From: Clostridia bacterium
Lineage (GTDB): Bacteria; Bacillota; Clostridia; Christensenellales; Aristaeellaceae
Length of the DNA stretch: 64,000 bases
Direction: 5' to 3'
Assembly (NCBI GenBank): GCA_017429695.1
Contig: JAFROK010000017.1
Location: 1-64,000 of the forward strand
Part shown: one piece after another, positions 1 through 64,000 of the stretch
How the letters are laid out: every line of letters starts with the position of its first letter
Position numbering within the stretch: the first letter of the stretch is position 1
Notes under the pieces: generated by a model
Database searches by the model: none
Seen by the model: the letters and a program-made list of their open reading frames with translations, nothing else
What the model was told of the DNA's origin: nothing
Translations under genes and position numbers: made by a program

Positions 1-177
1 TCTTTGTTTGTAAAGTCTTAATAGTTACAATTCTATTAACTATGTTATAACTAAATGAAACAGGTGCCTCGCTTACAAAAGCACCTGCTTCAATGTTTAT
101 TCATTTGCTTTTGGTCCGCCCATCCCGTGAACAGTAACGACATTTCCTTTATGAATATGAATATTGTGTGAAATAGT
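1..177. other. Intergenic region upstream of tig
   Basis: No convincing gene is visible. Positions 61-67 (CAGGTGC) and 81-87 (GCACCTG) form a 7-bp inverted repeat with a 13-base loop; read on the minus strand it is followed by TTTCATTT, so it could be a weak terminator. On the minus strand, an ATG at about 144 follows AAAGGA and opens a 17-codon frame ending just before this hairpin. That tiny frame is not recognisable and may be chance. The first 60 bases are AT-rich. Confidence 0.3.
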
Positions 178-206
178 TTGCAATGGCAGAAAAGTTATGT
201 TACAAT
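178..206 (+). promoter_or_regulatory. Promoter of tig
   Basis: TTGCAA (178-183), a 17-base spacer and TACAAT (201-206), with a TG at 198-199 making an extended -10. It lies 63 bases ahead of the trigger factor start and is the only good sigma-A-type promoter upstream of it, so it probably serves tig and perhaps clpP-clpX-lon. Confidence 0.75.
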
Positions 207-268
207 GCCATGCGGCGTGTTTTGCGCCGGTGTTTTTGACGTGAAAAGAACCAGGAGGAAAGATATTC

Positions 269-1768
269 ATGAGCCACACCTATGAGAAGGTATCCGGAAA
301 CAAAGCGAAACTGACATTCACGATTCCTGCGGAACAGTTTGACGAAGCCATGCAGAAGGCGTATCTGAAGATGCGCGGGCGGATCAATGTTCCCGGATTC
401 CGTAAGGGCAAGGCTCCCAGAAGGATGATCGAGACGCTGTATGGCGAAGGCGTGTTCTATGAAGACGCGTTTGATCTGATTTTCCCCGAAGCGTATCAGG
501 ACGCAGTGAAGGAACTGGATCTGCATCCCGTTGATCAGCCCAATGTTGACGTGGACCAGATCGGCGCCGGACAGGAACTGAAGTTCCATCTGGAAGTGTT
601 TGTACGCCCGGACGTGGAGCTTGGCGAGTATAAAGGACTGACCGTTGAAGCCGACCAGCAGAAGCTGACGGATGAAATGGTGGATGCCCGGATCAGCCAG
701 GACCAGGACAAGGCCAGCCGGACGATTGACGTGGAAGACCGTCCCGTACAGGAAGGGGATACGGTGAACCTGGATTATGCCGGTACAGTGGACGGCGTGG
801 CTTTCGCCGGCGGTACGGCGGAGAACCAGACGCTGAAAATCGGCAGCCATCAGTTCATTCCGGGATTTGAAGAGCAGATGATCGGCATGAACATCGGCGA
901 GGAGAAGGACCTGCAGGTCAAATTCCCCGACGAGTATCATGCGGAAGAGCTGAAAGGCAAGGATGCGGTGTTCCATGTGAAGGTGAACGGCATTCAGGCG
1001 ACTGAGAAGCCGGAGCTGGACGATGATTTTGCCGCGGACATCAGCGAGTTCGACACTTTTGCGGCTTACAAGGAAAACATTGTGAAGGAGCTGAGCGAAC
1101 AGATCAGCCGGAACAATGACGTGGCACTGGAAAACGCGCTGGTGGACAAGGCTGCCGGGAATGCGACCATTGATATCCCCCAGGCGATGATTGATGACCA
1201 GGCTGAATATATGCTGCGCGAAATGGCGATGCGGATGAGCTACCAGGGACTTCGCCTGGAAGACTACATGAAATATACCGGACAGACCCGCGAGGATCTG
1301 GTTGCCATGCAGAAGCCGGAAGCTGAGAAGCGGGTACGGGCTGAACTGGTGATTGATGCGATCCGCAAGGCTGAAAAGATCGAACCCACGGAAGAAGATA
1401 TTGAGAAAGCGATTGAAGACCAGGCCAAGCGGTCCGGACAGGAAGTGGAAACCTTTAAGAAGAACCTGACGGATGAACAGAAGAGCTACCTGAAGGACAA
1501 CGCCGCGATTCAGCTGGTTCTGGATCTGCTGAAGAAGGACGCTAAGATCGCCGAAAAGAAGGAAGAAAAGGAAGAAAAGAAGCCTGCCGAGAAGAAGGCT
1601 GCCAAGAAGACGGAAAAGACGGAAGACGAAGAAAAAGCAGCAAAGCCTGCAAAGAAGGCAGCGGCCAAGAAAGCTGAAAAGGAAGAAACCGAAGACAAAG
1701 AAGAGAAACCTGCGAAGAAGCCTGCCGCAAAGAAGACTGCGGCGAAGAAGGCGGAACCGAAGGAATAA
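269..1768 (+). CDS. tig: Trigger factor, ribosome-associated chaperone and prolyl isomerase
   Basis: Trigger factor binds the ribosome exit tunnel and shields nascent chains in the cytoplasm. The 499-residue product has the N-terminal ribosome-binding domain with the signature GFRKGKAPR near residues 45-53, an FKBP-type isomerase domain at about 155-245 (DTVNLDYAGTVDG to the FHVKV strand), and the helical C-terminal chaperone domain to about 425. Beyond that is a tail of roughly 70 residues built of Lys, Ala and Glu (KKAAKK, KPAKKAAAKK), absent from typical 430-residue family members. The start follows AGGAGG at a normal distance. It is first in the conserved tig-clpP-clpX-lon order. The repetitive tail may be disordered and could contact RNA or the ribosome; that is inference. 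Confidence 0.96.
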   Translation: MSHTYEKVSGNKAKLTFTIPAEQFDEAMQKAYLKMRGRINVPGFRKGKAPRRMIETLYGEGVFYEDAFDLIFPEAYQDAVKELDLHPVDQPNVDVDQIGAGQELKFHLEVFVRPDVELGEYKGLTVEADQQKLTDEMVDARISQDQDKASRTIDVEDRPVQEGDTVNLDYAGTVDGVAFAGGTAENQTLKIGSHQFIPGFEEQMIGMNIGEEKDLQVKFPDEYHAEELKGKDAVFHVKVNGIQATEKPELDDDFAADISEFDTFAAYKENIVKELSEQISRNNDVALENALVDKAAGNATIDIPQAMIDDQAEYMLREMAMRMSYQGLRLEDYMKYTGQTREDLVAMQKPEAEKRVRAELVIDAIRKAEKIEPTEEDIEKAIEDQAKRSGQEVETFKKNLTDEQKSYLKDNAAIQLVLDLLKKDAKIAEKKEEKEEKKPAEKKAAKKTEKTEDEEKAAKPAKKAAAKKAEKEETEDKEEKPAKKPAAKKTAAKKAEPKE

Positions 1769-1779
1769 TGAAACCGAAC

Positions 1780-1799
1780 GGCGGCCCGGCCGGGCCGCC
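1780..1799. other. Perfect 20-bp palindrome between tig and clpP
   Basis: GGCGGCCCGG is followed directly by its exact reverse complement. The element starts 12 bases after the tig stop and ends 11 bases before the clpP ribosome binding site. There is no T-run after it, so it is not a standard terminator; it could be a 3' stabilising hairpin or a processing site between tig and clpP mRNA. Confidence 0.5.
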
Positions 1800-1828
1800 A
1801 TTCGTATCAGAAAAGGAGGCAACTGTTT

Positions 1829-2416
1829 ATGCCGCTTGTACCGATGGTCATTGAACAGACCAACCGGGGTGAAAGATCCTATGATATTTATTCCAGGCTG
1901 CTGAAGGACCGGATTGTATTTCTCGGCGGAGAAATCACGGACGATACAGCCAACCTGGTTGTGGCACAGCTGCTGTTTCTGGAAATGGAAGATCCGGACA
2001 GTGATATCAGCCTTTACATCAACAGCCCGGGCGGTTCCGTAACTGCCGGAATGGCGATATTCGATACGATGCAGTATATCAAGCCCCAGGTTCGGACGGT
2101 ATGCGTGGGCATGGCTGCCAGTATGGGCGCTTTCCTGCTGATGGCGGGAGAAAAGGGAAAAAGGCTGGCCCTTCCCAATGCGGAAATCATGATTCACCAG
2201 CCGCTGGGCGGCGCCCAGGGCCAGGCAACGGATGTGGCGATCCGGGCAGAATGGCTGATGAAGACCAAGAAAAAGATGATCGCCATGATGGCCGATATGA
2301 CCGGCCAATCCCTGAAAAAGATTCAGGCGGATGTGGAACGCGATTACTTCATGAGCGCTGAGGAAGCGCTGGATTATCATATTATCGACGAAATCTACCA
2401 GCCCCGCGGGAAGTAA
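1829..2416 (+). CDS. clpP: ATP-dependent Clp protease proteolytic subunit ClpP
   Basis: ClpP forms the double-heptamer serine peptidase chamber that degrades substrates unfolded by ClpX. The 195-residue length is standard. The catalytic triad is visible: Ser98 in GMAASMGAF, His123 in IMIHQPLGG and Asp172 in ERDYFM. The glycine-rich SPGGSV oxyanion region is at 66-71. An AAAGGAGG site lies nine bases before the ATG. The partner unfoldase clpX follows 55 bases downstream, so the pair is probably co-transcribed. No propeptide or duplication is apparent. Confidence 0.98.
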
Positions 2417-2471
2417 TCAGCGGATAATGGCTTACTTCTGGCGATAAACGGGAATTTGAGGAAGAAAACGG

Positions 2472-3776
2472 ATGGCAAACAGCAATTACAGCAACCGGCA
2501 GGGACCGCGGTGCTCTTTCTGCGGAAAGACGCAGAATATGGTGGAGCGGCTGGTAGCCGGACCGAACGTTTATATCTGCAATGAGTGCATCGGACTGTGC
2601 AATGATATTCTGAGCGAAGAAGCGGAATACGCGGAAAGCCAGAACGAACTCCAGAACGTCGGCCCGAAAAAGCTGCCGCTTCCGTCTGAAATGAAGCGTA
2701 CGCTGGATGAGTATGTCATCGGGCAGGAACGCGCAAAGAAAGCGCTGAGCGTTGCGGTTTACAATCACTACAAACGGATCAACCGGAAACAGAAGAAAAA
2801 TGACGTTGAGCTGCAGAAAAGCAATATCCTGCTTCTCGGCCCGACGGGAAGCGGCAAAACCTACCTGGCACAGACCCTGGCCAGGATTCTGGAAGTGCCG
2901 TTTGCTATTGCGGACGCAACCAGCGTGACGGAAGCCGGTTATGTCGGCGATGACGTGGAAACGATTCTGCTCCGGCTGATCCAGGCCGCTGACTGGGATA
3001 TTGCCAAAGCCCAGCAGGGGATCATTTATATTGACGAAATCGATAAGATTGCCCGCAAAGGTGAGAATATGTCCATCACCCGCGATGTCAGCGGCGAAGG
3101 TGTGCAGCAGGCCTTGCTGAAGATCCTGGAAGGAACGGAGGCAGCGGTTCCCCCGCAGGGCGGACGGAAACATCCGCACCAGGAAATGGTCCGGATCGAT
3201 ACGACCAATATCCTGTTTATCTGCGGCGGCGCATTTGACGGCCTGGTGCCGATCATTGAAAACCGGATCGGCAAGAAGACGCTGGGTTTCGGTGCTGAAC
3301 TGCAGAGCCAGCGGGATCCCACCCGGACGGATGCCCTGAAAGACGTGCGGCCGGAGGACCTGACGAAGTACGGCCTGATTCCTGAGTTTGTCGGGCGGCT
3401 GCCGATTGTTGTGACGCTGGACGGCCTGGATGAAGACGCGTTGGTTCGTATCCTGACGGAGCCCAAAAACGCTCTGTGCAAGCAGTATGAAGCGCTGCTG
3501 GATATGGACGGTGTCAAACTGACGTTTGAGGATGAAGCTGTCCGTGAAATTGCACGGCAGGCGATTGAACGGAAATGCGGCGCCAGAGGCCTGCGGGCGA
3601 TTATAGAAGACGCAATGCTGGATACGATGTTCGACCTGCCCGGCATGTCGGATATCAACGAATGCGTAGTTACCGAGGAGTCAGTAAAGGGCGGAAAGCC
3701 GAAGCTGATTGCCGGTGTACGCAAGCGGAGTACACGAAGAACGGAACAGAGAGAAGATGCGACGGACGCCTCCTGA
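2472..3776 (+). CDS. clpX: ATP-dependent Clp protease ATP-binding subunit ClpX
   Basis: AAA+ unfoldase that recognises tagged proteins and feeds them to ClpP. The 434-residue product opens with the ClpX zinc-binding domain: CSFCGK near residue 14 and CNECIGLC near 36. The AAA+ core has Walker A GPTGSGKT near 123, the pore loop GYVGDD, Walker B IIYIDEID and sensor regions through [13 protein letters not shown], where the LGFG tract corresponds to the ClpP-docking IGF loop. A GAGGAAG site precedes the ATG. The C-terminal tail is basic and short. The stop codon sits in the loop of a strong hairpin before lon. Confidence 0.98.
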
Positions 3777-3787
3777 CGGAGGCGTTC
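3764..3787 (+). other. Hairpin at the clpX-lon junction
   Basis: ACGCCTCC (3766-3773) pairs with GGAGGCGT (3778-3785), extended by two more pairs outward, and the clpX stop codon TGA lies in the TGAC loop. No T-run follows. A second short repeat, CCGAT/ATCGG, overlaps the first bases of the lon ribosome binding site at 3801-3805. It may set the relative expression of clpX and lon. Confidence 0.4.
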
Positions 3788-3810
3788 CGATTATCCGATC
3801 GGAGGAACGA

Positions 3811-6120
3811 ATGAAGAAAAACCAGACGATTGACCTGCCGGTACTGCCGCTCAGGGGACTGATGATTTTCCCGAACATGGTGCTGCATTTTGATGTGGGA
3901 CGCAAAAAGTCCGTGACAGCACTGGAACAGGGCATGACAGACAACCAGAAAGTTTTCCTGATCAGCCAGAAGAATGATGATACGGAAGATCCGGGTTTCA
4001 GAGATCTTGTTAAAACCGGTACGATCGCGGAAATCCGCCAGGTAATGAACCTGCCCGGGGAAAACATCCGGGTGCTGGTCGAAGGTGAAAGCCGGGGAAT
4101 CATCGAGGAGGAACTGGAAGAGGAACCCTGCCTGAAAGCCCGGATCCGCGTGTGTACCGACCGCGTCAGCCGCTCCGCTGAGACAAAGGCGCTTGTTCGG
4201 ACCAGCCAGGACCTGTTTGACGAATATGCCCGGAATAGCCAGCGCGTCGGCCAGGACACGGTGGAAGCGATCCGGAACCTGGAAAAACCCGGAGAGGCTG
4301 CGGACCTGCTGGCTGCCAATGTGCTGACCAAACGGGAGGACCGGCAGGAAATCCTGGATGAGCTGGATCCGGTGAAACGGCTGGAGAAGGTCTGCGCGAT
4401 CCTGATCCGGGAAAGCGACATGGCAGACACCGAAAAGCAGATTCAGGCACGGATCCGCAAGCAGGTGGAAAAAAACCAGAAGGATTATTATCTGCGGGAG
4501 CAGATAAAAGCCATCCAGAATGAACTGGGCGACGGCGATGAAACGGAAACGGGTGAGCTGAGAAAGCGGATGGAAGAAACACCGCTCAATGAAGAAGCCC
4601 GTGCCAAGTGTGAAAAAGAACTGGACCGGCTGAGCCACATGGCGCCGGGAACACCGGAAAGCTCCGTCAGCCAGACATATATTGAGTGGATCCTGGACCT
4701 GCCCTGGGGAAAGGAAACAGAAGACAACCTGGACCTGAACCGGGCGAGGGAAATCCTGGACCGGGACCATTACGGCATGGCGGAAGTCAAGGAACGGATT
4801 ATTGAATACCTGGCTGTGCTGCAGATGAAAAAGGACATGAAAGGCCCGATTCTCTGCTTCGTCGGCCCTCCCGGGGTGGGGAAAACCAGCATTGTCAAAG
4901 CCATTGCAGAGGCGGTGGGAAGGAAATTCATCCAGATGAGCTTGGGCGGTGTACGCGATGAAGCGGAAATCCGGGGCCATCGCAGGACGTATATCGGTGC
5001 GATTCCCGGCCGGATTATTTCCGGCCTGAAGCAGGGCGGCACCATGAATCCGGTTTTCCTGTTCGATGAGATCGACAAAATGAGCGGCGATTTCCGGGGA
5101 GACCCGGCGTCCGCCATGCTGGAGGTACTGGACTCAGAGCAGAACCATGCATTCCGGGATCACTATATGGAACTGCCGTTTGACCTGAGCAAAGTGATGT
5201 TCATTACCACCGCCAACAGTATGGACACAATCCCTGCGCCGCTGCTGGACCGGATGGAACTGATTGAAGTTCCCAGCTACACGGAGGAAGAAAAGCTCCA
5301 GATTCTCAAACGCCATCTGATGCCCAAGCAGATCCGGGAACACGGCATGCGGGAAAGCGCCGTGAAAGTGACAGAAGGCGCGATGAAAGCAATGATCGAG
5401 GGATATACGCGGGAGGCGGGCGTGCGGACGCTGGAAAGAACAGCAGCCCGTGTCTGCCGGAAGAGCGCTGTATACATGCTGGATCATCAGAAAAAAACAA
5501 TCACGATCAACGAGAAAAAGCTCCATGAAGTGTTAGGCGCGCCACGCTATATCCGGGAAGATCCGGAAAAAGAACCCCGGATCGGCGTTGTGAACGGACT
5601 GGCTTATACGACAGTCGGCGGCGAGCTGCTGGAAGTCGAATGCATGCTGATGCCCGGAAAAGGCAACCTGAAAATGACCGGCCAGCTGGGCGATGTCATG
5701 AAGGAATCCGCGGAAGCGGCATTCAGCTGGGTGCGCAGCCACAGTGAGACGCTGGGACTGGATCCGGGATTCTACCAGACAATGGATGTGCATATTCATG
5801 TACCGGAAGGAGCGGTTCCCAAGGACGGACCTTCCGCCGGCGTGACGATGACGACAGCACTGGTCAGCGCGCTGACAAAAAAACCGGTGCGGCAGGATGT
5901 TGCCATGACCGGGGAGATTACGCTCCGCGGGCGGGTGCTGCCGATCGGCGGCCTGAAGGAAAAAACGCTGGCTGCTTACCGGGCCGGGATCCGGACCCTG
6001 ATTATTCCGGAGGAAAACAAAAAGGACCTGGAAAAAATACCGGAATACGTGCTTGATAAGTTCCGGATTGTGACGGTGCATGAAATTCAGCAGGTGCTGA
6101 AGGAAACGGTTATTCAGTGA
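3811..6120 (+). CDS. lon: ATP-dependent protease Lon
   Basis: Cytoplasmic AAA+ serine-lysine protease that degrades misfolded and regulatory proteins. The 769-residue product has the N-terminal substrate domain starting LPVLPLRG, a coiled-coil middle region, Walker [10 protein letters not shown], Walker B FLFDEIDK, and the C-terminal peptidase domain with the catalytic dyad Ser675 (PKDGPSAG) and Lys718 (GGLKEKTL). The spacing of 43 residues between them matches the family. The start at 3811 is set by GGAGG ten bases upstream; an open frame continues 34 codons into clpX but lacks a ribosome binding site. ysxC follows after 23 bases, as in Bacillus. Confidence 0.97.
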
Positions 6121-6143
6121 TCAGTGGTTAGTGGTGGAGAGAT

Positions 6144-6728
6144 ATGCTGGAAATTAAGACGGCGGAGTTTGTGACTTCCATGGCGGATTACGGGGCGTTT
6201 CCGGGAAAGGGACTGCCCCAGATTGCCGTAGCCGGAAAAAGCAATGTCGGGAAAAGCACGCTCATCAACCGGCTGTGCCGGCGGAACAAACTGGCCCGTA
6301 CAAGCGCCACACCGGGAAAGACGCGTCTGCTGAATATTTTCAGGATCAACGATACGTTTCATCTGGTTGATCTGCCGGGATATGGTTTTGCTAAGGTTGA
6401 CAAGCAGGAAAAACTCCGCTGGGGCAAGATGATGCAGGATTATTTCGAAAAAGCGGACGAACTGCGCCATGTACTGTGCCTGGTTGACATCCGTCACGAG
6501 CCGACGGAGGACGATAAGACGATGAACCGCTTCCTGCGTGATATGGAGATTCCGTTTACGGTAATTGCTACGAAAGCTGACAAAATCAGCCGCGGCGCAC
6601 GGAGCAAGTATCTGGCGCCGATATGCCGGGCTCTGATGGTGCAGCCATGGGAGATCCTGTGTTTCAGCGGCGAGGACGGTACCGGGCGGGATGAGCTTCT
6701 GCGGCTGATTGATTCAGTGATCAGCTGA
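6144..6728 (+). CDS. ysxC: Ribosome biogenesis GTP-binding protein YsxC/EngB
   Basis: Small TRAFAC-class GTPase needed for late 50S ribosome assembly. The 194 residues show the G motifs in order: GKSNVGKST (P-loop, near 30-38), the Thr switch region after TSATPGKT, DLPGYG (G3), TKAD (G4) and the SGEDG stretch (G5). Length and layout are standard. It directly follows lon, a conserved lon-ysxC pairing in Firmicutes. The gap contains GTGATCAGTGGTTAGTGG-type repetitive sequence that recurs after other stop codons in this window. Confidence 0.95.
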   Translation: MLEIKTAEFVTSMADYGAFPGKGLPQIAVAGKSNVGKSTLINRLCRRNKLARTSATPGKTRLLNIFRINDTFHLVDLPGYGFAKVDKQEKLRWGKMMQDYFEKADELRHVLCLVDIRHEPTEDDKTMNRFLRDMEIPFTVIATKADKISRGARSKYLAPICRALMVQPWEILCFSGEDGTGRDELLRLIDSVIS

Positions 6729-6774
6729 ATTGCAACATAATTGACAATCAGAACAATTATTGAGCAATAATCTA

Positions 6775-6803
6775 TTGCATCCGGATACGGAACAGTGTAT
6801 AAT
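6775..6803 (+). promoter_or_regulatory. Strong promoter upstream of the zinc-ribbon gene
   Basis: TTGCAT (6775-6780), 17-base spacer, TATAAT (6798-6803). A transcript starting near 6810 would carry a leader of about 185 bases before the ATG at 6994. The promoter separates the lon-ysxC unit from the next two genes. Confidence 0.75.
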
Positions 6804-6809
6804 CACGAG

Positions 6810-6990
6810 CCGTAGATGGGACGGTGAATATGCAGACGTTCGGTGGGCTGATAAAACAAGCAAGTGGAGGCAGCGCACTGAATTGTTTTGCTGCGGACCT
6901 GAAAAAGGCCTGAAACAGACAAAACCGGCCCCCAAAGTCTCGACTGAGTGGGGAAAAGTGCCTGAAAGAGGCATTGTTGAGGAGGGAAAG
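6810..6990 (+). other. Long 5' leader of the zinc-ribbon gene
   Basis: About 180 transcribed bases between the promoter and the ribosome binding site. It holds several short hairpins, for example GTGCCT/AGGCAT near 6959-6975, and a possible short reading frame from ATG 6830. Its frame is also open in continuity with the downstream gene, but no upstream ribosome binding site supports an extended protein. No known riboswitch or T-box motif could be matched by eye. Confidence 0.35.
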
Positions 6991-6993
6991 CCC

Positions 6994-7419
6994 ATGCAAC
7001 TGGTTAAATGTCCCAGGTGTGATCTGAACTATATTCGCGAAGACGAAAAATACTGCAAGATCTGCCTGCGGGAACTGAAGGGAGAAAAAAATCCGGACGA
7101 GGTGGAGCTGTGCAGCGTCTGTAATGAAGAGCCTGCGCTGCCCGGACGGGATGTATGCCTGTTCTGCCTGAAAGAAATGAACAAGAGCAACAGTCTGCCG
7201 GAGGATCAGGAAGAGGAAACCACGGAAACAGTCGATACCAGCAATATCGGCGATATGGATTCCGTCAGCGGCATGGATGAGATTATTCCGGAAGTGGAAG
7301 ACGATGCGGGCATTCCCAGCCAGGAGTTTGGTGAAATCGAAAACGAACTGAGCCTGGAAGATGTCCGGGAGGATGAGGAAAGAGAAGCCGAGAAAGACGA
7401 ATCGGAAGACGAGGAATAA
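6994..7419 (+). CDS. Protein with two zinc-ribbon motifs and an acidic tail
   Basis: The 141-residue product has two Cys4 knuckles: CPRC with CKIC (residues about 6-26) and CSVC with CLFC (about 42-63). The rest, about 75 residues, is strongly acidic (many Glu and Asp, ending DESEDEE) and predicted disordered. No catalytic motif is visible. Start chosen at the ATG preceded by GGAGGG; the frame is open further upstream but without a ribosome site. Three bases separate it from the phosphoesterase gene, so they form a two-gene operon. Function unknown; nucleic acid or protein binding is a guess from the zinc ribbons. Confidence 0.75.
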   Translation: MQLVKCPRCDLNYIREDEKYCKICLRELKGEKNPDEVELCSVCNEEPALPGRDVCLFCLKEMNKSNSLPEDQEEETTETVDTSNIGDMDSVSGMDEIIPEVEDDAGIPSQEFGEIENELSLEDVREDEEREAEKDESEDEE

Positions 7420-7422
7420 CGC

Positions 7423-8136
7423 ATGCGCCTGTTTGCAATCGGGGATCTGCACATGGATGGGGGAGACAATAAACCCATGGATGTGTTTGGCCCTCATTGG
7501 GACAGGCATTTTTTACATATCAGCGAAAACTGGCGCAATCTGGTATCGGCGGAAGATACGGTGCTGATTCCCGGAGATATCAGCTGGGCGATGCAACTGG
7601 AGAATGCGGTTCCCGATTTGCAGGAAATCGGAAAACTGCCTGGCAGGAAGATCCTGTGCAAAGGAAATCACGAATACTGGTGGAACAGCATCAGCCGCGT
7701 ACGGGCGGTATTGCCGGAAGGAATGACAGCGCTTCAGCATGATGCCGTCGATCTTGGACCGTGCGTGGTTTGCGGAACGCGGGGATGGCTTTTCCCGACA
7801 GAGCGTGCACCGTTGGATGAAAAGGACGCAAAAATCTGCAGCCGGGAGGTTCAGCGGATGAATCTGGCCCTGGACGAAGCAGAACGGATTGCGCCGGATA
7901 AGCCGGTTCTTGTTATGATGCATTTTCCCCCGTTGCTGGTCAGCGACCGGGAAACCGTTTTTACGGAGGTCCTGGAAGCACGGAAGAATGTGAGGAGCGT
8001 CGTATACGGGCATCTGCACGGTGCGTCTTTTGCAAACGGATTTGCGGGAGAACAGCGGGGCATTCGTTATGAACCGGTCTCCTGTGACGGAATCCGGTTC
8101 TGTCCGAGGGAGATTCCATGGCCTGAAATTCCTTAA
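7423..8136 (+). CDS. Calcineurin-like metallophosphoesterase
   Basis: The 237-residue product carries the dimetal phosphoesterase motifs in order: GDLH near residue 7, PGDIS near 50, GNHEYWW near 79, a late HFPP and the terminal YGHLHG. This layout corresponds to the single-domain bacterial phosphohydrolases annotated as predicted phosphoesterases. Substrate is not deducible. It has no signal peptide, so it acts in the cytoplasm. It is coupled to the zinc-ribbon gene just upstream and followed by an intrinsic terminator. Confidence 0.88.
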   Translation: MRLFAIGDLHMDGGDNKPMDVFGPHWDRHFLHISENWRNLVSAEDTVLIPGDISWAMQLENAVPDLQEIGKLPGRKILCKGNHEYWWNSISRVRAVLPEGMTALQHDAVDLGPCVVCGTRGWLFPTERAPLDEKDAKICSREVQRMNLALDEAERIAPDKPVLVMMHFPPLLVSDRETVFTEVLEARKNVRSVVYGHLHGASFANGFAGEQRGIRYEPVSCDGIRFCPREIPWPEIP

Positions 8137-8169
8137 TTTTTTGTAACAATTATGATCAATAATCATGAC

Positions 8170-8199
8170 AGCCGGACCTGAAACGAGGTCTGGCTTTTT
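8170..8199 (+). terminator. Intrinsic terminator after the metallophosphoesterase
   Basis: AGCCGGACCT (8170-8179) pairs with AGGTCTGGCT (8186-8195) with one G-U pair, loop GAAACG, then five T residues. Confidence 0.85.
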
Positions 8200-8297
8200 G
8201 CTGCCTACAAAATATGGTTAAGGGGAACAAAGCGGACCACAATTCTGCATTAAAATATTAAAAATATATTACGAAAAGATTACACATTAGAAACAAA

Positions 8298-8333
8298 CAG
8301 TCGACCGACAACCCGTCGGCCGGCTGATTTTTT
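8298..8333 (+). terminator. Second terminator-like hairpin ahead of mraZ
   Basis: CAGTCGACCGAC (8298-8309) pairs with GTCGGCCGGCTG (8315-8326) using two G-U pairs, loop AACCC, followed by A and six T residues. It ends the roughly 100-base AT-rich stretch after the first terminator. Either it is a backup terminator or it ends a short transcript begun in 8200-8297; no gene is visible there. Confidence 0.7.
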
Positions 8334-8335
8334 GC

Positions 8336-8364
8336 TTGCATCGCGCCTGATTGTGTGTTAAATT
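8336..8364 (+). promoter_or_regulatory. Promoter of mraZ and the division cluster
   Basis: TTGCAT (8336-8341), 17-base spacer, TAAATT (8359-8364) with TGT immediately upstream as an extended -10. It begins just after the terminator T-run. Confidence 0.7.
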
Positions 8365-8365
8365 T

Positions 8366-8420
8366 GTGGGGAAAAAGGGTAATAAAACCCAAAAATGAAC
8401 ACAAAAGTGGTAGAAAGGGG
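8366..8420 (+). promoter_or_regulatory. Candidate MraZ-binding boxes
   Basis: G-rich repeats GTGGGG (8366-8371), AAAGTGG (8404-8410) and AAAGGGG (8414-8420) lie between the -10 and the mraZ start. MraZ proteins are known to bind clustered GTGG/TGGG-type repeats in front of their own gene, so autoregulation is likely. The assignment rests on similarity by eye. Confidence 0.45.
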
Positions 8421-8429
8421 AGCGGCAGG

Positions 8430-8957
8430 ATGGATGACAACCATGTGAATGGTTCGCAGGAAAACGCCGGATCCCTTGAAAAACAAGGCGCTGAGCGCAA
8501 AATCCGCTTTATCGGTTCATTCAATCACAGCCTTGATGCCAAAGGACGCCTGGTCATCCCGCAGAATTTCCGGGATAAGCTCGGGGAACAGTTTTGCGTA
8601 GCCCCTTCTTTTGATTTCAAATCGATTGCGGTATATCCGACGGAAATGTGGGAAAAGCGGAACGAAGCCTATGAAAAGCTGGGCAAGCTGAATCCTGCGC
8701 TGAACCGCTATCTGGAACAGTTCTACGCACTGAGCTATGACGGGCAGACATGCGACGGACAGGGCCGCGTGCTCCTGCCGGCCAACATCCGGCAGAAAAT
8801 CCTGGGTGAAGAACGGGATGTGGAAATAACCGGCGCAAACGACCATATCCGCGTGGTGGCCGAGAAGGTCAGCAGCGACAGCTGGAGCCAGTTCAATGCG
8901 GAACTGCCGCAGCTGCTTGATATGATCGCCGGGCTGGAAGCGAATAATCATGAATAA
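8430..8957 (+). CDS. mraZ: Transcriptional regulator MraZ
   Basis: DNA-binding regulator of the division and cell-wall cluster, built of two SpoVT/AbrB-like swapped-hairpin repeats. Both repeats show the conserved DxxGR signature: DAKGRLVIP at about residues 36-44 and DGQGRVLLP near 108-116. The 175-residue product is about 30 residues longer than usual because of a Gln/Asn/Glu-rich N-terminal extension before GSFNHSLDAKGR. The ATG at 8430 follows a G-rich ribosome site; an open frame extends upstream through the promoter and is ignored. rsmH, the normal next gene, is absent. Confidence 0.92.
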   Translation: MDDNHVNGSQENAGSLEKQGAERKIRFIGSFNHSLDAKGRLVIPQNFRDKLGEQFCVAPSFDFKSIAVYPTEMWEKRNEAYEKLGKLNPALNRYLEQFYALSYDGQTCDGQGRVLLPANIRQKILGEERDVEITGANDHIRVVAEKVSSDSWSQFNAELPQLLDMIAGLEANNHE

Positions 8958-9027
8958 AAACCCGACGCTGAGGGCGGGAGGGTTTATCGGGTTCAGACAT
9001 TATCACAGGGACGGGGAGTAAAAAGAG

Positions 9028-9591
9028 ATGACAGGAATCCTGACACATGTGGGGAAAATACAGGATGCAAAAATCAACTGGCAGGAAGCCCGGTACCGGC
9101 GGAATGCGGAGCGCCAGCAGCAGGCCAGTTTGCACAGGGAACGGATGACATGCGCTGATACGGTGCGCTTTGATACCCAGTCACAGGACTGGACCGGCGG
9201 AATGGGGATCAGTCCGAGCGGACGGTTCCAGGTCATTGAAACTGCCAAAACCCGAAAAAACGTCTTCAGCGGGGAAGGAATTCGCTGGGATGTTGCCTGC
9301 ATCTCGATTGTTGCAATCCTGGTTTTGTGTGTTGCGCTCGTGCTGGCGGATCTGGCAGGGATCGGAATGGGCGACCGGAGCCTGAACAAGCTGGACAGAA
9401 AAATCACTGAAATGGCCGGTAAAAATGATAAACTGCAGGCGGAGATCACACTCAGGAACGACGATATCACTGTCTATTCAGAAGCTGCGAAGATGAATCT
9501 GATATCCGCCAGCAGCGCACAGACGATCCGGATTCATGCTCCGGAAAATGTCAAGCTGACAATATCGGGCGGCTATCATCCGGGAGACTGA
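9028..9591 (+). CDS. FtsL-like division protein
   Basis: The 187-residue product has a basic, polar cytoplasmic segment of about 85 residues, a single membrane helix at about 89-109 (CISIVAILVLCVALVLADLA) and a coiled coil with leucine heptads at about 117-145, followed by SEAAKMNLIS. This is the FtsL/DivIC layout, and its place between mraZ and murE is where ftsL usually stands. Sequence similarity to known FtsL is too low to be sure. The cytoplasmic part is longer than in Bacillus FtsL. GGGGAG precedes the ATG. Confidence 0.7.
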   Translation: MTGILTHVGKIQDAKINWQEARYRRNAERQQQASLHRERMTCADTVRFDTQSQDWTGGMGISPSGRFQVIETAKTRKNVFSGEGIRWDVACISIVAILVLCVALVLADLAGIGMGDRSLNKLDRKITEMAGKNDKLQAEITLRNDDITVYSEAAKMNLISASSAQTIRIHAPENVKLTISGGYHPGD

Positions 9592-9693
9592 CAGGATCAG
9601 TCTCCTGCTTAGTGAACAGAAAAACGGGAACAGGAATGATCCGGAAATCGTTTTGTATCATGAAGCGAGCCGTGAAAGAAAAGGTGAAGTGCG

Positions 9694-11169
9694 ATGAAAT
9701 TATGGGAACTGCTGACAGAATTGCCCTATGTGGAAGATACCCGGGGAGATATGAATACGGAAATCTGTGAAATCACTTCTTCCAGCCGGGACAAGACAGA
9801 CCGGGGACTGTTTTTCTGTATCGTCGGAGCCCGTTTCGATGCACATGACTATGCCTGGGAAGCAGTGGAAAACGGATGCATTGCACTGGTGGTGGAACAC
9901 TATGTGGAGCTGAATGTTCCCCAGATCCGGGTAAACAACGGCCGGGCTGCCATGGCCCGGATTGCGGATGCGTTTTACGGACATCCGTCCCGCAGGATGC
10001 GCATGATCGGGATTACAGGGACTAAAGGGAAAACGACAACCACTTATCTGCTGAAGAGTATCTGCGAGAGCGCCGGCCTGAAGTGCGGTATTATCGGATC
10101 CACCGGAACGCTGGTTGAGGATCAGCACCTGGACAGCAAGCTGACAACGCCGGACCCCATCGACCTGCAGAAGACTCTGCGGCTGATGGCCGACGAAGGG
10201 GTTCAGGTTTGCTGCATGGAAGTATCCGCGCATGCCATCGATATGAACCGGCTGGACGGAATGAGCTTCGAAGTGGGCTGCTATACCAACCTGAGCCAGG
10301 ACCATCTGGATTATTTCTATACGATGGAGCGGTATTTTGAAACGAAAAAGCGCTTCTTTACAGACGGGATGGCCCGGAACGCGGCAGTTAATGCGGACGA
10401 TGAAACATCCGGGAAACTGCTGCCGGACCTGAAGCAGCCACATATTACCTACGGGATCTGTGTGGATGCCGATGTGTTCGCCCGGGATATTGAGATTACG
10501 GAAGAAGGCGTCCGATTCACCGTTCAGCTGCACGGAATGAATGAAGTCCGGATTCATATGCACATGACCGGTATGTTCAATGTATATAACGCCCTGGCAG
10601 CAGCCAGCTGCGCGCTGATCATGGGGATTACGCCTGAAAAAATCCGGGAAGGCCTGGAATCAGTGACCCGCGTTCCGGGACGGATTGAGGTGCTTCAGAC
10701 CGGTACGCCGTATAAAGTCATTCTGGATTACAGCCATTCACCGGACGCACTGGAAAATATCCTGAAAACTGTGCGGCAGTTTACCCGGAAGCGCGTGATC
10801 GCGCTGTTTGGCTGCGGCGGGGACCGGGATAAGGGAAAGCGTCCTATGATGGGCGAAATCGGCGGGCGTCTGGCAGACTACTGCATTCTGACGTCCGACA
10901 ATCCCAGGACGGAAAATCCGATGGTGATTCTGGCAGCGATTGAGAAGGGCATTAAACCGACCGGCGCAAAATATGATGTGATCGAAAACCGCCGGGAAGC
11001 GATCCGCCACGCGCTGCGGATTGCAGAGGACGGCGACGTGATCGTCCTGGCCGGCAAAGGACACGAGACATATCAGGAAATCATGGGGATCAAACGGCCG
11101 TTCGACGAAAAGGTCATTGTCAGCGAGCTGCTGCTGGAAATGCAGAAAGAGCAGGAAAACAATGCCTGA
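9694..11169 (+). CDS. murE: UDP-MurNAc-L-Ala-D-Glu:meso-diaminopimelate ligase MurE
   Basis: Adds the third amino acid to the peptidoglycan stem peptide using ATP in the cytoplasm. The 491 residues show the Mur-ligase P-loop GTKGKTTTT (about 109-117), the central domain with the YTNLSQDHLDYF motif, and the C-terminal domain with SDNPRTENP. The DNPR motif at 402-405 is the signature of diaminopimelate-adding enzymes, so this cell wall is probably of the meso-DAP type. The usual upstream penicillin-binding protein gene and downstream murF are missing here. Confidence 0.95.
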   Translation: MKLWELLTELPYVEDTRGDMNTEICEITSSSRDKTDRGLFFCIVGARFDAHDYAWEAVENGCIALVVEHYVELNVPQIRVNNGRAAMARIADAFYGHPSRRMRMIGITGTKGKTTTTYLLKSICESAGLKCGIIGSTGTLVEDQHLDSKLTTPDPIDLQKTLRLMADEGVQVCCMEVSAHAIDMNRLDGMSFEVGCYTNLSQDHLDYFYTMERYFETKKRFFTDGMARNAAVNADDETSGKLLPDLKQPHITYGICVDADVFARDIEITEEGVRFTVQLHGMNEVRIHMHMTGMFNVYNALAAASCALIMGITPEKIREGLESVTRVPGRIEVLQTGTPYKVILDYSHSPDALENILKTVRQFTRKRVIALFGCGGDRDKGKRPMMGEIGGRLADYCILTSDNPRTENPMVILAAIEKGIKPTGAKYDVIENRREAIRHALRIAEDGDVIVLAGKGHETYQEIMGIKRPFDEKVIVSELLLEMQKEQENNA

Positions 11170-11216
11170 ATGGTGAATAATAATTCGGGATACCATTACG
11201 CGAAAGGAACCGGATT

Positions 11217-12227
11217 ATGTACAGAATGACAGGCGCTTTACTGCTCAGTATGGCCATTGCGCTGGCAATCGGGCCGAAACTGATTGCATATCTGAAAAAA
11301 CTCCATTTCGGGCAGACGATCTATGAACTGGGTCCCAGCCACCAGCAGAAACAGGGAACGCCTGTTATGGGCGGACTGATGATGGCGGCGGGGATTCTCG
11401 TTTCCAGCCTTGTCTGCCATCCGGCCCGCTGGGATGGCGGATGGGATCCGATTATTCCGCTGCTGGCAGTTGCCTTCCTCAGCATGGCCGTCGGCTTTGC
11501 GGACGATTATATCAAGGCAGTCAAGAAACGCCATGACGGGCTGAGCCCCTGGCAGAAGATTGCCGGACAGGTCATTGTAGCGGTTGCCTTCAGCGTATAC
11601 TGCTATCTGAATCCGAACATCGGCAGCAAAATCCGGATCCCGTTTATCCGGACAGAATGGGACCTGGGTATATTTTATATTCCGGTGATGACGTTGCTGA
11701 CCATTTTTATTGTGAACAGCAGCAATCTGCAGGACGGACTGGACGGATTACTGGGAACGGTCACTGCAATCAGTTCATCCGCATGGGCGGTCATCTGCAT
11801 GATGCTGGCAACAATTCCTGCGCTGGCTGCCGGAACGGATATCCCCGGAGCCAAAGTGACGGCTGTGTTTGCGCTGAGTATGGCTGGTGCGTGTATCGGT
11901 TTCCTGCGGTACAACCGCTATCCGGCAAAGACATTCATGGGCGATACAGGGAGCATGCTTCTCGGGGGAGGAACGGTGGCTATAGCGATGGTGCTCAGGC
12001 TGCCGCTGCTGCTGATCCTGATCTTCTTTACCCCGATTATGAGCAGTGTCAGCGTCATTATGCAGCGGTACTATTATAAACTGACCCATGGGAAACGGAT
12101 CTTCCTGATGAGCCCGATTCACCATCATTTTGAGAAAAAAGGATATTCAGAAACACAGATTGTAAGCATGTATGCCGGAATTACGACGATCCTGAGCCTG
12201 ATTGCGATCATCAGTATCGGCGGTTAA
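11217..12227 (+). CDS. mraY: Phospho-MurNAc-pentapeptide transferase MraY
   Basis: Integral membrane enzyme that transfers phospho-MurNAc-pentapeptide to undecaprenyl phosphate, making lipid I. The 336-residue product has about ten hydrophobic segments and the family motifs DDYIK near residue 99, NSSNLQDGLDGL in a cytoplasmic loop, FMGDTGSM, and the late SPIHHHFE stretch with its histidines. AAAGGAACC precedes the ATG. Located between murE and murD; murF, which usually lies in between, is absent. Confidence 0.96.
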   Translation: MYRMTGALLLSMAIALAIGPKLIAYLKKLHFGQTIYELGPSHQQKQGTPVMGGLMMAAGILVSSLVCHPARWDGGWDPIIPLLAVAFLSMAVGFADDYIKAVKKRHDGLSPWQKIAGQVIVAVAFSVYCYLNPNIGSKIRIPFIRTEWDLGIFYIPVMTLLTIFIVNSSNLQDGLDGLLGTVTAISSSAWAVICMMLATIPALAAGTDIPGAKVTAVFALSMAGACIGFLRYNRYPAKTFMGDTGSMLLGGGTVAIAMVLRLPLLLILIFFTPIMSSVSVIMQRYYYKLTHGKRIFLMSPIHHHFEKKGYSETQIVSMYAGITTILSLIAIISIGG

Positions 12228-12263
12228 TGGTCTGGGATCCGGAGATAGAAGAGGCTGAAAATC

Positions 12264-13625
12264 ATGAATTACGAAGGAAAAAAAGTACTGGTTGTCGGGA
12301 TGGCGCGCAGCGGTGTGGCCGCGGCGCAGCTTTTGCGTGCCAGCGGCGCGGAAGTCACGGTAAATGACAGCAAGAGCGAAGAGGAACTCGGGACGCAGCT
12401 TGCTCCTTTGCAGGGACTGCAGGTGGAGCGCAGGTTTGGATGCGGCGCAATGGAACTGCTGGAAGGAATGGACTGCATGGTCATTTCCCCGGGTATTCCG
12501 GATACCGCAGCCTTTGTTGTCAAGGCAAAGGAAATGGGAATCTATGTGATCGGAGAACTGGAACTGGCGGCCCAGCTGTCACGCGGGAGCATGGTTGCGG
12601 TCAGCGGAACCAATGGCAAGACTACAACAGTTACCCTGCTGGGAGAAATATTTGCCAACAGCGGAAAGGTCACCCATGTGGTCGGAAATATCGGGTATCC
12701 GTTTTCCCTGGCGGCGCTGGTCAGCAAACCGGACGATGTGATTGTGTGTGAAGTGTCTTCGTTCCAGATGGAAACCGCGGATACGTTCCATCCGCATGTT
12801 GCCTTGCTGACCAATATCACCGAAGACCACCTGAACCGCCATGGCACCATGGAAGTATATACCGCCCTCAAGATGCGGATGTTTGCGCGGCAGACAGAAG
12901 CCGATTATGCCATTTTCAACGCAGATGATCCCGGGTTGAAAGGCCTTTCCGAACAGGTAAAGAGCAAAGTGCTGCAATTCAGCCGGCTGCAGGAAGTACC
13001 CGAAGGCGCTTTTGTCCGGAACGGGCAGGTTATCGCGAGATTCAACGGATCTGAAAAGAAGATCTGCCGGACTGAGGAAATATATATTCCCGGTCCGCAT
13101 AACCTTGAGAATGCGCTGGGCGCTGTATGCGCGGCAGTGGCCATGAAAGTGCCGGCTCCGGTGATTCGCCATACCCTGAAAACTTTCCAGGGAGTGGAAC
13201 ACCGGATTGAAAAGGTGCGCGAACTGAACGGTGTCACCTATATTAACGACAGTAAGGGAACCAATTCCGACTCCACCATCAAAGCGGTACAGACGATGAC
13301 AAATCCCACTGTAATCATCCTGGGAGGGTATGACAAGCACGCGTCATTTGACCAGCTGAGCCAGGAAATCCGCAGCAGCGGAATGATCCGCAAAGCGGTG
13401 CTGATCGGTGAAACGGCCAGTCTGATCCGGAACAGTCTGGAAAGGGCCGGGTACTTTGAAACAGAAAATGCTGAAAGCCTCGGGGATGCAGTGGAAAAGG
13501 CGCGGGCTGCTGCACAATATGGCTGGAATGTGCTGCTGAGTCCGGCGTGTGCAAGCTTCGATATGTTCAAGGACTACGAAGAACGCGGTCGAGTTTTCAA
13601 GGAAATTGTTAACGGATTGAAATAA
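12264..13625 (+). CDS. murD: UDP-MurNAc-L-alanine:D-glutamate ligase MurD
   Basis: Cytoplasmic ATP-dependent ligase that adds D-glutamate to UDP-MurNAc-L-alanine. The 453-residue product begins with a Rossmann-like uracil-binding domain (GMARSGVAAAQLL), has the P-loop GTNGKTTT at 115-122, the central NITEDHLNRH motif, and the C-terminal domain with NDSKGTNSDST. All are normal for the family. ftsW and murG, which often follow murD, are missing and the next gene is the FtsQ-like protein 33 bases on. Confidence 0.96.
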   Translation: MNYEGKKVLVVGMARSGVAAAQLLRASGAEVTVNDSKSEEELGTQLAPLQGLQVERRFGCGAMELLEGMDCMVISPGIPDTAAFVVKAKEMGIYVIGELELAAQLSRGSMVAVSGTNGKTTTVTLLGEIFANSGKVTHVVGNIGYPFSLAALVSKPDDVIVCEVSSFQMETADTFHPHVALLTNITEDHLNRHGTMEVYTALKMRMFARQTEADYAIFNADDPGLKGLSEQVKSKVLQFSRLQEVPEGAFVRNGQVIARFNGSEKKICRTEEIYIPGPHNLENALGAVCAAVAMKVPAPVIRHTLKTFQGVEHRIEKVRELNGVTYINDSKGTNSDSTIKAVQTMTNPTVIILGGYDKHASFDQLSQEIRSSGMIRKAVLIGETASLIRNSLERAGYFETENAESLGDAVEKARAAAQYGWNVLLSPACASFDMFKDYEERGRVFKEIVNGLK

Positions 13626-13658
13626 CAGACCAAAGTCTGATTTAAAGGGGTGGAGCGT

Positions 13659-14846
13659 ATGGACGGACCGGGAGGAAACCTGCCCAGGAGACGGGCAGGA
13701 GATTCCAATTCGCCACAAAATCCTTCACCCATCCGGGACTGGCAGCGAAACACATGGTACGGCCCCGTGCCGCAGGATACCAACCCCTTTGAAGAACCGG
13801 ACGAAGCGCCTGAACTGCTGGAACTCCGGTCAGACAATGTACGGCAGAAATCCGGAGACTTCTGGCAGGAACAGACAGGATATATTTCCCAAAACCGTAT
13901 ATCGGAGAAAACAAAAGGCAAATCAAAACATGCAAAAAAGAAAAATGAATGGAAGCTTTCCCGCATGCTCGGGAAAGCGATCCTTGCTTCACTGATTCTG
14001 ATGATCGGCACCGGACTGGTACTGTTCTTCGGCGTTTACCGGGTCCGGAACATTCAGGTGGCAGGATCCAGCCGCATTTCTGCAGATGACATTATATCGC
14101 TCAGCGGGATCAGGAAAGGTGACAGTATTCTGACGCTGGATGAAAAGAATATATCGGAGAAGCTGATATCAGGCGCGAGGAGAAAGGCGAAAGAAACAGG
14201 CAACCAGACCTATTATGAGCTGCAGTTCCGCTACCTGGAACGGCAGATGCCGAATACTGTGGTGATTTCCGTCCGGGAACGCGAGCCTGTCTGCTGGGTG
14301 AATCTGCGCGGTATATACTATGTGCTGGACAGAGACAGGATGATCCTGTGGGAAACGGAAAACAAGGATGAAACGCCGAAGAAAATGGTCCTGGTAAAAG
14401 GCCTGGAAGATAAGACCGGCGCCCGGGCAGGACAGATCATGGAACTCAAATCCGGCGTTCAGCAGCGCCTGTTTGAAAACCTGTTTCTGGAAATGAAATC
14501 ACTCATGACCGGGGACGGCGTTCCCTGCATCGACCTGATTCAGGAAGTGAACATGAGCAGTTCCTATTCCTCAACAGCATCGTATACCGTTCAGCTGACC
14601 ACATGGCCGGATGAAGAGGGAAATGTGTATGTGGTGAACCTGGGAAACTGTGTGGACAGCCCGGATGAAGAGCAGCAAATGATTCACCGGAAGCTGCGCA
14701 GTTTCCTGCTTATCTGGGACAAGCTGCATTACCTGAGCGAAAACGAACGGGCGGCCATTGAAAAACGGATCAAACATCGAATCAACGGCGGGTCTATTGA
14801 CGTGACCGCACCGGAACAGCCGCATTATTCACCGGACCTGGAATAA
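13659..14846 (+). CDS. ftsQ: FtsQ/DivIB-type division protein
   Basis: Bitopic septal protein. The 395 residues comprise a long polar, charged cytoplasmic region (1-105, ending in a KSKHAKKKNEWK basic stretch), one membrane helix at about 106-127, then a POTRA domain (VYRVRNIQVAGSSRISADDI) and a beta domain with the typical NTVVISVREREPVCWV segment. The start is the ATG behind AAAGGGGTGGAG; a GTG three codons earlier is possible. FtsQ recruits the FtsL/FtsB partners. The N-terminal extension is about twice the usual length. Confidence 0.85.
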   Translation: MDGPGGNLPRRRAGDSNSPQNPSPIRDWQRNTWYGPVPQDTNPFEEPDEAPELLELRSDNVRQKSGDFWQEQTGYISQNRISEKTKGKSKHAKKKNEWKLSRMLGKAILASLILMIGTGLVLFFGVYRVRNIQVAGSSRISADDIISLSGIRKGDSILTLDEKNISEKLISGARRKAKETGNQTYYELQFRYLERQMPNTVVISVREREPVCWVNLRGIYYVLDRDRMILWETENKDETPKKMVLVKGLEDKTGARAGQIMELKSGVQQRLFENLFLEMKSLMTGDGVPCIDLIQEVNMSSSYSSTASYTVQLTTWPDEEGNVYVVNLGNCVDSPDEEQQMIHRKLRSFLLIWDKLHYLSENERAAIEKRIKHRINGGSIDVTAPEQPHYSPDLE

Positions 14847-14901
14847 TGACAGGAATTGTAACAAAAAACAGATAAAAATGTAATAAAACAGGCATAAACA
14901 C

Positions 14902-14930
14902 TTGCAATCATATGGCAAAAGGCATATAAT
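14902..14930 (+). promoter_or_regulatory. Promoter of ftsA-ftsZ
   Basis: TTGCAA (14902-14907), 17-base spacer, perfect TATAAT (14925-14930). It gives a leader of about 70 bases before ftsA and lets ftsA-ftsZ be transcribed independently of the mraZ promoter. Confidence 0.8.
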
Positions 14931-15009
14931 TACATGTGGTTTGCATTTAAATTGTAGGCATTATCTCCGGAATCCACGGAAAGGATCCGACCAGGAGGGA
15001 AGATAGCGT

Positions 15010-16203
15010 ATGAAAACGACGGTTGCGGCCATCGACTTCGGAACGAGCAAAATCGTAACGCTTGTCGCTGAAAACAGCGGCAGTCAGCGGTGCGATATCG
15101 TTGCGGCCGGTGTCGCAAAATACGACGGGTACCTGGCTGAAGGATGGAACAATCCCGGACAGCTGGACGAAGCCATCCGCCGTTCCATCAGTGACGCGGA
15201 AGAGCAGTTCAACGGCAGAATCAGGGAAATCAATGTCGGTGTTCCCGGCGCATTTACCCATGTATATGCCACGCAGGTAACCATTACCCTGAAGGGGACG
15301 GATCCGCGGGTGACCTCGGCGGACGTGAAAGCTGCTTTCAACAAAGCGGCAGAAAGCCTGGCCAATATGCCCGGCGTTGTGGTGCATTCCAGCCCGGCAT
15401 GGTTTATGGTGGACAGCGGCAAAAAGACGCTGGAGCCGGTGGGAATGAAGGGACGGGAAATGACCGCGTTTATCAGCTTTGTGGTCGGCAACCGTTTCTT
15501 TGTGGATGACGTAACCAACCGGATGGCAGATCTCGGAATCGTGGTCACCGGTTTCTATTCCACTTCCGCCGGCGAAGCAATGCTGTACCTGAACGAGCAG
15601 GACCGGGACCATACTTCTGTCCTGATTGATATGGGATACCTGAATACGGAAATCATCGGCGTCGAGGGGGACGCGATCATCTACCACAAGATGCTTGAGC
15701 TCGGCGGCGGGGACATTTCCGTCGCACTGGCAGAGGAACTGGACATTTCCCTGAGTGCCGCGGAAGATATCAAGCGCAAATTTGTTTACGGAATCGAAAC
15801 GTCCGGCGAAACGTACGAGGTGCCGGGAACCGAAGGAAAAAAAGGCGCTGTTTTCACCCGGGAGCAGGTGAAACCGATTATCTGCAAGGCGCTGGATGAA
15901 ATCTGCGATCAGATCAAAGCGGCCATCGATGATGATTTCGGCAGCCTTGGAAGCTGGAGCAGCGTATTTATGACCGGCGGCGGCCTCAGCTTTAACCGGG
16001 GCGGCAAGGAATATCTGGCCGGGCGCCTGGGAAGGCCGGTTCAGGAAACACCGAGACGTACCACCAAACTGAACAGCCACAGTTTTTCCAGCGCACTGGG
16101 ACTGATGGACCTGATTATCGATACGATTGAGCAACAACGTCAGCCGGCTACCGGTGCAGGCGGCAAAATCAAAGACTTTTTCCGTAGTCTGTTAGGAGGT
16201 TAA
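15010..16203 (+). CDS. ftsA: Cell division protein FtsA
   Basis: Actin-like ATPase that tethers FtsZ to the membrane. The 397 residues show the phosphate-binding loop [14 protein letters not shown] at the N-terminus, the FtsA-specific SHS2 region ([11 protein letters not shown] onward), the second phosphate motif [12 protein letters not shown], the LGGGDIS segment and MTGGGLSF. The last residues, [12 protein letters not shown], form an amphipathic helix typical of the membrane-targeting tail. AGGAGGG lies before the ATG. The gene ends four bases before the ftsZ start, and its last codons contain the ftsZ ribosome binding site. Confidence 0.92.
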
Positions 16204-16207
16204 GAAA

Positions 16208-17692
16208 ATGATTGAATTCCAGAACGAAGAACAGAGCACATTCGCAACCATCAAGGTCGTGGGATGCGGAGGCGGCGGGAATAACGCGGTCAACCGCATG
16301 GTTGATTCCGGGCTTCGCGGCGTTGAATTCATTTCCATCAACACCGACCGGCAGGCACTGGGAGCGTCCAATGCGCAGGTTAAAATCCAGATCGGTGAAA
16401 AGCTGACAAAAGGCCTGGGCGCCGGCGCGGTTCCTGAAGTCGGCCGCCGCGCGGCGGAAGAGAGCCGGGAAGAAATTGCGTCCGCGCTGAAAGGCGCTGA
16501 TCTGGTGTTTGTTACTGCCGGAATGGGCGGCGGAACCGGAACCGGCGCAGCCCCGATTGTTGCGGAGATTGCGCGGGATCTTGGCACGCTGACGATTGCG
16601 GTTGTTACAAAGCCCTTCAGTTTTGAAGGCAAACAGCGCATGAAGAATGCCGAAATGGGCATTGAGGAACTGAAACAGCATGTGGATACGCTGGTGGTAA
16701 TTCCCAATGACCGGCTGCTGCAGGTGGTCAGCAAGCAGACAACCATGCTGGAAGCATTCCGGATCGCGGATGACGTGCTGCGCCAGGGCATCCAGGGCAT
16801 CAGCGATCTGATTGCCCTGCCCGCGATGATCAACCTGGACTTTGCCGACGTCAAGACAGTGATGGAATCCGGCGGTATGGCCCATATGGGTATCGGTACC
16901 GGATCCGGAGAAAACAAGCTGGTGGATGCAGCCAGGAACGCGATTGCCTCTCCGCTGCTGGAAACCAATATCGACGGCGCACGTGCCGTGCTGATCAACG
17001 TGACCGGCGGTCCGGATATCTCCATTGTGGATATCAATGAGGCAGCCAACCTGATCATGGAAGCGGCTGATCCTGACGCGAATATTATTTTCGGTGCCGG
17101 TATCGATGAATCCATGAAGGATGACGTACGGATCACCGTGATTGCAACAGGGTTCGAAAGAACGCCTTTCCCGTCCAAGGAACCGGCAAGAAAACCCAGG
17201 GAAATCGAGCATGAACGGCTGTTCGGCTCTTTCGGCACCAATTTCACTCGGCAGGATGCGCCGGCAGCAGCGCCGGCAGTCCCGGCTCCGGATCCCTTTG
17301 AGAAAGGGGAGCCGGCGGGCAATCCTTTCCTGAACGGAAACACCGGCGAAATGCCGACCTTTGTGGGTTCCAGCCGGCCCAGCATGGGCGTGCCGGGCAT
17401 GGTGAACACCGGCTCCTTCCAGACCGGATTCACCTATCAGCAGACACAGCCGCAGGCGTCCCTCAGCCAGGCAACCCGGCCGTTCCAGCCGGCAGGCGCG
17501 AATCCGACGGGCGGAAATATGCCTGTTGGGCAGCCGCCATTCGGCAGTGCACAGCCGCAGAACTTCCAGCCGATGTATAACAACAACGGACAGGTGACCG
17601 GGCAGACCGGAAGCTTCCAGCCGATTCCTCAGGGGCAGGCTGTCGCAACGGATGATCATGGCGTACCGGGATTCCTGAAGAGAAAGAAATAA
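16208..17692 (+). CDS. ftsZ: Cell division protein FtsZ
   Basis: Tubulin-like GTPase that forms the division ring. The tubulin signature GGGTGTG is at 107-113, and the N-terminal [13 protein letters not shown] and T7-loop [11 protein letters not shown] motifs are intact. The core ends near residue 315. The linker after it is about 160 residues, rich in Pro, Gln, Asn and Gly, several times longer than in Bacillus FtsZ, and ends with the partner-binding peptide [11 protein letters not shown]. The total of 494 residues is therefore large. An intrinsic terminator follows immediately. Confidence 0.97.
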
Positions 17693-17706
17693 GTTGGTTT
17701 TATCTG

Positions 17707-17739
17707 ATCAGCGGAGTTAAATGCTCCGCTGATTTTTTT
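17707..17739 (+). terminator. Intrinsic terminator after ftsZ
   Basis: ATCAGCGGAG (17707-17716) pairs perfectly with CTCCGCTGAT (17724-17733), loop TTAAATG, followed by a seven-T run. It closes the division cluster. Confidence 0.93.
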
Positions 17740-17810
17740 GCTGGTAAAGCGACTGAAAATCGGATATAATATATATTTGGGATTATATACGGAAAGCAGG
17801 GGAAACGGCA

Positions 17811-19349
17811 ATGCGAAGAATCGGGATGATCATACTGGCCCTGCTGCTGGTATTCGGAATTGCAGCGGCAGAAAGCACCATGGCACCGGATTATATTCTG
17901 GAAGGTTATGACGGAGATGAAACCGGCCGCACATGGGAAAACAACCTGTTTTTTTCCAGAATGCGGGAAAGAACAGGCGTCCGTTTTGTATACCGCCAGG
18001 CCGCCAATTATTCCGAATGGAAGCAGCGGGTGGCTGCCATGACCAAAGGCGAGAACCTGCCGGACGTGCTGTTCAAGGCGGAACTGACACCAGCCGAAAC
18101 CAGAGCGCTATATGAGGCTGGTATCATTATTGACCTGAATCGGACGACGGAAAGCGGCAAAACACTTCTGGAAGAATACGCTCCGCACCTCTGGGTGCTG
18201 CTGCAGGAACATCCGGACTGGAAAGACGCGATTTCCATGCCTGACGGCGCGATTGCCTCGCTGCCGACATTTGATACACTGCAGGATAATGATTTCATGT
18301 GGATCAATACCCAGTGGCTGAATGTGCTGGGGCTGAAAAAACCAACCACAGCCGATGAACTGACGGAGGTTCTGCGGGCATTCAAAACCCAGGATCCGAA
18401 CCGCAGCGGCAGCGCAGATGAAATTCCGCTGTCATTCATCAGCATGTGGGAGCTTCGTTTCCTCGGCCATGCTTTCGGAATCATTGACAACGATTATTAT
18501 GTTTCCGTCGGGAATGACGGGATTGTCACATCATCGCTCACATCAGACCGGAACAGGGCCTTCCTGTCATGGCTGCATATGCTGTGGGAGGAAAACCTGC
18601 TGGATCATGATGGATTCCTCCAGACGGATGCCATGCGCCAGACCACCAATAAAGAGAAAACAGAAAAAACAATTCCGTACGGCATGCTGATGGGAAATAT
18701 GCCGCAGACGGCGGTTCCGGAGGATGTCAGCAAGATATATGAAATCCTGGAACCACTGACATATGAAGGGAAGAAGATTTACCGGGACCTGACCGGAGAC
18801 GTGATCCGGGGAACATTCGCCATTACGCGGGAATGCAAGGATCCGGGGGAAATGCTGTCGTGGGTGGACTACCTGTATACGGAAGAAGGCGCCATTCTGG
18901 CCCGGTACGGGAAAGAGGGAGAAGAGTTCAGCCGGGATGCAAAGGGAATGTGGAAATGGAACGCCGACAATGAAACTGTTTCGGATAAGTTCCGGAAGGA
19001 AAATACCATCGGTAGCGGATCCGCCGTTCCGGGGATCTCGGGAGACAATTTCCTGATGCAGTTCTCGGAAGAAGCCGGACGCCGGGTTGTGGAGATGATC
19101 TACCGGGTGCGCCCGTACAGCGTGATGCCATATCCCTATGTGATACTCAGTGAAGCAGACGCGGCAGAGCTGGCGAAGATCCAGGCAGAACTGATGAGCT
19201 ATGCTGAACAGGCGATGGCATGCTTTGTTACCGGCGATCTGGAGATGAATGACGCCAACTGGAATACTTTCTGCGATACAGTGAGGGAAAAGGGACTGGA
19301 CAAAGCTGTTTCCATCTGGCAGAGAGTATATGATGACCTGAAAAAGTGA
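17811..19349 (+). CDS. Extracellular solute-binding protein, family 1-like
   Basis: The 512-residue product has a cleavable signal peptide (hydrophobic residues 5-18, then AAAES) with no lipobox cysteine, so it is released or wall-associated rather than lipid-anchored. The body shows the pattern of sugar-type binding proteins: an early domain with FFSRMRERTGVRF, a KGENLPDVLF motif, and helices with repeated Trp and acidic residues. No permease or ATPase gene is adjacent, so it is an orphan binding protein. TATAAT at 17765-17770 may be its -10. galK follows after nine bases, suggesting a sugar-related role; the ligand is unknown. Confidence 0.75.
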   Translation: MRRIGMIILALLLVFGIAAAESTMAPDYILEGYDGDETGRTWENNLFFSRMRERTGVRFVYRQAANYSEWKQRVAAMTKGENLPDVLFKAELTPAETRALYEAGIIIDLNRTTESGKTLLEEYAPHLWVLLQEHPDWKDAISMPDGAIASLPTFDTLQDNDFMWINTQWLNVLGLKKPTTADELTEVLRAFKTQDPNRSGSADEIPLSFISMWELRFLGHAFGIIDNDYYVSVGNDGIVTSSLTSDRNRAFLSWLHMLWEENLLDHDGFLQTDAMRQTTNKEKTEKTIPYGMLMGNMPQTAVPEDVSKIYEILEPLTYEGKKIYRDLTGDVIRGTFAITRECKDPGEMLSWVDYLYTEEGAILARYGKEGEEFSRDAKGMWKWNADNETVSDKFRKENTIGSGSAVPGISGDNFLMQFSEEAGRRVVEMIYRVRPYSVMPYPYVILSEADAAELAKIQAELMSYAEQAMACFVTGDLEMNDANWNTFCDTVREKGLDKAVSIWQRVYDDLKK

Positions 19350-19358
19350 GGACTGAGC

Positions 19359-20642
19359 ATGAATCGTTGGGATGAGATGATCCGGAAACTGGCATCGGAG
19401 GAAGCGCAGCACTTCCTGGCTGAGCTGTATGGCAGGGGAACGGAAACCCTTCGTATACAGACGGAACGGTATGCGGGCATAATCCGTTCCCATCAGGCAC
19501 TGTTTGGTGACCGGGGAAAGATTTTTCTGGTCAGTGCGCCGGGACGGACGGAAATCGGCGGGAACCATACGGACCACAACCATGGGCGGGTACTGGCGGC
19601 AGCGGTGAACCTGGATGCGCTGTGCGCTGTGACTGCCCGGGAGGATATGTTGGTGCATTTTCACAGCGAAGGATACGCGCCGGTCAGCCTGGACCTGAGC
19701 GACCTGGATGTCCATCCGGAGGAAAAAGGCACCACGGCAGCCCTGATCCGTGGCGTGGCTGCCGGGATGAAGGAAGCCGGATACCGGATCGGCGGGTTTG
19801 ACGCGGCGGTCACATCCACCGTTGCGGGTGGCAGCGGGCTGAGCAGTTCCGCAGCACTGGAGGTCATGCTGACCGGCATGCTGGATGCCCTGTACAACCA
19901 GTTTGAAATGCCGTATCCCGTGCGGGCCAGGATCAGCCAGCGGGCGGAAAATGAATTTTTCGGCAAGCCGTCCGGACTGCTGGACCAGATGGCCAGCGCT
20001 GCCGGCGGACTGGTCACGGTGGATTTCAGGGATACAGAAAAACCGGAAGTCAAAGCACTGCAATACGACTTCTCCCGGAAAGGATACGCACTGGTGGTCG
20101 TTGCCACCGGCGGATCCCATGCCGACCTGACGGATGATTATGCGGCTATACCGGCGGAAATGCGGGAAGTGGCCGGATTTTACGGAAAACCCTTCCTGCG
20201 TGACCTGACGGCGGGGCAGCTGACGGCGGACATCGGGAAGCTGCGGCAGGTGACAACCGACCGGGCCATTATGCGGGCTTTTCACTTTATTGCGGAGAAT
20301 GACCGAGTACCGGAACAGGTGCGTGCGCTGGAAGAAGACCGGATCCGGGATTTTCTGCAGCTGATCATTGCCAGCGGACGCTCCAGTTTCATGTACCTGC
20401 AGAACGTATTTGCTTCCGAAAAGGACCAGAGCCTGAGCCTGGCCCTGTGCATGGCAGAAATGATGCTGCAGGGGAAAGGAGCATGGCGCATTCACGGCGG
20501 TGGGTTTGCCGGAACGACACTGAATTTTGTACCGCTTGATATGGTGAACGTGTTTACGGATACGATGGACCGCGCTTTTGGAAAAGGCGCATCCATGGTG
20601 CTGAATATTCGTCCGGTGGGAGCCGCCAGACTGAAACTATGA
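19359..20642 (+). CDS. galK: Galactokinase
   Basis: GHMP-superfamily kinase making galactose 1-phosphate in the Leloir pathway. The galactokinase signature GRTEIGGNHTDHNHG lies near residue 65, the ATP-binding GHMP motif GGSGLSSSAA near 150-159, and a third glycine-rich motif (HGGGFAGT) near the C-terminus. The 427 residues are slightly longer than usual because of about 45 extra N-terminal residues with a helical character. No galT or galE is adjacent. The stop overlaps the tsaE start (ATGA), so galK is translationally coupled to the tsaE-tsaB-rimI genes. Confidence 0.92.
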   Translation: MNRWDEMIRKLASEEAQHFLAELYGRGTETLRIQTERYAGIIRSHQALFGDRGKIFLVSAPGRTEIGGNHTDHNHGRVLAAAVNLDALCAVTAREDMLVHFHSEGYAPVSLDLSDLDVHPEEKGTTAALIRGVAAGMKEAGYRIGGFDAAVTSTVAGGSGLSSSAALEVMLTGMLDALYNQFEMPYPVRARISQRAENEFFGKPSGLLDQMASAAGGLVTVDFRDTEKPEVKALQYDFSRKGYALVVVATGGSHADLTDDYAAIPAEMREVAGFYGKPFLRDLTAGQLTADIGKLRQVTTDRAIMRAFHFIAENDRVPEQVRALEEDRIRDFLQLIIASGRSSFMYLQNVFASEKDQSLSLALCMAEMMLQGKGAWRIHGGGFAGTTLNFVPLDMVNVFTDTMDRAFGKGASMVLNIRPVGAARLKL

Positions 20643-21064
20643 TGATTATAACCAAAAGCGCCGGCGAAACCCGGGCACTGGGCGAAAGAATTGCCGGGCA
20701 GCTGCAGCCGGGAGATGTGCTCCTGCTGGAAGGCGACCTGGGCGCGGGAAAAAGCGAACTGACCCGGGGGATTGCCAGGGGCCTGGGTGTGACAGAGACG
20801 GTAACGAGCCCGAGCTTTACGATTCTGAATGTCTATGAAAGCGGCCGGTGTCCGCTGTATCATTTTGACTGGTACCGGCTGGAAAGCGCGGATGAATTGT
20901 ATGAGCTGGGCATGGATGAGTATCTGGGCGGAGACGGGATTGCTGTGATTGAGTGGCCCGGCCAGTGCCCTGACGCCGTTCCGGAGAACGCGATGCGGAT
21001 CCGGCTGGAAGCGGCCGGGGAAAATGAACGGAAAATTGATATCGGAGCGTTGAGAGAACAATGA
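20639..21064 (+). CDS. tsaE: tRNA threonylcarbamoyladenosine biosynthesis ATPase TsaE
   Basis: ATPase partner of TsaD/TsaB in making the t6A modification of ANN-decoding tRNAs. The 141-residue product has the P-loop GDLGAGKSEL near residue 33, the TSPSFTILNVY stretch and the HFDWYRLESADEL segment typical of the family. The start overlaps the galK stop by four bases; a second ATG directly follows and could be used instead. The gene overlaps tsaB. Confidence 0.93.
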   Translation: MMIITKSAGETRALGERIAGQLQPGDVLLLEGDLGAGKSELTRGIARGLGVTETVTSPSFTILNVYESGRCPLYHFDWYRLESADELYELGMDEYLGGDGIAVIEWPGQCPDAVPENAMRIRLEAAGENERKIDIGALREQ

Positions 21065-21762
21065 AACTGCTGGTGATAGATACATCCGGACCGGTCTGTG
21101 GTACGGCGGTGATGGACGGGGAAAAAACCGTAAGCGAGTTTACGGCCCAGAACCGGAATACGCATTCTGCCAGCCTGATGCCGATGGTGGAAGCCGCCCT
21201 GGCGGCGGCCGGAACGGAAATCGGTCAGCTGGACGCGATTGCAGCGGTGACCGGTCCGGGCAGTTTTACCGGCGTCCGGATCGGCGTGGCGACAGCTAAG
21301 GGACTGGCACATGGAGCCGGAATTCCGTGCATTCCCGTAGACGCGCTGGAAGCGCTGAGCGTATCAGCAGGCGCATTTGACGGTATCATATGTCCGATTC
21401 AGGATGCGCGGGCCGGACAGGTATATGCCGCGGCATTCCGGGATGGATGCCGGCTGACGGGGGATGCTCCGATGAAGCTGGATGATTTTCTTGAAAAGAT
21501 TGCCGGACTGGGAGACCGTTTTCTGTTTACGGGTGACGGCGTGCCTGTGTTTCGCGAAAAAATCCGGGAAATCCTGGGGGAAAAGGCAGTGTTCTCTCCG
21601 GCTCACCTGGGATATCTGAGGCCTTCCGCTGCCGGATTGATCGCGATGAACAAAGGCGAAAAAACGGATTACCTGCACCTGGAAGCCACATACCTGAGGC
21701 CGCCGAATGCCCAGAAAAACCGGAAACTGATGGAAGCCATGAAACGGCAGGAAGAAGCATGA
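21061..21762 (+). CDS. tsaB: tRNA threonylcarbamoyladenosine biosynthesis protein TsaB
   Basis: Inactive actin-fold paralogue of TsaD that acts as its scaffold. The 233-residue product starts LLVIDTSG, has the typical GPGSFTGVRIGVATAKGLAHG motif near 62-81, and the later domain is shorter than in TsaD. No metal-binding HxxxH motif is present, as expected for TsaB. It overlaps tsaE and rimI by four bases each. tsaD is not in this window. Confidence 0.92.
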   Translation: MKLLVIDTSGPVCGTAVMDGEKTVSEFTAQNRNTHSASLMPMVEAALAAAGTEIGQLDAIAAVTGPGSFTGVRIGVATAKGLAHGAGIPCIPVDALEALSVSAGAFDGIICPIQDARAGQVYAAAFRDGCRLTGDAPMKLDDFLEKIAGLGDRFLFTGDGVPVFREKIREILGEKAVFSPAHLGYLRPSAAGLIAMNKGEKTDYLHLEATYLRPPNAQKNRKLMEAMKRQEEA

Positions 21763-22319
21763 GCGAAGAAAAGAAAGTACAGGATGTCCTGATCCGGCGG
21801 ATGCAGATTGCGGATGTGGACGCAGTCACCGGGATTGAGCAGGCTACATTCGCACGGCCGTGGAGCCGGGAAAGCTTCATGCAGGAAATGGAACGCAACA
21901 AAGCGGCCCGGTACCTGGTGGCGGAAAAGAACGGCCGGGTGATCGGCTACGCAGGCGCATGGATTATCCTGGATGAAAGCCATATCACCAATATCGCGGT
22001 GGCCGAGGCAGAACGCGGATGCGGTGTCGGACGGAAACTGACGGAAGCGCTGATGCAGTACATATCGAACCTCGGCGCGGCCTACGCAACACTGGAAGTC
22101 CGGGTCAGCAATGAACGGGCCCAGCACCTGTACAAAAGCCTCGGCTTTGTCAGCGTCGGCAAACGTAAGCGCTATTATGAGGACAACGGTGAGGATGCCT
22201 TCCTGATGGTCTGCGAGCATATGCCGGACGTGGAGGAAGACTTCCAGGAACCGGAGACGGAAACACCGGAATCTTCCGGGGAGAAACCGGAAAACCAGGG
22301 AGGAATGGAACATGCGTAA
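21759..22319 (+). CDS. rimI: Ribosomal protein S18 alanine N-acetyltransferase-like GNAT protein RimI
   Basis: GNAT-fold acetyltransferase that in this position normally acetylates the N-terminus of ribosomal protein S18. The 186 residues include the RRMQIADVDAVTGIEQ start, the acetyl-CoA loop AERGCGVGRKL near 85-95, and the late ARAQHLYKSLGF-type helix (ERAQHLYKSLGF). After about residue 150 there is a 35-residue Glu/Pro-rich tail that is not part of the fold. The gene overlaps tsaB and the following PIG-L gene, so all are translated in one unit. Confidence 0.88.
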   Translation: MSEEKKVQDVLIRRMQIADVDAVTGIEQATFARPWSRESFMQEMERNKAARYLVAEKNGRVIGYAGAWIILDESHITNIAVAEAERGCGVGRKLTEALMQYISNLGAAYATLEVRVSNERAQHLYKSLGFVSVGKRKRYYEDNGEDAFLMVCEHMPDVEEDFQEPETETPESSGEKPENQGGMEHA

Positions 22320-23538
22320 AGCACTTGTTTTCACGGCACTGCTGCTGGCACTGGCACTGGTTATCATTGCCGGCGGCGCAGGCGCGGAAGAAGCGGAAAA
22401 CATGACTTCCGCCTGCGAATACAAAGTCTGTTCCAAACCGGGCAGAGCGGCGTTCCTGACGGACGGCAAGTATACTTCCTATTGGGAAAGCGAAAAGGAA
22501 GCCCATCCGTGGATCACGATTTCGTCGGATCAGCCGGTGTACGGCCTGTATCTGTGCTTTCAGAACATGCCGGATGAATATGTGATCCAGCAGGAAAAGG
22601 GCGGATCCTGGGAAACGGTTGCCGAGGGTGATACTCTTTATCATCACATATATTACCGGCTGGACGGCATCAGACAGATCCGGGTCTACGCGACGGCATC
22701 CGGAAAGAAAACGGTGATGGGATTCAACGAAGTATTTGTTTTCGGCGAGGGCGATCTTCCGGACTGGGTTCAGATCTGGAATCCGACGCCGGAAAAGGCG
22801 GACATCCTGTTCCTGGCGACGCATCCTGATGATGAGATGCTGTTCCTGGGCGGCGCACTGGCCTGGTACGGTGTGGAAAAGCAGTGCAACGTCGCGGTTG
22901 CGTATCTGACCAAGTCCAATACCACCCGCCGGAGCGAGGCACTGAACGGTCTGTGGACGCTGGGAATTCGGAATTATCCGGTGTTCGGTGAATTCCGAGA
23001 CTGTTACAGCCAGAGCGGCCTGGCCAAGGACGCATATAAGGATACAGGCGGCAAAAGCAAGATCCAGGGCTGGGTGACGGAACTGTACCGGCGGCTGAAA
23101 CCGGAGGTGGTGGTGACCCAGGACCTGAACGGGGAATACGGCCATCCGCAGCATAAGATGGTGGCGGATGCGGCAACCGTCGCATACACCCAGGCAGCAG
23201 ATCCGGAACAGTATCCGGAAACAGCGGCGGCATACGGCACATGGCAGGTAAAAAAACTGTACCTGCACCTGTACGGAGACGAAGCGGAACGGACACAGTT
23301 TGACTGGGATATTCCGCTGGATTCGCTGGGCGGAATGACCGCCAACGAAAAGGCGGAGGAAGCATACGCCATGCATATCACCCAGAAAGGGCAGGGAAAG
23401 AAATACAACGGCAAAATGGTGTATTTCTCCGTAGCGGAATACGGCATGAAACGTTATCCGAACACATGGTTCGGCCTGTATGCCACCCAGGTGGGACCGG
23501 ATACGCACCATGATGATTTTATGGAAAATATTGACTGA
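22312..23538 (+). CDS. Secreted PIG-L family deacetylase with N-terminal discoidin-like domain
   Basis: Zinc-dependent amino-sugar N-deacetylase of the PIG-L/LmbE family, exported by a signal peptide (hydrophobic residues 4-24). Residues about 30-145 form an F5/8 type C-like module (WITISSDQPVYGLYL, then beta-rich), which may bind a glycan. The catalytic domain has HPDDE at 171-175 and the distal GHPQH at 277-281; His171, Asp174 and His281 are the expected zinc ligands. The start sits eight bases inside rimI behind a GGAGG site. The next gene is a paralogue with a degraded active site. The substrate is likely a GlcNAc-containing glycan; inferred. Confidence 0.88.
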   Translation: MRKALVFTALLLALALVIIAGGAGAEEAENMTSACEYKVCSKPGRAAFLTDGKYTSYWESEKEAHPWITISSDQPVYGLYLCFQNMPDEYVIQQEKGGSWETVAEGDTLYHHIYYRLDGIRQIRVYATASGKKTVMGFNEVFVFGEGDLPDWVQIWNPTPEKADILFLATHPDDEMLFLGGALAWYGVEKQCNVAVAYLTKSNTTRRSEALNGLWTLGIRNYPVFGEFRDCYSQSGLAKDAYKDTGGKSKIQGWVTELYRRLKPEVVVTQDLNGEYGHPQHKMVADAATVAYTQAADPEQYPETAAAYGTWQVKKLYLHLYGDEAERTQFDWDIPLDSLGGMTANEKAEEAYAMHITQKGQGKKYNGKMVYFSVAEYGMKRYPNTWFGLYATQVGPDTHHDDFMENID

Positions 23539-23552
23539 AATGAGGACGGAAG

Positions 23553-25622
23553 ATGAAAAAGATCGGAACACTGCTGGCCTGTATCCTGATGATCCTGCTG
23601 ATCTGCGCTGCACAGGGAGAAACCGTCACGAAAGAAGCGCCGGAACTGACTTCCGGCTGCCAGTTCAGCCTGAACGGCAACAACCGGGCCAAGAATGTGA
23701 CGGATCACTCCTTTAAGACCTACTGGGAGGTCGAGAACACCAAAAATCCGTATGTGACCATTACCTCCCAGATCCCGATGCACGGCCTGTATCTTTGTTT
23801 CCGAACGATGCCGGAATATGAAGTGCAGGTGGACCGGGGAAATGGATGGGAAAAACTGGCGGACGGGAATCCGGAATACCTGCACGTGTATTACGAGCTG
23901 GGCGGCGCAAAACAGGTCCGGATCCAGGCAACCAGTGAGAAAAAAGTGAGACTTGGTTTCAATGAAATCAGTGTTTTCGGGGAAGGCAGCGTTCCGGAAT
24001 GGGTGCAGCGCTGGGAACCGACCCCGGAGAAGACGGACCTGATGTTTGTGATCGCCCAGCCGGATGATGAACTGATCTATATGGGTGGTGCCATTCCTGT
24101 GTATGCTGTGGAGCAACAGCATGCCACAGCAGTAGTATGTATGGCATACGATAATCCGTCCCGACGGAGCGAACTGCTGAACAGCCTGTGGTCCATGGGA
24201 TACCGCTATTATCCCTTGATCTACAGCCAGAACAAACTGAAAAACGATAACAAGGAAAAGGAACAGGCGGCTGCTTTTGCTGCTGACGCGATCCGGCGCT
24301 GTAAGCCGGAGGTTGTTGTAACGCTGGATGAGAACGGGGAAGGGAAAAACGGCCAGCGGAAGATGGCTGCTGCCCTGTGCAGGGATGCTTTTGACGCGGC
24401 CGCGGAAGATAGCGAACTCGAAGGCTGGCAGGCCAAGAAACTGTATATGCATCTGTATGGCGATGATCCCATTGAACTGGATTGGGAGCAGCCCCTGGCG
24501 AGCCGGAACGGCCTGAACGCCATCACCGCGGCCCGGCAGGCGCATCTCTATTACAAGACCCAGGACGCTTCGGAAAAATCCGTCCTCACGACAGGCGCCA
24601 AGTTCCCGAACAACCGCTTCGGCCTGGTAAAGACACTGGTGGGCGAAGATCAGAGAAAGAATGATTTCCTGGAAAATATTCCGACCGGAGACCTGACAAA
24701 AGCGCCGGAACTGACGGATCTCACGGTTGACAAAACGGCCGGGATTCTGCCGGAACTGAACGCAAAAGGATATATCGACGAAGGTGAATTCATCTATTCC
24801 GACGATACAACAGGCATTTATGTTTATATCTCCCCGACACTGAAGGTGATCATCAACCGGCATTTTGACGGTGCCCTGCCGCTGACCTGGTTTGAGACGG
24901 ACATCTGGTGCGATGTTGAGGCGGGCGAACTGGTCCGGAATATTGAGATGGATCCGGCCAAACGGGACAAGGTCCGGGTGGACGCCGCGGAAAACGCGCT
25001 GGCCCACAAAGTGGTCTACGCGATGAACGGAGACTATTATACCTACCGGATCGGCGCCAAGAACGGGCATCCCGTGGGTATTGAAATCCGGAACGGTGAG
25101 ATCTATTACGACACCCAGTATACGGAGAAAACGGAATTTTTCCCGAACCTGGATACGCTGGCGTTCTATGAGGACGGCCATATTGAAGTGCATCACAGCT
25201 ATGAGCTGACACCCAAGGAATACCTGGCGCAAGGCGCTTACGACGTGTATTCTTTCGGCCCCTATCTGATCCGGGACCGGCAGCTGAGCGAGTGGGTGCT
25301 GGATCCCGGCAAAACGAGGGCGAAAAATCCGCGCCACGCGTTCGGCATGGTCGAACCGGGCCATTACAAGGATATCATGTGCGAAGGCCGGCTGGGAAGC
25401 CGCAGCGAGGGCGTGACCATGCCGCAGATTGCTTTCATGGCATTTGAGGCGGGATGCGTCGAATGCTGCAACCTGGACGGCGGACAGACAGCTGTTGTGA
25501 TCTTTATGGGCAAACAGCTGAACCGGATCGGGGAGTATAACAAAAAGACGAATGCCCGGCCGACATGCGAGATCACAGGCGTGGGCATATCGGACCAGGT
25601 CGGCGTGTTTGAAGTGAAGTAA
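23553..25622 (+). CDS. Secreted fusion of an inactive PIG-L domain and a phosphodiester glycosidase domain
   Basis: The 689-residue product has a signal peptide, a discoidin-like module (about 30-140) and a PIG-L domain closely parallel to the previous gene, then a further 300-residue domain. In the PIG-L part the histidine of HPDDE is Gln169 (QPDDE at 169-173), and the GHPQH element is KNGQR, so all three catalytic or metal-binding histidines are replaced. The C-terminal domain has the marks of the phosphodiester alpha-N-acetylglucosaminidase (NAGPA, DUF2233) family: YAMNGDYYTY, YSFGPYLI and NLDGGQTAVV. It probably cleaves a GlcNAc-phosphodiester, while the PIG-L part may bind substrate. Followed by nagA after six bases. 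Confidence 0.85.
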   Translation: MKKIGTLLACILMILLICAAQGETVTKEAPELTSGCQFSLNGNNRAKNVTDHSFKTYWEVENTKNPYVTITSQIPMHGLYLCFRTMPEYEVQVDRGNGWEKLADGNPEYLHVYYELGGAKQVRIQATSEKKVRLGFNEISVFGEGSVPEWVQRWEPTPEKTDLMFVIAQPDDELIYMGGAIPVYAVEQQHATAVVCMAYDNPSRRSELLNSLWSMGYRYYPLIYSQNKLKNDNKEKEQAAAFAADAIRRCKPEVVVTLDENGEGKNGQRKMAAALCRDAFDAAAEDSELEGWQAKKLYMHLYGDDPIELDWEQPLASRNGLNAITAARQAHLYYKTQDASEKSVLTTGAKFPNNRFGLVKTLVGEDQRKNDFLENIPTGDLTKAPELTDLTVDKTAGILPELNAKGYIDEGEFIYSDDTTGIYVYISPTLKVIINRHFDGALPLTWFETDIWCDVEAGELVRNIEMDPAKRDKVRVDAAENALAHKVVYAMNGDYYTYRIGAKNGHPVGIEIRNGEIYYDTQYTEKTEFFPNLDTLAFYEDGHIEVHHSYELTPKEYLAQGAYDVYSFGPYLIRDRQLSEWVLDPGKTRAKNPRHAFGMVEPGHYKDIMCEGRLGSRSEGVTMPQIAFMAFEAGCVECCNLDGGQTAVVIFMGKQLNRIGEYNKKTNARPTCEITGVGISDQVGVFEVK

Positions 25623-25628
25623 GGAAAA

Positions 25629-26759
25629 ATGAAAGCAATTATAAACGGCAGGATCCTGCTGCCGGACCGGGAAATCACCGGAAAAGCACTGCTTTATCAG
25701 GATACGGTTATCGGGTTTGCCGATCCGGCAGATATATGCGCGGATGAAGTGGTCGACGCGGAAGGCGCTTATGTGGCGCCGGGGCTGATCGATGTCCATA
25801 TTCACGGGTATATGGGGGATGACGCTTCCGACGGTGACGTAAAAGGACTGCGCCGGATGGCGTTACGCCTGGCCGAAAACGGGGTCACCGCATTCCTGCC
25901 GACGACGATGACGGTTCCGCGCGAACAGCTGGATGAGGCATTCCTGCAAATCCGCCGGATGATGGAGGAAAGCCGGAAACCCGGGTTCGGCGGGGCTGAG
26001 ATCGCCGGATGCCATGCCGAAGGACCGTTTATCAATCCAATACGGAAAGGCGCCCAGGCGGAAAGCGCGATTCAGCCGCCGGATCCGGAATGGATAATGG
26101 CATACGCAGACATCATTCGCATCATGACCTTTGCCCCTGAAATGCCTGGCGCGGAAGAAATGATCCGGACGATTGCGCGGGACGGCAGGATCCGGCTTTC
26201 CATCGGACATACGGATGCCGGATTTGATCAGGCACAGCAGGCGGTCTGCCTGGGTGCCACACGCTTTACGCATTTATTCAATGCGATGCCCCCGATGCAT
26301 CACCGGCGGCCGGGTCCGGTCGGAGCAGCGCTGTCGGGAAATGCATGGGCGGAGATTATTGCTGACGGTTTCCATGTTCATCCGGGACTTTTCCCGATGC
26401 TTTCCCGTGTGCTGGGCAGGCGCCTGGTGCTGATCACAGACTGTGTACGGGCCGGCGGTATGTCGGACGGTGAATACACACTGGGCGGGCAAAAATTTAC
26501 ACTGAAGGGAATTGAATGCCGCCAGAAGGACGGGACAATCGCCGGAAGCGTACTGAAACTGAACGAAGCGGTCCGGAATTACCGGGATTATGCCGGCATA
26601 CCGATGTATGAAGCGGTGCGGGCGGCGTCACTGAACGCGGCGGAGTCTGCAGGAATTGCGGATATGCGCGGTTCCCTGACGCCCGGGAAGCAGGCGGATA
26701 TTGTCCTGATGGATGATGAATGCCGGGTTGTGCGGACGATCATCCGTGGGGTCGGTTGA
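25629..26759 (+). CDS. nagA: N-acetylglucosamine-6-phosphate deacetylase NagA
   Basis: Amidohydrolase that converts GlcNAc-6-phosphate to glucosamine-6-phosphate and acetate in the cytoplasm. The 376 residues contain DVHIHGYMGDD at about 56-66 with the first metal-binding histidines, HAEGPFINP, GHTDAGFDQA, THLFNAMPPMHH and ADGFHVHPG, and the LITDCVRAGGMSDG catalytic aspartate segment. All are normal. Six bases after the phosphodiester glycosidase gene and co-directional, so GlcNAc released outside could be processed by this enzyme after uptake and phosphorylation. nagB is not present. Confidence 0.95.
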   Translation: MKAIINGRILLPDREITGKALLYQDTVIGFADPADICADEVVDAEGAYVAPGLIDVHIHGYMGDDASDGDVKGLRRMALRLAENGVTAFLPTTMTVPREQLDEAFLQIRRMMEESRKPGFGGAEIAGCHAEGPFINPIRKGAQAESAIQPPDPEWIMAYADIIRIMTFAPEMPGAEEMIRTIARDGRIRLSIGHTDAGFDQAQQAVCLGATRFTHLFNAMPPMHHRRPGPVGAALSGNAWAEIIADGFHVHPGLFPMLSRVLGRRLVLITDCVRAGGMSDGEYTLGGQKFTLKGIECRQKDGTIAGSVLKLNEAVRNYRDYAGIPMYEAVRAASLNAAESAGIADMRGSLTPGKQADIVLMDDECRVVRTIIRGVG

Positions 26760-26777
26760 CAAAAACGGACAAAGGGA

Positions 26778-26812
26778 ATAAGGTTACCGTTTGGGAGTGA
26801 TGATTACCTTAT
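26778..26812 (+). promoter_or_regulatory. Inverted repeat around the copA ribosome binding site
   Basis: ATAAGGT (26778-26784) and ACCTTAT (26806-26812) are exact inverted copies, and the second contains the first two bases of the copA ATG. The GGGAG ribosome site lies in between, 13 bases from the ATG. TTGACA at 26756-26761 lies just upstream. It could be a metal-regulator operator or a structure that limits translation. Confidence 0.45.
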
Positions 26813-29525
26813 GGGACAGTATGTGGTAACCGGAATGAGCTGCGCGGCCTGCCAGGTTCGGGTGGAGAAGGCAGTCGGAAAAGTACCCGGGGTGGACTCG
26901 GTGACTGTCAGCCTGCTGACCAATTCCATGAAGGTGGAAGGCAACGCCGATCCGGAAGAAGTGATCCGCGCTGTGGAAAAAGCCGGATACGGCGCGGAAG
27001 TGCAGGGAATTCCGTCTGAAAAGCAAAAAAGCACCATGGATTACCGTGCGGAGGAAGAAGTGCTGAAGGACCGGGAGACGCCCAGGCTCCGTCGGCGGCT
27101 GATCTTTTCGGTCGGTTTCCTGCTGGTACTGATGTATATCACGATGGGTTTCAATATGTGGGGATGGCCGCTGCCGGAAGTGCTGGCGGAGAATTATCTG
27201 GTACTGGCGCTGGTTCAGATGCTGCTTTCCGCCATCGTGATGCTGATTAACCATGAGATTTATACCAACGGGTTTAAAGCACTGGTTCACTTTGCGCCGA
27301 ACATGAATACCCTGGTTGCTTTGGGATCATTTGTTGCTTTTGTATGGAGCGTTGTTGTCTTTTTCCAGATGTGCGGGCTGATGACCAGCATCGGGCTGGT
27401 TCGTTATCCGGATATACCGCAGGATCTCAGTCCAAATAATTACAGGACCTTTTTCGGGCAGCTGACGGATAATCAGAAGTTTTATTATTTCACCCAGTTG
27501 ATCGAATCCTGGAAAGGCCATACAGAATATTTCAGCATCCTGGATGAGGCAATGCGCAACCACTATCTGAATCACCTGCATTTTGAATCCGCAGCGATGA
27601 TTCCCGCACTGATTACGGTCGGCAAACTGCTGGAAGCGATCTCCAAGGGGCGGACCACCAGCGCGCTGAAGGGCCTGATGGATCTGGCGCCGAAGACAGC
27701 GGCTGTGATCCGGGACGGACAGGAAACGGAAATTTCTGTGAACGATGTCAGAATCGGCGATGTGTTTGTTGTCCGTCCGGGAGAACGGATTCCTGTGGAC
27801 GGCGTGGTCATTTCCGGCGTGAGCGCCGTGGATGAATCTGCCCTGACCGGGGAATCGATCCCGGTGGACAAAACCGAGGGAGACGCGGTGAATACCGCAA
27901 CAATCAACCAATCCGGATATCTGACCTGCCGGGCAACCCGGGTAGGCGAGGATACAACCCTGGCGCAGATTATCCAGCTGGTTTCGGATGCCGCGGCTTC
28001 CAAAGCGCCGATTGCCCGGATTGCGGATAAAATTTCGGGCGTGTTTGTGCCGGTAGTCATCGGGATTGCTATCCTGGTGACGGTCGGATGGGTGTTGGCC
28101 GGAAACGCACTTTCCTATGCCCTGCCCAGGGGAATTTCCGTGCTGGTCGTTTCGTGCCCGTGTGCACTGGGACTGGCAACTCCGGTGGCCATTATGGTTG
28201 GCAACGGGGTAGGCGCCCGGAACGGTATTCTGTTCAAAACAGGCGCGGCCCTGGAGACCGCCGGCAAAAACCGGATTGCAGTGCTGGACAAAACCGGTAC
28301 AATCACATCCGGCCAGCCTGAAGTGACAGATGTGATTCCGGCAGACGGGATCAGCCGGAAGGAACTGCTGGAAAAGGCCTATACGCTGGAAAAAAAGAGT
28401 GAGCATCCGCTGGCGCGCGCTGTTGTGGCACTGGCTCAAAGCGAACATATTGTTCCCCGGGTAACCAAAGAGTTTACGGCGCTCCCCGGAAATGGCCTGG
28501 AAGCCGTGCTGGACGGAAAACGGATCCACGGCGGCAACCGGGGGTATATCCAGTCATTCGCTCCGCTGCCGGCAGATATTACGGCCCATGCCGAAGAACT
28601 GGCCGCTGAAGGGAAAACGCCCCTGTTTTTTGCGGAGGACGGCAGGATGCTGGGTGTGATTGCCGTTGCGGATACGATTAAGGCTGACTCGGCCGAGGCA
28701 ATCCGGCAGATGCATAAACAGGGAATCCGTGTGATTATGGTCACGGGGGATAACGAGCTGACCGCCCGCGCGATCGGTGAAAAAGCCGGAGTGGATGAAG
28801 TGGCGGCCGGTGTGAAGCCCGATGAGAAAGAGGCAATCGTCCGTAAACTGCAGCGCTTCGGTACGGTGGCCATGATCGGCGACGGAATCAACGATGCGCC
28901 GGCCCTGACCCGGGCCAATACCGGGATCGCCATCGGCGCCGGAACGGATGTGGCAATCGACAGCGCGGATGTTGTGCTGATGAACAGTTCGCTGACAGAC
29001 GCGGCTGCAGCGACCCGCCTGAGCAGAAGAACACTACTGAATATTCGGGAGAACCTTTTTTGGGCGTTCTTCTACAACCTGATCTGTATTCCGCTGGCAG
29101 CCGGGGGTAAAATGAATCCGATGCTGTCGGCGGCGGCCATGAGTATTTCCAGTGTGACTGTGTGCCTGAATGCATTGCGGCTGAATCTTTTCAGGGTTCA
29201 TGATACGACCCATGACAAACCGGGACACCGGAGAAAGCTGCCGGACCGTCTGCTTCCGGAACGTTTTGCGTCGGCAATCCATGGAGTGGATGAACCGGAA
29301 ACAGAGGCGGTCCCGAAACAGATTACCATCCGGATTGACGGCATGATGTGTGAACACTGTGAAGCAACCATCCGGGAAGCATTGGAAGCCCTGCCGTTTG
29401 TGGAAAAAGTAGATGCCAGCCATGATACAGGAAAAGCTGTGATCATGCTGGCAGGGGAGCCGGATGAGAACTGGATCCGGGACGTCATTGAAGACAATGA
29501 CTATGAATACAAGGGGATGGAATGA
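26811..29525 (+). CDS. copA: Copper-translocating P-type ATPase
   Basis: P1B-type ATPase exporting Cu(I). The 904 residues run: N-terminal heavy-metal domain with CAAC (11-14), transmembrane helices, the actuator domain with [12 protein letters not shown], the membrane CPC motif at 449-451, the phosphorylation site Asp493 in DKTGT, ATP-binding HP motif (SEHPLARA), hinge [10 protein letters not shown], and a second heavy-metal domain at the C-terminus with CEHC (847-850). The loop between the third and fourth helices is about 75 residues, far longer than usual, and has many Tyr, Asn and Gln. The extra metal domain at the C-terminus is like a fused CopZ chaperone. Specificity is inferred from the CPC and CxxC motifs. 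Confidence 0.93.
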
Positions 29526-29536
29526 TCCATCCCCTT
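29511..29536. other. Convergent hairpin at the copA 3' end
   Basis: AAGGGGATGGA pairs perfectly with TCCATCCCCTT around a four-base loop; the copA stop codon overlaps the loop. No T-run follows on either strand, so it may block readthrough between copA and the facing diguanylate cyclase gene or protect the 3' end. Confidence 0.4.
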
Positions 29537-29554
29537 GATTGGTATCAGGCGTGA

Positions 29555-30289
29555 TTAAATATCATACTTTTTCAGCAGCATATCCAGGGCCTCCCTGAGA
29601 AGGATCGCTTCGCCGATGCCTTCTTTTTTTGCAAGCTTGGCCAGGCGCTGGAGCTGATCCTGGGTATAGTGGCTGGTTTTCGGAACCATCTTTTCTTCAC
29701 GGGCCATGGTGACCTTATTCCTGCCGCTGACCTTGGCGCGGTAAAGTGCACTGTCTGCTTTCCGGATGAGTTCCGCGCAGCGGGAGGCATCCTCAAAGGC
29801 AGTAGCCATGCCGATGGTGATGCTTTGGCGGACGCCGTCCGGAGTAACAATGTTGTAGTTGTTCTTCAGTTCGTTCAGGAAAAGGAAAATTTCTTCTTTT
29901 TCCATGCTGCCGCGAAAGATGATGCCGAACTCATCCCCGCCGATGCGGTAGATTTTCGCATCCGCCGGCAGACTGTCCTTCAGATAGGTGCCGGCAGCGA
30001 TCAGGACGCGGTCTCCTTCATCTGTGCCGAAATCGCTGTTGATATGAAGGAATTCGTCGCAGTCCACCAGCGCGATGGCGACGATTTCACCTGAGGCTTC
30101 CGGTTCAGAAGCCAGGATTTCCGTCAGGTCTTTCTCAAACTGATCCCCGACAGGGAACTTCAGGGCATCGTTGACCGCGCTGATTTTTCTTTCCGCATGG
30201 CGGCGGCCGAGCTCCATATGATCTTCCACGGTGATGGGACGGGCGGGCTCTTTTACGGGTGCTTTGGCAGCTTTCTTCTGGGCGGGCAT
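29555..30289 (-). CDS. Diguanylate cyclase with C-terminal ribbon-helix-helix-like domain
   Basis: The 244-residue product makes c-di-GMP: a GGDEF domain spans about 45-200, with VDCDEFLHINSDFG (first metal-binding aspartate) and the intact IGGDEFGI motif at 116-123. There is no RxxD inhibitory site at the expected place. No sensor or membrane domain precedes it; only a Lys/Ala/Pro-rich head of about 20 residues. The last 40 residues, KTSHYTQDQLQRLAKL through LLREALDMLLKKY, match the strand-helix-helix pattern of CopG/Arc-type DNA-binding domains. The start is the second of two ATGs (six bases apart), which is eight bases from AGGAGG; the first ATG is only two bases from it. The promoter is surrounded by palindromes. 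Confidence 0.8.
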   Translation of the reverse strand: MPAQKKAAKAPVKEPARPITVEDHMELGRRHAERKISAVNDALKFPVGDQFEKDLTEILASEPEASGEIVAIALVDCDEFLHINSDFGTDEGDRVLIAAGTYLKDSLPADAKIYRIGGDEFGIIFRGSMEKEEIFLFLNELKNNYNIVTPDGVRQSITIGMATAFEDASRCAELIRKADSALYRAKVSGRNKVTMAREEKMVPKTSHYTQDQLQRLAKLAKKEGIGEAILLREALDMLLKKYDI

Positions 30290-30304
30290 TTTCATTTCCT
30301 CCTT

Positions 30305-30335
30305 ATATCATGTGATATTATTTCGCAAATAACAT
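30305..30335. promoter_or_regulatory. Palindromes in the diguanylate cyclase 5' leader
   Basis: ATATCA/TGATAT (30305-30318) overlaps a 21-base element, ATATTATTTC followed by GCAAATAACAT (30315-30335), whose left arm is identical to that of the perfect palindrome at 30400-30420 and whose right arm has two mismatches. On the minus strand they lie in the transcribed leader. Confidence 0.55.
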
Positions 30336-30348
30336 CCTGCGGTGAATA

Positions 30349-30378
30349 TTTTATAACATATCATATTATAAAAGTCAA
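30349..30378 (-). promoter_or_regulatory. Promoter of the diguanylate cyclase gene overlapped by a palindrome
   Basis: On the minus strand TTGACT (30373-30378), a 17-base spacer and TATAAA (30350-30355) with TGT just upstream form an extended -10 promoter. The inverted repeat TTTTATAA (30349-30356) and TTATAAAA (30366-30373) covers the -10 and spacer exactly. Confidence 0.75.
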
Positions 30379-30399
30379 TATAAAAAATACTTTTAGAAA

Positions 30400-30420
30400 A
30401 TATTATTTCAGAAATAATAT
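30400..30420. promoter_or_regulatory. Perfect 21-bp palindrome, candidate operator
   Basis: ATATTATTTC (30400-30409), a central A, then GAAATAATAT (30411-30420). It lies upstream of the diguanylate cyclase -35 and also 55 bases upstream of the -10 for the FeoAB gene on the other strand. It matches neither the Fur nor the DtxR consensus well. Confidence 0.6.
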
Positions 30421-30451
30421 ATCAGTTCAGATAAAACTGAAAGGACAGAGC

Positions 30452-30480
30452 TTTACGATGACGGGAAAGAGGAATATAAT
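30452..30480 (+). promoter_or_regulatory. Promoter of the feoAB fusion
   Basis: TTTACG (30452-30457), 17-base spacer, TATAAT (30475-30480), 45 bases before the ATG. The small palindrome TTCAG/CTGAA (30426-30441) is just upstream. Confidence 0.6.
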
Positions 30481-30525
30481 AGACAAGTCTAACAGGACGA
30501 CATCGTACGGAAAGAGTTGGTTCGG

Positions 30526-32862
30526 ATGACATTACGGGAACTGAAACCGGGACAATCGGCACGGATTGAGGAAGTGGGCGGTGAAGGCGCACTGCGGCAG
30601 CATTTTCTGGATATGGGCGTACTGCCCGGTGCGGAAGTTACGCTGATAAAACTGGCGCCCATGGGAGATCCCATGGAGCTGCGGATCCATGAATATGAAC
30701 TGACACTGCGCCTGGCAGACGCGGAAAAGATCGGCATTACGCCAATCAAAGCCATACAGAAACAGCCGGAACCAAAAAAGAAGGAGAAACAGGAACATCC
30801 GGGCCTGGGCGAGGAAGGTAAATACCATCCCAAGGGAAGCGGCAATCCGCTGCCGGAAGGAACGAAGCTGACATTTGCTCTCGTCGGGAACCAGAACAGT
30901 GGCAAGACGACGCTGTTTAACCAGCTGACCGGCTCGAACCAGCATGTGGGGAATTTCCCGGGCGTGACAGTGGACCGGAAAGACGGCGCAATCCGCGGGT
31001 ACAGCGATACGCTGATCACTGACCTTCCGGGAATATATTCCATGTCCCCCTATACCAGCGAGGAGATCGTATCCCGTGATTTTGTACTGCAGGAAAAACC
31101 GAAGGCTGTGATCAACATTGTGGACGTGACCAGTATTGAGCGCAGCCTGTATCTGACGATGCAGATCCTGGAGATGGGCGTGCCGACCGTTGTTGCGTTG
31201 AATATGATGGACGAGATGACCGGGAACGGCGGCGGCGTGGACATCAACAGCATGGAGGCGATGCTGGGTGTCCCGGTGGTGCCGATTTCAGCAGCGAAGA
31301 ACCAGGGCATCGGCGAGCTGATCCGGCACGCGGTTCATATTGCAAAATACCAGGAAGCACCGCTGCGGCAGGACTTCTGTGACAGCACGGAGAATGGCGG
31401 TGCAGTGCACCGGGCCCTGCACGCGGTGATTCACCTGATTGAGGATCATGCACAGGCGGCCGGAATTCCGGCCCGGTTTGCCGCGGCCAAGGTGATCGAA
31501 GGTGACGAGTTGATCATTGAGCAGCTGAAACTGGATCAGAACGAACGGGAAATGATCGAACATATCGTACTGCAGATGGAAACGGAACGCGGGATGGACC
31601 GGAGCGCTGCCATGGCGGACATGCGGTACAGCTTTATTCATAAAGTATGCAGTGCCTGCGTGACAAAACCGCATGCCAGCAGGGAACATATCCGGAGCCA
31701 GAAAATTGACCGGGTACTGACCGGCAAGTGGACGGCGATTCCGTTCTTTATTCTGATTATGGGCCTGGTGTTTTTCCTGACATTCTTTCTGATCGGTCCT
31801 TTTCTGCAGGACCTGATGGAAAGCGGGATCGGCCTGCTGAAGGACCTTGCACACCGGGGAATGGAGGCAGCCCATGTCAACAGTACGATCCAAAGCCTGG
31901 TGGAGGAAGGGATCTTTGAAGGCGTGGGAAGCGTGCTGAGCTTCCTGCCAATTGTGGTGACCATGTTCTTTTTCCTGAGCCTGCTGGAGGACAGCGGCTA
32001 TATTGCCCGGGTGGCATTTTTCATGGATAAGCTGCTGCGGAAACTGGGACTGTCCGGCCGTAGCATTGTGCCGATGCTGATTGGCTTCGGCTGTACGGTA
32101 CCGGCGGTTATGTCCACCCGGACGCTGCCCAGCGCACGGGACCGGAAGATGACGATCCTGCTGACGCCGTTCATGAGCTGTACGGCGAAGGTGCCGATTT
32201 ACGGGTTCTTTATTGCCGCCTTTTTCCCGGATTCCAGCTGGTGGATGATCACGTTAATCTATCTGACCGGGATCCTGATCGGAGTCCTGACGGCGTTGGT
32301 TTTCAAGAAAACGCTGTTTAAGGGAGATGCAGTTCCGTTTGTGATGGAGCTTCCCAACTACCGCATGCCGAGTCCGCGGAGCGTGCTGCAGCTGCTGTGG
32401 GAAAAGACGAAGGATTTTATCCAGCGGGCTTTCAGCATTATCCTGATTGCGACGCTTGTCGTATGGTTCCTGAAGACGTTCAGCTTCGGCTTTAACATGG
32501 TGGAGGAAGGTTCGGACGACAGCATGCTGGCGGTGATCGCGAAGCTGCTGGTGCCGCTGATGCGGCCGGTCGGCCTCGGCGACTGGCGGATTATCACATC
32601 GCTGATCAGTGGCTTTATGGCGAAGGAAAGCGTTGTTTCCATTATGGAAATCCTTTTCCCGGAAGGCGGTATCCAGGCCCTGGGCGCTTTGACCGGAGTG
32701 ACGATGCTGGCCTTCAGCCTGCTGTATACGCCGTGCGTGGCGGCAATTGCCTCCATCAAGCGGGAACTCGGGCGGAAATGGGCGCTTGGCGTGGTGTTAT
32801 GGCAATGCGCGATCGCGTGGGTTGCAGCGCTGTTTGTTCAGCTGATCGGACGTTTGTTTTAG
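30526..32862 (+). CDS. feoB: Ferrous iron transporter with fused FeoA and FeoB domains
   Basis: GTP-dependent Fe(II) uptake protein. The 778-residue product begins with an SH3-like FeoA domain (about 1-75, containing LDMGVLPGAEVTLI), a Lys/Glu/Pro linker (75-115), then the FeoB G-domain (GNQNSGKTTLFN, DLPGIYSM, LNMMDEM) and the membrane part with Gate motifs (GYIARVAFFMDKLLRK, then GFGCTVPA) and about eight helices. FeoA-FeoB fusion is less common than separate genes. Start at ATG 30526 behind GGAAAGAG; a TTG three codons earlier is less likely. A Cys-rich small partner follows. Confidence 0.95.
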   Translation: MTLRELKPGQSARIEEVGGEGALRQHFLDMGVLPGAEVTLIKLAPMGDPMELRIHEYELTLRLADAEKIGITPIKAIQKQPEPKKKEKQEHPGLGEEGKYHPKGSGNPLPEGTKLTFALVGNQNSGKTTLFNQLTGSNQHVGNFPGVTVDRKDGAIRGYSDTLITDLPGIYSMSPYTSEEIVSRDFVLQEKPKAVINIVDVTSIERSLYLTMQILEMGVPTVVALNMMDEMTGNGGGVDINSMEAMLGVPVVPISAAKNQGIGELIRHAVHIAKYQEAPLRQDFCDSTENGGAVHRALHAVIHLIEDHAQAAGIPARFAAAKVIEGDELIIEQLKLDQNEREMIEHIVLQMETERGMDRSAAMADMRYSFIHKVCSACVTKPHASREHIRSQKIDRVLTGKWTAIPFFILIMGLVFFLTFFLIGPFLQDLMESGIGLLKDLAHRGMEAAHVNSTIQSLVEEGIFEGVGSVLSFLPIVVTMFFFLSLLEDSGYIARVAFFMDKLLRKLGLSGRSIVPMLIGFGCTVPAVMSTRTLPSARDRKMTILLTPFMSCTAKVPIYGFFIAAFFPDSSWWMITLIYLTGILIGVLTALVFKKTLFKGDAVPFVMELPNYRMPSPRSVLQLLWEKTKDFIQRAFSIILIATLVVWFLKTFSFGFNMVEEGSDDSMLAVIAKLLVPLMRPVGLGDWRIITSLISGFMAKESVVSIMEILFPEGGIQALGALTGVTMLAFSLLYTPCVAAIASIKRELGRKWALGVVLWQCAIAWVAALFVQLIGRLF

Positions 32863-32901
32863 TTGTTAGCTGTAAGTTGTCAGTTGTGGCAGGAGATTCA
32901 T

Positions 32902-33063
32902 ATGAATATCTGGGATATTGTGATTCTGGGAATTGTGGCAGGCGGGGTTATTCTGGCTGTCATGCATACGCGGAAAAACCGGAAAAACGGAAAGTGCCCC
33001 GGCGGATGCGATTGCTGCGGGAAACCATGCAAATTAAAGCTTGACACAGACCGGGAAGCGTGA
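32902..33063 (+). CDS. FeoB-associated Cys-rich membrane protein
   Basis: The 53-residue product has one hydrophobic N-terminal helix (about 4-21) followed by a basic stretch and a compact CPGGCDCCGKPC cluster with five cysteines. Small proteins of this type follow FeoB in many clostridia and may help iron handling or complex stability. The ATG follows a CAGGAG site. The rplU promoter -35 lies inside its 3' end, so it overlaps the next regulatory region. Confidence 0.82.
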   Translation: MNIWDIVILGIVAGGVILAVMHTRKNRKNGKCPGGCDCCGKPCKLKLDTDREA

Positions 33064-33069
33064 TAAATT
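33041..33069 (+). promoter_or_regulatory. Promoter of the rplU operon
   Basis: TTGACA (33041-33046), 17-base spacer, TAAATT (33064-33069) with an upstream TGA forming an extended -10. Confidence 0.8.
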
Positions 33070-33071
33070 AT

Positions 33072-33155
33072 TTCGGTAAGCCGCTCGGGAGAGGTCTGTC
33101 CAATGCGCGGTCCCGCGCAACCTCAGAAATCCCGGCGAGTATGTAATCAGGAGGT
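33072..33155 (+). promoter_or_regulatory. Leader of rplU, possible L21 leader
   Basis: About 85 transcribed bases rich in C and G ahead of the L21 gene, with pairing stretches such as GCGCGGTCCCGCGC near 33115-33128. In Bacillaceae an L21 leader RNA occurs here and binds L21. The match is by position and composition only. Confidence 0.45.
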
Positions 33156-33163
33156 GCTGTCCC

Positions 33164-33472
33164 ATGTATGCGATTATTGCAGCGGGCGGCCGGCAATACC
33201 GTGTGTCCCAGGGTGATGTAATCTACATCGACAAAGTCAACCAGGAAGCTGATTCCACGATCTCCTTCGATGTGCTGATGATCGGTGGCGACGGAGATGT
33301 GAAGGTCGGAAATCCCGTTCTGGCCGGTGCGAAGGTCGAAGGCAAGGTGCTTGCTCAGGTAAAGGGTGAAAAGATCACCGTTTACAAGTACAAGAGCAAG
33401 AAGGATTCCAAGCGGAAGATCGGCCATCGCCAGCCGTACACCAAGGTGGAAATCACCGCGATCAACGCATAA
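33164..33472 (+). CDS. rplU: 50S ribosomal protein L21
   Basis: Core 50S protein. The 102-residue product opens MYAIIAAGGRQYRV, the L21 signature, and ends with a Lys/Arg-rich RNA-binding region (KKDSKRKIGHRQPYTKVEI). Length matches the family. AGGAGG is well placed before the ATG. It is followed immediately by prp and rpmA, the conserved Firmicutes order. Confidence 0.98.
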   Translation: MYAIIAAGGRQYRVSQGDVIYIDKVNQEADSTISFDVLMIGGDGDVKVGNPVLAGAKVEGKVLAQVKGEKITVYKYKSKKDSKRKIGHRQPYTKVEITAINA

Positions 33473-33807
33473 TGATTTCCGCAATCCTGTATCATGGGGA
33501 GAAAGGCCTGTCGGGGTGCCGGATGACCGGCCACAGCGGACAGGCGGAAGCGGGGCGCGACATTGTATGCGCCGCGGCTTCGATCCTCGGATGTACCTGC
33601 GTCAACGCATTGGAAACCGTATGCGGCGTGATTCCGGAAATTACGGAAAACGGTGACGGCGTACTGGCCTTCCGGCTGCCGGAAATGACGGCAGAGGAAA
33701 ACGCGAAAGCGCAGATTCTGATGGGCGCCCTGAAACAGGGACTGTCCGATCTGGCGGAGGAATACCCCCGCAATATCACGTTGAGTGAAAAAGCATATTT
33801 CCAATAA
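33472..33807 (+). CDS. prp: Ribosomal-processing cysteine protease Prp
   Basis: Cysteine protease that removes the N-terminal extension of L27. The 111-residue product contains the expected catalytic stretch: His in [10 protein letters not shown] (near residue 20) and Cys in [12 protein letters not shown] (near 34). Its start overlaps the last base of the rplU stop. The L27 product downstream carries a cleavable extension, so the pair is functional together. Confidence 0.95.
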
Positions 33808-33824
33808 GAACGGAGGAAACGACC

Positions 33825-34124
33825 ATGATGAAGCTTAATCTGCAGCAGTTTGCTCATAAAAAGGGAATGGGCTCCACCCGGAACGGCCGCGACAGCGAGT
33901 CCAAGCGTCTTGGACCGAAGCGGGCCGACGGGCAGGAAGCCAAGGCTGGCAACATTCTGGTTCGTCAGCGCGGCACCCACATCCATCCCGGCCACAATGT
34001 CGGCATCGGCAAGGATGACACCCTGTTCGCGAAAGTGACGGGCATTGTCCGGTTCGAGCGCCTGGGCAAGGACCGCAAGCAGGTCTCCGTATATCCTGTT
34101 GAGACCGCGGGCGAAGCTCAGTAA
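33825..34124 (+). CDS. rpmA: 50S ribosomal protein L27 with cleavable N-terminal extension
   Basis: The 99-residue product begins [17 protein letters not shown]. The [11 protein letters not shown] segment is the Prp recognition site in Firmicutes, and cleavage after the Phe-proximal residues exposes the mature AHKKGMGS end that reaches the peptidyl transferase centre. The body ([21 protein letters not shown]) is typical. The next gene is metG; the obg GTPase that commonly follows L27 is absent. Confidence 0.96.
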
Positions 34125-34143
34125 TTGACTGAACGGTAAAGAG

Positions 34144-34173
34144 ATGGGCTGTTGCGCCGCAACAGCCCATTTT
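34144..34173 (+). terminator. Intrinsic terminator after rpmA
   Basis: ATGGGCTGTTGC (34144-34155) pairs perfectly with GCAACAGCCCAT (34159-34170), loop GCC, then four T residues counting the last base of the arm. It ends the rplU-prp-rpmA unit. Confidence 0.9.
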
Positions 34174-34197
34174 GCGTTAAATAAGGAGGAAGACGCC

Positions 34198-36210
34198 ATG
34201 GAAAAGAAAACGTATTACATTACCACACCGATTTACTATCCGTCGGGAAACATGACCATCGGCCACACCTATACCACCGTGGCGGCGGATACCATGGCGC
34301 GCTTCCGGAAAATGCAGGGATATGATACATATTTCCTGACCGGGACGGACGAGCACGGCCAGAAAATCGAAAAGAAAGCGGCTGAAGCCGGTGTGACGCC
34401 GATCGAATATGTCGATAAAATTGTGGCGGAAACCAAAGACCTGTGGAAACTGATGGATATCGAATACGATGATTTCATCCGGACCACGGAAGAGCGCCAT
34501 ATGAAGATCGTGCAGAAGATCTTCCGGAAGTTCTATGAGCAGGGTGATATCTACAAGGCCGAGTATGAAGGCATGTACTGTACACCGTGCGAAAGCTTCT
34601 GGACGCCTACCCAGCTGGTGGAAAAGGAAGGCCAGAAGGTCTGCCCGGACTGCGGACGCCCCTGCCAGCCGATGCGTGAAGAAAGCTACTTCTTCAAGAT
34701 GAGCAAGTACCAGGACTGGCTGATCGACTACATCGAGACCCATCCGGATTTCATCCAGCCGGCCAAGCGGGCCAATGAGATGCTGACGAACTTCCTGCGG
34801 CCGGGCCTGCAGGACCTGTGCGTCAGCCGGACGAGCGTTAAGTGGGGGATTCCGGTGGACTTCGACGAGAAGCACACCGTTTATGTCTGGATTGACGCGC
34901 TGAGCAACTACATCACCGCGCTGGGATACGGTACAGATCATGATGAACTGTACCGGAAATACTGGCCGGCGGATGTACACCTGGTTGGCAAGGAAATCGT
35001 GCGGTTCCATACGATCTACTGGCCGATTATGCTGCATGCGCTGGGACTGCCGCTGCCGAAACAGGTATTCGGCCACGGATGGCTGCTGTTTGGTGCCGAC
35101 CGGATGAGCAAGAGCAAGGGCAACGTGGTGTATCCGCAGCCCATCGTGGCGCGCTACGGCGTAGATCCGCTCCGCTATTACCTGATGAGGGAAATGCCCT
35201 TCGGCGCGGACGGTAACTACACCAACGAATCGTTCCTGACCCGGATGAACGCGGACCTGGCCAATGACCTGGGCAACCTGGTGAGCCGGACCGTGGCGAT
35301 GATTGAGAAGTATTTCGGCGGAGCGATTCCGGCTGCCACGGATGACGTGGATCCTGAAATTGACAAACCGCTTCAGGAGCACTGCACAGCACTGCCGGAA
35401 CTTGTGTCCGAACAGATGGATAAGCTGCAGTTCTCCCAGGCGCTGACCGAGATCTGGAAAGTGATCGGCGAATGCAACAAGTATATTGACGTAACGCAGC
35501 CCTGGGTGCTGGGGAAGGATCCGGAAAAGCAGGGCCGCCTGGCCAACGTGATGCGGAACCTGGCGGAATGCGTACGGTTCGCGGCAGTGCTGATCGGACC
35601 GTTTATGCCCCATACACCCGGACGGATCTTTGAACAGCTGGGCGTTACGGATGAAGCCCTGAAAAACTGGGATTCCCTGGATGCTTTCGGAAAGATTCCC
35701 GCGGGCACCCAGGTACACAAAGGCGACGCACTGTTCCCCCGGATTGACGTGAACAAGGAACTGGAAGCGCTCAGCGGCGGCAAGGAAGAAAAGAAAGCGG
35801 AAAAGGCCGCTGAAAAACAGCAGAAAAAAGAACAGAAGGCGGAGAAGAAGGAAAGCAAGCACGAAGAGCCGGAATACCCGGCGGAGATCGCGATTGACGA
35901 CTTCTTTAAGTGCAAGATCCAGGTGGCGCGCGTGCTGGCGTGTGAGAAGGTGGAAAAGAGCAGCAAACTGCTGAAGTTCCGCCTGGGCCTGGGTGCGGAC
36001 GGCGAGCGGACCGTGGTGAGCGGCATCCAGAAATGGTATGATCCGGATACGCTCGTCGGGAAGCAGGTGGCGGTAATTACCAACCTGAAGACCGCAAAGC
36101 TGGCCGGCATTGAAAGCCAGGGCATGATCCTGAGCGCCATGGACAACAACGGGAATCTTCGCCTCATGAGCGTGGAGGAAGGCGTTGAGGACGGTGCCAT
36201 CATCGGATGA
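34198..36210 (+). CDS. metG: Methionyl-tRNA synthetase with C-terminal tRNA-binding domain
   Basis: Class I aminoacyl-tRNA synthetase. The 670-residue product has the HIGH-type motif GHTYTT near residue 22, a zinc knuckle CTPC with CPDC near 125-145, KMSKS as RMSKSKG at 302-308, the anticodon helices, a charged Lys/Glu/Ala linker (about 525-555), and an EMAP-like tRNA-binding domain (DDFFKCKIQVARVL to the end). The start at 34198 follows AAGGAGG; an open frame runs 18 codons upstream through the terminator and was ignored. tatD overlaps its 3' end. Confidence 0.96.
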   Translation: MEKKTYYITTPIYYPSGNMTIGHTYTTVAADTMARFRKMQGYDTYFLTGTDEHGQKIEKKAAEAGVTPIEYVDKIVAETKDLWKLMDIEYDDFIRTTEERHMKIVQKIFRKFYEQGDIYKAEYEGMYCTPCESFWTPTQLVEKEGQKVCPDCGRPCQPMREESYFFKMSKYQDWLIDYIETHPDFIQPAKRANEMLTNFLRPGLQDLCVSRTSVKWGIPVDFDEKHTVYVWIDALSNYITALGYGTDHDELYRKYWPADVHLVGKEIVRFHTIYWPIMLHALGLPLPKQVFGHGWLLFGADRMSKSKGNVVYPQPIVARYGVDPLRYYLMREMPFGADGNYTNESFLTRMNADLANDLGNLVSRTVAMIEKYFGGAIPAATDDVDPEIDKPLQEHCTALPELVSEQMDKLQFSQALTEIWKVIGECNKYIDVTQPWVLGKDPEKQGRLANVMRNLAECVRFAAVLIGPFMPHTPGRIFEQLGVTDEALKNWDSLDAFGKIPAGTQVHKGDALFPRIDVNKELEALSGGKEEKKAEKAAEKQQKKEQKAEKKESKHEEPEYPAEIAIDDFFKCKIQVARVLACEKVEKSSKLLKFRLGLGADGERTVVSGIQKWYDPDTLVGKQVAVITNLKTAKLAGIESQGMILSAMDNNGNLRLMSVEEGVEDGAIIG

Positions 36211-36983
36211 TTGAATGGTTTGACAGCCACTGCCATGTGGATGAGGAACAATTTGACGAAGATCGGGAGGCCGTGCTTTCGCGGATGCGGGAGCACGGCA
36301 TTACCCGTTATGCGGTGATCGGCAGCGACATGGCGACTTCCCGGCGGGCCGTTGCGTTTGCGGCCGGGCATGAAGGCGCAGTTGCTGTGGGCGGCATTCA
36401 TCCCCATGAAGCCAAAGGGTTTCGGGAAGCAGATATCGATGAAATCCGGGAGTGGTATACATCCGGGAAGATCCGGGCCATCGGGGAAATCGGACTGGAT
36501 TTTTACTATGACCACAGTCCCCGGGATATCCAGCGGGAAGTTTGCATCCGGCAGATGGAACTGGCCTGGGAAATTGGTGCGCCGGTGGCGTATCATATCC
36601 GGGATGCCCACGGGGAAATACTGGACATCATGCGCGGCATGAAGAGCAGGCTGACCGGCGGGATTATCCACTGCTTCTCCGGCAGCGCGGAAACGGCGAA
36701 GGAATACCTGCGATTGGGATACTATATCTCTTTTGCAGGACCGCTGACGTTCAAAAAAGCCCCGAGACTTCAGGAAGCAGTGAAGATCATTCCGAAAGAC
36801 CGGCTGCTGATTGAAACCGACAGCCCTTACATGGCGCCGGAACCGGTGCGGGGAAGGCGCAACGAGCCGGCAAACGTCCGGTATGTGGGACTGAAGATGG
36901 CGGAGATCCGCGGGGAAACGCCGGAGGAAGTGGCGGCATATACGACGGAGAACGCAATGAAGGTATACGGAGTTAGTGATTAG
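36207..36983 (+). CDS. tatD: TatD family deoxyribonuclease
   Basis: Metal-dependent hydrolase with nuclease activity in other bacteria. The 258 residues show the TIM-barrel metal motifs: SHCHVDEEQF at the start, GIHPHEA, GEIGLDFYYD, HIRDAHGEI, HCFSGS and ETDSPYMAPE. Length is standard. It overlaps metG by four bases, a common pairing in Firmicutes. After it come repeats of TTAGTGG and the next gene. Confidence 0.95.
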   Translation: MIEWFDSHCHVDEEQFDEDREAVLSRMREHGITRYAVIGSDMATSRRAVAFAAGHEGAVAVGGIHPHEAKGFREADIDEIREWYTSGKIRAIGEIGLDFYYDHSPRDIQREVCIRQMELAWEIGAPVAYHIRDAHGEILDIMRGMKSRLTGGIIHCFSGSAETAKEYLRLGYYISFAGPLTFKKAPRLQEAVKIIPKDRLLIETDSPYMAPEPVRGRRNEPANVRYVGLKMAEIRGETPEEVAAYTTENAMKVYGVSD

Positions 36984-37037
36984 TGGTTAGTGGCTGGTGG
37001 CTGGAGGTTAGCAGTCTGTCTGCGGACTGGGTTTTAA
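36984..37037 (+). repeat. Degenerate TTAGTG-type repeat after tatD
   Basis: The tatD stop is embedded in GTTAGTGATTAGTGGTTAGT, continuing as GGCTGGTGGCTGGAGGTTAGC. Similar TAGT/TTAG/CAGT low-complexity stretches follow lon, feoB and the gene at 37038. No hairpin with a T-run is formed. Confidence 0.5.
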
Positions 37038-37811
37038 ATGGGAAACAATCGACTTGCATTATTCAGCCGCGAGGAGCGGGCAGTATATGCCCTGATATCC
37101 CGGAATGAGGGACTGAAAGCCCGGGAGATAGCGGCAAAACTGAATATGGACAGAACAGCAGTTAACCGGCTGCTGGTTAGCTCAGCGCTGATGCGGGAAA
37201 TGTGTTACCAGGACCGGGATTACCGGTGGCATGCGTTGATCCGGCAGACAATTGTTCATGAAGGGTTGTATGAATTTTCCGGATGGTACGGAACGGTCCG
37301 GGAGTTTACGGAAACCCCGGCGGAAGCCTGGATGGCGCAGCTGCAGGAAGGCTGCAGACGGATCGGCCGGAATCTGAACGATACCCGGGGGTTGATCCAT
37401 TCCTTTGCGGACTGCGGGGAGACCATGCGGAACCTGTTCCGCGACCTGGTACAGATGACAGCGGGCGGATTTGAGGACTGGGAGCTGGTGTTTGAGTTCC
37501 GACTGAACCGGGCCCGCATGATCCGGATTTATGCGGATGTGCTGCTGGTTACCCGGGAACGGGTATTTTCGCTGGAATATAAAATGAAAAACGCGATTGA
37601 CCCCGAAGAGGTGCTGCAGGCGGCAAAGTACGCACCGTATCTGGAAGTTGTTTTCGGCGATCATTACGATATCATTCCCGCGCTGGTACTGACCGGAGCT
37701 TCCGACCTGTTTGAGTTTGTACCCGTCGGCAGGGAAGACGCGGAAATTGCGGTGTGCTCCGGGGATATGCTGTTTAATGTGATGAATGAATATATGGGGT
37801 TTCTTGAATAG
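37038..37811 (+). CDS. HTH protein with PD-(D/E)XK nuclease-like core
   Basis: The 257-residue product has an N-terminal winged-HTH-like region (about 10-55; LKAREIAAKLNMDRTAVNRLL). The second half has YADVLL with Asp167, LEYK with Glu180 and Lys182, and QAAKY (Gln194 to Tyr198), in the spacing of the D-ExK-QxxxY signature of RecB/Cas4-type nucleases. It has no signal peptide. It is not part of a known set here; tatD is upstream and tldD downstream. No close family is recognised. Function unknown; a DNA-binding nuclease or a regulator with a dead nuclease fold is possible. Confidence 0.6.
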   Translation: MGNNRLALFSREERAVYALISRNEGLKAREIAAKLNMDRTAVNRLLVSSALMREMCYQDRDYRWHALIRQTIVHEGLYEFSGWYGTVREFTETPAEAWMAQLQEGCRRIGRNLNDTRGLIHSFADCGETMRNLFRDLVQMTAGGFEDWELVFEFRLNRARMIRIYADVLLVTRERVFSLEYKMKNAIDPEEVLQAAKYAPYLEVVFGDHYDIIPALVLTGASDLFEFVPVGREDAEIAVCSGDMLFNVMNEYMGFLE

Positions 37812-37839
37812 TGATCAGTTGCAAAGGAGGAATAACTGA

Positions 37840-39285
37840 ATGAAAGCACCTTTTTCACCCTATCTGGCCGGTATGGCGCCGGGACTGAAGAAACTGATCT
37901 CGCTGCTGCGGGAAAAGTATGATTATGTATCCGTGCTTTCCACGGATTCGACAGGATTCCAGACGGCTATATCCCAGAAATCAAAGTCTGTTACCCGGGA
38001 AACGCTGACCACGGAGCGGGGCACGGTGGTCCGGGTATACCGGAAGGGACTGTACTCCGAGGCCGCCTTTACCGGTTTTGATCCGGAAACAGTGGAAAAA
38101 ACCGCGGAACGGATCAGTGGTGAGCTGGAAGCGCAGTTTGCCCTGCTGGAATCCGCCGGAGTGAAGCCCTATGAGACGGCTGTGCTACCGGATGAGGAAC
38201 GGACGATATTTACAGAGATGGAGACAGCACGCCTGCCGGAGACAGAGGATCTGTCCGCACTGGTGGAACGGCTGAGCGCCATCTCCGATCAGGGCATGAA
38301 GGATGGCGAGGAGCAGGGAATCCGGATGATTGACGTGATGACGCGGGCGTCATCCACCCATGTGTGCAAAATGTTCCTGACGGAGAAGCAGGACCTTCGC
38401 CAGTCCTATACCTACAGCGAAGGGATGATTGCCGCACTGGTGGCAGGCGAGGACCGGACGGAAATGTCCTACACATCACTGTCCGGCCGCTGCGGCCCGG
38501 AACTGTTTGACCGGATGGCTGAAAAACTGCCGGAAGCGATCCGGATCGCGAAGGATCTGCTGGTGGCGGAACATGTGGTTCCGGGTGAGTATGATGTCAT
38601 CACTTCGCCTGAGGTGACCGGCCTTATCGCCCATGAAGCATTCGGCCACGGAGTTGAAATGGACATGTTTGTCAAAGGCCGGGCACTGGGCGCCGATTAT
38701 ATCGGAAAACGGGTCGGCTCCGATATGGTGACCATGCATGAAGGCGCGCTGTGCGCGGTGGACGTGACTTCCTATGCCTTTGACGATGAAGGCATTCCGG
38801 CAGGCGATGTGACCGAGATTGATCACGGTATCCTGCGCACCGGCATCTGTGACGCATTAAGCGCGCTGCGCCTGGGGGTGAAGCCAACCGGTAACGGCAA
38901 GCGTGAAAGCTTCTCCCACAAGGTATATACCCGGATGACCAATACCATGTTCGACTCCGGGGAAAGCACGCTGGAAGAAATGATTGCCAGTATTCAGAAG
39001 GGTTACCTGCTGGAAGGAATGCAGTCCGGAATGGAGGATCCCAAACACTGGGGGATTCAGTGCATTCTCGACCGGGGATATGAGATTGTGGATGGCAGAC
39101 TGACCGGGAAGATCGTTTCCCCGCTGGTAATGACCGGCTATGTGCCGGATCTGCTGGGATCGGTGAGCATGGTATCCAAAGACCGGGAAGTGTTCGGATC
39201 CGGTTACTGCGGCAAGGGACATAAAGAATGGGTCAAGGTGGCGGACGGCGGTCCCTACCTGAAGGCGAAAGTGAGGCTGGGATAA
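37840..39285 (+). CDS. tldD: TldD family metalloprotease subunit
   Basis: TldD partners with TldE to cleave unfolded or modified peptides such as microcin precursors. The 481-residue product has the HEAFGHG zinc motif (HExxxH) near residue 265 and the C-terminal beta-rich domain. AAAGGAGG precedes the ATG. It is next to its partner gene with a one-base gap, so they form a two-gene operon. No associated peptide gene is visible. Confidence 0.92.
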   Translation: MKAPFSPYLAGMAPGLKKLISLLREKYDYVSVLSTDSTGFQTAISQKSKSVTRETLTTERGTVVRVYRKGLYSEAAFTGFDPETVEKTAERISGELEAQFALLESAGVKPYETAVLPDEERTIFTEMETARLPETEDLSALVERLSAISDQGMKDGEEQGIRMIDVMTRASSTHVCKMFLTEKQDLRQSYTYSEGMIAALVAGEDRTEMSYTSLSGRCGPELFDRMAEKLPEAIRIAKDLLVAEHVVPGEYDVITSPEVTGLIAHEAFGHGVEMDMFVKGRALGADYIGKRVGSDMVTMHEGALCAVDVTSYAFDDEGIPAGDVTEIDHGILRTGICDALSALRLGVKPTGNGKRESFSHKVYTRMTNTMFDSGESTLEEMIASIQKGYLLEGMQSGMEDPKHWGIQCILDRGYEIVDGRLTGKIVSPLVMTGYVPDLLGSVSMVSKDREVFGSGYCGKGHKEWVKVADGGPYLKAKVRLG

Positions 39286-39286
39286 G

Positions 39287-40573
39287 ATGGCGGAAAATAA
39301 GGCACTGAACAGGCTGCTGGACATCCTGAAGGAATCCGGAGCGGATGCCTGGGAATTGACGGAAACACAGGAAAAAGGCTGGGAGTTTTATCTGATCCGC
39401 CATGCGCTTGACCAGAACCGGGTCAAGGAACTGGAAAGTTTCCGTGTGAAGGTATATAAGAAGTTTGACGACTGCCTTGGATCCGCTGCCGCGCCGGTGC
39501 CGGCGGACGCGGACGATGAGGAAATGAAGCGGATCGTGGCGGGACTGTGCCAGGACGCGACCTACGTCCGGAATCCGTTCTACACGCTGAACAAACCGGA
39601 ACAGGAGGGCAAGGCATTTGGAGGGCAGGTTGAAACTGTCGATCTGAAGGCAATCAGCGGTGATTTCCTGCAGACGGTTGCCGGACTGCCGGAAACGGAC
39701 GGGGAGGATCTGAACAGCTGCGAAGTCTTTGTGAGCGAAAAGCGGCGCCGGTTCATGAACAGCGAAGGGATCGACGCGACGGTGGTGTATCCGTATTCCA
39801 TGGTGGAAGCAGTGGTGAACGCCCGGAAGGATGGACAGGAGATTGAACTGTACCGGCTGTATCACTGCGGTACATGCGATCGGGACACGCTGATACGGGA
39901 CCTGACCGAAACAATGCGTTGCGGCCGGGATAAGCTGACTGCGGTTCCAACACCGCCGCTGGAGAAGGCGGATGTTATCTTTTCTACAGACGCGTCCTGC
40001 GAAATCTATGATTATTTCTTCTCCCGCCTCTCCGCGGGATCGGTGTACCGAGGGATTTCTGACTGGAAGATCGGCGATGTTGTTGCACCGGAAAACATGA
40101 AAATGGAGACAGCGGCATTCCTGCTGAATTCTTCTGAAAACGCTGCGTATGACGAGGAAGGCGCCCGGATCCGGGACATGACCCTGATTGACGGCGGGAA
40201 GGCGGCAAGTTACTGGGGCAGCCGGCAGTTCAGCCAGTACCTGGGCCTGGAGGATTCCTTTATTGCGTCCAACTTTATCGTATCCGGCGGGAAGGAATCC
40301 GCGGAGGAAATCCGCTGCGGAGACTATCTGGAAATCATGGAGTTCTCTGATTTCCAGGTTGACCATGTGACCGGAGATATTGCCGGGGAAATCCGGCTGG
40401 CCTACCTGCATCAGGGCGGAAAAACGATTTCTGTCAGCGGCGGATCCGTATCCGGAAATATGAACGAACTGGTCAAAAAAATGCAGTTCTCTGCGGAAAA
40501 CCGCCAGTATAACTGTATGCTGATTCCGGCGGTAACCCGACTGAACGGTGCAACAGTAACCGGCGCGGTCTGA
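39287..40573 (+). CDS. tldE: TldE/PmbA family metalloprotease subunit
   Basis: The 428-residue product is the second subunit of the TldD/TldE protease and lacks an HExxxH motif, as expected. It shows the family pattern, for example FRVKVYKKFDDCLGS early and ASNFIVSGG late. One base separates it from tldD, and the pair would give a heterodimer in the cytoplasm. The C-terminus contains the conserved YLHQGGKTISVSGGS stretch. Confidence 0.88.
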   Translation: MAENKALNRLLDILKESGADAWELTETQEKGWEFYLIRHALDQNRVKELESFRVKVYKKFDDCLGSAAAPVPADADDEEMKRIVAGLCQDATYVRNPFYTLNKPEQEGKAFGGQVETVDLKAISGDFLQTVAGLPETDGEDLNSCEVFVSEKRRRFMNSEGIDATVVYPYSMVEAVVNARKDGQEIELYRLYHCGTCDRDTLIRDLTETMRCGRDKLTAVPTPPLEKADVIFSTDASCEIYDYFFSRLSAGSVYRGISDWKIGDVVAPENMKMETAAFLLNSSENAAYDEEGARIRDMTLIDGGKAASYWGSRQFSQYLGLEDSFIASNFIVSGGKESAEEIRCGDYLEIMEFSDFQVDHVTGDIAGEIRLAYLHQGGKTISVSGGSVSGNMNELVKKMQFSAENRQYNCMLIPAVTRLNGATVTGAV

Positions 40574-40588
40574 GACAAAGAAAAAATC

Positions 40589-40617
40589 TTTTCACTATCC
40601 GCAAGATATGATATACT
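40589..40617 (+). promoter_or_regulatory. Promoter of pfkA
   Basis: TTTTCA (40589-40594), 17-base spacer and TATACT (40612-40617), 53 bases before the ATG. Confidence 0.5.
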
Positions 40618-40669
40618 GACAAAAAGTGGTTACCGGATTGACGAACTGTCAAAAAGGAGCGATTCAGCG

Positions 40670-41725
40670 ATGAGCATGAGAAAAATCGGTATACTGACCA
40701 GCGGCGGTGACAGTCCCGGAATGAACGCGGCAGTGATGTCTGTAGCACGTAGTGCTGCGTATTACGGAATTCCTCTGGTCGGCATCAAACGCGGATACAA
40801 CGGCCTGCTGCGGAAACGCCTGGATATCCGGGAAGATCTGCAGGAGCTTCATCTGGAAACCGTGCTGGATATCGCGGATGAACCGGGCACTTTCCTGCGA
40901 ACAGCCCGGTGCGATGAGTTCCGGGATCCCAAATACCGGGAGATCGCCGTTCAGACACTGCGGGCCATGGAAATCGACGGCCTGGTGGTTGTCGGCGGCG
41001 ACGGAAGCTTCAACGGCGCGAAGTGCCTGTGTGAAATGGGTGTTCCGACTATCGGCATTCCGGGTACCATTGATAACGACCTGGGATATACCGAAATGAC
41101 CCTGGGATACGATACTGCAGTGAACGTATGCGTTGACGCGATCCGAAAAATCCGCGCCACGTCCCGCAGCCATGACCGGCCGGCGGTCGTGGAGGTCATG
41201 GGCCGCCACTGCGGCGATATCGCCCTGACGGCGGCGGTGTCCACCGGCAGTGAAATTGTGGTGGTTCCCGAAGTGCCGTGGAAGGTTGAGGATGTAGCAC
41301 GGCAGCTGAAACGCCAGCTTGCGAAAGGAAACACCCGCGCGACCATCATCCTGGCGGAGGGCTGCTATTCCGCTATGGCGCCGTTTGACCTGTATGGCTA
41401 CCTGACGACGCACGGGAAGCCCTGCTACGAAGGAGAACCTATGAGCGCCGTGCGGTTCGCGTCCGTAATGAAACGAATGTGCGGCATGGTGGAAGCCCGC
41501 GCGACGGTGATCGGATATGTGCAGCGCGGTGCGGAACCGACTGCCCGGGACAGCTCGTTTGCTTTTGAAGCCGGAAACCTGGCAGTGCGCCTCCTGCGGG
41601 ACGGCATCAGCAACCAGGTCATCGGTATGCAGAAGGGCCGGGTCATGTATATGCCGATCGATGAGGCGCTGCGGGTGAAGAAACGGTTTAACCGGAGAAT
41701 ATACGATCTTGTCAATTCGCTGTAA
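40670..41725 (+). CDS. pfkA: ATP-dependent 6-phosphofructokinase
   Basis: Commits fructose 6-phosphate to glycolysis. The 351-residue product has the start KIGILTSGGDSPGMNA, GGDGSFNGA (the GGDGS form that marks ATP as donor rather than pyrophosphate), PGTIDNDLGYTE with the catalytic aspartates, and MGRHCGDIAL. The start follows AAAGGAGCG. Slightly longer than the usual 320 residues, with the C-terminus extended. Confidence 0.94.
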   Translation: MSMRKIGILTSGGDSPGMNAAVMSVARSAAYYGIPLVGIKRGYNGLLRKRLDIREDLQELHLETVLDIADEPGTFLRTARCDEFRDPKYREIAVQTLRAMEIDGLVVVGGDGSFNGAKCLCEMGVPTIGIPGTIDNDLGYTEMTLGYDTAVNVCVDAIRKIRATSRSHDRPAVVEVMGRHCGDIALTAAVSTGSEIVVVPEVPWKVEDVARQLKRQLAKGNTRATIILAEGCYSAMAPFDLYGYLTTHGKPCYEGEPMSAVRFASVMKRMCGMVEARATVIGYVQRGAEPTARDSSFAFEAGNLAVRLLRDGISNQVIGMQKGRVMYMPIDEALRVKKRFNRRIYDLVNSL

Positions 41726-41732
41726 TTTGTCG

Positions 41733-41761
41733 TTGACAAGGCCGGCGGAATGTGTTAGAAT
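41733..41761 (+). promoter_or_regulatory. Promoter of infC-rpmI-rplT
   Basis: TTGACA (41733-41738), 17-base spacer, TAGAAT (41756-41761) with TGT directly upstream as an extended -10. Confidence 0.85.
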
Positions 41762-41767
41762 CCATTC

Positions 41768-41890
41768 GTTTGAAGCAGAGGCTTGCCCGTCTCTCACCTT
41801 GTGTGGCCTGCGCCGCCGGGTTCGATGGTTCCCCTTAAGGAGGATCGGCTGTGTAAACAGAGCGACGGGTTTGCGCCCGTCGCTTTTAAT
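41768..41890 (+). promoter_or_regulatory. infC leader with attenuator hairpin (L20-type leader)
   Basis: The 140-base leader ends in a terminator hairpin: AGCGACGGG (41861-41869) and CCCGTCGCT (41876-41884), loop TTTGCG, then TTTT. Upstream it is strongly structured (GGCCTGCGCCGCCGGG and GATGGTTCCCC). In Bacillus, L20 binds the leader in this position to control the operon by terminator formation. The family assignment is by position and the terminator. Confidence 0.65.
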
Positions 41891-41905
41891 ATGTACAGGA
41901 GGTGC

Positions 41906-42487
41906 ATGGACATCGCAACCGAACTGATGATCAATGAGGAAATCCGCGACAGGGAGGTTCGCCTGATTGACGAAAATGGCGAACAGCTCGGCGTCATGAC
42001 GACGCAGCAAGCCCTTCAGCTGGCTGAGGAGCGGGGGTATGATCTGGCCAAGATCCAGCCGTCCGCCGTACCGCCGGTGTGCAAACTGCTGGATTATGAC
42101 AAATACCGCTATGAACAGTCCAAGCGGGAGCGGGAGAACCGGAAGAATCAGCGCGTTGTCGACATCAAGGAAGTACAGCTGTCCGCCACCATCGAAGAAA
42201 ACGATGTGAACACCAAGGCGAAGATGGCGATCCGCTTTCTTGAGAACGGCGACAAGGTTAAGGTATCCATTCGCTTCCGCGGTCGTCAGATTACGCACAG
42301 TGAGATCGGCATGAAGGTAATGCTGGATTTTGCCGAGCGCTGCAAGGATGTCAGCATGGTGGAACGCCGCCCGCTGCTGGATGGCCGCAACATGATCATG
42401 ATCCTGGCTCCCAAAGCCGTCAAGGCTTCCTTCGCTGAGAAGAAGGCGAAGAGGGAGAACGCTGCCTCGAAAGAGACGCAGGAATAA
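41906..42487 (+). CDS. infC: Translation initiation factor IF-3
   Basis: Binds the 30S subunit and checks start codon pairing. The 193-residue product has MINEEIRDREVRLIDENGEQ at the N-terminal domain and the C-terminal domain with the RFRGRQITHSEIG stretch. The ATG at 41906 lies only three bases from AGGAGG; the ATC at 41912 is nine bases away and would give nearly the same N-terminus as Bacillus IF3, which starts at AUU. Rare start codons are part of IF3 autoregulation, so ATC is a real alternative. Followed by rpmI and rplT. Confidence 0.94.
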   Translation: MDIATELMINEEIRDREVRLIDENGEQLGVMTTQQALQLAEERGYDLAKIQPSAVPPVCKLLDYDKYRYEQSKRERENRKNQRVVDIKEVQLSATIEENDVNTKAKMAIRFLENGDKVKVSIRFRGRQITHSEIGMKVMLDFAERCKDVSMVERRPLLDGRNMIMILAPKAVKASFAEKKAKRENAASKETQE

Positions 42488-42511
42488 CCGCACTGGAAGG
42501 AGGACTAAACC

Positions 42512-42712
42512 ATGCCTAAACAGAAATCCCATCGCGGAGCTGCCAAACGCTTTTCCTTTACCAAGTCCGGTATTGTAAGGCATAAGCAGATGAACGCCAA
42601 CCATCAGGTGCGTCTGAAGACCACCAAGCGCACCCGCCACCTGCGGAATCCCGGTGTTGTGGACAACGCCGCGGAAGCCCGTACTATTCACAAGCTGCTG
42701 CCCTACAAGTAA
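42512..42712 (+). CDS. rpmI: 50S ribosomal protein L35
   Basis: The 66-residue product begins MPKQKSHRGAAKRFSFTKSG, the L35 hallmark, and is rich in Lys and Arg. AAGGAGG precedes the ATG. It lies between infC and rplT in the standard order. Confidence 0.97.
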   Translation: MPKQKSHRGAAKRFSFTKSGIVRHKQMNANHQVRLKTTKRTRHLRNPGVVDNAAEARTIHKLLPYK

Positions 42713-42741
42713 GCTATTAACCGGCAAGGAGGAAAACAATC

Positions 42742-43089
42742 ATGGCACGCATTAAGAGGGCTGTCAACGCCCATAAGAGTCGCCGCAAGGTCATGAAGCT
42801 GGCGAAGGGCTACTTCGGAGCGAAATCCAAGCAGTACCGCGCCGCAAAAGAACAGGTTGCCCGCAGCCTGCGTTACGCATTCGTCGGACGGAAGCTCCGT
42901 AAGCGTGAGTTCCGCCGCCTGTGGATCACCCGTATCAATGCTGCTGCCCGGCTGAACGGTATGAGCTATTCTACCTTCATCGCGGGTCTGAAGAAGCAGA
43001 ACATCGAAGTCAACCGCAAGATGCTGGCAGACCTGGCCGTCAATGACGCCGCCGGTTTTGCCAAGCTGGTTGAGATTGCGAAAAAGTAA
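42742..43089 (+). CDS. rplT: 50S ribosomal protein L20
   Basis: Assembly protein of the 50S subunit and, in Firmicutes, repressor of its own operon through the leader. The 115 residues begin [20 protein letters not shown] and show the helical globular C-terminus ([16 protein letters not shown]). AAGGAGG precedes the ATG. It ends the infC operon with a strong terminator. Confidence 0.98.
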
Positions 43090-43100
43090 TCAAGCGACAA

Positions 43101-43144
43101 AAAAACTGCGAAGCAGGATGTTTTACCGGCTTCGCAGTTTTTTT
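43101..43144 (+). terminator. Intrinsic terminator after rplT
   Basis: ACTGCGAAGC (43105-43114) pairs with GCTTCGCAGT (43129-43138), 14-base loop, then seven T residues. A-rich sequence in front makes it usable from both strands. Confidence 0.92.
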
Positions 43145-43177
43145 GTCCGGAATGATACGAAAAAGACCGTCCCTCCG

Positions 43178-43206
43178 TTTCATTTTGGCGGAATATATGG
43201 TACAAT
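43178..43206 (+). promoter_or_regulatory. Promoter of the secreted esterase gene
   Basis: TTTCAT (43178-43183), 17-base spacer and TACAAT (43201-43206) with TGG upstream as an extended -10. Confidence 0.55.
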
Positions 43207-43246
43207 GGCGGCAGAAAACCAAACGAAAAAGAGGGGAGCATCCATA

Positions 43247-44170
43247 ATGAGACGGATCATTTGCCTGATTTTGGTGCTGATGATGGCATGCGGTGTTGCC
43301 GGCGGAATGGCAGACGGAATGGAAGGATTTGAGTTTGCGGACAAGATTCCGGATGAATACCTGCGCAGGGTGGATAACGGCGGAACAACGGCCGTGTTCA
43401 ATTATCCGACGAAGGATTATACCGGGGACGGCGCGGAGATCACCAAATATGCGGTGATTTACCTTCCGCCGGATTATTCGGAAGACAATCTGTATGATCT
43501 GCTGATCCTTTGCCACGGAATCGGCGGAAGCGAAACAGAATGGGGATTCCTGGGGGATTTCTGTATCGGGAAAAACGCACTGGATCATCTGATTGTGGAC
43601 GGTGTGATTCCGCCGATGATCGTGGTAATGCCGAACGGGCGTTCCACCGCGAATTACAAGGATTCCAGCATGAACAACGCGGCTTCCTTCTACAATTTCG
43701 GCAAGGAGCTGCGGAACGACCTGCTGCCGTATATTGACGCGCACTACGCGACCTACGGTTCCAAAACACAGGATGACCTGACCGCTTCCCGGAATCACCG
43801 GGCAATGGCCGGCCTGAGCATGGGCGGTATGCAGACGATTAATATCGGCCTGGGTGAATGCCTGGACCTGTTCTCCGCTTTCGGCGCCTTCTCAGCTGCA
43901 CCGACCAGCAATAATTCTGCACTGGTGGCGGCCAATATGGAAAAGTTTCCGGATATGCCGGTGCGGTATTTCTACAGCATCTGCGGCACGGAAGACGGCG
44001 TGGCTTATGCTGCAGCTTCCCAGGCGGCGGTTGACCTGCCGGAGAAGACCGACCGGCTGACGGAGGCCAATTTCCACTGGCAGGAGAGAAAAGGCGGCCA
44101 TGACTTCAACATCTGGAACCTGGGACTGTACAATTTTGCCCGGGTACTGGGCGCAATCCATGAAGACTGA
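43247..44170 (+). CDS. Secreted esterase of the feruloyl/acetyl-xylan esterase type
   Basis: The 307-residue product has a signal peptide ending near MMACGVAGG; the Cys could be a weak lipobox, so lipid anchoring is possible. The alpha/beta-hydrolase core has the nucleophile motif GLSMGGM, an oxyanion segment LCHGIGGSE and a C-terminal catalytic histidine in GGHDFNIWN. This layout is that of the esterase D/CE1 family, which removes ester groups from plant polysaccharides; the exact substrate is unknown. The true start is the ATG behind GAGGGGAGC; the frame is open far upstream into the terminator and rplT. Confidence 0.85.
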   Translation: MRRIICLILVLMMACGVAGGMADGMEGFEFADKIPDEYLRRVDNGGTTAVFNYPTKDYTGDGAEITKYAVIYLPPDYSEDNLYDLLILCHGIGGSETEWGFLGDFCIGKNALDHLIVDGVIPPMIVVMPNGRSTANYKDSSMNNAASFYNFGKELRNDLLPYIDAHYATYGSKTQDDLTASRNHRAMAGLSMGGMQTINIGLGECLDLFSAFGAFSAAPTSNNSALVAANMEKFPDMPVRYFYSICGTEDGVAYAAASQAAVDLPEKTDRLTEANFHWQERKGGHDFNIWNLGLYNFARVLGAIHED

Positions 44171-44193
44171 GGAACAGAGAGGAGACTGAAAAA

Positions 44194-44859
44194 ATGGAAT
44201 GGACCAAACAGGAAGTGGCCGGGATGATCGACCATACCAATCTGAAGGCGTTCGCGACGGAAGCGGATATTGAAAAACTATGTGGCGAAGCAGCTGCGAA
44301 CGGGTTCAAATCCGTATGCGTGAATCCGGTGTTTGTGAAAAAGTGCCGGGAGGCGCTGAAGGGCAGCGGCGTGCTGACATGTACGGTGATCTCTTTCCCG
44401 CTGGGACAGAACACGATTGCGGAGAAGGTTAGCGAAGCGAAGGCGGCGGTTGCGGACGGATGCCAGGAATTTGATTATGTGCTGAACGTCGGAAAAATGA
44501 AAGAGCATGATTATGCCTATATCGAGGAAGAAATGAAGGCGCTGACAGCGGTGGCCCGGGAGACGGGGAGCACCATCAAAGTGATTTTTGAAACTTGCTA
44601 TCTGACAGACGAGGAGATTGCCGAAGCAGCAAAGATCGCTTCAAGGGTAAAGCCGGATTTCATCAAGACCAGTACGGGATTCGGCACCGGCGGCGCCACG
44701 GCAGCGCATGTAGCCATCATGAAGCAGAATGGCGGCACGGACGTTCAGGTGAAGGCCAGCGGCGGCATCCGCAGCTGGGAGGAAGCGAAGGCGATGCTGG
44801 AAGCCGGGGCGACCCGGCTGGGAGTATCTGCAGGGATGAAGATTATTGCTGAAATGTAA
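44194..44859 (+). CDS. deoC: Deoxyribose-phosphate aldolase
   Basis: Cleaves deoxyribose 5-phosphate to glyceraldehyde 3-phosphate and acetaldehyde. The 221-residue TIM barrel has DHTNLKA near the start, the FDYVLNVGKM stretch, the Schiff-base lysine in FIKTSTGFG, and the second lysine in VKASGGIR. All catalytic residues are present. GAGGAG precedes the ATG. It may work with the exported nucleosidases elsewhere in the window. Confidence 0.95.
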   Translation: MEWTKQEVAGMIDHTNLKAFATEADIEKLCGEAAANGFKSVCVNPVFVKKCREALKGSGVLTCTVISFPLGQNTIAEKVSEAKAAVADGCQEFDYVLNVGKMKEHDYAYIEEEMKALTAVARETGSTIKVIFETCYLTDEEIAEAAKIASRVKPDFIKTSTGFGTGGATAAHVAIMKQNGGTDVQVKASGGIRSWEEAKAMLEAGATRLGVSAGMKIIAEM

Positions 44860-44883
44860 TGGGGGGCTTTCCGATCGGTTAGG

Positions 44884-44918
44884 AAAAAAACGCGCCGGGA
44901 TCTTGGGGATCCCGGCGC
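44884..44918 (-). terminator. Intrinsic terminator of the SIMPL gene
   Basis: GCGCCGGGATC (44892-44902) and GATCCCGGCGC (44908-44918) pair perfectly. On the minus strand it is followed by seven Ts. It may also stop readthrough from deoC. Confidence 0.88.
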
Positions 44919-44937
44919 TTGGTGTTTACCGGCTGAC

Positions 44938-45645
44938 TCAGTTTTCGTCAGCTTCGAAGGTGATGGAGATTGTTGCACTGACCGACAGTTTCGCGGCCTG
45001 GACAACAGTGGGGGTGTCGAAGGCGGCGGATTCCTCATATTCTCCCTTGCTGCGGAAAACATTGGCACCGCTGTCATAGCTGTAGGTGGCGCCTTCGGAA
45101 ATCTCTTTAATTCCGGAAATATTCAGCCCGGCGGCTTCCGCCAGGATTTCCGCCTTGGCCCGGGCATCCTGTACCGCTTTTTTCAGCGCGGCGGCTTCGG
45201 CATCGCCTGTATCGGAGGCGGAAAAATCAATGCCGTTCAGGGTGTTAGCGCCAGCACTGAAAGCCAGATCAATCACCTGGCCGACAATAGTCATATCCGT
45301 CAGGCGGATGGCCAGGGTGGAATTGGCGTTATAGGCGCTGATTTCTTCCATGCCTTCGGTGTAGTCATACATTGCGTAGATATTCAGGTATCCGGTGTTG
45401 ATATCCTCCGCGGGAATGCCATTTTCCGTCAGGATGGCACGGATTGCCGCAATCACTTCGTTCGCTTTTTGCTGCGCCTTCAGTACGTCCTTATCGCGGG
45501 CGCTGATCCCCAGGGAGACAACTGCGGTATCCGCGGGAACAAGAATATTTCCGTTGCCGGAAACCGTAATCTTCGTATCCGCCAGGGAGACGGCTGTTGA
45601 ACAGATCAGGACCAGGGCCAGGATGAGTGCTGTCAGTTTACGCAT
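44938..45645 (-). CDS. Secreted SIMPL domain protein
   Basis: The 235-residue product has a clear signal peptide (hydrophobic residues 5-21, ending SLAD) and the SIMPL (DUF541, YggE-like) fold, marked by ITVSGNGNILVPADTAVVSL and the repeated ALKKAVQDARAKAEILAEAAGL helix. These proteins are found at the cell surface or periplasm and have no firmly established activity. AGGAGG precedes the ATG. It stands alone, with a terminator after it and the GH26 gene upstream on the same strand. Confidence 0.85.
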   Translation of the reverse strand: MRKLTALILALVLICSTAVSLADTKITVSGNGNILVPADTAVVSLGISARDKDVLKAQQKANEVIAAIRAILTENGIPAEDINTGYLNIYAMYDYTEGMEEISAYNANSTLAIRLTDMTIVGQVIDLAFSAGANTLNGIDFSASDTGDAEAAALKKAVQDARAKAEILAEAAGLNISGIKEISEGATYSYDSGANVFRSKGEYEESAAFDTPTVVQAAKLSVSATISITFEADEN

Positions 45646-45754
45646 AAGATAAAACCTCCTCCAATTAAGTACAATGTCAATGAAAGCCGCTCCGGCCTCC
45701 GAAATGTCAGACGACGGCGCGGAAAAAAAGTTCCGGAAAAAAAGGGAAAAAGAA

Positions 45755-46642
45755 TCAGAAAGATTTCAGGCGGCTCAGCGGAACGGTTCGTTCATCCTGA
45801 TACACATCCTGAATCCGGGCAGGGGAGTTGTTGAACAGCCAGCGGGTATGCCACGGCATCAGCCAGCTCCAGGGACACTTTTCCGCAAAGAAACGGTCTA
45901 TGGGTGGAATCAGGCCGCATTCATGGAAAGCCAGCGGTTTATCCGGATACATGGCCCGCAGACGCTGCCAGGCGGCGGTATGGGTTGTTTCCCCGCGATA
46001 GGTATCCGATCCGCCGATGTCAAAATATGCCGCTCCCGGATCCCAGCCGGACGGCACATCGTCCGCATATCCGAGTATCCAGATCAGGTTGTTCAGGCCA
46101 TAATCGACCGTAAAACGGTGCTGCATCATCCGCCAAAGGGAAATGAAGGCTTCACCGCCTCCTTTGCCCCACCAGAACCATCCACCGTCAAACTCATGGA
46201 ACGGACGCCACAGGACCGGAATATCCGCCTCCTGCAGCCGGAGCAGCGCTTTTGCGGCGTCATCCCAGCGGCGCATCAGCAAATCGTTTTCCGCTGTGCC
46301 GGGTGACAGCAGCTGATCCCAGTCCGGGCTTTCTTCCTTGCTGGCGTTGTAATCGTTGCCGTCGATGCCGGTATGCCAACAGATGGTTACGATACCGCCC
46401 CTGTCATTCCAGGCTTTTGCACGGTCCACAACGCCGGAAAAATCATCATGGATGAAGTCCATGCCGCGGATGGCCGGAAGGTCTCCGGTAACCGCCTGAA
46501 TCCATTCCATTTCCCGTCCCGGCTCTCCGGAACGGGGCATTTCCTGCTGCGCAAGGAGGATCCGGTTTCCGCTCAGGGACAGCAGGAGATTGTACAGTGA
46601 GCGCGTTCTGGCGCCGGCACGGGGATTGATCAGTTCGGGCAT
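45755..46642 (-). CDS. GH26 glycoside hydrolase, beta-mannanase type
   Basis: The 295-residue product has the GH26 catalytic pair: the acid/base Glu150 in WRPFHEFDGGW and the nucleophile Glu241 in LAFHECGLIP. The FDGGWFWWGK motif with its aromatic platform fits mannanases. There is no signal peptide, so it would act in the cytoplasm on imported oligosaccharides, which is less common than secreted forms. The ribosome site is weak (AAAGGCGG, spaced long). Acts on beta-mannan or related glycans; specificity is inferred from the family. Confidence 0.88.
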   Translation of the reverse strand: MPELINPRAGARTRSLYNLLLSLSGNRILLAQQEMPRSGEPGREMEWIQAVTGDLPAIRGMDFIHDDFSGVVDRAKAWNDRGGIVTICWHTGIDGNDYNASKEESPDWDQLLSPGTAENDLLMRRWDDAAKALLRLQEADIPVLWRPFHEFDGGWFWWGKGGGEAFISLWRMMQHRFTVDYGLNNLIWILGYADDVPSGWDPGAAYFDIGGSDTYRGETTHTAAWQRLRAMYPDKPLAFHECGLIPPIDRFFAEKCPWSWLMPWHTRWLFNNSPARIQDVYQDERTVPLSRLKSF

Positions 46643-46945
46643 CGGCTGTTATCCGCCTTTCTCATATCTTCAGGAGATGCATATACGCTGCTTCGTGAAG
46701 GCTGTATGATTGATATTCCTTATTCGACAGGGGAATGACGGATCCCTGCGGGAACAGGCCGCTCCGGATTCAATAAAAAACCGGCTCGTAAGCTCTGTGA
46801 GCTCCGGGAGCCGGGAAAGGAGGATGAAGAAGTTCCTGTTTGCTGAGATCATTATCGCATGCCTTGTCCAATAAATGTCCAGTATAAAAATGCAAAATTC
46901 GAAAAAATCTGAGATTTTTTCAATCTGAAGGGGAAATTTCAGGGA
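46643..46945. other. Intergenic region with a minus-strand terminator
   Basis: About 300 bases with no credible gene. It holds the terminator described separately at 46775-46814 for the gene at 46946. Between 46643 and 46770 nothing further is recognised except AT-rich stretches that may hold the GH26 promoter. Confidence 0.4.
46775..46814 (-). terminator. Terminator of the Cys-rich membrane protein gene
   Basis: CCGGCTC (46781-46787) pairs with GAGCCGG (46808-46814), with an inner AGCTC/GAGCT stem (46791-46795 and 46799-46803). On the minus strand the structure is followed by TTTTTT. Confidence 0.75.
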
Positions 46946-47728
46946 TTACTTATCCAGCTGTTTCTGCAGTTGCTTTTTTCTTTTGGCGGTATATTCCGCA
47001 ATCTGCTCCCATAATGTTTGCAGCTGCTTTTTGTGGGCACAGAGCTTTTCAGTGCAGTTCCGGCAGCGGAGATAATCATTGGTCTGCTCGGAAAACCGTT
47101 CCGGATGGAGATAAAACGTGATCTCCCAGCGGATCAGCAATGCGACAGAAAGCAGGAGAAGGCCCCAGGTGTATGGCTTCATGACAAAGAAAAGGGGGGT
47201 GAACATCATGGCATAATCCCAGTTGTAAATCCGGCATGTGCTGCAGCACTTGTTTTTCAGAAGCCAGGTCTGGAAAGGACAGAAGAACAGGATACAGATC
47301 ATATCGCAGACGGAATAGGCGCAGCTGAGCAGCAGCATGATCCCGTCATCGAAGATTCCGAGCATGTAGAACGCGCCGAGAGCGGCGTTCATGCCGATCC
47401 AGATCAGAAGGACCAGGAGCGTGCCGTTGTTATCCTGAATGGCAATCTCCACTTCGCCTGATTTGATATAATTCCTGGCGAACTGTTTCTGGCATCCGGG
47501 GCTTTCCAGCCGGGAAGGGAAAAAGCGGAAAACCATTTCAACGGCATACAGCACACAGGTAAAGGTCAGGAGGAAGGGCATTTTTTCAAGCAGGTCGAGA
47601 ATCTGGCCGTTACTGTTGCTCCTGTGGATGATATACATGACCAGCAGGACAAGAAACAGCACAGAGCGGTATACAAGGCGGAAATAATGGTAAACGCTGA
47701 CGGCAGTCAGCCTGGTTTTTCGTTTCAT
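46946..47728 (-). CDS. Multi-pass membrane protein with cysteine motifs
   Basis: The 260-residue product has about six hydrophobic helices. A loop carries CPFQTWLLKNKCCSTC with a Cys-rich pattern, and the cytoplasmic C-terminus has CRNCTEKLCAHK before a coiled, basic tail (KKQLQKQLDK). The cysteines suggest metal or disulfide binding in two places. No known family is recognised. The start is the ATG behind GAAGGA; a TTG 12 codons upstream lacks a good site. Nothing in the neighbours indicates a function. Confidence 0.65.
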   Translation of the reverse strand: MKRKTRLTAVSVYHYFRLVYRSVLFLVLLVMYIIHRSNSNGQILDLLEKMPFLLTFTCVLYAVEMVFRFFPSRLESPGCQKQFARNYIKSGEVEIAIQDNNGTLLVLLIWIGMNAALGAFYMLGIFDDGIMLLLSCAYSVCDMICILFFCPFQTWLLKNKCCSTCRIYNWDYAMMFTPLFFVMKPYTWGLLLLSVALLIRWEITFYLHPERFSEQTNDYLRCRNCTEKLCAHKKQLQTLWEQIAEYTAKRKKQLQKQLDK

Positions 47729-47874
47729 CTGTCCGTCATCCTTCCGGCGATACTGAAAAATCAAAATCAGGGAATCAAACCGGACACTATCATAACGGAG
47801 AATAAGCGCAATATCAAGCGGGAGAATGTACAGAGACTGTTCAGAAAAGTACGGGCAAACTCCGGGTATGCTTA

Positions 47875-47903
47875 TTGACCAAAGGACTGTTTTCGGTTAT
47901 AAC
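47875..47903 (+). promoter_or_regulatory. Promoter of the YdcF-like gene
   Basis: TTGACC (47875-47880), 17-base spacer and TATAAC (47898-47903), 73 bases before the ATG at 47977. Confidence 0.7.
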
Positions 47904-47976
47904 CATATCCGGTGACGTTCTGATTGTCCGGAGAAAACCTGAAGGAGAGTATATAAGAAACGGGGGAGCATCATTC

Positions 47977-48750
47977 ATGATCAGAAGAATCATCGGTGAT
48001 ATCCTGCTTGCATTGGCTGTTCTGCTGGCTGTTGATGTGCTTTTCGTCATGCCGGCCAGAATCAATGCCGTTGTCCTGAAAGCAGACTATCAGAAAATAT
48101 TTGTATACGAGCTCATCATCTGCGCTGTGCTTCTGCTGTTTGCGCTGGATGTGAGGTTCAATCTCCTGACAGAGTGGAAATCCGCCTCTTTACGGACCGT
48201 CGGCTGGATCCTGCGCGTCGCCGTTGCCCTGTTCAGCGCTGTGGTGATTTTCTTCTGCGGGAAAGTGACATATGGGGGCATGATCAATAACGCGGAGCGT
48301 GCGGATTATGCCATTGTGCTCGGACTGGCGCTGGAAAACGGAAAACCCGCACCGGATCTTCTGGCCAGGCTGGATACCGCCAGGCAGTACCTGGAGCAAT
48401 ACCCTGAAGCAAAGCTGATCCTGACCGGCGGGAATGCGGATGAATCCGGGCGGACGGAGGCTGCCGTGATGCACGACATCCTGACCGAAAAGGGAGTGGC
48501 GGAGGACCGGATGATTCTCGAGGATCAGGCACAAACCACGAAAGAAAACTTCAGCAACACCGCGCGGAAGATTCCGGCGGATGAACCGGTTGTGATGATC
48601 AGCAGCAATTACCATATGGATCGTGCGGTCCGGAGCGCAGCGGAACAGGGATTTACCCGCGTCCTGAGGCTGCCGGCGCCTTCCGGGATTTTAGCTTACG
48701 GCGCCAACATGCTCTGGGAAGTGATTCTTGATTTGAATGAACTGAAATAA
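47977..48750 (+). CDS. YdcF/SanA-like DUF218 membrane protein
   Basis: The 257-residue product has three N-terminal membrane segments and an extracytoplasmic domain (about 105-257) of the DUF218 type: YAIVLGLALENGKPAPDLLARL, LILTGGNADESGRTEA and ISSNYHMDRAV. Members such as ElyC and SanA affect cell envelope synthesis; their reaction is not settled. The frame extends upstream through the promoter but the ATG behind GGGGGAGC is the best start. Confidence 0.82.
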   Translation: MIRRIIGDILLALAVLLAVDVLFVMPARINAVVLKADYQKIFVYELIICAVLLLFALDVRFNLLTEWKSASLRTVGWILRVAVALFSAVVIFFCGKVTYGGMINNAERADYAIVLGLALENGKPAPDLLARLDTARQYLEQYPEAKLILTGGNADESGRTEAAVMHDILTEKGVAEDRMILEDQAQTTKENFSNTARKIPADEPVVMISSNYHMDRAVRSAAEQGFTRVLRLPAPSGILAYGANMLWEVILDLNELK

Positions 48751-48788
48751 AAAACAGCCCGCTGATCTGTTTTGAATCAGCGGGCTGT
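48751..48788. terminator. Bidirectional terminator between YdcF-like and nucleoside hydrolase genes
   Basis: ACAGCCCGCTGAT (48754-48766) pairs perfectly with ATCAGCGGGCTGT (48776-48788). The minus-strand side is followed by TTTT-rich sequence; the plus-strand side has only TTC. Confidence 0.8.
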
Positions 48789-48806
48789 TTCAAGAAACGG
48801 GCTGCG

Positions 48807-49967
48807 TTACTCGATGGACAGAAGTTCAATATAAAAATCCCAGAAAGATTCCTCGTCGATAGAAAAAACAATCAGGGCCTTATTGAATCCCTCAGGGAAA
48901 CCTTCCCCGGTTTCCATGTTGTTAAGCCAGTGCTGATGCCAGCTTACAGCGCGGCCGGAATTAATTCCAGGCGTTGAATCCACCGTAATATACCGTTCTT
49001 CTGTTCTGACCATGAGTTCCGGCTTCAGGAATACGGAGGGAACAACGACATCCCATACATAATCCGAATCCCCCGCATTAAAAGTCCGCTTGTTTTCCAG
49101 AATCAGCTTTGTGATCGCATTCTGGTTTGCTGCCTCCAGACGATCATAGATGGCGGGAGTCAGATGAATCTGATGCGCCAGATCATCCGGGACGATAAGC
49201 TGGCTTTTCCAGTTTGCAGCCAGGGACTGGCGGATTGCTTCGGGATCATAGTACCAGTTCATCTCCGCAGCGGGTGTGGCGTTTCCCGGACAGTCAATGT
49301 CTCCGCCCATATAGATGATTCCGGCTGCATCGTCTGCAAGCGTCGGATCCTTCTGCAGTGCCAGTGCAATATTGGTAGCCGCGCCGACTGTCATGATGGT
49401 GACCTCGCCGGGATATTCATGCACTGTCCGCAGGATAAAATCCCAGGCGGCCTCTTCCTGTGCCGGAGTTTCGGCATACCCGTGCATAGGCGCTTCAAGC
49501 AGATGCAGATAGTCCGGGGAACGCACGGACAAATCCCTGAAATCATTCGTCCCGAAGTCCCAGTAGGCACCGCAGTAGTTTGGAATGCCGTAAAGACGGC
49601 CTTCTGTCTTCATATCCCGGAATCCCTGCAGCGGTTCGTCTGTTCCCTGGTAGACAGGAATATCTGCACGGCCGATCAGTTCAAGTTGGCGCAGGGCCGC
49701 TGTGGTGGCTTCCGGCACTAGCACATTTCCACCCGATGTTGTGACCCCAAGAAACTCCAACATTCCGGCATGATCTGCCTGTGCGAGCATGAACATTGCA
49801 ATTGCGTCATCATTCAGATAAGCGATATCTGTATCAAAGATGACCTTTGGCACAGGACTCCCGTTTCCGGAGATAGTCTGCTCATTTCCTTCAGCAAATG
49901 CAGATGAACCCAGGCAAAGAACAACTGAAAGGATAACAGCAATCAGATGGAACATGATTTTTTTCAT
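48807..49967 (-). CDS. Exported nucleoside hydrolase, inosine-uridine type
   Basis: Ca-dependent hydrolase that splits ribonucleosides into base and ribose. The 386-residue product has a signal peptide (hydrophobic 6-24, ending SAFAEG) and then FDTDIAYLNDDAIAM, the DxDxxxDD metal site in its IU-NH variant. Other marks are MTVGAATNIALAL and the late WDVVVPSVF. A signal peptide on this family points to use of extracellular nucleosides. Start at the ATG 11 bases from AAAGGAG; a GTG four codons upstream is less good. Confidence 0.87.
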   Translation of the reverse strand: MKKIMFHLIAVILSVVLCLGSSAFAEGNEQTISGNGSPVPKVIFDTDIAYLNDDAIAMFMLAQADHAGMLEFLGVTTSGGNVLVPEATTAALRQLELIGRADIPVYQGTDEPLQGFRDMKTEGRLYGIPNYCGAYWDFGTNDFRDLSVRSPDYLHLLEAPMHGYAETPAQEEAAWDFILRTVHEYPGEVTIMTVGAATNIALALQKDPTLADDAAGIIYMGGDIDCPGNATPAAEMNWYYDPEAIRQSLAANWKSQLIVPDDLAHQIHLTPAIYDRLEAANQNAITKLILENKRTFNAGDSDYVWDVVVPSVFLKPELMVRTEERYITVDSTPGINSGRAVSWHQHWLNNMETGEGFPEGFNKALIVFSIDEESFWDFYIELLSIE

Positions 49968-50013
49968 TGAATGAAACACTCCTTTATGATATGTCTTGAT
50001 TAAGTCGTATGAT

Positions 50014-50733
50014 TCAAATCAGATTCCCGGAATCAGAATCCGTTAATGGATCATTCGGCAGAGGGGAAGCGAAATCCTTTTGATTCATGCATTGCTCCAG
50101 AAAGAAGTGGATGACGGAACTGCCATCTGCTGTATCGCTCCGCTTGTGTGCGAAGCACATCCTTTCCGGATGCCACTGGACACTCCAGACGGGCAGGGAT
50201 ACATGCATCGTGGCCTCAATAACGCCGTCATCCGACCACATCACGGGGCGTAGTCCTTTTCCGTGGATTTCTACGCCCTGGTGATGGGATGAGTTCACCG
50301 TGCATTCCGCGCCATAGATCCTGTACAGAAAGGTGTCTGGTTCAATCTGCACATGATGTGTATTGTCATTCCCGGCAGCCAGGCTCATATGGTTTTCCGC
50401 TCCCGGAAGATGCTGGATCAGGGTTCCGCCGAAAAAAACATTCAGCAGCTGATGCCCCCTGCAGATGCCGAACACCGGCTTTCCTGCAGATAAAAACCGA
50501 TCCAGCACATCAAACTGAATGCCATCGAGTTCATCGTCAATGGTTTCCTGCGGGATCCGTTCTTTGCCGTAACGGGCCGGATTAACATCCCAGCCGCCCG
50601 GGAGCAGGAGGCCGTCGTATTCAGCAGGGTTGAAATTCCTTCCGGGTTCCCCGTGCGAGCCAAGCTGTGCCAGCGCGTTCACATAATTGGTAACAGCCTG
50701 CGGCCTGTTTGTCGGAATGGCAATGTGAAGCAT
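50014..50733 (-). CDS. Class I glutamine amidotransferase-like, gamma-glutamyl hydrolase
   Basis: Peptidase C26 family protein (PuuD-like). The 239-residue product contains the nucleophile motif GICRGHQ near 95 and the catalytic WHPE late in the sequence, with GGWDVNPARYG just before. This layout is that of gamma-glutamyl-GABA hydrolases. Substrate not certain. No putrescine pathway genes are nearby. GGAGGG precedes the ATG. Confidence 0.84.
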   Translation of the reverse strand: MLHIAIPTNRPQAVTNYVNALAQLGSHGEPGRNFNPAEYDGLLLPGGWDVNPARYGKERIPQETIDDELDGIQFDVLDRFLSAGKPVFGICRGHQLLNVFFGGTLIQHLPGAENHMSLAAGNDNTHHVQIEPDTFLYRIYGAECTVNSSHHQGVEIHGKGLRPVMWSDDGVIEATMHVSLPVWSVQWHPERMCFAHKRSDTADGSSVIHFFLEQCMNQKDFASPLPNDPLTDSDSGNLI

Positions 50734-50782
50734 TTCAGGTATCCCTCCGTGGATGAAATATTAAGCGAATACTTTTTTGTGA

Positions 50783-51796
50783 TCAGTATGCGGCTTCCCG
50801 GTCTGAACCGGCACCGATGCGTGTCACGTGGATTTTTCTTGCAGCGGTGTCAATGTGATATACATCAAATGCCTGTTCCGTATGTGTAAAACGAATTCTT
50901 TTTGATCCGGGGTCTCCGCCGCCCCTGGTATCACAAGTGGTACAGATGACCGGGAATCCTTTCGGTGTGATTTCCAAACGATCCGCATGGCTGTGGCCGC
51001 AGATCACACAGGCGATCGTCGCGTCTGTTTTATCGTAAACATCATTCAGTCCGGCCAGTATCTTGTTTCCGTTACCATCCACTGTGCCATCCGTGTCATA
51101 ATACTGATGTGTCAGCACGACGACCGTCCAACCCGGATCCAGCTTTCTGATCACATTCTGCATCCAGATAATTTGCGCATCCGGAAGCACATATGAATCC
51201 GGATGCCCGGTGTCCAGGCAGATGTACCGGATTTTCCGGATTTCATTGTCAAAATAATAATGAAATTCATGGTTGCAGACAATTCTGTTTTCAATAGGTT
51301 TCAGAATCAGGTCATACAGTTCGCTGTCCGGGAGTTCCTTTTCAGGCGTGCGGTCTGAAATCTCGGTATTGTTGTCGTGGTTCCCGCGCAGGTAATACGG
51401 ATTGATTTTCCTGAAGGCGTTCCGGCAGTTCAGGATCTGGTCGATACATTCTGGCTTGCCGCGGGACGATCCGTTGCAGATATCTCCGCCGATGATCACT
51501 TTGCCGACGGAAGACCTGTCCAGGATGTATTCGGCGGCACCTGCGGAGTTCCCGTCATTTGCGTTGTAATGCAAATCGGTGATGAATATGAAACTGTCGC
51601 CGTGGTTCCCGATTTCCATATCTTTCTGCTGTATATCGGTGATTTTTGAAGCAAGGTATGTGAGCCAGTACTTCGGAAGCCCGGATCCGGAACGAAACAT
51701 GCCGCTCCGGCGGGATCTGAGGTAAAACAGGACGGCCAGTATGACAGCCAGTACGGGAATGGCGACCGCCAGAACAATGCAGATGCTTTTTTCCAT
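50783..51796 (-). CDS. Membrane-anchored metallophosphoesterase
   Basis: The 337-residue product has an N-terminal membrane helix (about 6-26) and an extracytoplasmic calcineurin-like domain with FITDLHYNAND, GGDICNGSS, RGNHDNN, LTHQYYDTD and GHSHADRL in order. It would act outside the membrane on phosphate esters; substrate unknown. AAAGGGA precedes the ATG. The next gene in the same direction is the amidotransferase. Confidence 0.82.
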   Translation of the reverse strand: MEKSICIVLAVAIPVLAVILAVLFYLRSRRSGMFRSGSGLPKYWLTYLASKITDIQQKDMEIGNHGDSFIFITDLHYNANDGNSAGAAEYILDRSSVGKVIIGGDICNGSSRGKPECIDQILNCRNAFRKINPYYLRGNHDNNTEISDRTPEKELPDSELYDLILKPIENRIVCNHEFHYYFDNEIRKIRYICLDTGHPDSYVLPDAQIIWMQNVIRKLDPGWTVVVLTHQYYDTDGTVDGNGNKILAGLNDVYDKTDATIACVICGHSHADRLEITPKGFPVICTTCDTRGGGDPGSKRIRFTHTEQAFDVYHIDTAARKIHVTRIGAGSDREAAY

Positions 51797-51845
51797 GATT
51801 CGATATCCCTTTCAATGGACCAGGGACTTTCTCCTTCCGGGCGGA

Positions 51846-52619
51846 TTACAGCGCGCTCAGGATCAGCTGATAGACGCTCTGCACTATCAGGCAGAGCACA
51901 ATGACAACCGCACCGTACAGGCATATCAGGACTGACAGGGAATTGCTGCGGACATATTTTTTCAGCATGGGGAGCTTGTCAGGCTTGAGGTAGAGAAAGT
52001 AGCAGTCGTCATAACGTTTGTTGAAGTATACGGCAAGGGGCGTCATGACAGCCAGCATGCAGAACATCAGGAGGATACCGATCGGGGAGGGCCGGATCCC
52101 GTGGACAAAAATCAGGTAGAACACGCTCCAGATCGGCAGGATATGCTCTCCCCAAAACTGATAAAACCGGAAGTAAGACGGCCCCGTGGCAGTAATCACC
52201 GCGGGAAAGAGAAACGCCACCATTCCGCAGGTCATGGACAGGTAGAATACCATACTCAGCAGCAGTTTTGATTTGAGGAAAAGCATGGGAAAGACCAGAA
52301 GCGCAGTCCACTGGCATACCTGAATCGGCAGGCGCATGATCATGCCCTTTCTTTCATGGGTTTCCGGCCCGACATAAAGAAGACGCCAGAAATAACCGAA
52401 TTCACAGAGCATCATCAACATCGCCAGGGCGCACCGCAGTTTCTCTTCCCCGGCCCAGTCCCGGATCTGAGCGCCGAACAGGATCAGCGGCAGGATACCG
52501 GCTGCAAGAACAATGAACACGGCAAAGTGTGTGAAACTCCATTGCCTGAATTCACCTTCTTTTCCGTAGCCAAAGAAGCCTTTGCTGTAAAATTCCAGGG
52601 TATATTTTTCTCCGTTCAT
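51846..52619 (-). CDS. YwaF-like integral membrane protein (TIGR02206 type)
   Basis: The 257-residue product has about seven hydrophobic segments, a pattern WSFTHFAVFIVLAAG early and GPSYFRFYQFWGEHI in the middle, which fits the YwaF family of unknown function. Histidines at the helix ends may bind a metal or a lipid head group, a guess. It is next to the metallophosphoesterase and MgtC-type gene on the same strand. Confidence 0.7.
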   Translation of the reverse strand: MNGEKYTLEFYSKGFFGYGKEGEFRQWSFTHFAVFIVLAAGILPLILFGAQIRDWAGEEKLRCALAMLMMLCEFGYFWRLLYVGPETHERKGMIMRLPIQVCQWTALLVFPMLFLKSKLLLSMVFYLSMTCGMVAFLFPAVITATGPSYFRFYQFWGEHILPIWSVFYLIFVHGIRPSPIGILLMFCMLAVMTPLAVYFNKRYDDCYFLYLKPDKLPMLKKYVRSNSLSVLICLYGAVVIVLCLIVQSVYQLILSAL

Positions 52620-52671
52620 GATTCATTCTCCGTTTTCCCGGCTTTTAATCCGTTGATCGCGGCCATAAGCT

Positions 52672-53382
52672 TTACACATTCCTGGTCCGGACAGCCCGGA
52701 TGCAGGGATGCTCGGAAAGGGCTGCGATCAGATCCTGATAACTGGTTGTGCCGGGCATGGTCAGGGTATAGACATTGGTATACAGATTCTGCTCGCCTTC
52801 CAGGTTTTCGGCATGGAAATCCTGGTCAAGGATCGTGACCTGCATCTTCGAAAAGAGTTCCCGGATATCATTCAGGGTTTCGGCGCGGTTGACAAACTGC
52901 ACTTCCAGCCGTTTGTAAGTTCTGACGTGGATGATCCGCCGCATCAACTTCAGCACAAGCAGGACCACCAGGCAGGCAATAATCGCCATGGTGGTAAAGC
53001 CGGCGCCGACGGCCAGGCCCAGGCAGGCGGCGCACCACAGGGAGGCTGCTGTGGTCAGGCCGGAAATCCGCCGTTCGGCAATCACAATTGTACCAGCGCC
53101 CAGGAAACCGACACCCGAGACAATAGCCGCGGTGAGACGTCCCACGCTGACATTGATATGCGATGTGCCCAGGGCGACCACATGGGCGATTGTTTCCTGC
53201 TCCACCAGGCCGATCAGGGCTGCGCCGAGGCAGACCAGGATATGGGTCCGCATGCCAGCCGGCCTGTTTTTCATTTCACGGTCAATCCCGATCATTGCAC
53301 CGAGCACAACGGCTGCGACGATCCGGAGAAGCATCTGCCAGAAAGACAACGGTTCCCCGAATGTAATCCAGTCAAGAATCAT
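52672..53382 (-). CDS. MgtC/SapB family membrane protein
   Basis: The 236-residue product has four or five membrane helices with the family motif GAMIGIDREMKNRPAGMRTH near residue 28 and GVGFLGAGTI near 90, then a soluble ACT-like C-terminal domain (about 155-236). In other bacteria MgtC-type proteins affect membrane ATPase activity and magnesium limitation. AGGAGG precedes the ATG. In the leader, ATTCAGCA (53412-53419) and TGCTGAAT (53429-53436) form an inverted repeat that might regulate it. Confidence 0.85.
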   Translation of the reverse strand: MILDWITFGEPLSFWQMLLRIVAAVVLGAMIGIDREMKNRPAGMRTHILVCLGAALIGLVEQETIAHVVALGTSHINVSVGRLTAAIVSGVGFLGAGTIVIAERRISGLTTAASLWCAACLGLAVGAGFTTMAIIACLVVLLVLKLMRRIIHVRTYKRLEVQFVNRAETLNDIRELFSKMQVTILDQDFHAENLEGEQNLYTNVYTLTMPGTTSYQDLIAALSEHPCIRAVRTRNV

Positions 53383-53499
53383 GATGTGCCTCCTGAAAGC
53401 TCCCGTTTATGATTCAGCAGCCCGTAGGTGCTGAATTTCCTGTGTTTTATATATAGTTCGTCGCAGACCGGAAGATTCCTTTCAGCAGGACGGATACAG

Positions 53500-53534
53500 G
53501 AAAAAGTAAAAAAGCGGAAGGGTGTCTTCCGCTT
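53500..53534 (-). terminator. Terminator of the leucine-rich-repeat protein gene
   Basis: AAGCGGAAG (53512-53520) pairs with CTTCCGCTT (53526-53534), loop of five. On the minus strand it is followed by TTTT, AC and TTTTT. Confidence 0.8.
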
Positions 53535-53565
53535 CATGAACTTTGCTGTGAATGATCCGCGAATG

Positions 53566-54669
53566 TCATTCCGCCCGGAAGGGAATGCCGTTCTGTTCGC
53601 AGTATTTCCAGGCGTAACTGTCCGGGCTGCAGGTGATTACTATGCTCTCCTCGCAGAAAGCAAAGGCGTTTTCCCCGATGGACTGCACGCTGTCCGGGAT
53701 CACGACGGATTCCAGGGAGGAGCATCCTTCAAAGGCGGAGGGCTCGATGACCGTGACGCCGTCCGGGATTTGGACATGCTCCAGCTCGGAGCAGAAAGCG
53801 AACGCGCCGTCCCCGATCTCCGTGACGCCTTCCTGGATAACGACCTCCTGCAGGCTTTCGCATTCATAACACAGCATGGATGGGATCCGCTTCAGGCCCG
53901 CCGGGAGTACCAACCGGCCGAGATCCTGGCAGGTATCAAAGGCGGCTTCTCCGATTTCCGTGACGCTGTCCGGAATGACAAGCTCGTCCAGGCTCCAGCA
54001 GAAGCCGAAAGCCTGGGGGCCGATGGCCCGGAGGGAATCCGGAAGAATGACGCCCGACAGGCATTCCACACCGCCGAACGCGTCGCCGCGGATGATTTCC
54101 GTTCCGGCCGGAACCGTATATATCACAGGATCAGGGTTTTCTTCAATCTCATCCCAATTTTCATACGGATCCACCGCCATGTTGGGGAAGCACACCAGGG
54201 AATGATCCTCCCGGCAGAACAGGACGCTGTCCTCCACATAAAACACCGGGTTTCCCTCAGCAACCGTAATGGTTTTAAGGGATGTGCAGTAGCCGAAGGG
54301 ATTGATTCCCATGCTGACCACGCCCGCCGGAATTTCAATTTCCTCCAGGTCGGTCATGGCAAAGGCGGAGGAACCGATACGTGTGACCGTAGCCGGGATG
54401 GTTAAATCCTCCATGCTGTACTTGTAATTATAGAAGGCTTCATCGCCGATAGATGCAACAGGATGGCCGTCCAGGGCTTCGGGAATCTTCAGAGAAAGCT
54501 CCTTGCCGGTGTATTTCAGGATCTCGGCCGTTCCATCCTCCAGCAGGCGGTAGCGGAAGCCATCGGATTCCAGGGCGGGTTCTTCAGCAGGCTCCTCCGC
54601 TGAGGCGGGGATCATCAGGCACAGCGAGAGGCACAGCACTGCGGCCAGTAATAAAGCGATCTTTTTCAT
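53566..54669 (-). CDS. Secreted BspA-type leucine-rich-repeat protein
   Basis: The 367-residue product has a signal peptide (hydrophobic 5-20, ending ASAEEP) and then about ten LRR_5 repeats with the pattern SVTEIGEAAFDTCQDL and LPDGVTVIEPSAFEGCSSL. These form a surface beta-solenoid common in gut Firmicutes and Bacteroidetes, often involved in adhesion. No sortase signal or anchor domain is visible. AAGGAGG precedes the ATG. Confidence 0.88.
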   Translation of the reverse strand: MKKIALLLAAVLCLSLCLMIPASAEEPAEEPALESDGFRYRLLEDGTAEILKYTGKELSLKIPEALDGHPVASIGDEAFYNYKYSMEDLTIPATVTRIGSSAFAMTDLEEIEIPAGVVSMGINPFGYCTSLKTITVAEGNPVFYVEDSVLFCREDHSLVCFPNMAVDPYENWDEIEENPDPVIYTVPAGTEIIRGDAFGGVECLSGVILPDSLRAIGPQAFGFCWSLDELVIPDSVTEIGEAAFDTCQDLGRLVLPAGLKRIPSMLCYECESLQEVVIQEGVTEIGDGAFAFCSELEHVQIPDGVTVIEPSAFEGCSSLESVVIPDSVQSIGENAFAFCEESIVITCSPDSYAWKYCEQNGIPFRAE

Positions 54670-54927
54670 AACGGTTCCTCCTTGCTGTTCGTTCAGGTTC
54701 TACAGGGAAGACGATGGATCCGGGAGTTTTGTTCCATACACAGGCAATGATTATTTTTACACGTTTTGCGAATCGTTTTTTTTCAATTATTCTATTCGAT
54801 GAAATCGCTGCTTTTTCCTGTCAGGAGCAGAGATGCCTGAAAGGTCGCGGAACTTTGTTTTCAGAATCTGCGTCATACCGGATGAAAAGTAACCCGGGGA
54901 AACGGCTCCGGATCGGAGGAAATGACG

Positions 54928-55161
54928 ATGAAAAAGAAATTGGAGATGGCCCCTTCTGAATGTCCGAAATGTGGAGAAAGAAAAGGCTGGGCTTATGTCA
55001 AAGATCCTTCTGTCTATAATCCGACTCGCAGCGATAATATCATTGACGGCCTTGAGGCGGGACTCCTGGGCATGCTGATCGGCGCGATCCTGCCCGTTAC
55101 GCGGAAAGTGGAATGCCACTGCTGGAACTGCGATTTCCGGAATACATACATACAAAAGTGA
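54928..55161 (+). CDS. Small zinc-ribbon protein with hydrophobic centre
   Basis: The 77-residue product has CPKC near residue 12, then a hydrophobic helix (IIDGLEAGLLGMLIGAIL) and a second CWNC near 68. The Cys4 set suggests a zinc ribbon interrupted by a membrane-facing segment. No known family. The second ATG was chosen because it is eight bases from GGAGG; the first is only two bases away. Confidence 0.6.
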   Translation: MKKKLEMAPSECPKCGERKGWAYVKDPSVYNPTRSDNIIDGLEAGLLGMLIGAILPVTRKVECHCWNCDFRNTYIQK

Positions 55162-55175
55162 ACCCCTGCTTTTCT

Positions 55176-55205
55176 TTGACGCAGCATTCCACAGTATGGT
55201 ATGAT
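55176..55205 (+). promoter_or_regulatory. Promoter of the first NUDIX gene
   Basis: TTGACG (55176-55181), 18-base spacer and TATGAT (55200-55205) with TGG upstream as an extended -10. Confidence 0.6.
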
Positions 55206-55246
55206 GGAAGCCGGAATCCAACGCAGGACAGGAGGATGATTCTTTC

Positions 55247-55783
55247 ATGGAACTGCTTGATCTCTACACCGCTGACCGGATCAAAACAGGACGGACAATG
55301 GTACGAGGCGAGCCGACGCCGGAAGGCTGTTATCGCCTGGTCATTCACGTCTGCATTTTCAATCCGGAAGGGCAGATGCTGATCCAGCAGCGTCAGCCGT
55401 TTACGAAGGGCTGGGCCAATTTCTGGGATGTCTCTGTGGGTGGCAGTGCCATATCCGGAGACAGCAGCCGCTCGGCAGCGGAACGGGAAACACGGGAAGA
55501 ACTGGGCCTTTCCATTGACCTGATGGATGTCCGTCCGTCGATGACGATCCATTGGGAGCACGGTTTTGACGACTACTACGTGCTGACGCAGGATGTGGAT
55601 CCGGCTTCACTGCACCTGCAGGAGGAAGAAGTGCAGGCCGTAAAGTGGGCCACGCTGGAAGAGATCCTGCAGATGATTGATGACGGACGGTTTATTCCGT
55701 ATGAAAAGAGCCTGATTGAACTGATTTTCTTCCGCAGGAATCATCGCAGCTCACATACCAGAAGAGATCCGACAAACGTTTGA
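55247..55783 (+). CDS. NUDIX hydrolase
   Basis: The 178-residue product has the NUDIX box from GGSAISGDSSRSAAERE to TREELGL, with the REXXEE core TREELG and the earlier glycines. It starts MELLDLYTADRIKTGR and shows the isopentenyl-diphosphate isomerase-like overall pattern (RLVIHVCIFNPEGQMLIQQR). Substrate not determined; these proteins often act on nucleotide or isoprenoid diphosphates. GGAGG precedes the ATG. Confidence 0.82.
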   Translation: MELLDLYTADRIKTGRTMVRGEPTPEGCYRLVIHVCIFNPEGQMLIQQRQPFTKGWANFWDVSVGGSAISGDSSRSAAERETREELGLSIDLMDVRPSMTIHWEHGFDDYYVLTQDVDPASLHLQEEEVQAVKWATLEEILQMIDDGRFIPYEKSLIELIFFRRNHRSSHTRRDPTNV

Positions 55784-55803
55784 ACGACAGGGGAGACTAC
55801 CCA

Positions 55804-55832
55804 TTGACAATATACTGCATCGCAGCAATATA
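55804..55832 (+). promoter_or_regulatory. Possible promoter of the second NUDIX gene
   Basis: TTGACA (55804-55809), 17-base spacer and AATATA (55827-55832), close ahead of the ATG at 55851. Confidence 0.4.
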
Positions 55833-55850
55833 AGGAGCAATGCGACAGGA

Positions 55851-56300
55851 ATGGAACACATTGAAAAAGTAATCCTCACCAACCTGTGCATGATTCAGGA
55901 CGGCAGCAAAGTGCTGGTGGAGGAGAAGATCGGCAAAGGCGCCGACGGGATCATTTTCCCCGGTGGGCATGTGGAGGAACATGAGCCGATCGTTGACGCT
56001 GTGATCCGTGAAATGAAGGAAGAGACCGGACTCACCATTGTCCATCCTCAGCTTTGCGGCGTGAAGGAATGGATCAATGAAGACGGTTCCCGGTATGTTG
56101 TTTTCCTGTTTAAGGCGGATCAGTTTTCCGGAGAACTGGTTTCATCGGCGGAAGGCCAGGTATTCTGGCTGGAAAAGGATGAAGTGCTGAAGACCAATTG
56201 GATCTGGCATATGGATGGCCTGATGCGAATCATGGCGGACGGAGAATACACGGAACTCTACCTGGACGCAGCGAACGACTGGAAACCTGTGCTGAAATAG
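55851..56300 (+). CDS. NUDIX hydrolase, MutT/8-oxo-dGTPase type
   Basis: The 149-residue product has the full NUDIX box GGHVEEHEPIVDAVIREM followed by KEETGL, with the short MutT-like fold. It resembles 8-oxo-dGTP diphosphatases, which remove oxidised nucleotides. The start lacks a strong ribosome site nearby (AAGGAG 13 bases upstream). It is next to another NUDIX gene. Confidence 0.82.
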   Translation: MEHIEKVILTNLCMIQDGSKVLVEEKIGKGADGIIFPGGHVEEHEPIVDAVIREMKEETGLTIVHPQLCGVKEWINEDGSRYVVFLFKADQFSGELVSSAEGQVFWLEKDEVLKTNWIWHMDGLMRIMADGEYTELYLDAANDWKPVLK

Positions 56301-56334
56301 ACGCAGCGGGAACAACAATTCCGGAGTGATACAG

Positions 56335-56383
56335 CCGTGCCGGGTTTGGCACGGCGGAAATTTGCTGTCAGACAGGTTTTTTT
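56335..56383 (+). terminator. Weak terminator region after the NUDIX genes
   Basis: CCGTGCC (56335-56341) pairs with GGCACGG (56348-56354); a shorter CTGT/ACAG stem lies just before a seven-T run at 56377-56383. The two together may end transcription. Confidence 0.45.
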
Positions 56384-56409
56384 GTGTCCTGATGATGGGA
56401 TGGATAAGG

Positions 56410-56937
56410 TCATTGTTCCAGCTTTTTTCCCATTTCTATCCGCATATTGTGTTCTTCAGGTCCATTGTTGGAATAAGCATACCGGTCAAAGCCGATGATC
56501 TCAAAGCCGTTTTTCTGATAAAAGGAAATTGCTTTAAAATTGAAGCTCTGCGTTTCAAGCACGGCCATTCTTGCTCCACTGCTGACAGCATCGACCATGA
56601 TTTTTTCCAGGAGCATTGTCCCGACACCGGACCGGCGGTCTGCTTCCTCAAAAATACAGATGTTGGAAATTCTGAAACGATTATTCCATTTTTCATGGAA
56701 GCCTTCAACAAATCCAACCATTCTTCCGCTGTCAAACGCACCGTATGCGACCGGGTTATCCAGCCAGTCCTGAAAGAGGCTGTCTTTGACTGACATCTTC
56801 AGGTCTGTTCCGGATTCCAGCCATTTCATGATAAATCCTTCATCCCCGGGCTCAATGGCCAAAAACATACCTGAATGAATCTCGGCGTAATACTCTTTAC
56901 CCTGGCATTCCTGCTTGCTCAGCTGTTTAATCTCCAT
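56410..56937 (-). CDS. GNAT family N-acetyltransferase
   Basis: The 175-residue product has the GNAT acetyl-CoA loop ADRRSGVGTMLLEK near 115 and the helix-strand NFKAISFYQKNGFEII late in the sequence. Substrate unknown. Start at the second ATG (ATGAAAATG), eight bases from CGGAG; the first is only two bases away. It is close to another GNAT gene on the same strand. Confidence 0.8.
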   Translation of the reverse strand: MEIKQLSKQECQGKEYYAEIHSGMFLAIEPGDEGFIMKWLESGTDLKMSVKDSLFQDWLDNPVAYGAFDSGRMVGFVEGFHEKWNNRFRISNICIFEEADRRSGVGTMLLEKIMVDAVSSGARMAVLETQSFNFKAISFYQKNGFEIIGFDRYAYSNNGPEEHNMRIEMGKKLEQ

Positions 56938-56960
56938 TTTCATTACTCCGCGAAAAACAT

Positions 56961-57443
56961 TTACGATCTGTCAATCCGATAATATTTGAAATCCTGATCT
57001 TCCCGGATAAGCGTAAAGCCGACCTTTTCCAGGACATGCTGGCTTCGGCTGTTCGTCCGGACAGTATCTGCATAAAGCGCTGGGATATCCAGATCATGAA
57101 ACACATATTGGACAGCCAGCTTCTCCGCCTGAGTGCCGATTCCATGATCCTTATATTGGGCGTTCTTCAGGACGATGCTCATCGTTGCGCATTGGTGCGG
57201 TTTAATGTTTTTGAGGATGATCTCGCCGACGATCTCTTCATCGGACAGGATTGCAAGCGTGATGCGCCTGAGATCCTTCTGCCTTTGCGCATACTTTGCC
57301 ACTTTTTCTTCGCTGTATTCATAGCGGACATATTTCTGTCCGGGCAGATATACGTCCGGATCGTTTTCAAATTCCAGAAAGAACAAACGATACATTTCGG
57401 CTGTCATGGGAACCAATCTGACGTTGCCCTGACCGTTCAGCAT
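56961..57443 (-). CDS. GNAT family N-acetyltransferase
   Basis: The 160-residue product has the GNAT loop KDHGIGTQAEKL near 110 and the C-terminal NSRSQHVLEKVGFTL helix-strand. It begins NVRLVPMTAEMYRLFF, typical of RimJ/RimL-like enzymes. Substrate unknown. GGAGGGGCGGAG precedes the ATG. Confidence 0.82.
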   Translation of the reverse strand: MLNGQGNVRLVPMTAEMYRLFFLEFENDPDVYLPGQKYVRYEYSEEKVAKYAQRQKDLRRITLAILSDEEIVGEIILKNIKPHQCATMSIVLKNAQYKDHGIGTQAEKLAVQYVFHDLDIPALYADTVRTNSRSQHVLEKVGFTLIREDQDFKYYRIDRS

Positions 57444-57510
57444 CTCCGCCCCTCCGCTATCTGCATCTCTTTTGCCTGCTGATTGAATTCACTGGTTGTG
57501 TGTTTATATT

Positions 57511-58350
57511 TCAAAGCGCATCCTTCGGACAGCTTTTCACACATGCCATGCACAGAATACACTCCGTTCCATTCTTCCTTTTTCTTGAATTATCCGTCAC
57601 ATCGACGTCCATGGGACAAACCTTTCGGCATTTCCCGCAGGATATGCATTTGTCCGTATCGCACTTGATCCTGATCAGGGAGAAGTAGCTCATGGGCTTC
57701 AGGAAGACGGTGACCGGACAGATATATTTGCAGAATGCCCTGTTATCCTTCAACAGAAACGCTAACACGATCCCGACCCCATAGTATACGATATTCCCGA
57801 TGATGAATGCCCAGAACATGATCCGTTCAATATTCCCGGCTTTGGCCAGAAAGAGCGCCGCCACAAAGATCAGTGATAAAGCAAATGTGATATATCTGAT
57901 CCATCCGATCTTTTTCCTCGGATGCTGCGGTGTTTTATACGGAAGGAAGTCCAGTACCATGGCGGTCCAACAGGCATAGCCGCACCATCCCCGTCCGAAA
58001 ATCAAGGGTCCGAAGATTTTGGCAACGGCATAATGGATTGTGGCCGCTTCGAAAACGCCGGTAAACAGATAATACCAGAAGCCCTCTATCTGCATATTTT
58101 CACTGCATATCAGGCCGAGGTACACAAGCATATATAACCCGACGAGCAGCTGGGTGACTCTTCTCGCATGTTCGTTTTTCCGGATGAACAGGAAAAGGCC
58201 GAGGGAGATTGAAATGCCGATATAAGAGAAGTTGAAAAGATAAAACAGGTTATCCTTTGTCAGCCACAGTGTGACTGCAATGGCTTCAAAGATTACAAAA
58301 AAGATGATTGGCGCCAGGTATTTCTTTCCGGCCTTCATATCTGTCTTCAT
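57511..58350 (-). CDS. NapH/CcoG-like 4Fe-4S membrane protein
   Basis: The 279-residue product has about five membrane helices, the GRGWCGYACWTA motif near residue 117 and two ferredoxin-type clusters at the C-terminus: CISCGKCRKVC and CILCMACVKSC, giving a pair of 4Fe-4S centres on the cytoplasmic side. A third CKYICPVTVF lies in the last membrane part. Such proteins pass electrons from the membrane to partner enzymes. No obvious partner is nearby. GAGG precedes the ATG. Confidence 0.85.
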   Translation of the reverse strand: MKTDMKAGKKYLAPIIFFVIFEAIAVTLWLTKDNLFYLFNFSYIGISISLGLFLFIRKNEHARRVTQLLVGLYMLVYLGLICSENMQIEGFWYYLFTGVFEAATIHYAVAKIFGPLIFGRGWCGYACWTAMVLDFLPYKTPQHPRKKIGWIRYITFALSLIFVAALFLAKAGNIERIMFWAFIIGNIVYYGVGIVLAFLLKDNRAFCKYICPVTVFLKPMSYFSLIRIKCDTDKCISCGKCRKVCPMDVDVTDNSRKRKNGTECILCMACVKSCPKDAL

Positions 58351-58408
58351 ATCATTACCTCAATCAATTGCGGATATCGTCAGCACAATGATGAAAAATA
58401 CTGACGAT

Positions 58409-58876
58409 TCAGCGATCCTTTCCGGAAAAGAAACAGATCATATTCAGCGAGTCCGGCAGTTCTTCATCCACATATCCGGAATCAATGAAACCATGCTTTT
58501 CGTACAGGTGAATTGCTTCAGTATCCGCTTTTTTTACACAGAGTTCCACATGATCGTAATGGCCTTCATTCCGGAGTTCGTCCAGGATAAGCTGCAGCGC
58601 CTGGGAACCGTATCCTTTGTTCTGATACTGCCGGCCAACCATGAACTGCTGCAGGTCATAACCAAGGGGCTCATCCGTGAATTCCCGGACAAGTGCTGTG
58701 CCGACGATGACACCGTCCTCTTCGAATCCATAGATCCTGGCATGACAGTCGCGGTATACATATCCCCTGGCAAGAATGCCGATGGCCGGGGCTACATAGT
58801 CCTTCTGGTGCTCCTTCACGGAAAGAGCAGCGATATCCATCCAGTTATTCTCAGTCACAGGAACGAGTCTGATCAT
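58409..58876 (-). CDS. GNAT family N-acetyltransferase
   Basis: The 155-residue product has a GNAT core with QYQNKGYGSQALQLIL near 90 and the C-terminal AIHLYEKHGFID. The start MIRLVPVTENN is typical of spermidine acetyltransferase-like proteins (BltD/PaiA). Start at the ATG nine bases from AAAGGA; a TTG six codons upstream is less good. Confidence 0.83.
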   Translation of the reverse strand: MIRLVPVTENNWMDIAALSVKEHQKDYVAPAIGILARGYVYRDCHARIYGFEEDGVIVGTALVREFTDEPLGYDLQQFMVGRQYQNKGYGSQALQLILDELRNEGHYDHVELCVKKADTEAIHLYEKHGFIDSGYVDEELPDSLNMICFFSGKDR

Positions 58877-58951
58877 TTCCGCAATTCCTTTCAAAATGAT
58901 ACATTCCGGATAATCGAAAGCTGCAAATACAAGTATTCCATATTGACTGCT

Positions 58952-59533
58952 TTATTTCCTGTAAACAGAATTGTTACTGCAACCGATGGCAAATCGATCA
59001 AGAACGATTTCTGCGATTGATTCATCCGTTGTTTTACCGGTATTGTTGTACAGATGTTCATTGTTTTCCGGCATACCATCCAATTTTGTCTTCAGAAACA
59101 GTGCCCTGTCGATCAGATCAAGATCACCGCGGTTTCGAAGACGGCGCTCGATTTCTTCCGCATCAGCCGTTAGGACAATGTAATACAAGACAGCATGTTG
59201 CCTGGCTGCCAGTTCCTGAACACGGGGGAGTTCGCCTTCAATCACATAATCAATCACGACATCCAGATTTTGCTCAAGCGCTCTCTCTGCTGTGGCAATG
59301 ATACAATCCCAGTTGAATCGTAAGATATCTTCCCACAGAATTTGATCCGATGCCTGCCCATTAACAAAGAAGTCGCCTTTATCCTCCGGCTCTACAAATC
59401 CTCTGTGAAAATCATCGCCATGGATCAGATAACAGGTTTTGTGATTCTGCTGAACAAGATACTTTGCATAGGCGTCTGCAAATGTCGACTTTCCGCACCC
59501 GCAAGCTCCTGAAATAAAGATGATTTTTGCCAT
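58952..59533 (-). CDS. P-loop kinase-like ATPase
   Basis: The 193-residue product has a Walker A motif SGACGCGKST near residue 8 and the pattern of small-molecule kinases (LIHGDDFHRG, DYVIEGELPRVQEL). Family members include chloramphenicol phosphotransferase-like and nucleotide kinases; the substrate cannot be read from the sequence. Start at the ATG after GAGAGGAAACGAC; an ATG five codons earlier is possible. Confidence 0.7.
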   Translation of the reverse strand: MAKIIFISGACGCGKSTFADAYAKYLVQQNHKTCYLIHGDDFHRGFVEPEDKGDFFVNGQASDQILWEDILRFNWDCIIATAERALEQNLDVVIDYVIEGELPRVQELAARQHAVLYYIVLTADAEEIERRLRNRGDLDLIDRALFLKTKLDGMPENNEHLYNNTGKTTDESIAEIVLDRFAIGCSNNSVYRK

Positions 59534-59631
59534 GTCGTTTCCTCTCATTCAACCGTATTGTTCAAGTGTCATTTTCCTTGTACCATTTGTAATGAAACAA
59601 GTCAATATATCAAGAAACAAATGGTTTTTAT

Positions 59632-59660
59632 TTGACATCGTTATGGTTCATCTGTAGAAT
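59632..59660 (+). promoter_or_regulatory. Strong promoter upstream of the gene remnant and the 332-residue protein
   Basis: TTGACA (59632-59637), 17-base spacer, TAGAAT (59655-59660). The transcript would run through the fragment at 59715-59810 into the gene at 59908. Confidence 0.7.
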
Positions 59661-59714
59661 GAAGACACAAAAGCAAAAACAAACATCCGGGGTGTTATGT
59701 GCAGCATATGATAT

Positions 59715-59810
59715 ATGGAAGACGTGAAGGGAATACGGCTGGGATTCTACATCTACACTCCCGGAAAACGCTCTGCACAAGTTGACGATGTTGAAGTGGT
59801 AATGAAATAA
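59715..59810 (+). pseudogene. Remnant of a carbohydrate-binding or glycosidase C-terminus
   Basis: A 31-codon frame, ATG to TAA, encodes KGIRLGFYIYTPGKRSAQ followed by VDDVEVVMK. The Tyr-x-Tyr-x-Pro-Gly then Asp-Asp-Val-Glu-Val pattern is typical of the last beta-strands of carbohydrate-binding domains in larger secreted proteins. It has no ribosome binding site and no upstream domain, so it looks like the leftover end of a deleted gene. Confidence 0.45.
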
Positions 59811-59907
59811 GAGACTTCAAATAATCCTGCAGACGAATGACGATGTTTTTCCCAAACCGTCAGTTGATGAAAGATGACTTTCCGAAAGGGAAGCGAGGAG
59901 CAAACAT

Positions 59908-60906
59908 ATGGCGAGGATCATCAGAACCACGGAACATACTGTCACAGCCAATGTGCCGTATCACTACATCTGTGAAAATTGCAGGAAGAGGAACGATCAG
60001 GTCGCTGTGTTTAATGGGTGTGCTTCGGAAACACTTGGTTCGTCCTATCAGCATGCGTCCGGGACGCTCGGCGTCGAATCGGTCAGGGACCTGAACGACT
60101 ATATTCAAAAAACAAACGAAGGTCTGCAGGAATGTGTGAAACAGCTCTGTTCGCAGAAATCCGGCGATCCGAAACAAAACGTGTTTTCCACATTTCTGTT
60201 TCCTTTTTCAAACGCTGTATGTGTATACTGTGGAAAGAAACCAACCTGGAGCGGATCCGAACTTACAGGCGAGCCTCAGCCTTCAAAAAAGAATTCGCGT
60301 AAAGGTTGTCTGATTCCAGTGGCCGGATTTGTGCTTGCGATTCTTCTTTTTGTCATTGCCATGCTGATTACCACGTCCGGCAACAAAGGCCCGGTCGCAG
60401 ATATCATCGGCTTTTCGGGTTTTGGCGCTCTTTTTGCCGGAATTGTGTTCTACATCATATATCGCAGGCGGAACCGCAAATCAGGGAAATTCCGGGTTGA
60501 GCCCGGGATGAATTCGGCACAGATAAATCCGGATTGCTTTCCCATCATGGATTTGCAGAATATCAACCAACCAGTGCCTGTTCCGGACGAGGATAAACTT
60601 GCTGTCCCTGCGGAGATCACAATCATTCGCGACAGTGCTGCTTATTTGAACGGTGTTATAGGATCTTTCCGACTTAATGATAAAGAGATCGGCAAACTGA
60701 TGAATGGACAAAATCTCTTAACGACGACACACCGAAAACATAATGTGCTTTATGTTACCGGTATCAACAAATTCAACAGCGACATGACGACTGATTTTAA
60801 ACCACTTGTATTTGCGGTGGAATCCGGCACGCATGCAGAAATCCATTTTAAGTCAGGCAAATTCCTGCCGGATGCATGCACCGGTATGGATATAATAGGC
60901 TTTTAA
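59908..60906 (+). CDS. Membrane protein with zinc ribbon and extracytoplasmic or cytoplasmic beta domain
   Basis: The 332-residue product has CENC near residue 22, CVYC near 106 (a split zinc ribbon or two half sites), two hydrophobic helices at about 133-153 and 163-185, and a C-terminal beta-rich region with AVPAEITIIRDSAAYLNGVI. No known family was recognised. GAGGAG precedes the ATG. It converges with the nucleosidase gene, six bases apart. Confidence 0.6.
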   Translation: MARIIRTTEHTVTANVPYHYICENCRKRNDQVAVFNGCASETLGSSYQHASGTLGVESVRDLNDYIQKTNEGLQECVKQLCSQKSGDPKQNVFSTFLFPFSNAVCVYCGKKPTWSGSELTGEPQPSKKNSRKGCLIPVAGFVLAILLFVIAMLITTSGNKGPVADIIGFSGFGALFAGIVFYIIYRRRNRKSGKFRVEPGMNSAQINPDCFPIMDLQNINQPVPVPDEDKLAVPAEITIIRDSAAYLNGVIGSFRLNDKEIGKLMNGQNLLTTTHRKHNVLYVTGINKFNSDMTTDFKPLVFAVESGTHAEIHFKSGKFLPDACTGMDIIGF

Positions 60907-60912
60907 CAGACA

Positions 60913-61698
60913 TCAGTGGGTAATCATGTAGCGGGTGATGGCTGCGCATCGGATCGCCGCGGCATGTTCAAATTCCGGGTAGTCCATTTGAGCAGAAGCG
61001 TCCGCCTTGTCTGAGATGGCACGGATGATCACGAAGGGGATCTTGTTCTGGCAGCAAATCTGGGCGATAGCACCGCCCTCCATTTCGCAGCAGAGACCAC
61101 CGAATTTTGCAGTAATGGCTTCCTTCTGTTCCGCTGATGCGATGAACTGATCACCGGTGCAGATACGGCCTTCAAAAACATGAATTTCCGGAGCACACTG
61201 GCGGACTGCGTTCACCGCACATTCCCGCAGGTCTTGATCTGCCGGCAGTGACGGTGAATCGATTCCGACCAGTTCGCCGGGAGCGAATCCCATTGGGGTT
61301 AGGTCAAAATCATGCTGCACTGCATCGGTGGACACAACAATGTCCCCGATATCGATTGAAGCATCCAGTGAGCCGGCTACGCCGGTGTTGATGATGCGGC
61401 CCACCCCAAACACGGTGATCAGGATCTGGGCACAGTTTCCGGCATTCACTTTTCCGACGCCGCATTTGACAACGACCACAGGCGCACCGTCCAGCATTCC
61501 CTCACAGAAGTCCATGCCGCCGATGGATGTGATTTTTGCATCGGTGACCGCGTCTTTCAGGGAATCCACTTCTTCATCCATTGCACCGATAATCCCTGTT
61601 TTGACGGAGGACTCAGCCTTTGCGTTACAGTTCGGGAACATGGATACTAGCAGAAGGACCGCAAGTAAAAGGATTGTGACTGTTTTCTGTTTCTTCAT
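60913..61698 (-). CDS. Exported MTA/SAH nucleosidase-like protein
   Basis: The 261-residue product has a signal peptide (hydrophobic residues 8-22, ending NCNAKAES) followed by a 5'-methylthioadenosine/S-adenosylhomocysteine nucleosidase fold: TGIIGAMDEEV, GKVNAGNCAQIL, NTGVAGSLD, and MEGGAIAQICC with RAISDKAD near the end. The catalytic Asp in SDKAD and the Glu pair are retained. Cytoplasmic forms recycle S-adenosylmethionine by-products; an exported form is unusual. GGAGGGG precedes the ATG. It is behind a MATE transporter gene on the same strand. Confidence 0.87.
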   Translation of the reverse strand: MKKQKTVTILLLAVLLLVSMFPNCNAKAESSVKTGIIGAMDEEVDSLKDAVTDAKITSIGGMDFCEGMLDGAPVVVVKCGVGKVNAGNCAQILITVFGVGRIINTGVAGSLDASIDIGDIVVSTDAVQHDFDLTPMGFAPGELVGIDSPSLPADQDLRECAVNAVRQCAPEIHVFEGRICTGDQFIASAEQKEAITAKFGGLCCEMEGGAIAQICCQNKIPFVIIRAISDKADASAQMDYPEFEHAAAIRCAAITRYMITH

Positions 61699-61769
61699 TA
61701 GAACCCCTCCTTGTATGATTGTTGTTCCGATTTGAGTCGTTTTGGCATTGCTGCCGGACAATATATGCT

Positions 61770-63155
61770 TCATTGATATTCCTCCCCGGCGGGTAATGAT
61801 TCTTTTATCTTCATATTCTTCCAGATCACATGATACATGGTCATAAAGCACGCCGTGGCGCCGGTCACCTGGCTGGCCAGCTCTGCCCAGAACACGCCGT
61901 AAACGCCCAGTCCGATATTGGGAAGCAGAAGCGTCAGCGGCGCTACCAGCACAATCTTCCGCAACAGCGAAAAGAACAGGGCATACCGCGGATAGTTCAG
62001 CGCCACAAAGGTGGACTGGCCGGCCTGCTGCAGCGCCATGAAAGGGAAGGCGCCGAAGAAGATCCTGGCACAGACAATGGTCGTACTGATCAGTTGCTCA
62101 TCGGAAGTAAAAATCCGGATCAGCGGTTCAGGAATGAACATTACCAGCGCCCACATGATGATGTTGATGGCCAGTCCGCTCAGAAAGGTAAACCGGATGC
62201 CTGAGGATACCCGGGAATACTGCTTCGCGCCGTAGTTGTAGCTCATGACACTCTGACCGCCCATCACAATGCCGCTGTTCGGCAGGCTCATGATTTCCCG
62301 CAGAGAATTGATCAGGCTCATGGCACCGACATAAACCGTGCTGAGCGTTCCGCCCCAGGCCTTGAGCATGATGTTGACAATAGCCTGGGTAATGCTGTTG
62401 GTTACCTTGAAAGTGAATCCGGTAATTCCAAGGCGTACAATCCGTTTCAGTTCAGACCGGTCCAGGTGCAGTCCTGTCAGACGTAGGGCTGCTTTCCGGC
62501 TTCGGAGGAAGAAAAGAACCCACAAAGCGCTGGCCGTCTGGGCAATCACTGTGGCCAGCGCTGCGCCCCGGATGCCCATGTTCAGCGTGTAGATCAGCAG
62601 CGGATCCAGCGCAATGTTCAGTGCCGCGCCGATGATGACGGTCATCATCCCGATTTTCGGGAAGCCCTGGGCGCTGATAAAAGGATTCATTCCAAGGCTG
62701 ATCAGCACAGGAATTGTTCCCAGCACATAAATCCTGAAATATCCCATCGCCGCCGGCGTGGTTTCATCATCACCGCCCAGCCATCGCAGGGTGACCGGTG
62801 CCGTGAGATACAAAAGCACCGTCAGAACAGCACCCGTCAGCAGAAGCATCGAAAAGGAGGTGCCCATGATCCGTTCGGCTTTTTCATCTTCTTTTGCGCC
62901 CCGGGCGATGGTCGCCAGCGTCGCTCCGCCTGTGGAGTAGAGATTGGCGAAGGCGCCGATCAGCGTGATCAGCGGAAAACAGATGCCCAGGCCGGTCAGG
63001 GCCAGCGTTCCGCCTTCCGCCATGTGGCCGATATACATCCGGTCCACAATATTGTAAAGCACGTGAACAAACTCGGCGAGCATCATCGGCAGGCCGAGGC
63101 GCAGAATAATCAGGGACACTCTGCCCCTGGAAAAATCACCTGATACCGGTGCCAT
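61770..63155 (-). CDS. MATE family efflux transporter
   Basis: The 461-residue product has twelve hydrophobic segments and the pattern of MATE proteins (LPMMLAEFVHVLYNIVDRMY near the start, NPFISAQGFPK near 155). MATE transporters exchange drugs or small cations for Na+ or H+. Substrate unknown. The following MTA/SAH nucleosidase gene starts 71 bases after its stop and may be co-transcribed. Confidence 0.9.
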   Translation of the reverse strand: MAPVSGDFSRGRVSLIILRLGLPMMLAEFVHVLYNIVDRMYIGHMAEGGTLALTGLGICFPLITLIGAFANLYSTGGATLATIARGAKEDEKAERIMGTSFSMLLLTGAVLTVLLYLTAPVTLRWLGGDDETTPAAMGYFRIYVLGTIPVLISLGMNPFISAQGFPKIGMMTVIIGAALNIALDPLLIYTLNMGIRGAALATVIAQTASALWVLFFLRSRKAALRLTGLHLDRSELKRIVRLGITGFTFKVTNSITQAIVNIMLKAWGGTLSTVYVGAMSLINSLREIMSLPNSGIVMGGQSVMSYNYGAKQYSRVSSGIRFTFLSGLAINIIMWALVMFIPEPLIRIFTSDEQLISTTIVCARIFFGAFPFMALQQAGQSTFVALNYPRYALFFSLLRKIVLVAPLTLLLPNIGLGVYGVFWAELASQVTGATACFMTMYHVIWKNMKIKESLPAGEEYQ

Positions 63156-63324
63156 TAGCTTTCCTCATTTCCGGCATATTGATATCCGACTGAGCATCCG
63201 TGCAGACCACATTATTTCACATGATGAACTGCAAATACAAATATTCCATATCAACTGCCTTGTTTCCTGTCAGAAAGCAGGCTCCGGATGATCGATTCGT
63301 TGCTTTTTTCTGTTAATCTGAATT

Positions 63325-63816
63325 TCATTCTCCTGAAAGTTCTTTCAGATAAAAGCGGTTCATTGTATTGTGCGCCGTTGAACAGGGCTTTTCTATTTGC
63401 CGGAATCCCATCTTTTCATAGAGGCTCATTGCTGCAGAAAGGTTTGTGTGGGTTTCCAGATATATACGTTTATAACCGGAGGATACCGCCCAGCTGATGG
63501 CGAGCTGCATTAATTCCTTCCCCCGGCTTTTGCCTTTGGCGGAATCGTCCAGGTACAGTTTCTGGAGTTCCGCGCAATCTTCCATTCCGTCAAATTCGGC
63601 GATCCCAACACCGCCGATCACATCATCCTGTTCTCCGAGCGCAATAAAATATACCCGCCTGTCCGGATCGCTGTTGTAATATGAACTCAGATGACCCAGT
63701 TCGGGATCAAAATACGCCGTTCCCGGAATATTCAGATGAACTTTCTCCAGATTTGCCCGAATGATTTCAGCAATTCGCTGATCATCAGATGATTCGATTT
63801 TTCTGTATTTCAGCAT
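63325..63816 (-). CDS. GNAT family N-acetyltransferase
   Basis: The 163-residue product has a GNAT core with DDSAKGKSRGKELMQLAI near 95 and the late SAAMSLYEKMGFRQI. The start is the ATG nine bases from GAGG; earlier ATG or GTG codons also lie in frame. Substrate unknown. Confidence 0.8.
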   Translation of the reverse strand: MLKYRKIESSDDQRIAEIIRANLEKVHLNIPGTAYFDPELGHLSSYYNSDPDRRVYFIALGEQDDVIGGVGIAEFDGMEDCAELQKLYLDDSAKGKSRGKELMQLAISWAVSSGYKRIYLETHTNLSAAMSLYEKMGFRQIEKPCSTAHNTMNRFYLKELSGE

Positions 63817-63924
63817 GGCCATCATCCTCACTCAGCGACTGCCCGGATACGCATTCGATTCCCGGAAAGTCAATTCCGTCAATTTTCGCGATTGTGGCTC
63901 TGTTAATCCATAGTTGGAAGCGGA

Positions 63925-64000
63925 TTACCTGATGAAAATCAATTTTCCGTCTTCCAGTTTTACAGTACCGTATGTCTTCGTGACCGGGTCGCCATACCCG
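63925..64000 (-). CDS. C-terminal end of a gene running out of the window
   Basis: On the minus strand an open frame enters from the right edge and ends GYGDPVTKTYGTVKLEDGK plus LIFIR before TAA at 63925. The frame is continuous, but only 25 codons are visible. It is too short to identify. Confidence 0.5.
   Translation of the reverse strand, partial: GYGDPVTKTYGTVKLEDGKLIFIR

Follow-up and report, generated by a model that had tools for sequence, protein, structure and literature searches.

A GGDEF protein with a C-terminal ribbon-helix-helix domain and a conserved inverted repeat at its own promoter: a candidate trigger diguanylate cyclase of the Clostridia

Background

Ribbon-helix-helix (RHH) domains may be fused to enzymes, as in PutA from E. 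coli, where the RHH domain is found at the N-terminus; PutA shares this kind of architecture with the protein described here, but its enzyme acts in proline catabolism and the catalytic domain is unrelated. Diguanylate cyclases, in turn, need two GGDEF domains brought together. A link between the RHH fold and c-di-GMP is given by CdbA from M. xanthus, a stand-alone RHH receptor of c-di-GMP and genome-wide nucleoid protein, for which the available part of the description reports loss of c-di-GMP binding upon K8A/S10A and R27A/R30A substitution.

By analogy, the nearest concept is that of the trigger enzyme, with PdeL as the EAL counterpart of the present protein. PdeL from E. coli, a 'trigger phosphodiesterase' composed of a LuxR-type HTH and an EAL domain, is described, in the available part of a 2016 review of such enzymes, as binding its own promoter region at an imperfect palindrome (PMC5052742). 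The likeness lies in the fusion of a c-di-GMP enzyme to a DNA-binding domain and in the palindrome at its own promoter; PdeL, however, degrades c-di-GMP, uses an HTH and activates itself, while the protein reported here is a predicted synthase, carries an RHH domain and probably represses itself. The same review asks whether diguanylate cyclases can be trigger enzymes. MabR and the PucR-type regulators also combine a GGDEF fold and a DNA-binding domain in one transcription factor, but, in the available text of PMC11617747, feature an HTH and no catalytic motif, where the present protein has an RHH domain and an intact motif. GGDEF-EAL proteins fused to a LysR-type HTH use another DNA-binding fold and other sensory domains, and no operator is described for them in the accessible part of the source. 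Full-text literature searches, judged by title and start of the abstract and mostly limited to papers outside subscription, returned no GGDEF-RHH protein; the available part of PMC8846402 contains none of six DNA-binding terms.

Protein architecture

The window analysed is a stretch of 64,000 nucleotides of contig JAFROK010000017.1, from a Clostridia bacterium. The GGDEF-RHH gene is located at 29555..30289 on the minus strand and codes for 244 amino acids, with an ATG at 30289 and GGAGG at 30298-30302. Homologues were compared in a core set of 66, obtained from 76 rows by removing L009 and L069, whose starts are mis-set, the truncated L066, and identical sequences.

The N-terminal extension (residues 1-44; 30158..30289, minus strand) consists of an Ala/Lys-rich tail, followed by an RPITVEDH-type segment (residues 17-24), and contains no sensor domain recognised by Pfam. 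The segment is conserved, with P18 in 55 of the 66 core-set homologues, and was not seen among the deeper family members whose sequences were viewed. The GGDEF domain (about residues 45-195; 29705..30157, minus strand) scores 85.8 bits against PF00990, well above the cut-off of 23.8, and matches diguanylate cyclases in the PDB. Its GGDEF motif is intact (residues 117-121; 29927..29941, minus strand), and no RxxD I-site is found upstream of the motif, either here or in any of the 66 homologues. A full GGDEF domain with intact motif, lacking both a sensor domain and the inhibitory RxxD site, is what the sequence-only reading of this DNA had described, and all three points hold.

The C-terminal tail (residues 196-244; 29558..29704, minus strand) scores 27.1 bits against RHH_3 (PF12651; cut-off 21.6). 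Its structure model (m11fc4916d5e9; pLDDT 92.9) is close to PutA, CopG and Arc: helices span residues 210-223 and 227-241, and no strand is assigned in the monomer. The earlier proposal that the last 40 or so residues are RHH-like is thus borne out by both profile search and structure prediction, against the alternative of a plain helical cap. When the tail sequence was searched against the PDB, the best match was VapB26, at only E 0.4.

Over the 66 homologues, mean pairwise identity is 0.86 for the RHH tail, compared with 0.64 for the GGDEF domain, and reaches 0.92 in the predicted DNA-reading strand, PKTSHYT (residues 203-209; 29663..29683, minus strand), the most conserved stretch measured. 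In the register of CopG and PutA, P203, T205 and H207 are predicted to face the DNA; K204 and S206, core-facing in the same register, are nevertheless polar, which counts against this reading.

The stand-alone RHH proteins nearest to the tail, retrieved from the phylum with E-values of 8.6e-9 to 7.7e-5, mostly precede PIN genes: a PIN-like next gene is seen by eye at 8 of the 11 loci (none at L157, L161 and L163), and Pfam identifies all four of the genes tested as PIN. The tail is therefore closest to VapB-type antitoxins, which usually repress themselves. These antitoxins adjoin a PIN toxin gene; the window gene, in contrast, has none at its side, being flanked by genes for a P-type ATPase and FeoA-FeoB, and its RHH domain is fused to a GGDEF domain instead. 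A CdbA-like binding of c-di-GMP by the tail is not supported: when residues 5..49 are aligned with 5..49, K8/S10 and R27/R30 of CdbA fall on P203/T205 and K222/I225 of the window protein, so that K8 and R30 are not kept.

A conserved inverted repeat at the promoter

The promoter of the gene is composed of a -35 element, TTGACT (30373..30378, minus strand), and a -10 element, TATAAA (30350..30355, minus strand), with a 17-nt spacer; a general promoter scan of the window did not pick it up. Three candidate sites surround it, all on the minus strand. O1, ATGTTATTTGCGAAATAATAT (30315..30335), has one mismatch to the shared motif, starts 43 nt past the start of the -35 element and would lie at roughly +8 to +28 in the inferred transcript. 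A weak site with two mismatches (30346..30366) covers the -10 element. O2, the perfect palindrome ATATTATTTCTGAAATAATAT (30400..30420), is located upstream of the -35 element. All three fall within 30300-30420, the target proposed earlier for a gel shift.

The motif is an inverted repeat, ATATTAT-N7-ATAATAT, with consensus GATATTATTTCnGAAATAATATC, shared by the regions upstream of the homologues. An exact copy is present in 52 of 83 distinct upstream regions; taking the best site of each region, the number rises to 70 with one mismatch allowed and to 75 with two. Dinucleotide shuffles of the same regions average 0.0, 0.05 and 2.75, respectively. At 54 loci of named genomes, some of them near copies, 47 exact and 38 one-mismatch sites are present in 13,880 upstream bases; the remaining 476,687 bases contain neither kind. 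What is new here is this conserved inverted repeat, a putative operator located at the promoters of most GGDEF-RHH homologues. When 25 upstream regions were scanned for inverted repeats in general, the results for L083, L079, L128, L131, L132 and L151 were unconvincing (13 to 53 of 60 shuffles did as well), and in some other regions the best repeat was G+C-rich and not the operator.

In the 3.03-Mb genome of the window, O2 is the only exact site and O1 the only one with a single mismatch. Up to two mismatches, 21 places are found, against 14 for a reversed-pattern control; within one mismatch the control gives 3 places and the motif 2. Since the control is not below the motif in this count, the evidence lies in where the sites fall. 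A search of 300 genomes from the window's family for the strict form yields 21 places (reversed control: 0). They are spread over 19 genomes, each of which bears the gene, and comparison of coordinates puts all 21 just upstream of the GGDEF-RHH gene. The strict form is missing from 19 of the 38 gene-bearing family genomes, several of which feature looser sites. The 45 genomes of the genus contain 23 exact places: 20 are at the gene, in 18 gene-bearing genomes, while three, with a different centre, belong to G025, which is 66% complete, has no gene found and is outside the 300 family genomes. In G040, the nineteenth genome with the gene, the site at the gene has one mismatch.

When one mismatch is allowed, hand tallies give 28 places at the promoter and 20 elsewhere in the 19 gene-bearing genomes of the genus (control: 10), and 11 in the 26 genomes without a gene match (control: 11). 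No clear wider regulon emerges from the 20 places elsewhere; a slight excess over the control is left, and divergent sites may exist. Genomes that lack both the gene and the motif add no independent evidence, because the promoter travels with the gene. The earlier suggestion that the protein may bind its own promoter has strong comparative support in this palindromic candidate operator, found almost only at the GGDEF-RHH gene; nothing speaks for the other suggestion, synthesis merely localised to DNA.

Site positions were counted over 74 promoters, corresponding to the upstream regions with a recognisable promoter, which leaves out L127-L134 and L071. A site with at most two mismatches starts 40-45 nt past the start of the -35 element in 54 of them; 30 have a site upstream of the -35 element and 16 a site centred on or near it, in which case TTGACAA can form the N7 centre; five feature none of these placements. 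The palindrome might instead be read as a hairpin formed by the 5' leader RNA, since the commonest site, at about +8 to +28, is within the inferred transcript; this is very improbable, given that the sites upstream of the -35 element and those on or near it fall outside the transcript, that the conserved arms are made of A and T only, and that no Rfam family matches the window: a scan at the Rfam cut-offs returned neither a riboswitch nor any other family. The half-site ATATTAT has two-fold symmetry (ATA-T-TAT), and sites in tandem are often offset by 14 nt, suggesting that each half-site takes up one RHH dimer, at a spacing of 14 bp.

Genomic neighbourhood and distribution

The FeoA-FeoB gene, identified by Pfam, is divergent from the GGDEF-RHH gene and has a promoter-like TTTACG-N17-TATAAT at 30452-30480, so that the operator could serve feoAB as the box of an iron regulator, such as Fur or DtxR, with the GGDEF gene as a bystander. 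We regard this as hardly credible: feoAB is absent from the neighbour clusters common to at least 3 loci, the operator stays with the GGDEF-RHH gene, and an iron box would be expected at many loci, while the strict site is found at the GGDEF-RHH locus only. A Fur/DtxR box was accordingly rejected. On the other side, the P-type ATPase gene (26811-29525) contains two heavy-metal-associated (HMA) stretches by Pfam, which on visual inspection lie at opposite ends of the protein. Few loci have a neighbour in common: the biggest cluster of neighbouring genes includes 7 loci, in a comparison where flanks of 4 kb or more on both sides are available for only 32 of the 76 loci, and loci from the genome search have about 1.5 kb.

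The gene is present in 19 of the 45 genomes of the window's genus. Named genomes contribute 55 loci; many of these genomes are rumen MAGs under the title Lachnospiraceae, and one is the isolate Butyrivibrio sp. MC2013. The bacterium of the window has relatives in rumen and gut. The tail profile is found in 38 of 300 genomes of the family, with one match each except for two in G027, in 9 of 391 genomes of the class, own genome included, and in 17 of 398 genomes of the phylum, where four are GGDEF fusions (own genome and L151-L153) and 13 are short RHH proteins lacking GGDEF. The tail sequences gave no match in searches of plasmids and phages. The whole protein matches 2346 plasmid records, all below 60% identity; of the 15 listed, every annotated one is described as a GGDEF, EAL or diguanylate cyclase protein.

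In a tree of 86 members, rows of the window's family are interleaved with rows titled Lachnospiraceae, which suggests that the gene has passed from one family to another, unless the MAG titles are misleading. Genome G027 has two loci (L021 and L027) on separate contigs, each accompanied by an exact operator; they are either two copies of the gene or the result of contamination. A contig of a 'Candidatus Treponema caballi' MAG (L071) contains the gene and an exact operator, through horizontal transfer or misbinning. A 5-kb 'viral' contig from IMG/VR (L083), identical in protein and upstream region to a locus of an Oscillospiraceae MAG (L078), is probably a bacterial fragment.

Residue 207 and operator type

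The ATATTAT operator, within two mismatches, is present in 74 of the 78 members with His207 and in none of the 8 with Tyr207. For CATATATATG, within one mismatch, the distribution is the opposite: 6 of the 8 Tyr207 members and 4 of the 78 His207 members. Four members (L119, L127, L128, L151) have His207, yet lack the ATATTAT operator, and two (L132, L152) feature neither type. As the His/Tyr switch is mostly one split in the tree, the change of operator that appears to accompany it, at a residue predicted to read DNA, is only suggestive. In L134, an ERDEF member, a 44-nt perfect palindrome extends over the promoter, from -80 to -37 relative to the start codon.

These data bear on whether the palindrome could be the operator of a different, dedicated factor, the RHH tail serving only to dimerise the GGDEF domains. 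RHH domains do dimerise, and a PDB match, GCN4-WspR (3i5c), is a GGDEF domain joined to a foreign dimeriser. This explanation is nonetheless quite improbable: a factor controlling one unlinked gene per genome would be odd, and no conserved neighbour was found; the predicted DNA-facing strand is the most conserved stretch measured, which dimerisation alone would not call for; and residue 207 changes along with the operator.

Catalytic state of the GGDEF domain

In the core set the motif is GGDEF in 61 members and SGDEF in 5, and D76, N84, D93, D119, E120 and K186 are invariant in all 66. D76, N84 and D93 presumably have the metal and guanine roles of their counterparts in PleD. The position that we take to be PleD R446 is R in 40 members, G in 22 and H in 4, and the one equated, also by assumption, with K332 is mostly not Lys; cyclase activity is, consequently, likely rather than certain, and the window protein is likely, judging from its residues, an active diguanylate cyclase. 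It would be one of many, as its genome contains 28 further matches to the GGDEF part (E <= 0.001) and 13 EAL matches.

In the 86-member tree, 62 members have GGDEF and 24 another motif: 6 SGDEF, 5 GGDQF, 2 AGDEF, 2 HGDEF, 2 NKDEF, and one each of GGDAF, AADRF, TRDQF, RGDEY, ERDEF, SGDQF and AADEF. Several of these come from L115-L123, where the RHH tail is kept: in g14, one genus of the window's family, five members have GGDQF and two more AGDEF and SGDEF, and L118, of g8, has GGDAF. Outside the core set GGDEF is kept in just 1 of 20 members (L152). Motif state requires four changes on the tree, at least three of them by well-supported branches, with long branches leaving the deep order unsure. 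Most members beyond the window's clade have an altered motif, and the RHH tail persists in them, usually with an operator; among L115-L123, the sequences indicate repeated change of the catalytic motif with retention of the RHH tail.

Catalysis might, then, be dispensable or lost, the protein being a repressor with its GGDEF domain as a sensor of GTP or c-di-GMP. The 24 members with another motif, in which the tail and usually the operator persist, favour this, and a GGDEF-like domain without catalytic motif, joined to an HTH, is reported for the PucR-type MabR in the available part of PMC11617747. We consider it unlikely for the window protein, given the six residues invariant throughout its clade. 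Nor does alteration of the first Gly necessarily abolish activity: the cyclase GcpD from Dickeya has an AGDEF motif, on which, according to the accessible part of PMC11960120, its activity depends, so that an altered motif need not be a dead one.

Discussion

Sequence data taken together, the protein quite probably acts both as a diguanylate cyclase and as a local transcription factor that represses its own promoter. Its C-terminal RHH domains, to judge from their fold, would pair, bringing two GGDEF domains together. According to the geometry of the repeat, RHH dimers would sit 14 bp apart on the ATA-W-TAT half-sites of ATATTAT-N7-ATAATAT. With operators located on its own promoter, at about +8 to +28, upstream of the -35 element or centred on it, occupancy would repress; repression is preferred to activation because the operator positions would block RNA polymerase. 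Free protein, with its intact catalytic motif, would make c-di-GMP from GTP, and autorepression may hold the amount of enzyme steady, in place of product inhibition through an I-site. The nucleotide state of the GGDEF domain may, more speculatively, loosen or tighten DNA binding.

A bolder and more tentative version, which we find possible but doubtful, is that of a one-protein c-di-GMP homeostat: the catalytic state, that is the GTP- or c-di-GMP-bound pairing of the GGDEF domains, would set the grip of the RHH domains on their own operator, making this the first 'trigger diguanylate cyclase', and across the Bacillota the same chassis would have lost or altered its motif more than once, to become a nucleotide-sensing self-repressor.

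As for a trigger enzyme, the window protein combines catalytic and DNA-binding architecture with a candidate operator at its own promoter. The GGDEF-RHH family thus makes the question raised in PMC5052742, as far as its available part goes, directly testable: it offers a small protein in which no membrane or sensor part is recognised, a single promoter, a candidate operator that is short and defined, and natural variants with intact or altered active sites, along with a natural change of operator. For a cyclase with neither sensor domain nor I-site, self-repression would provide a route of feedback.
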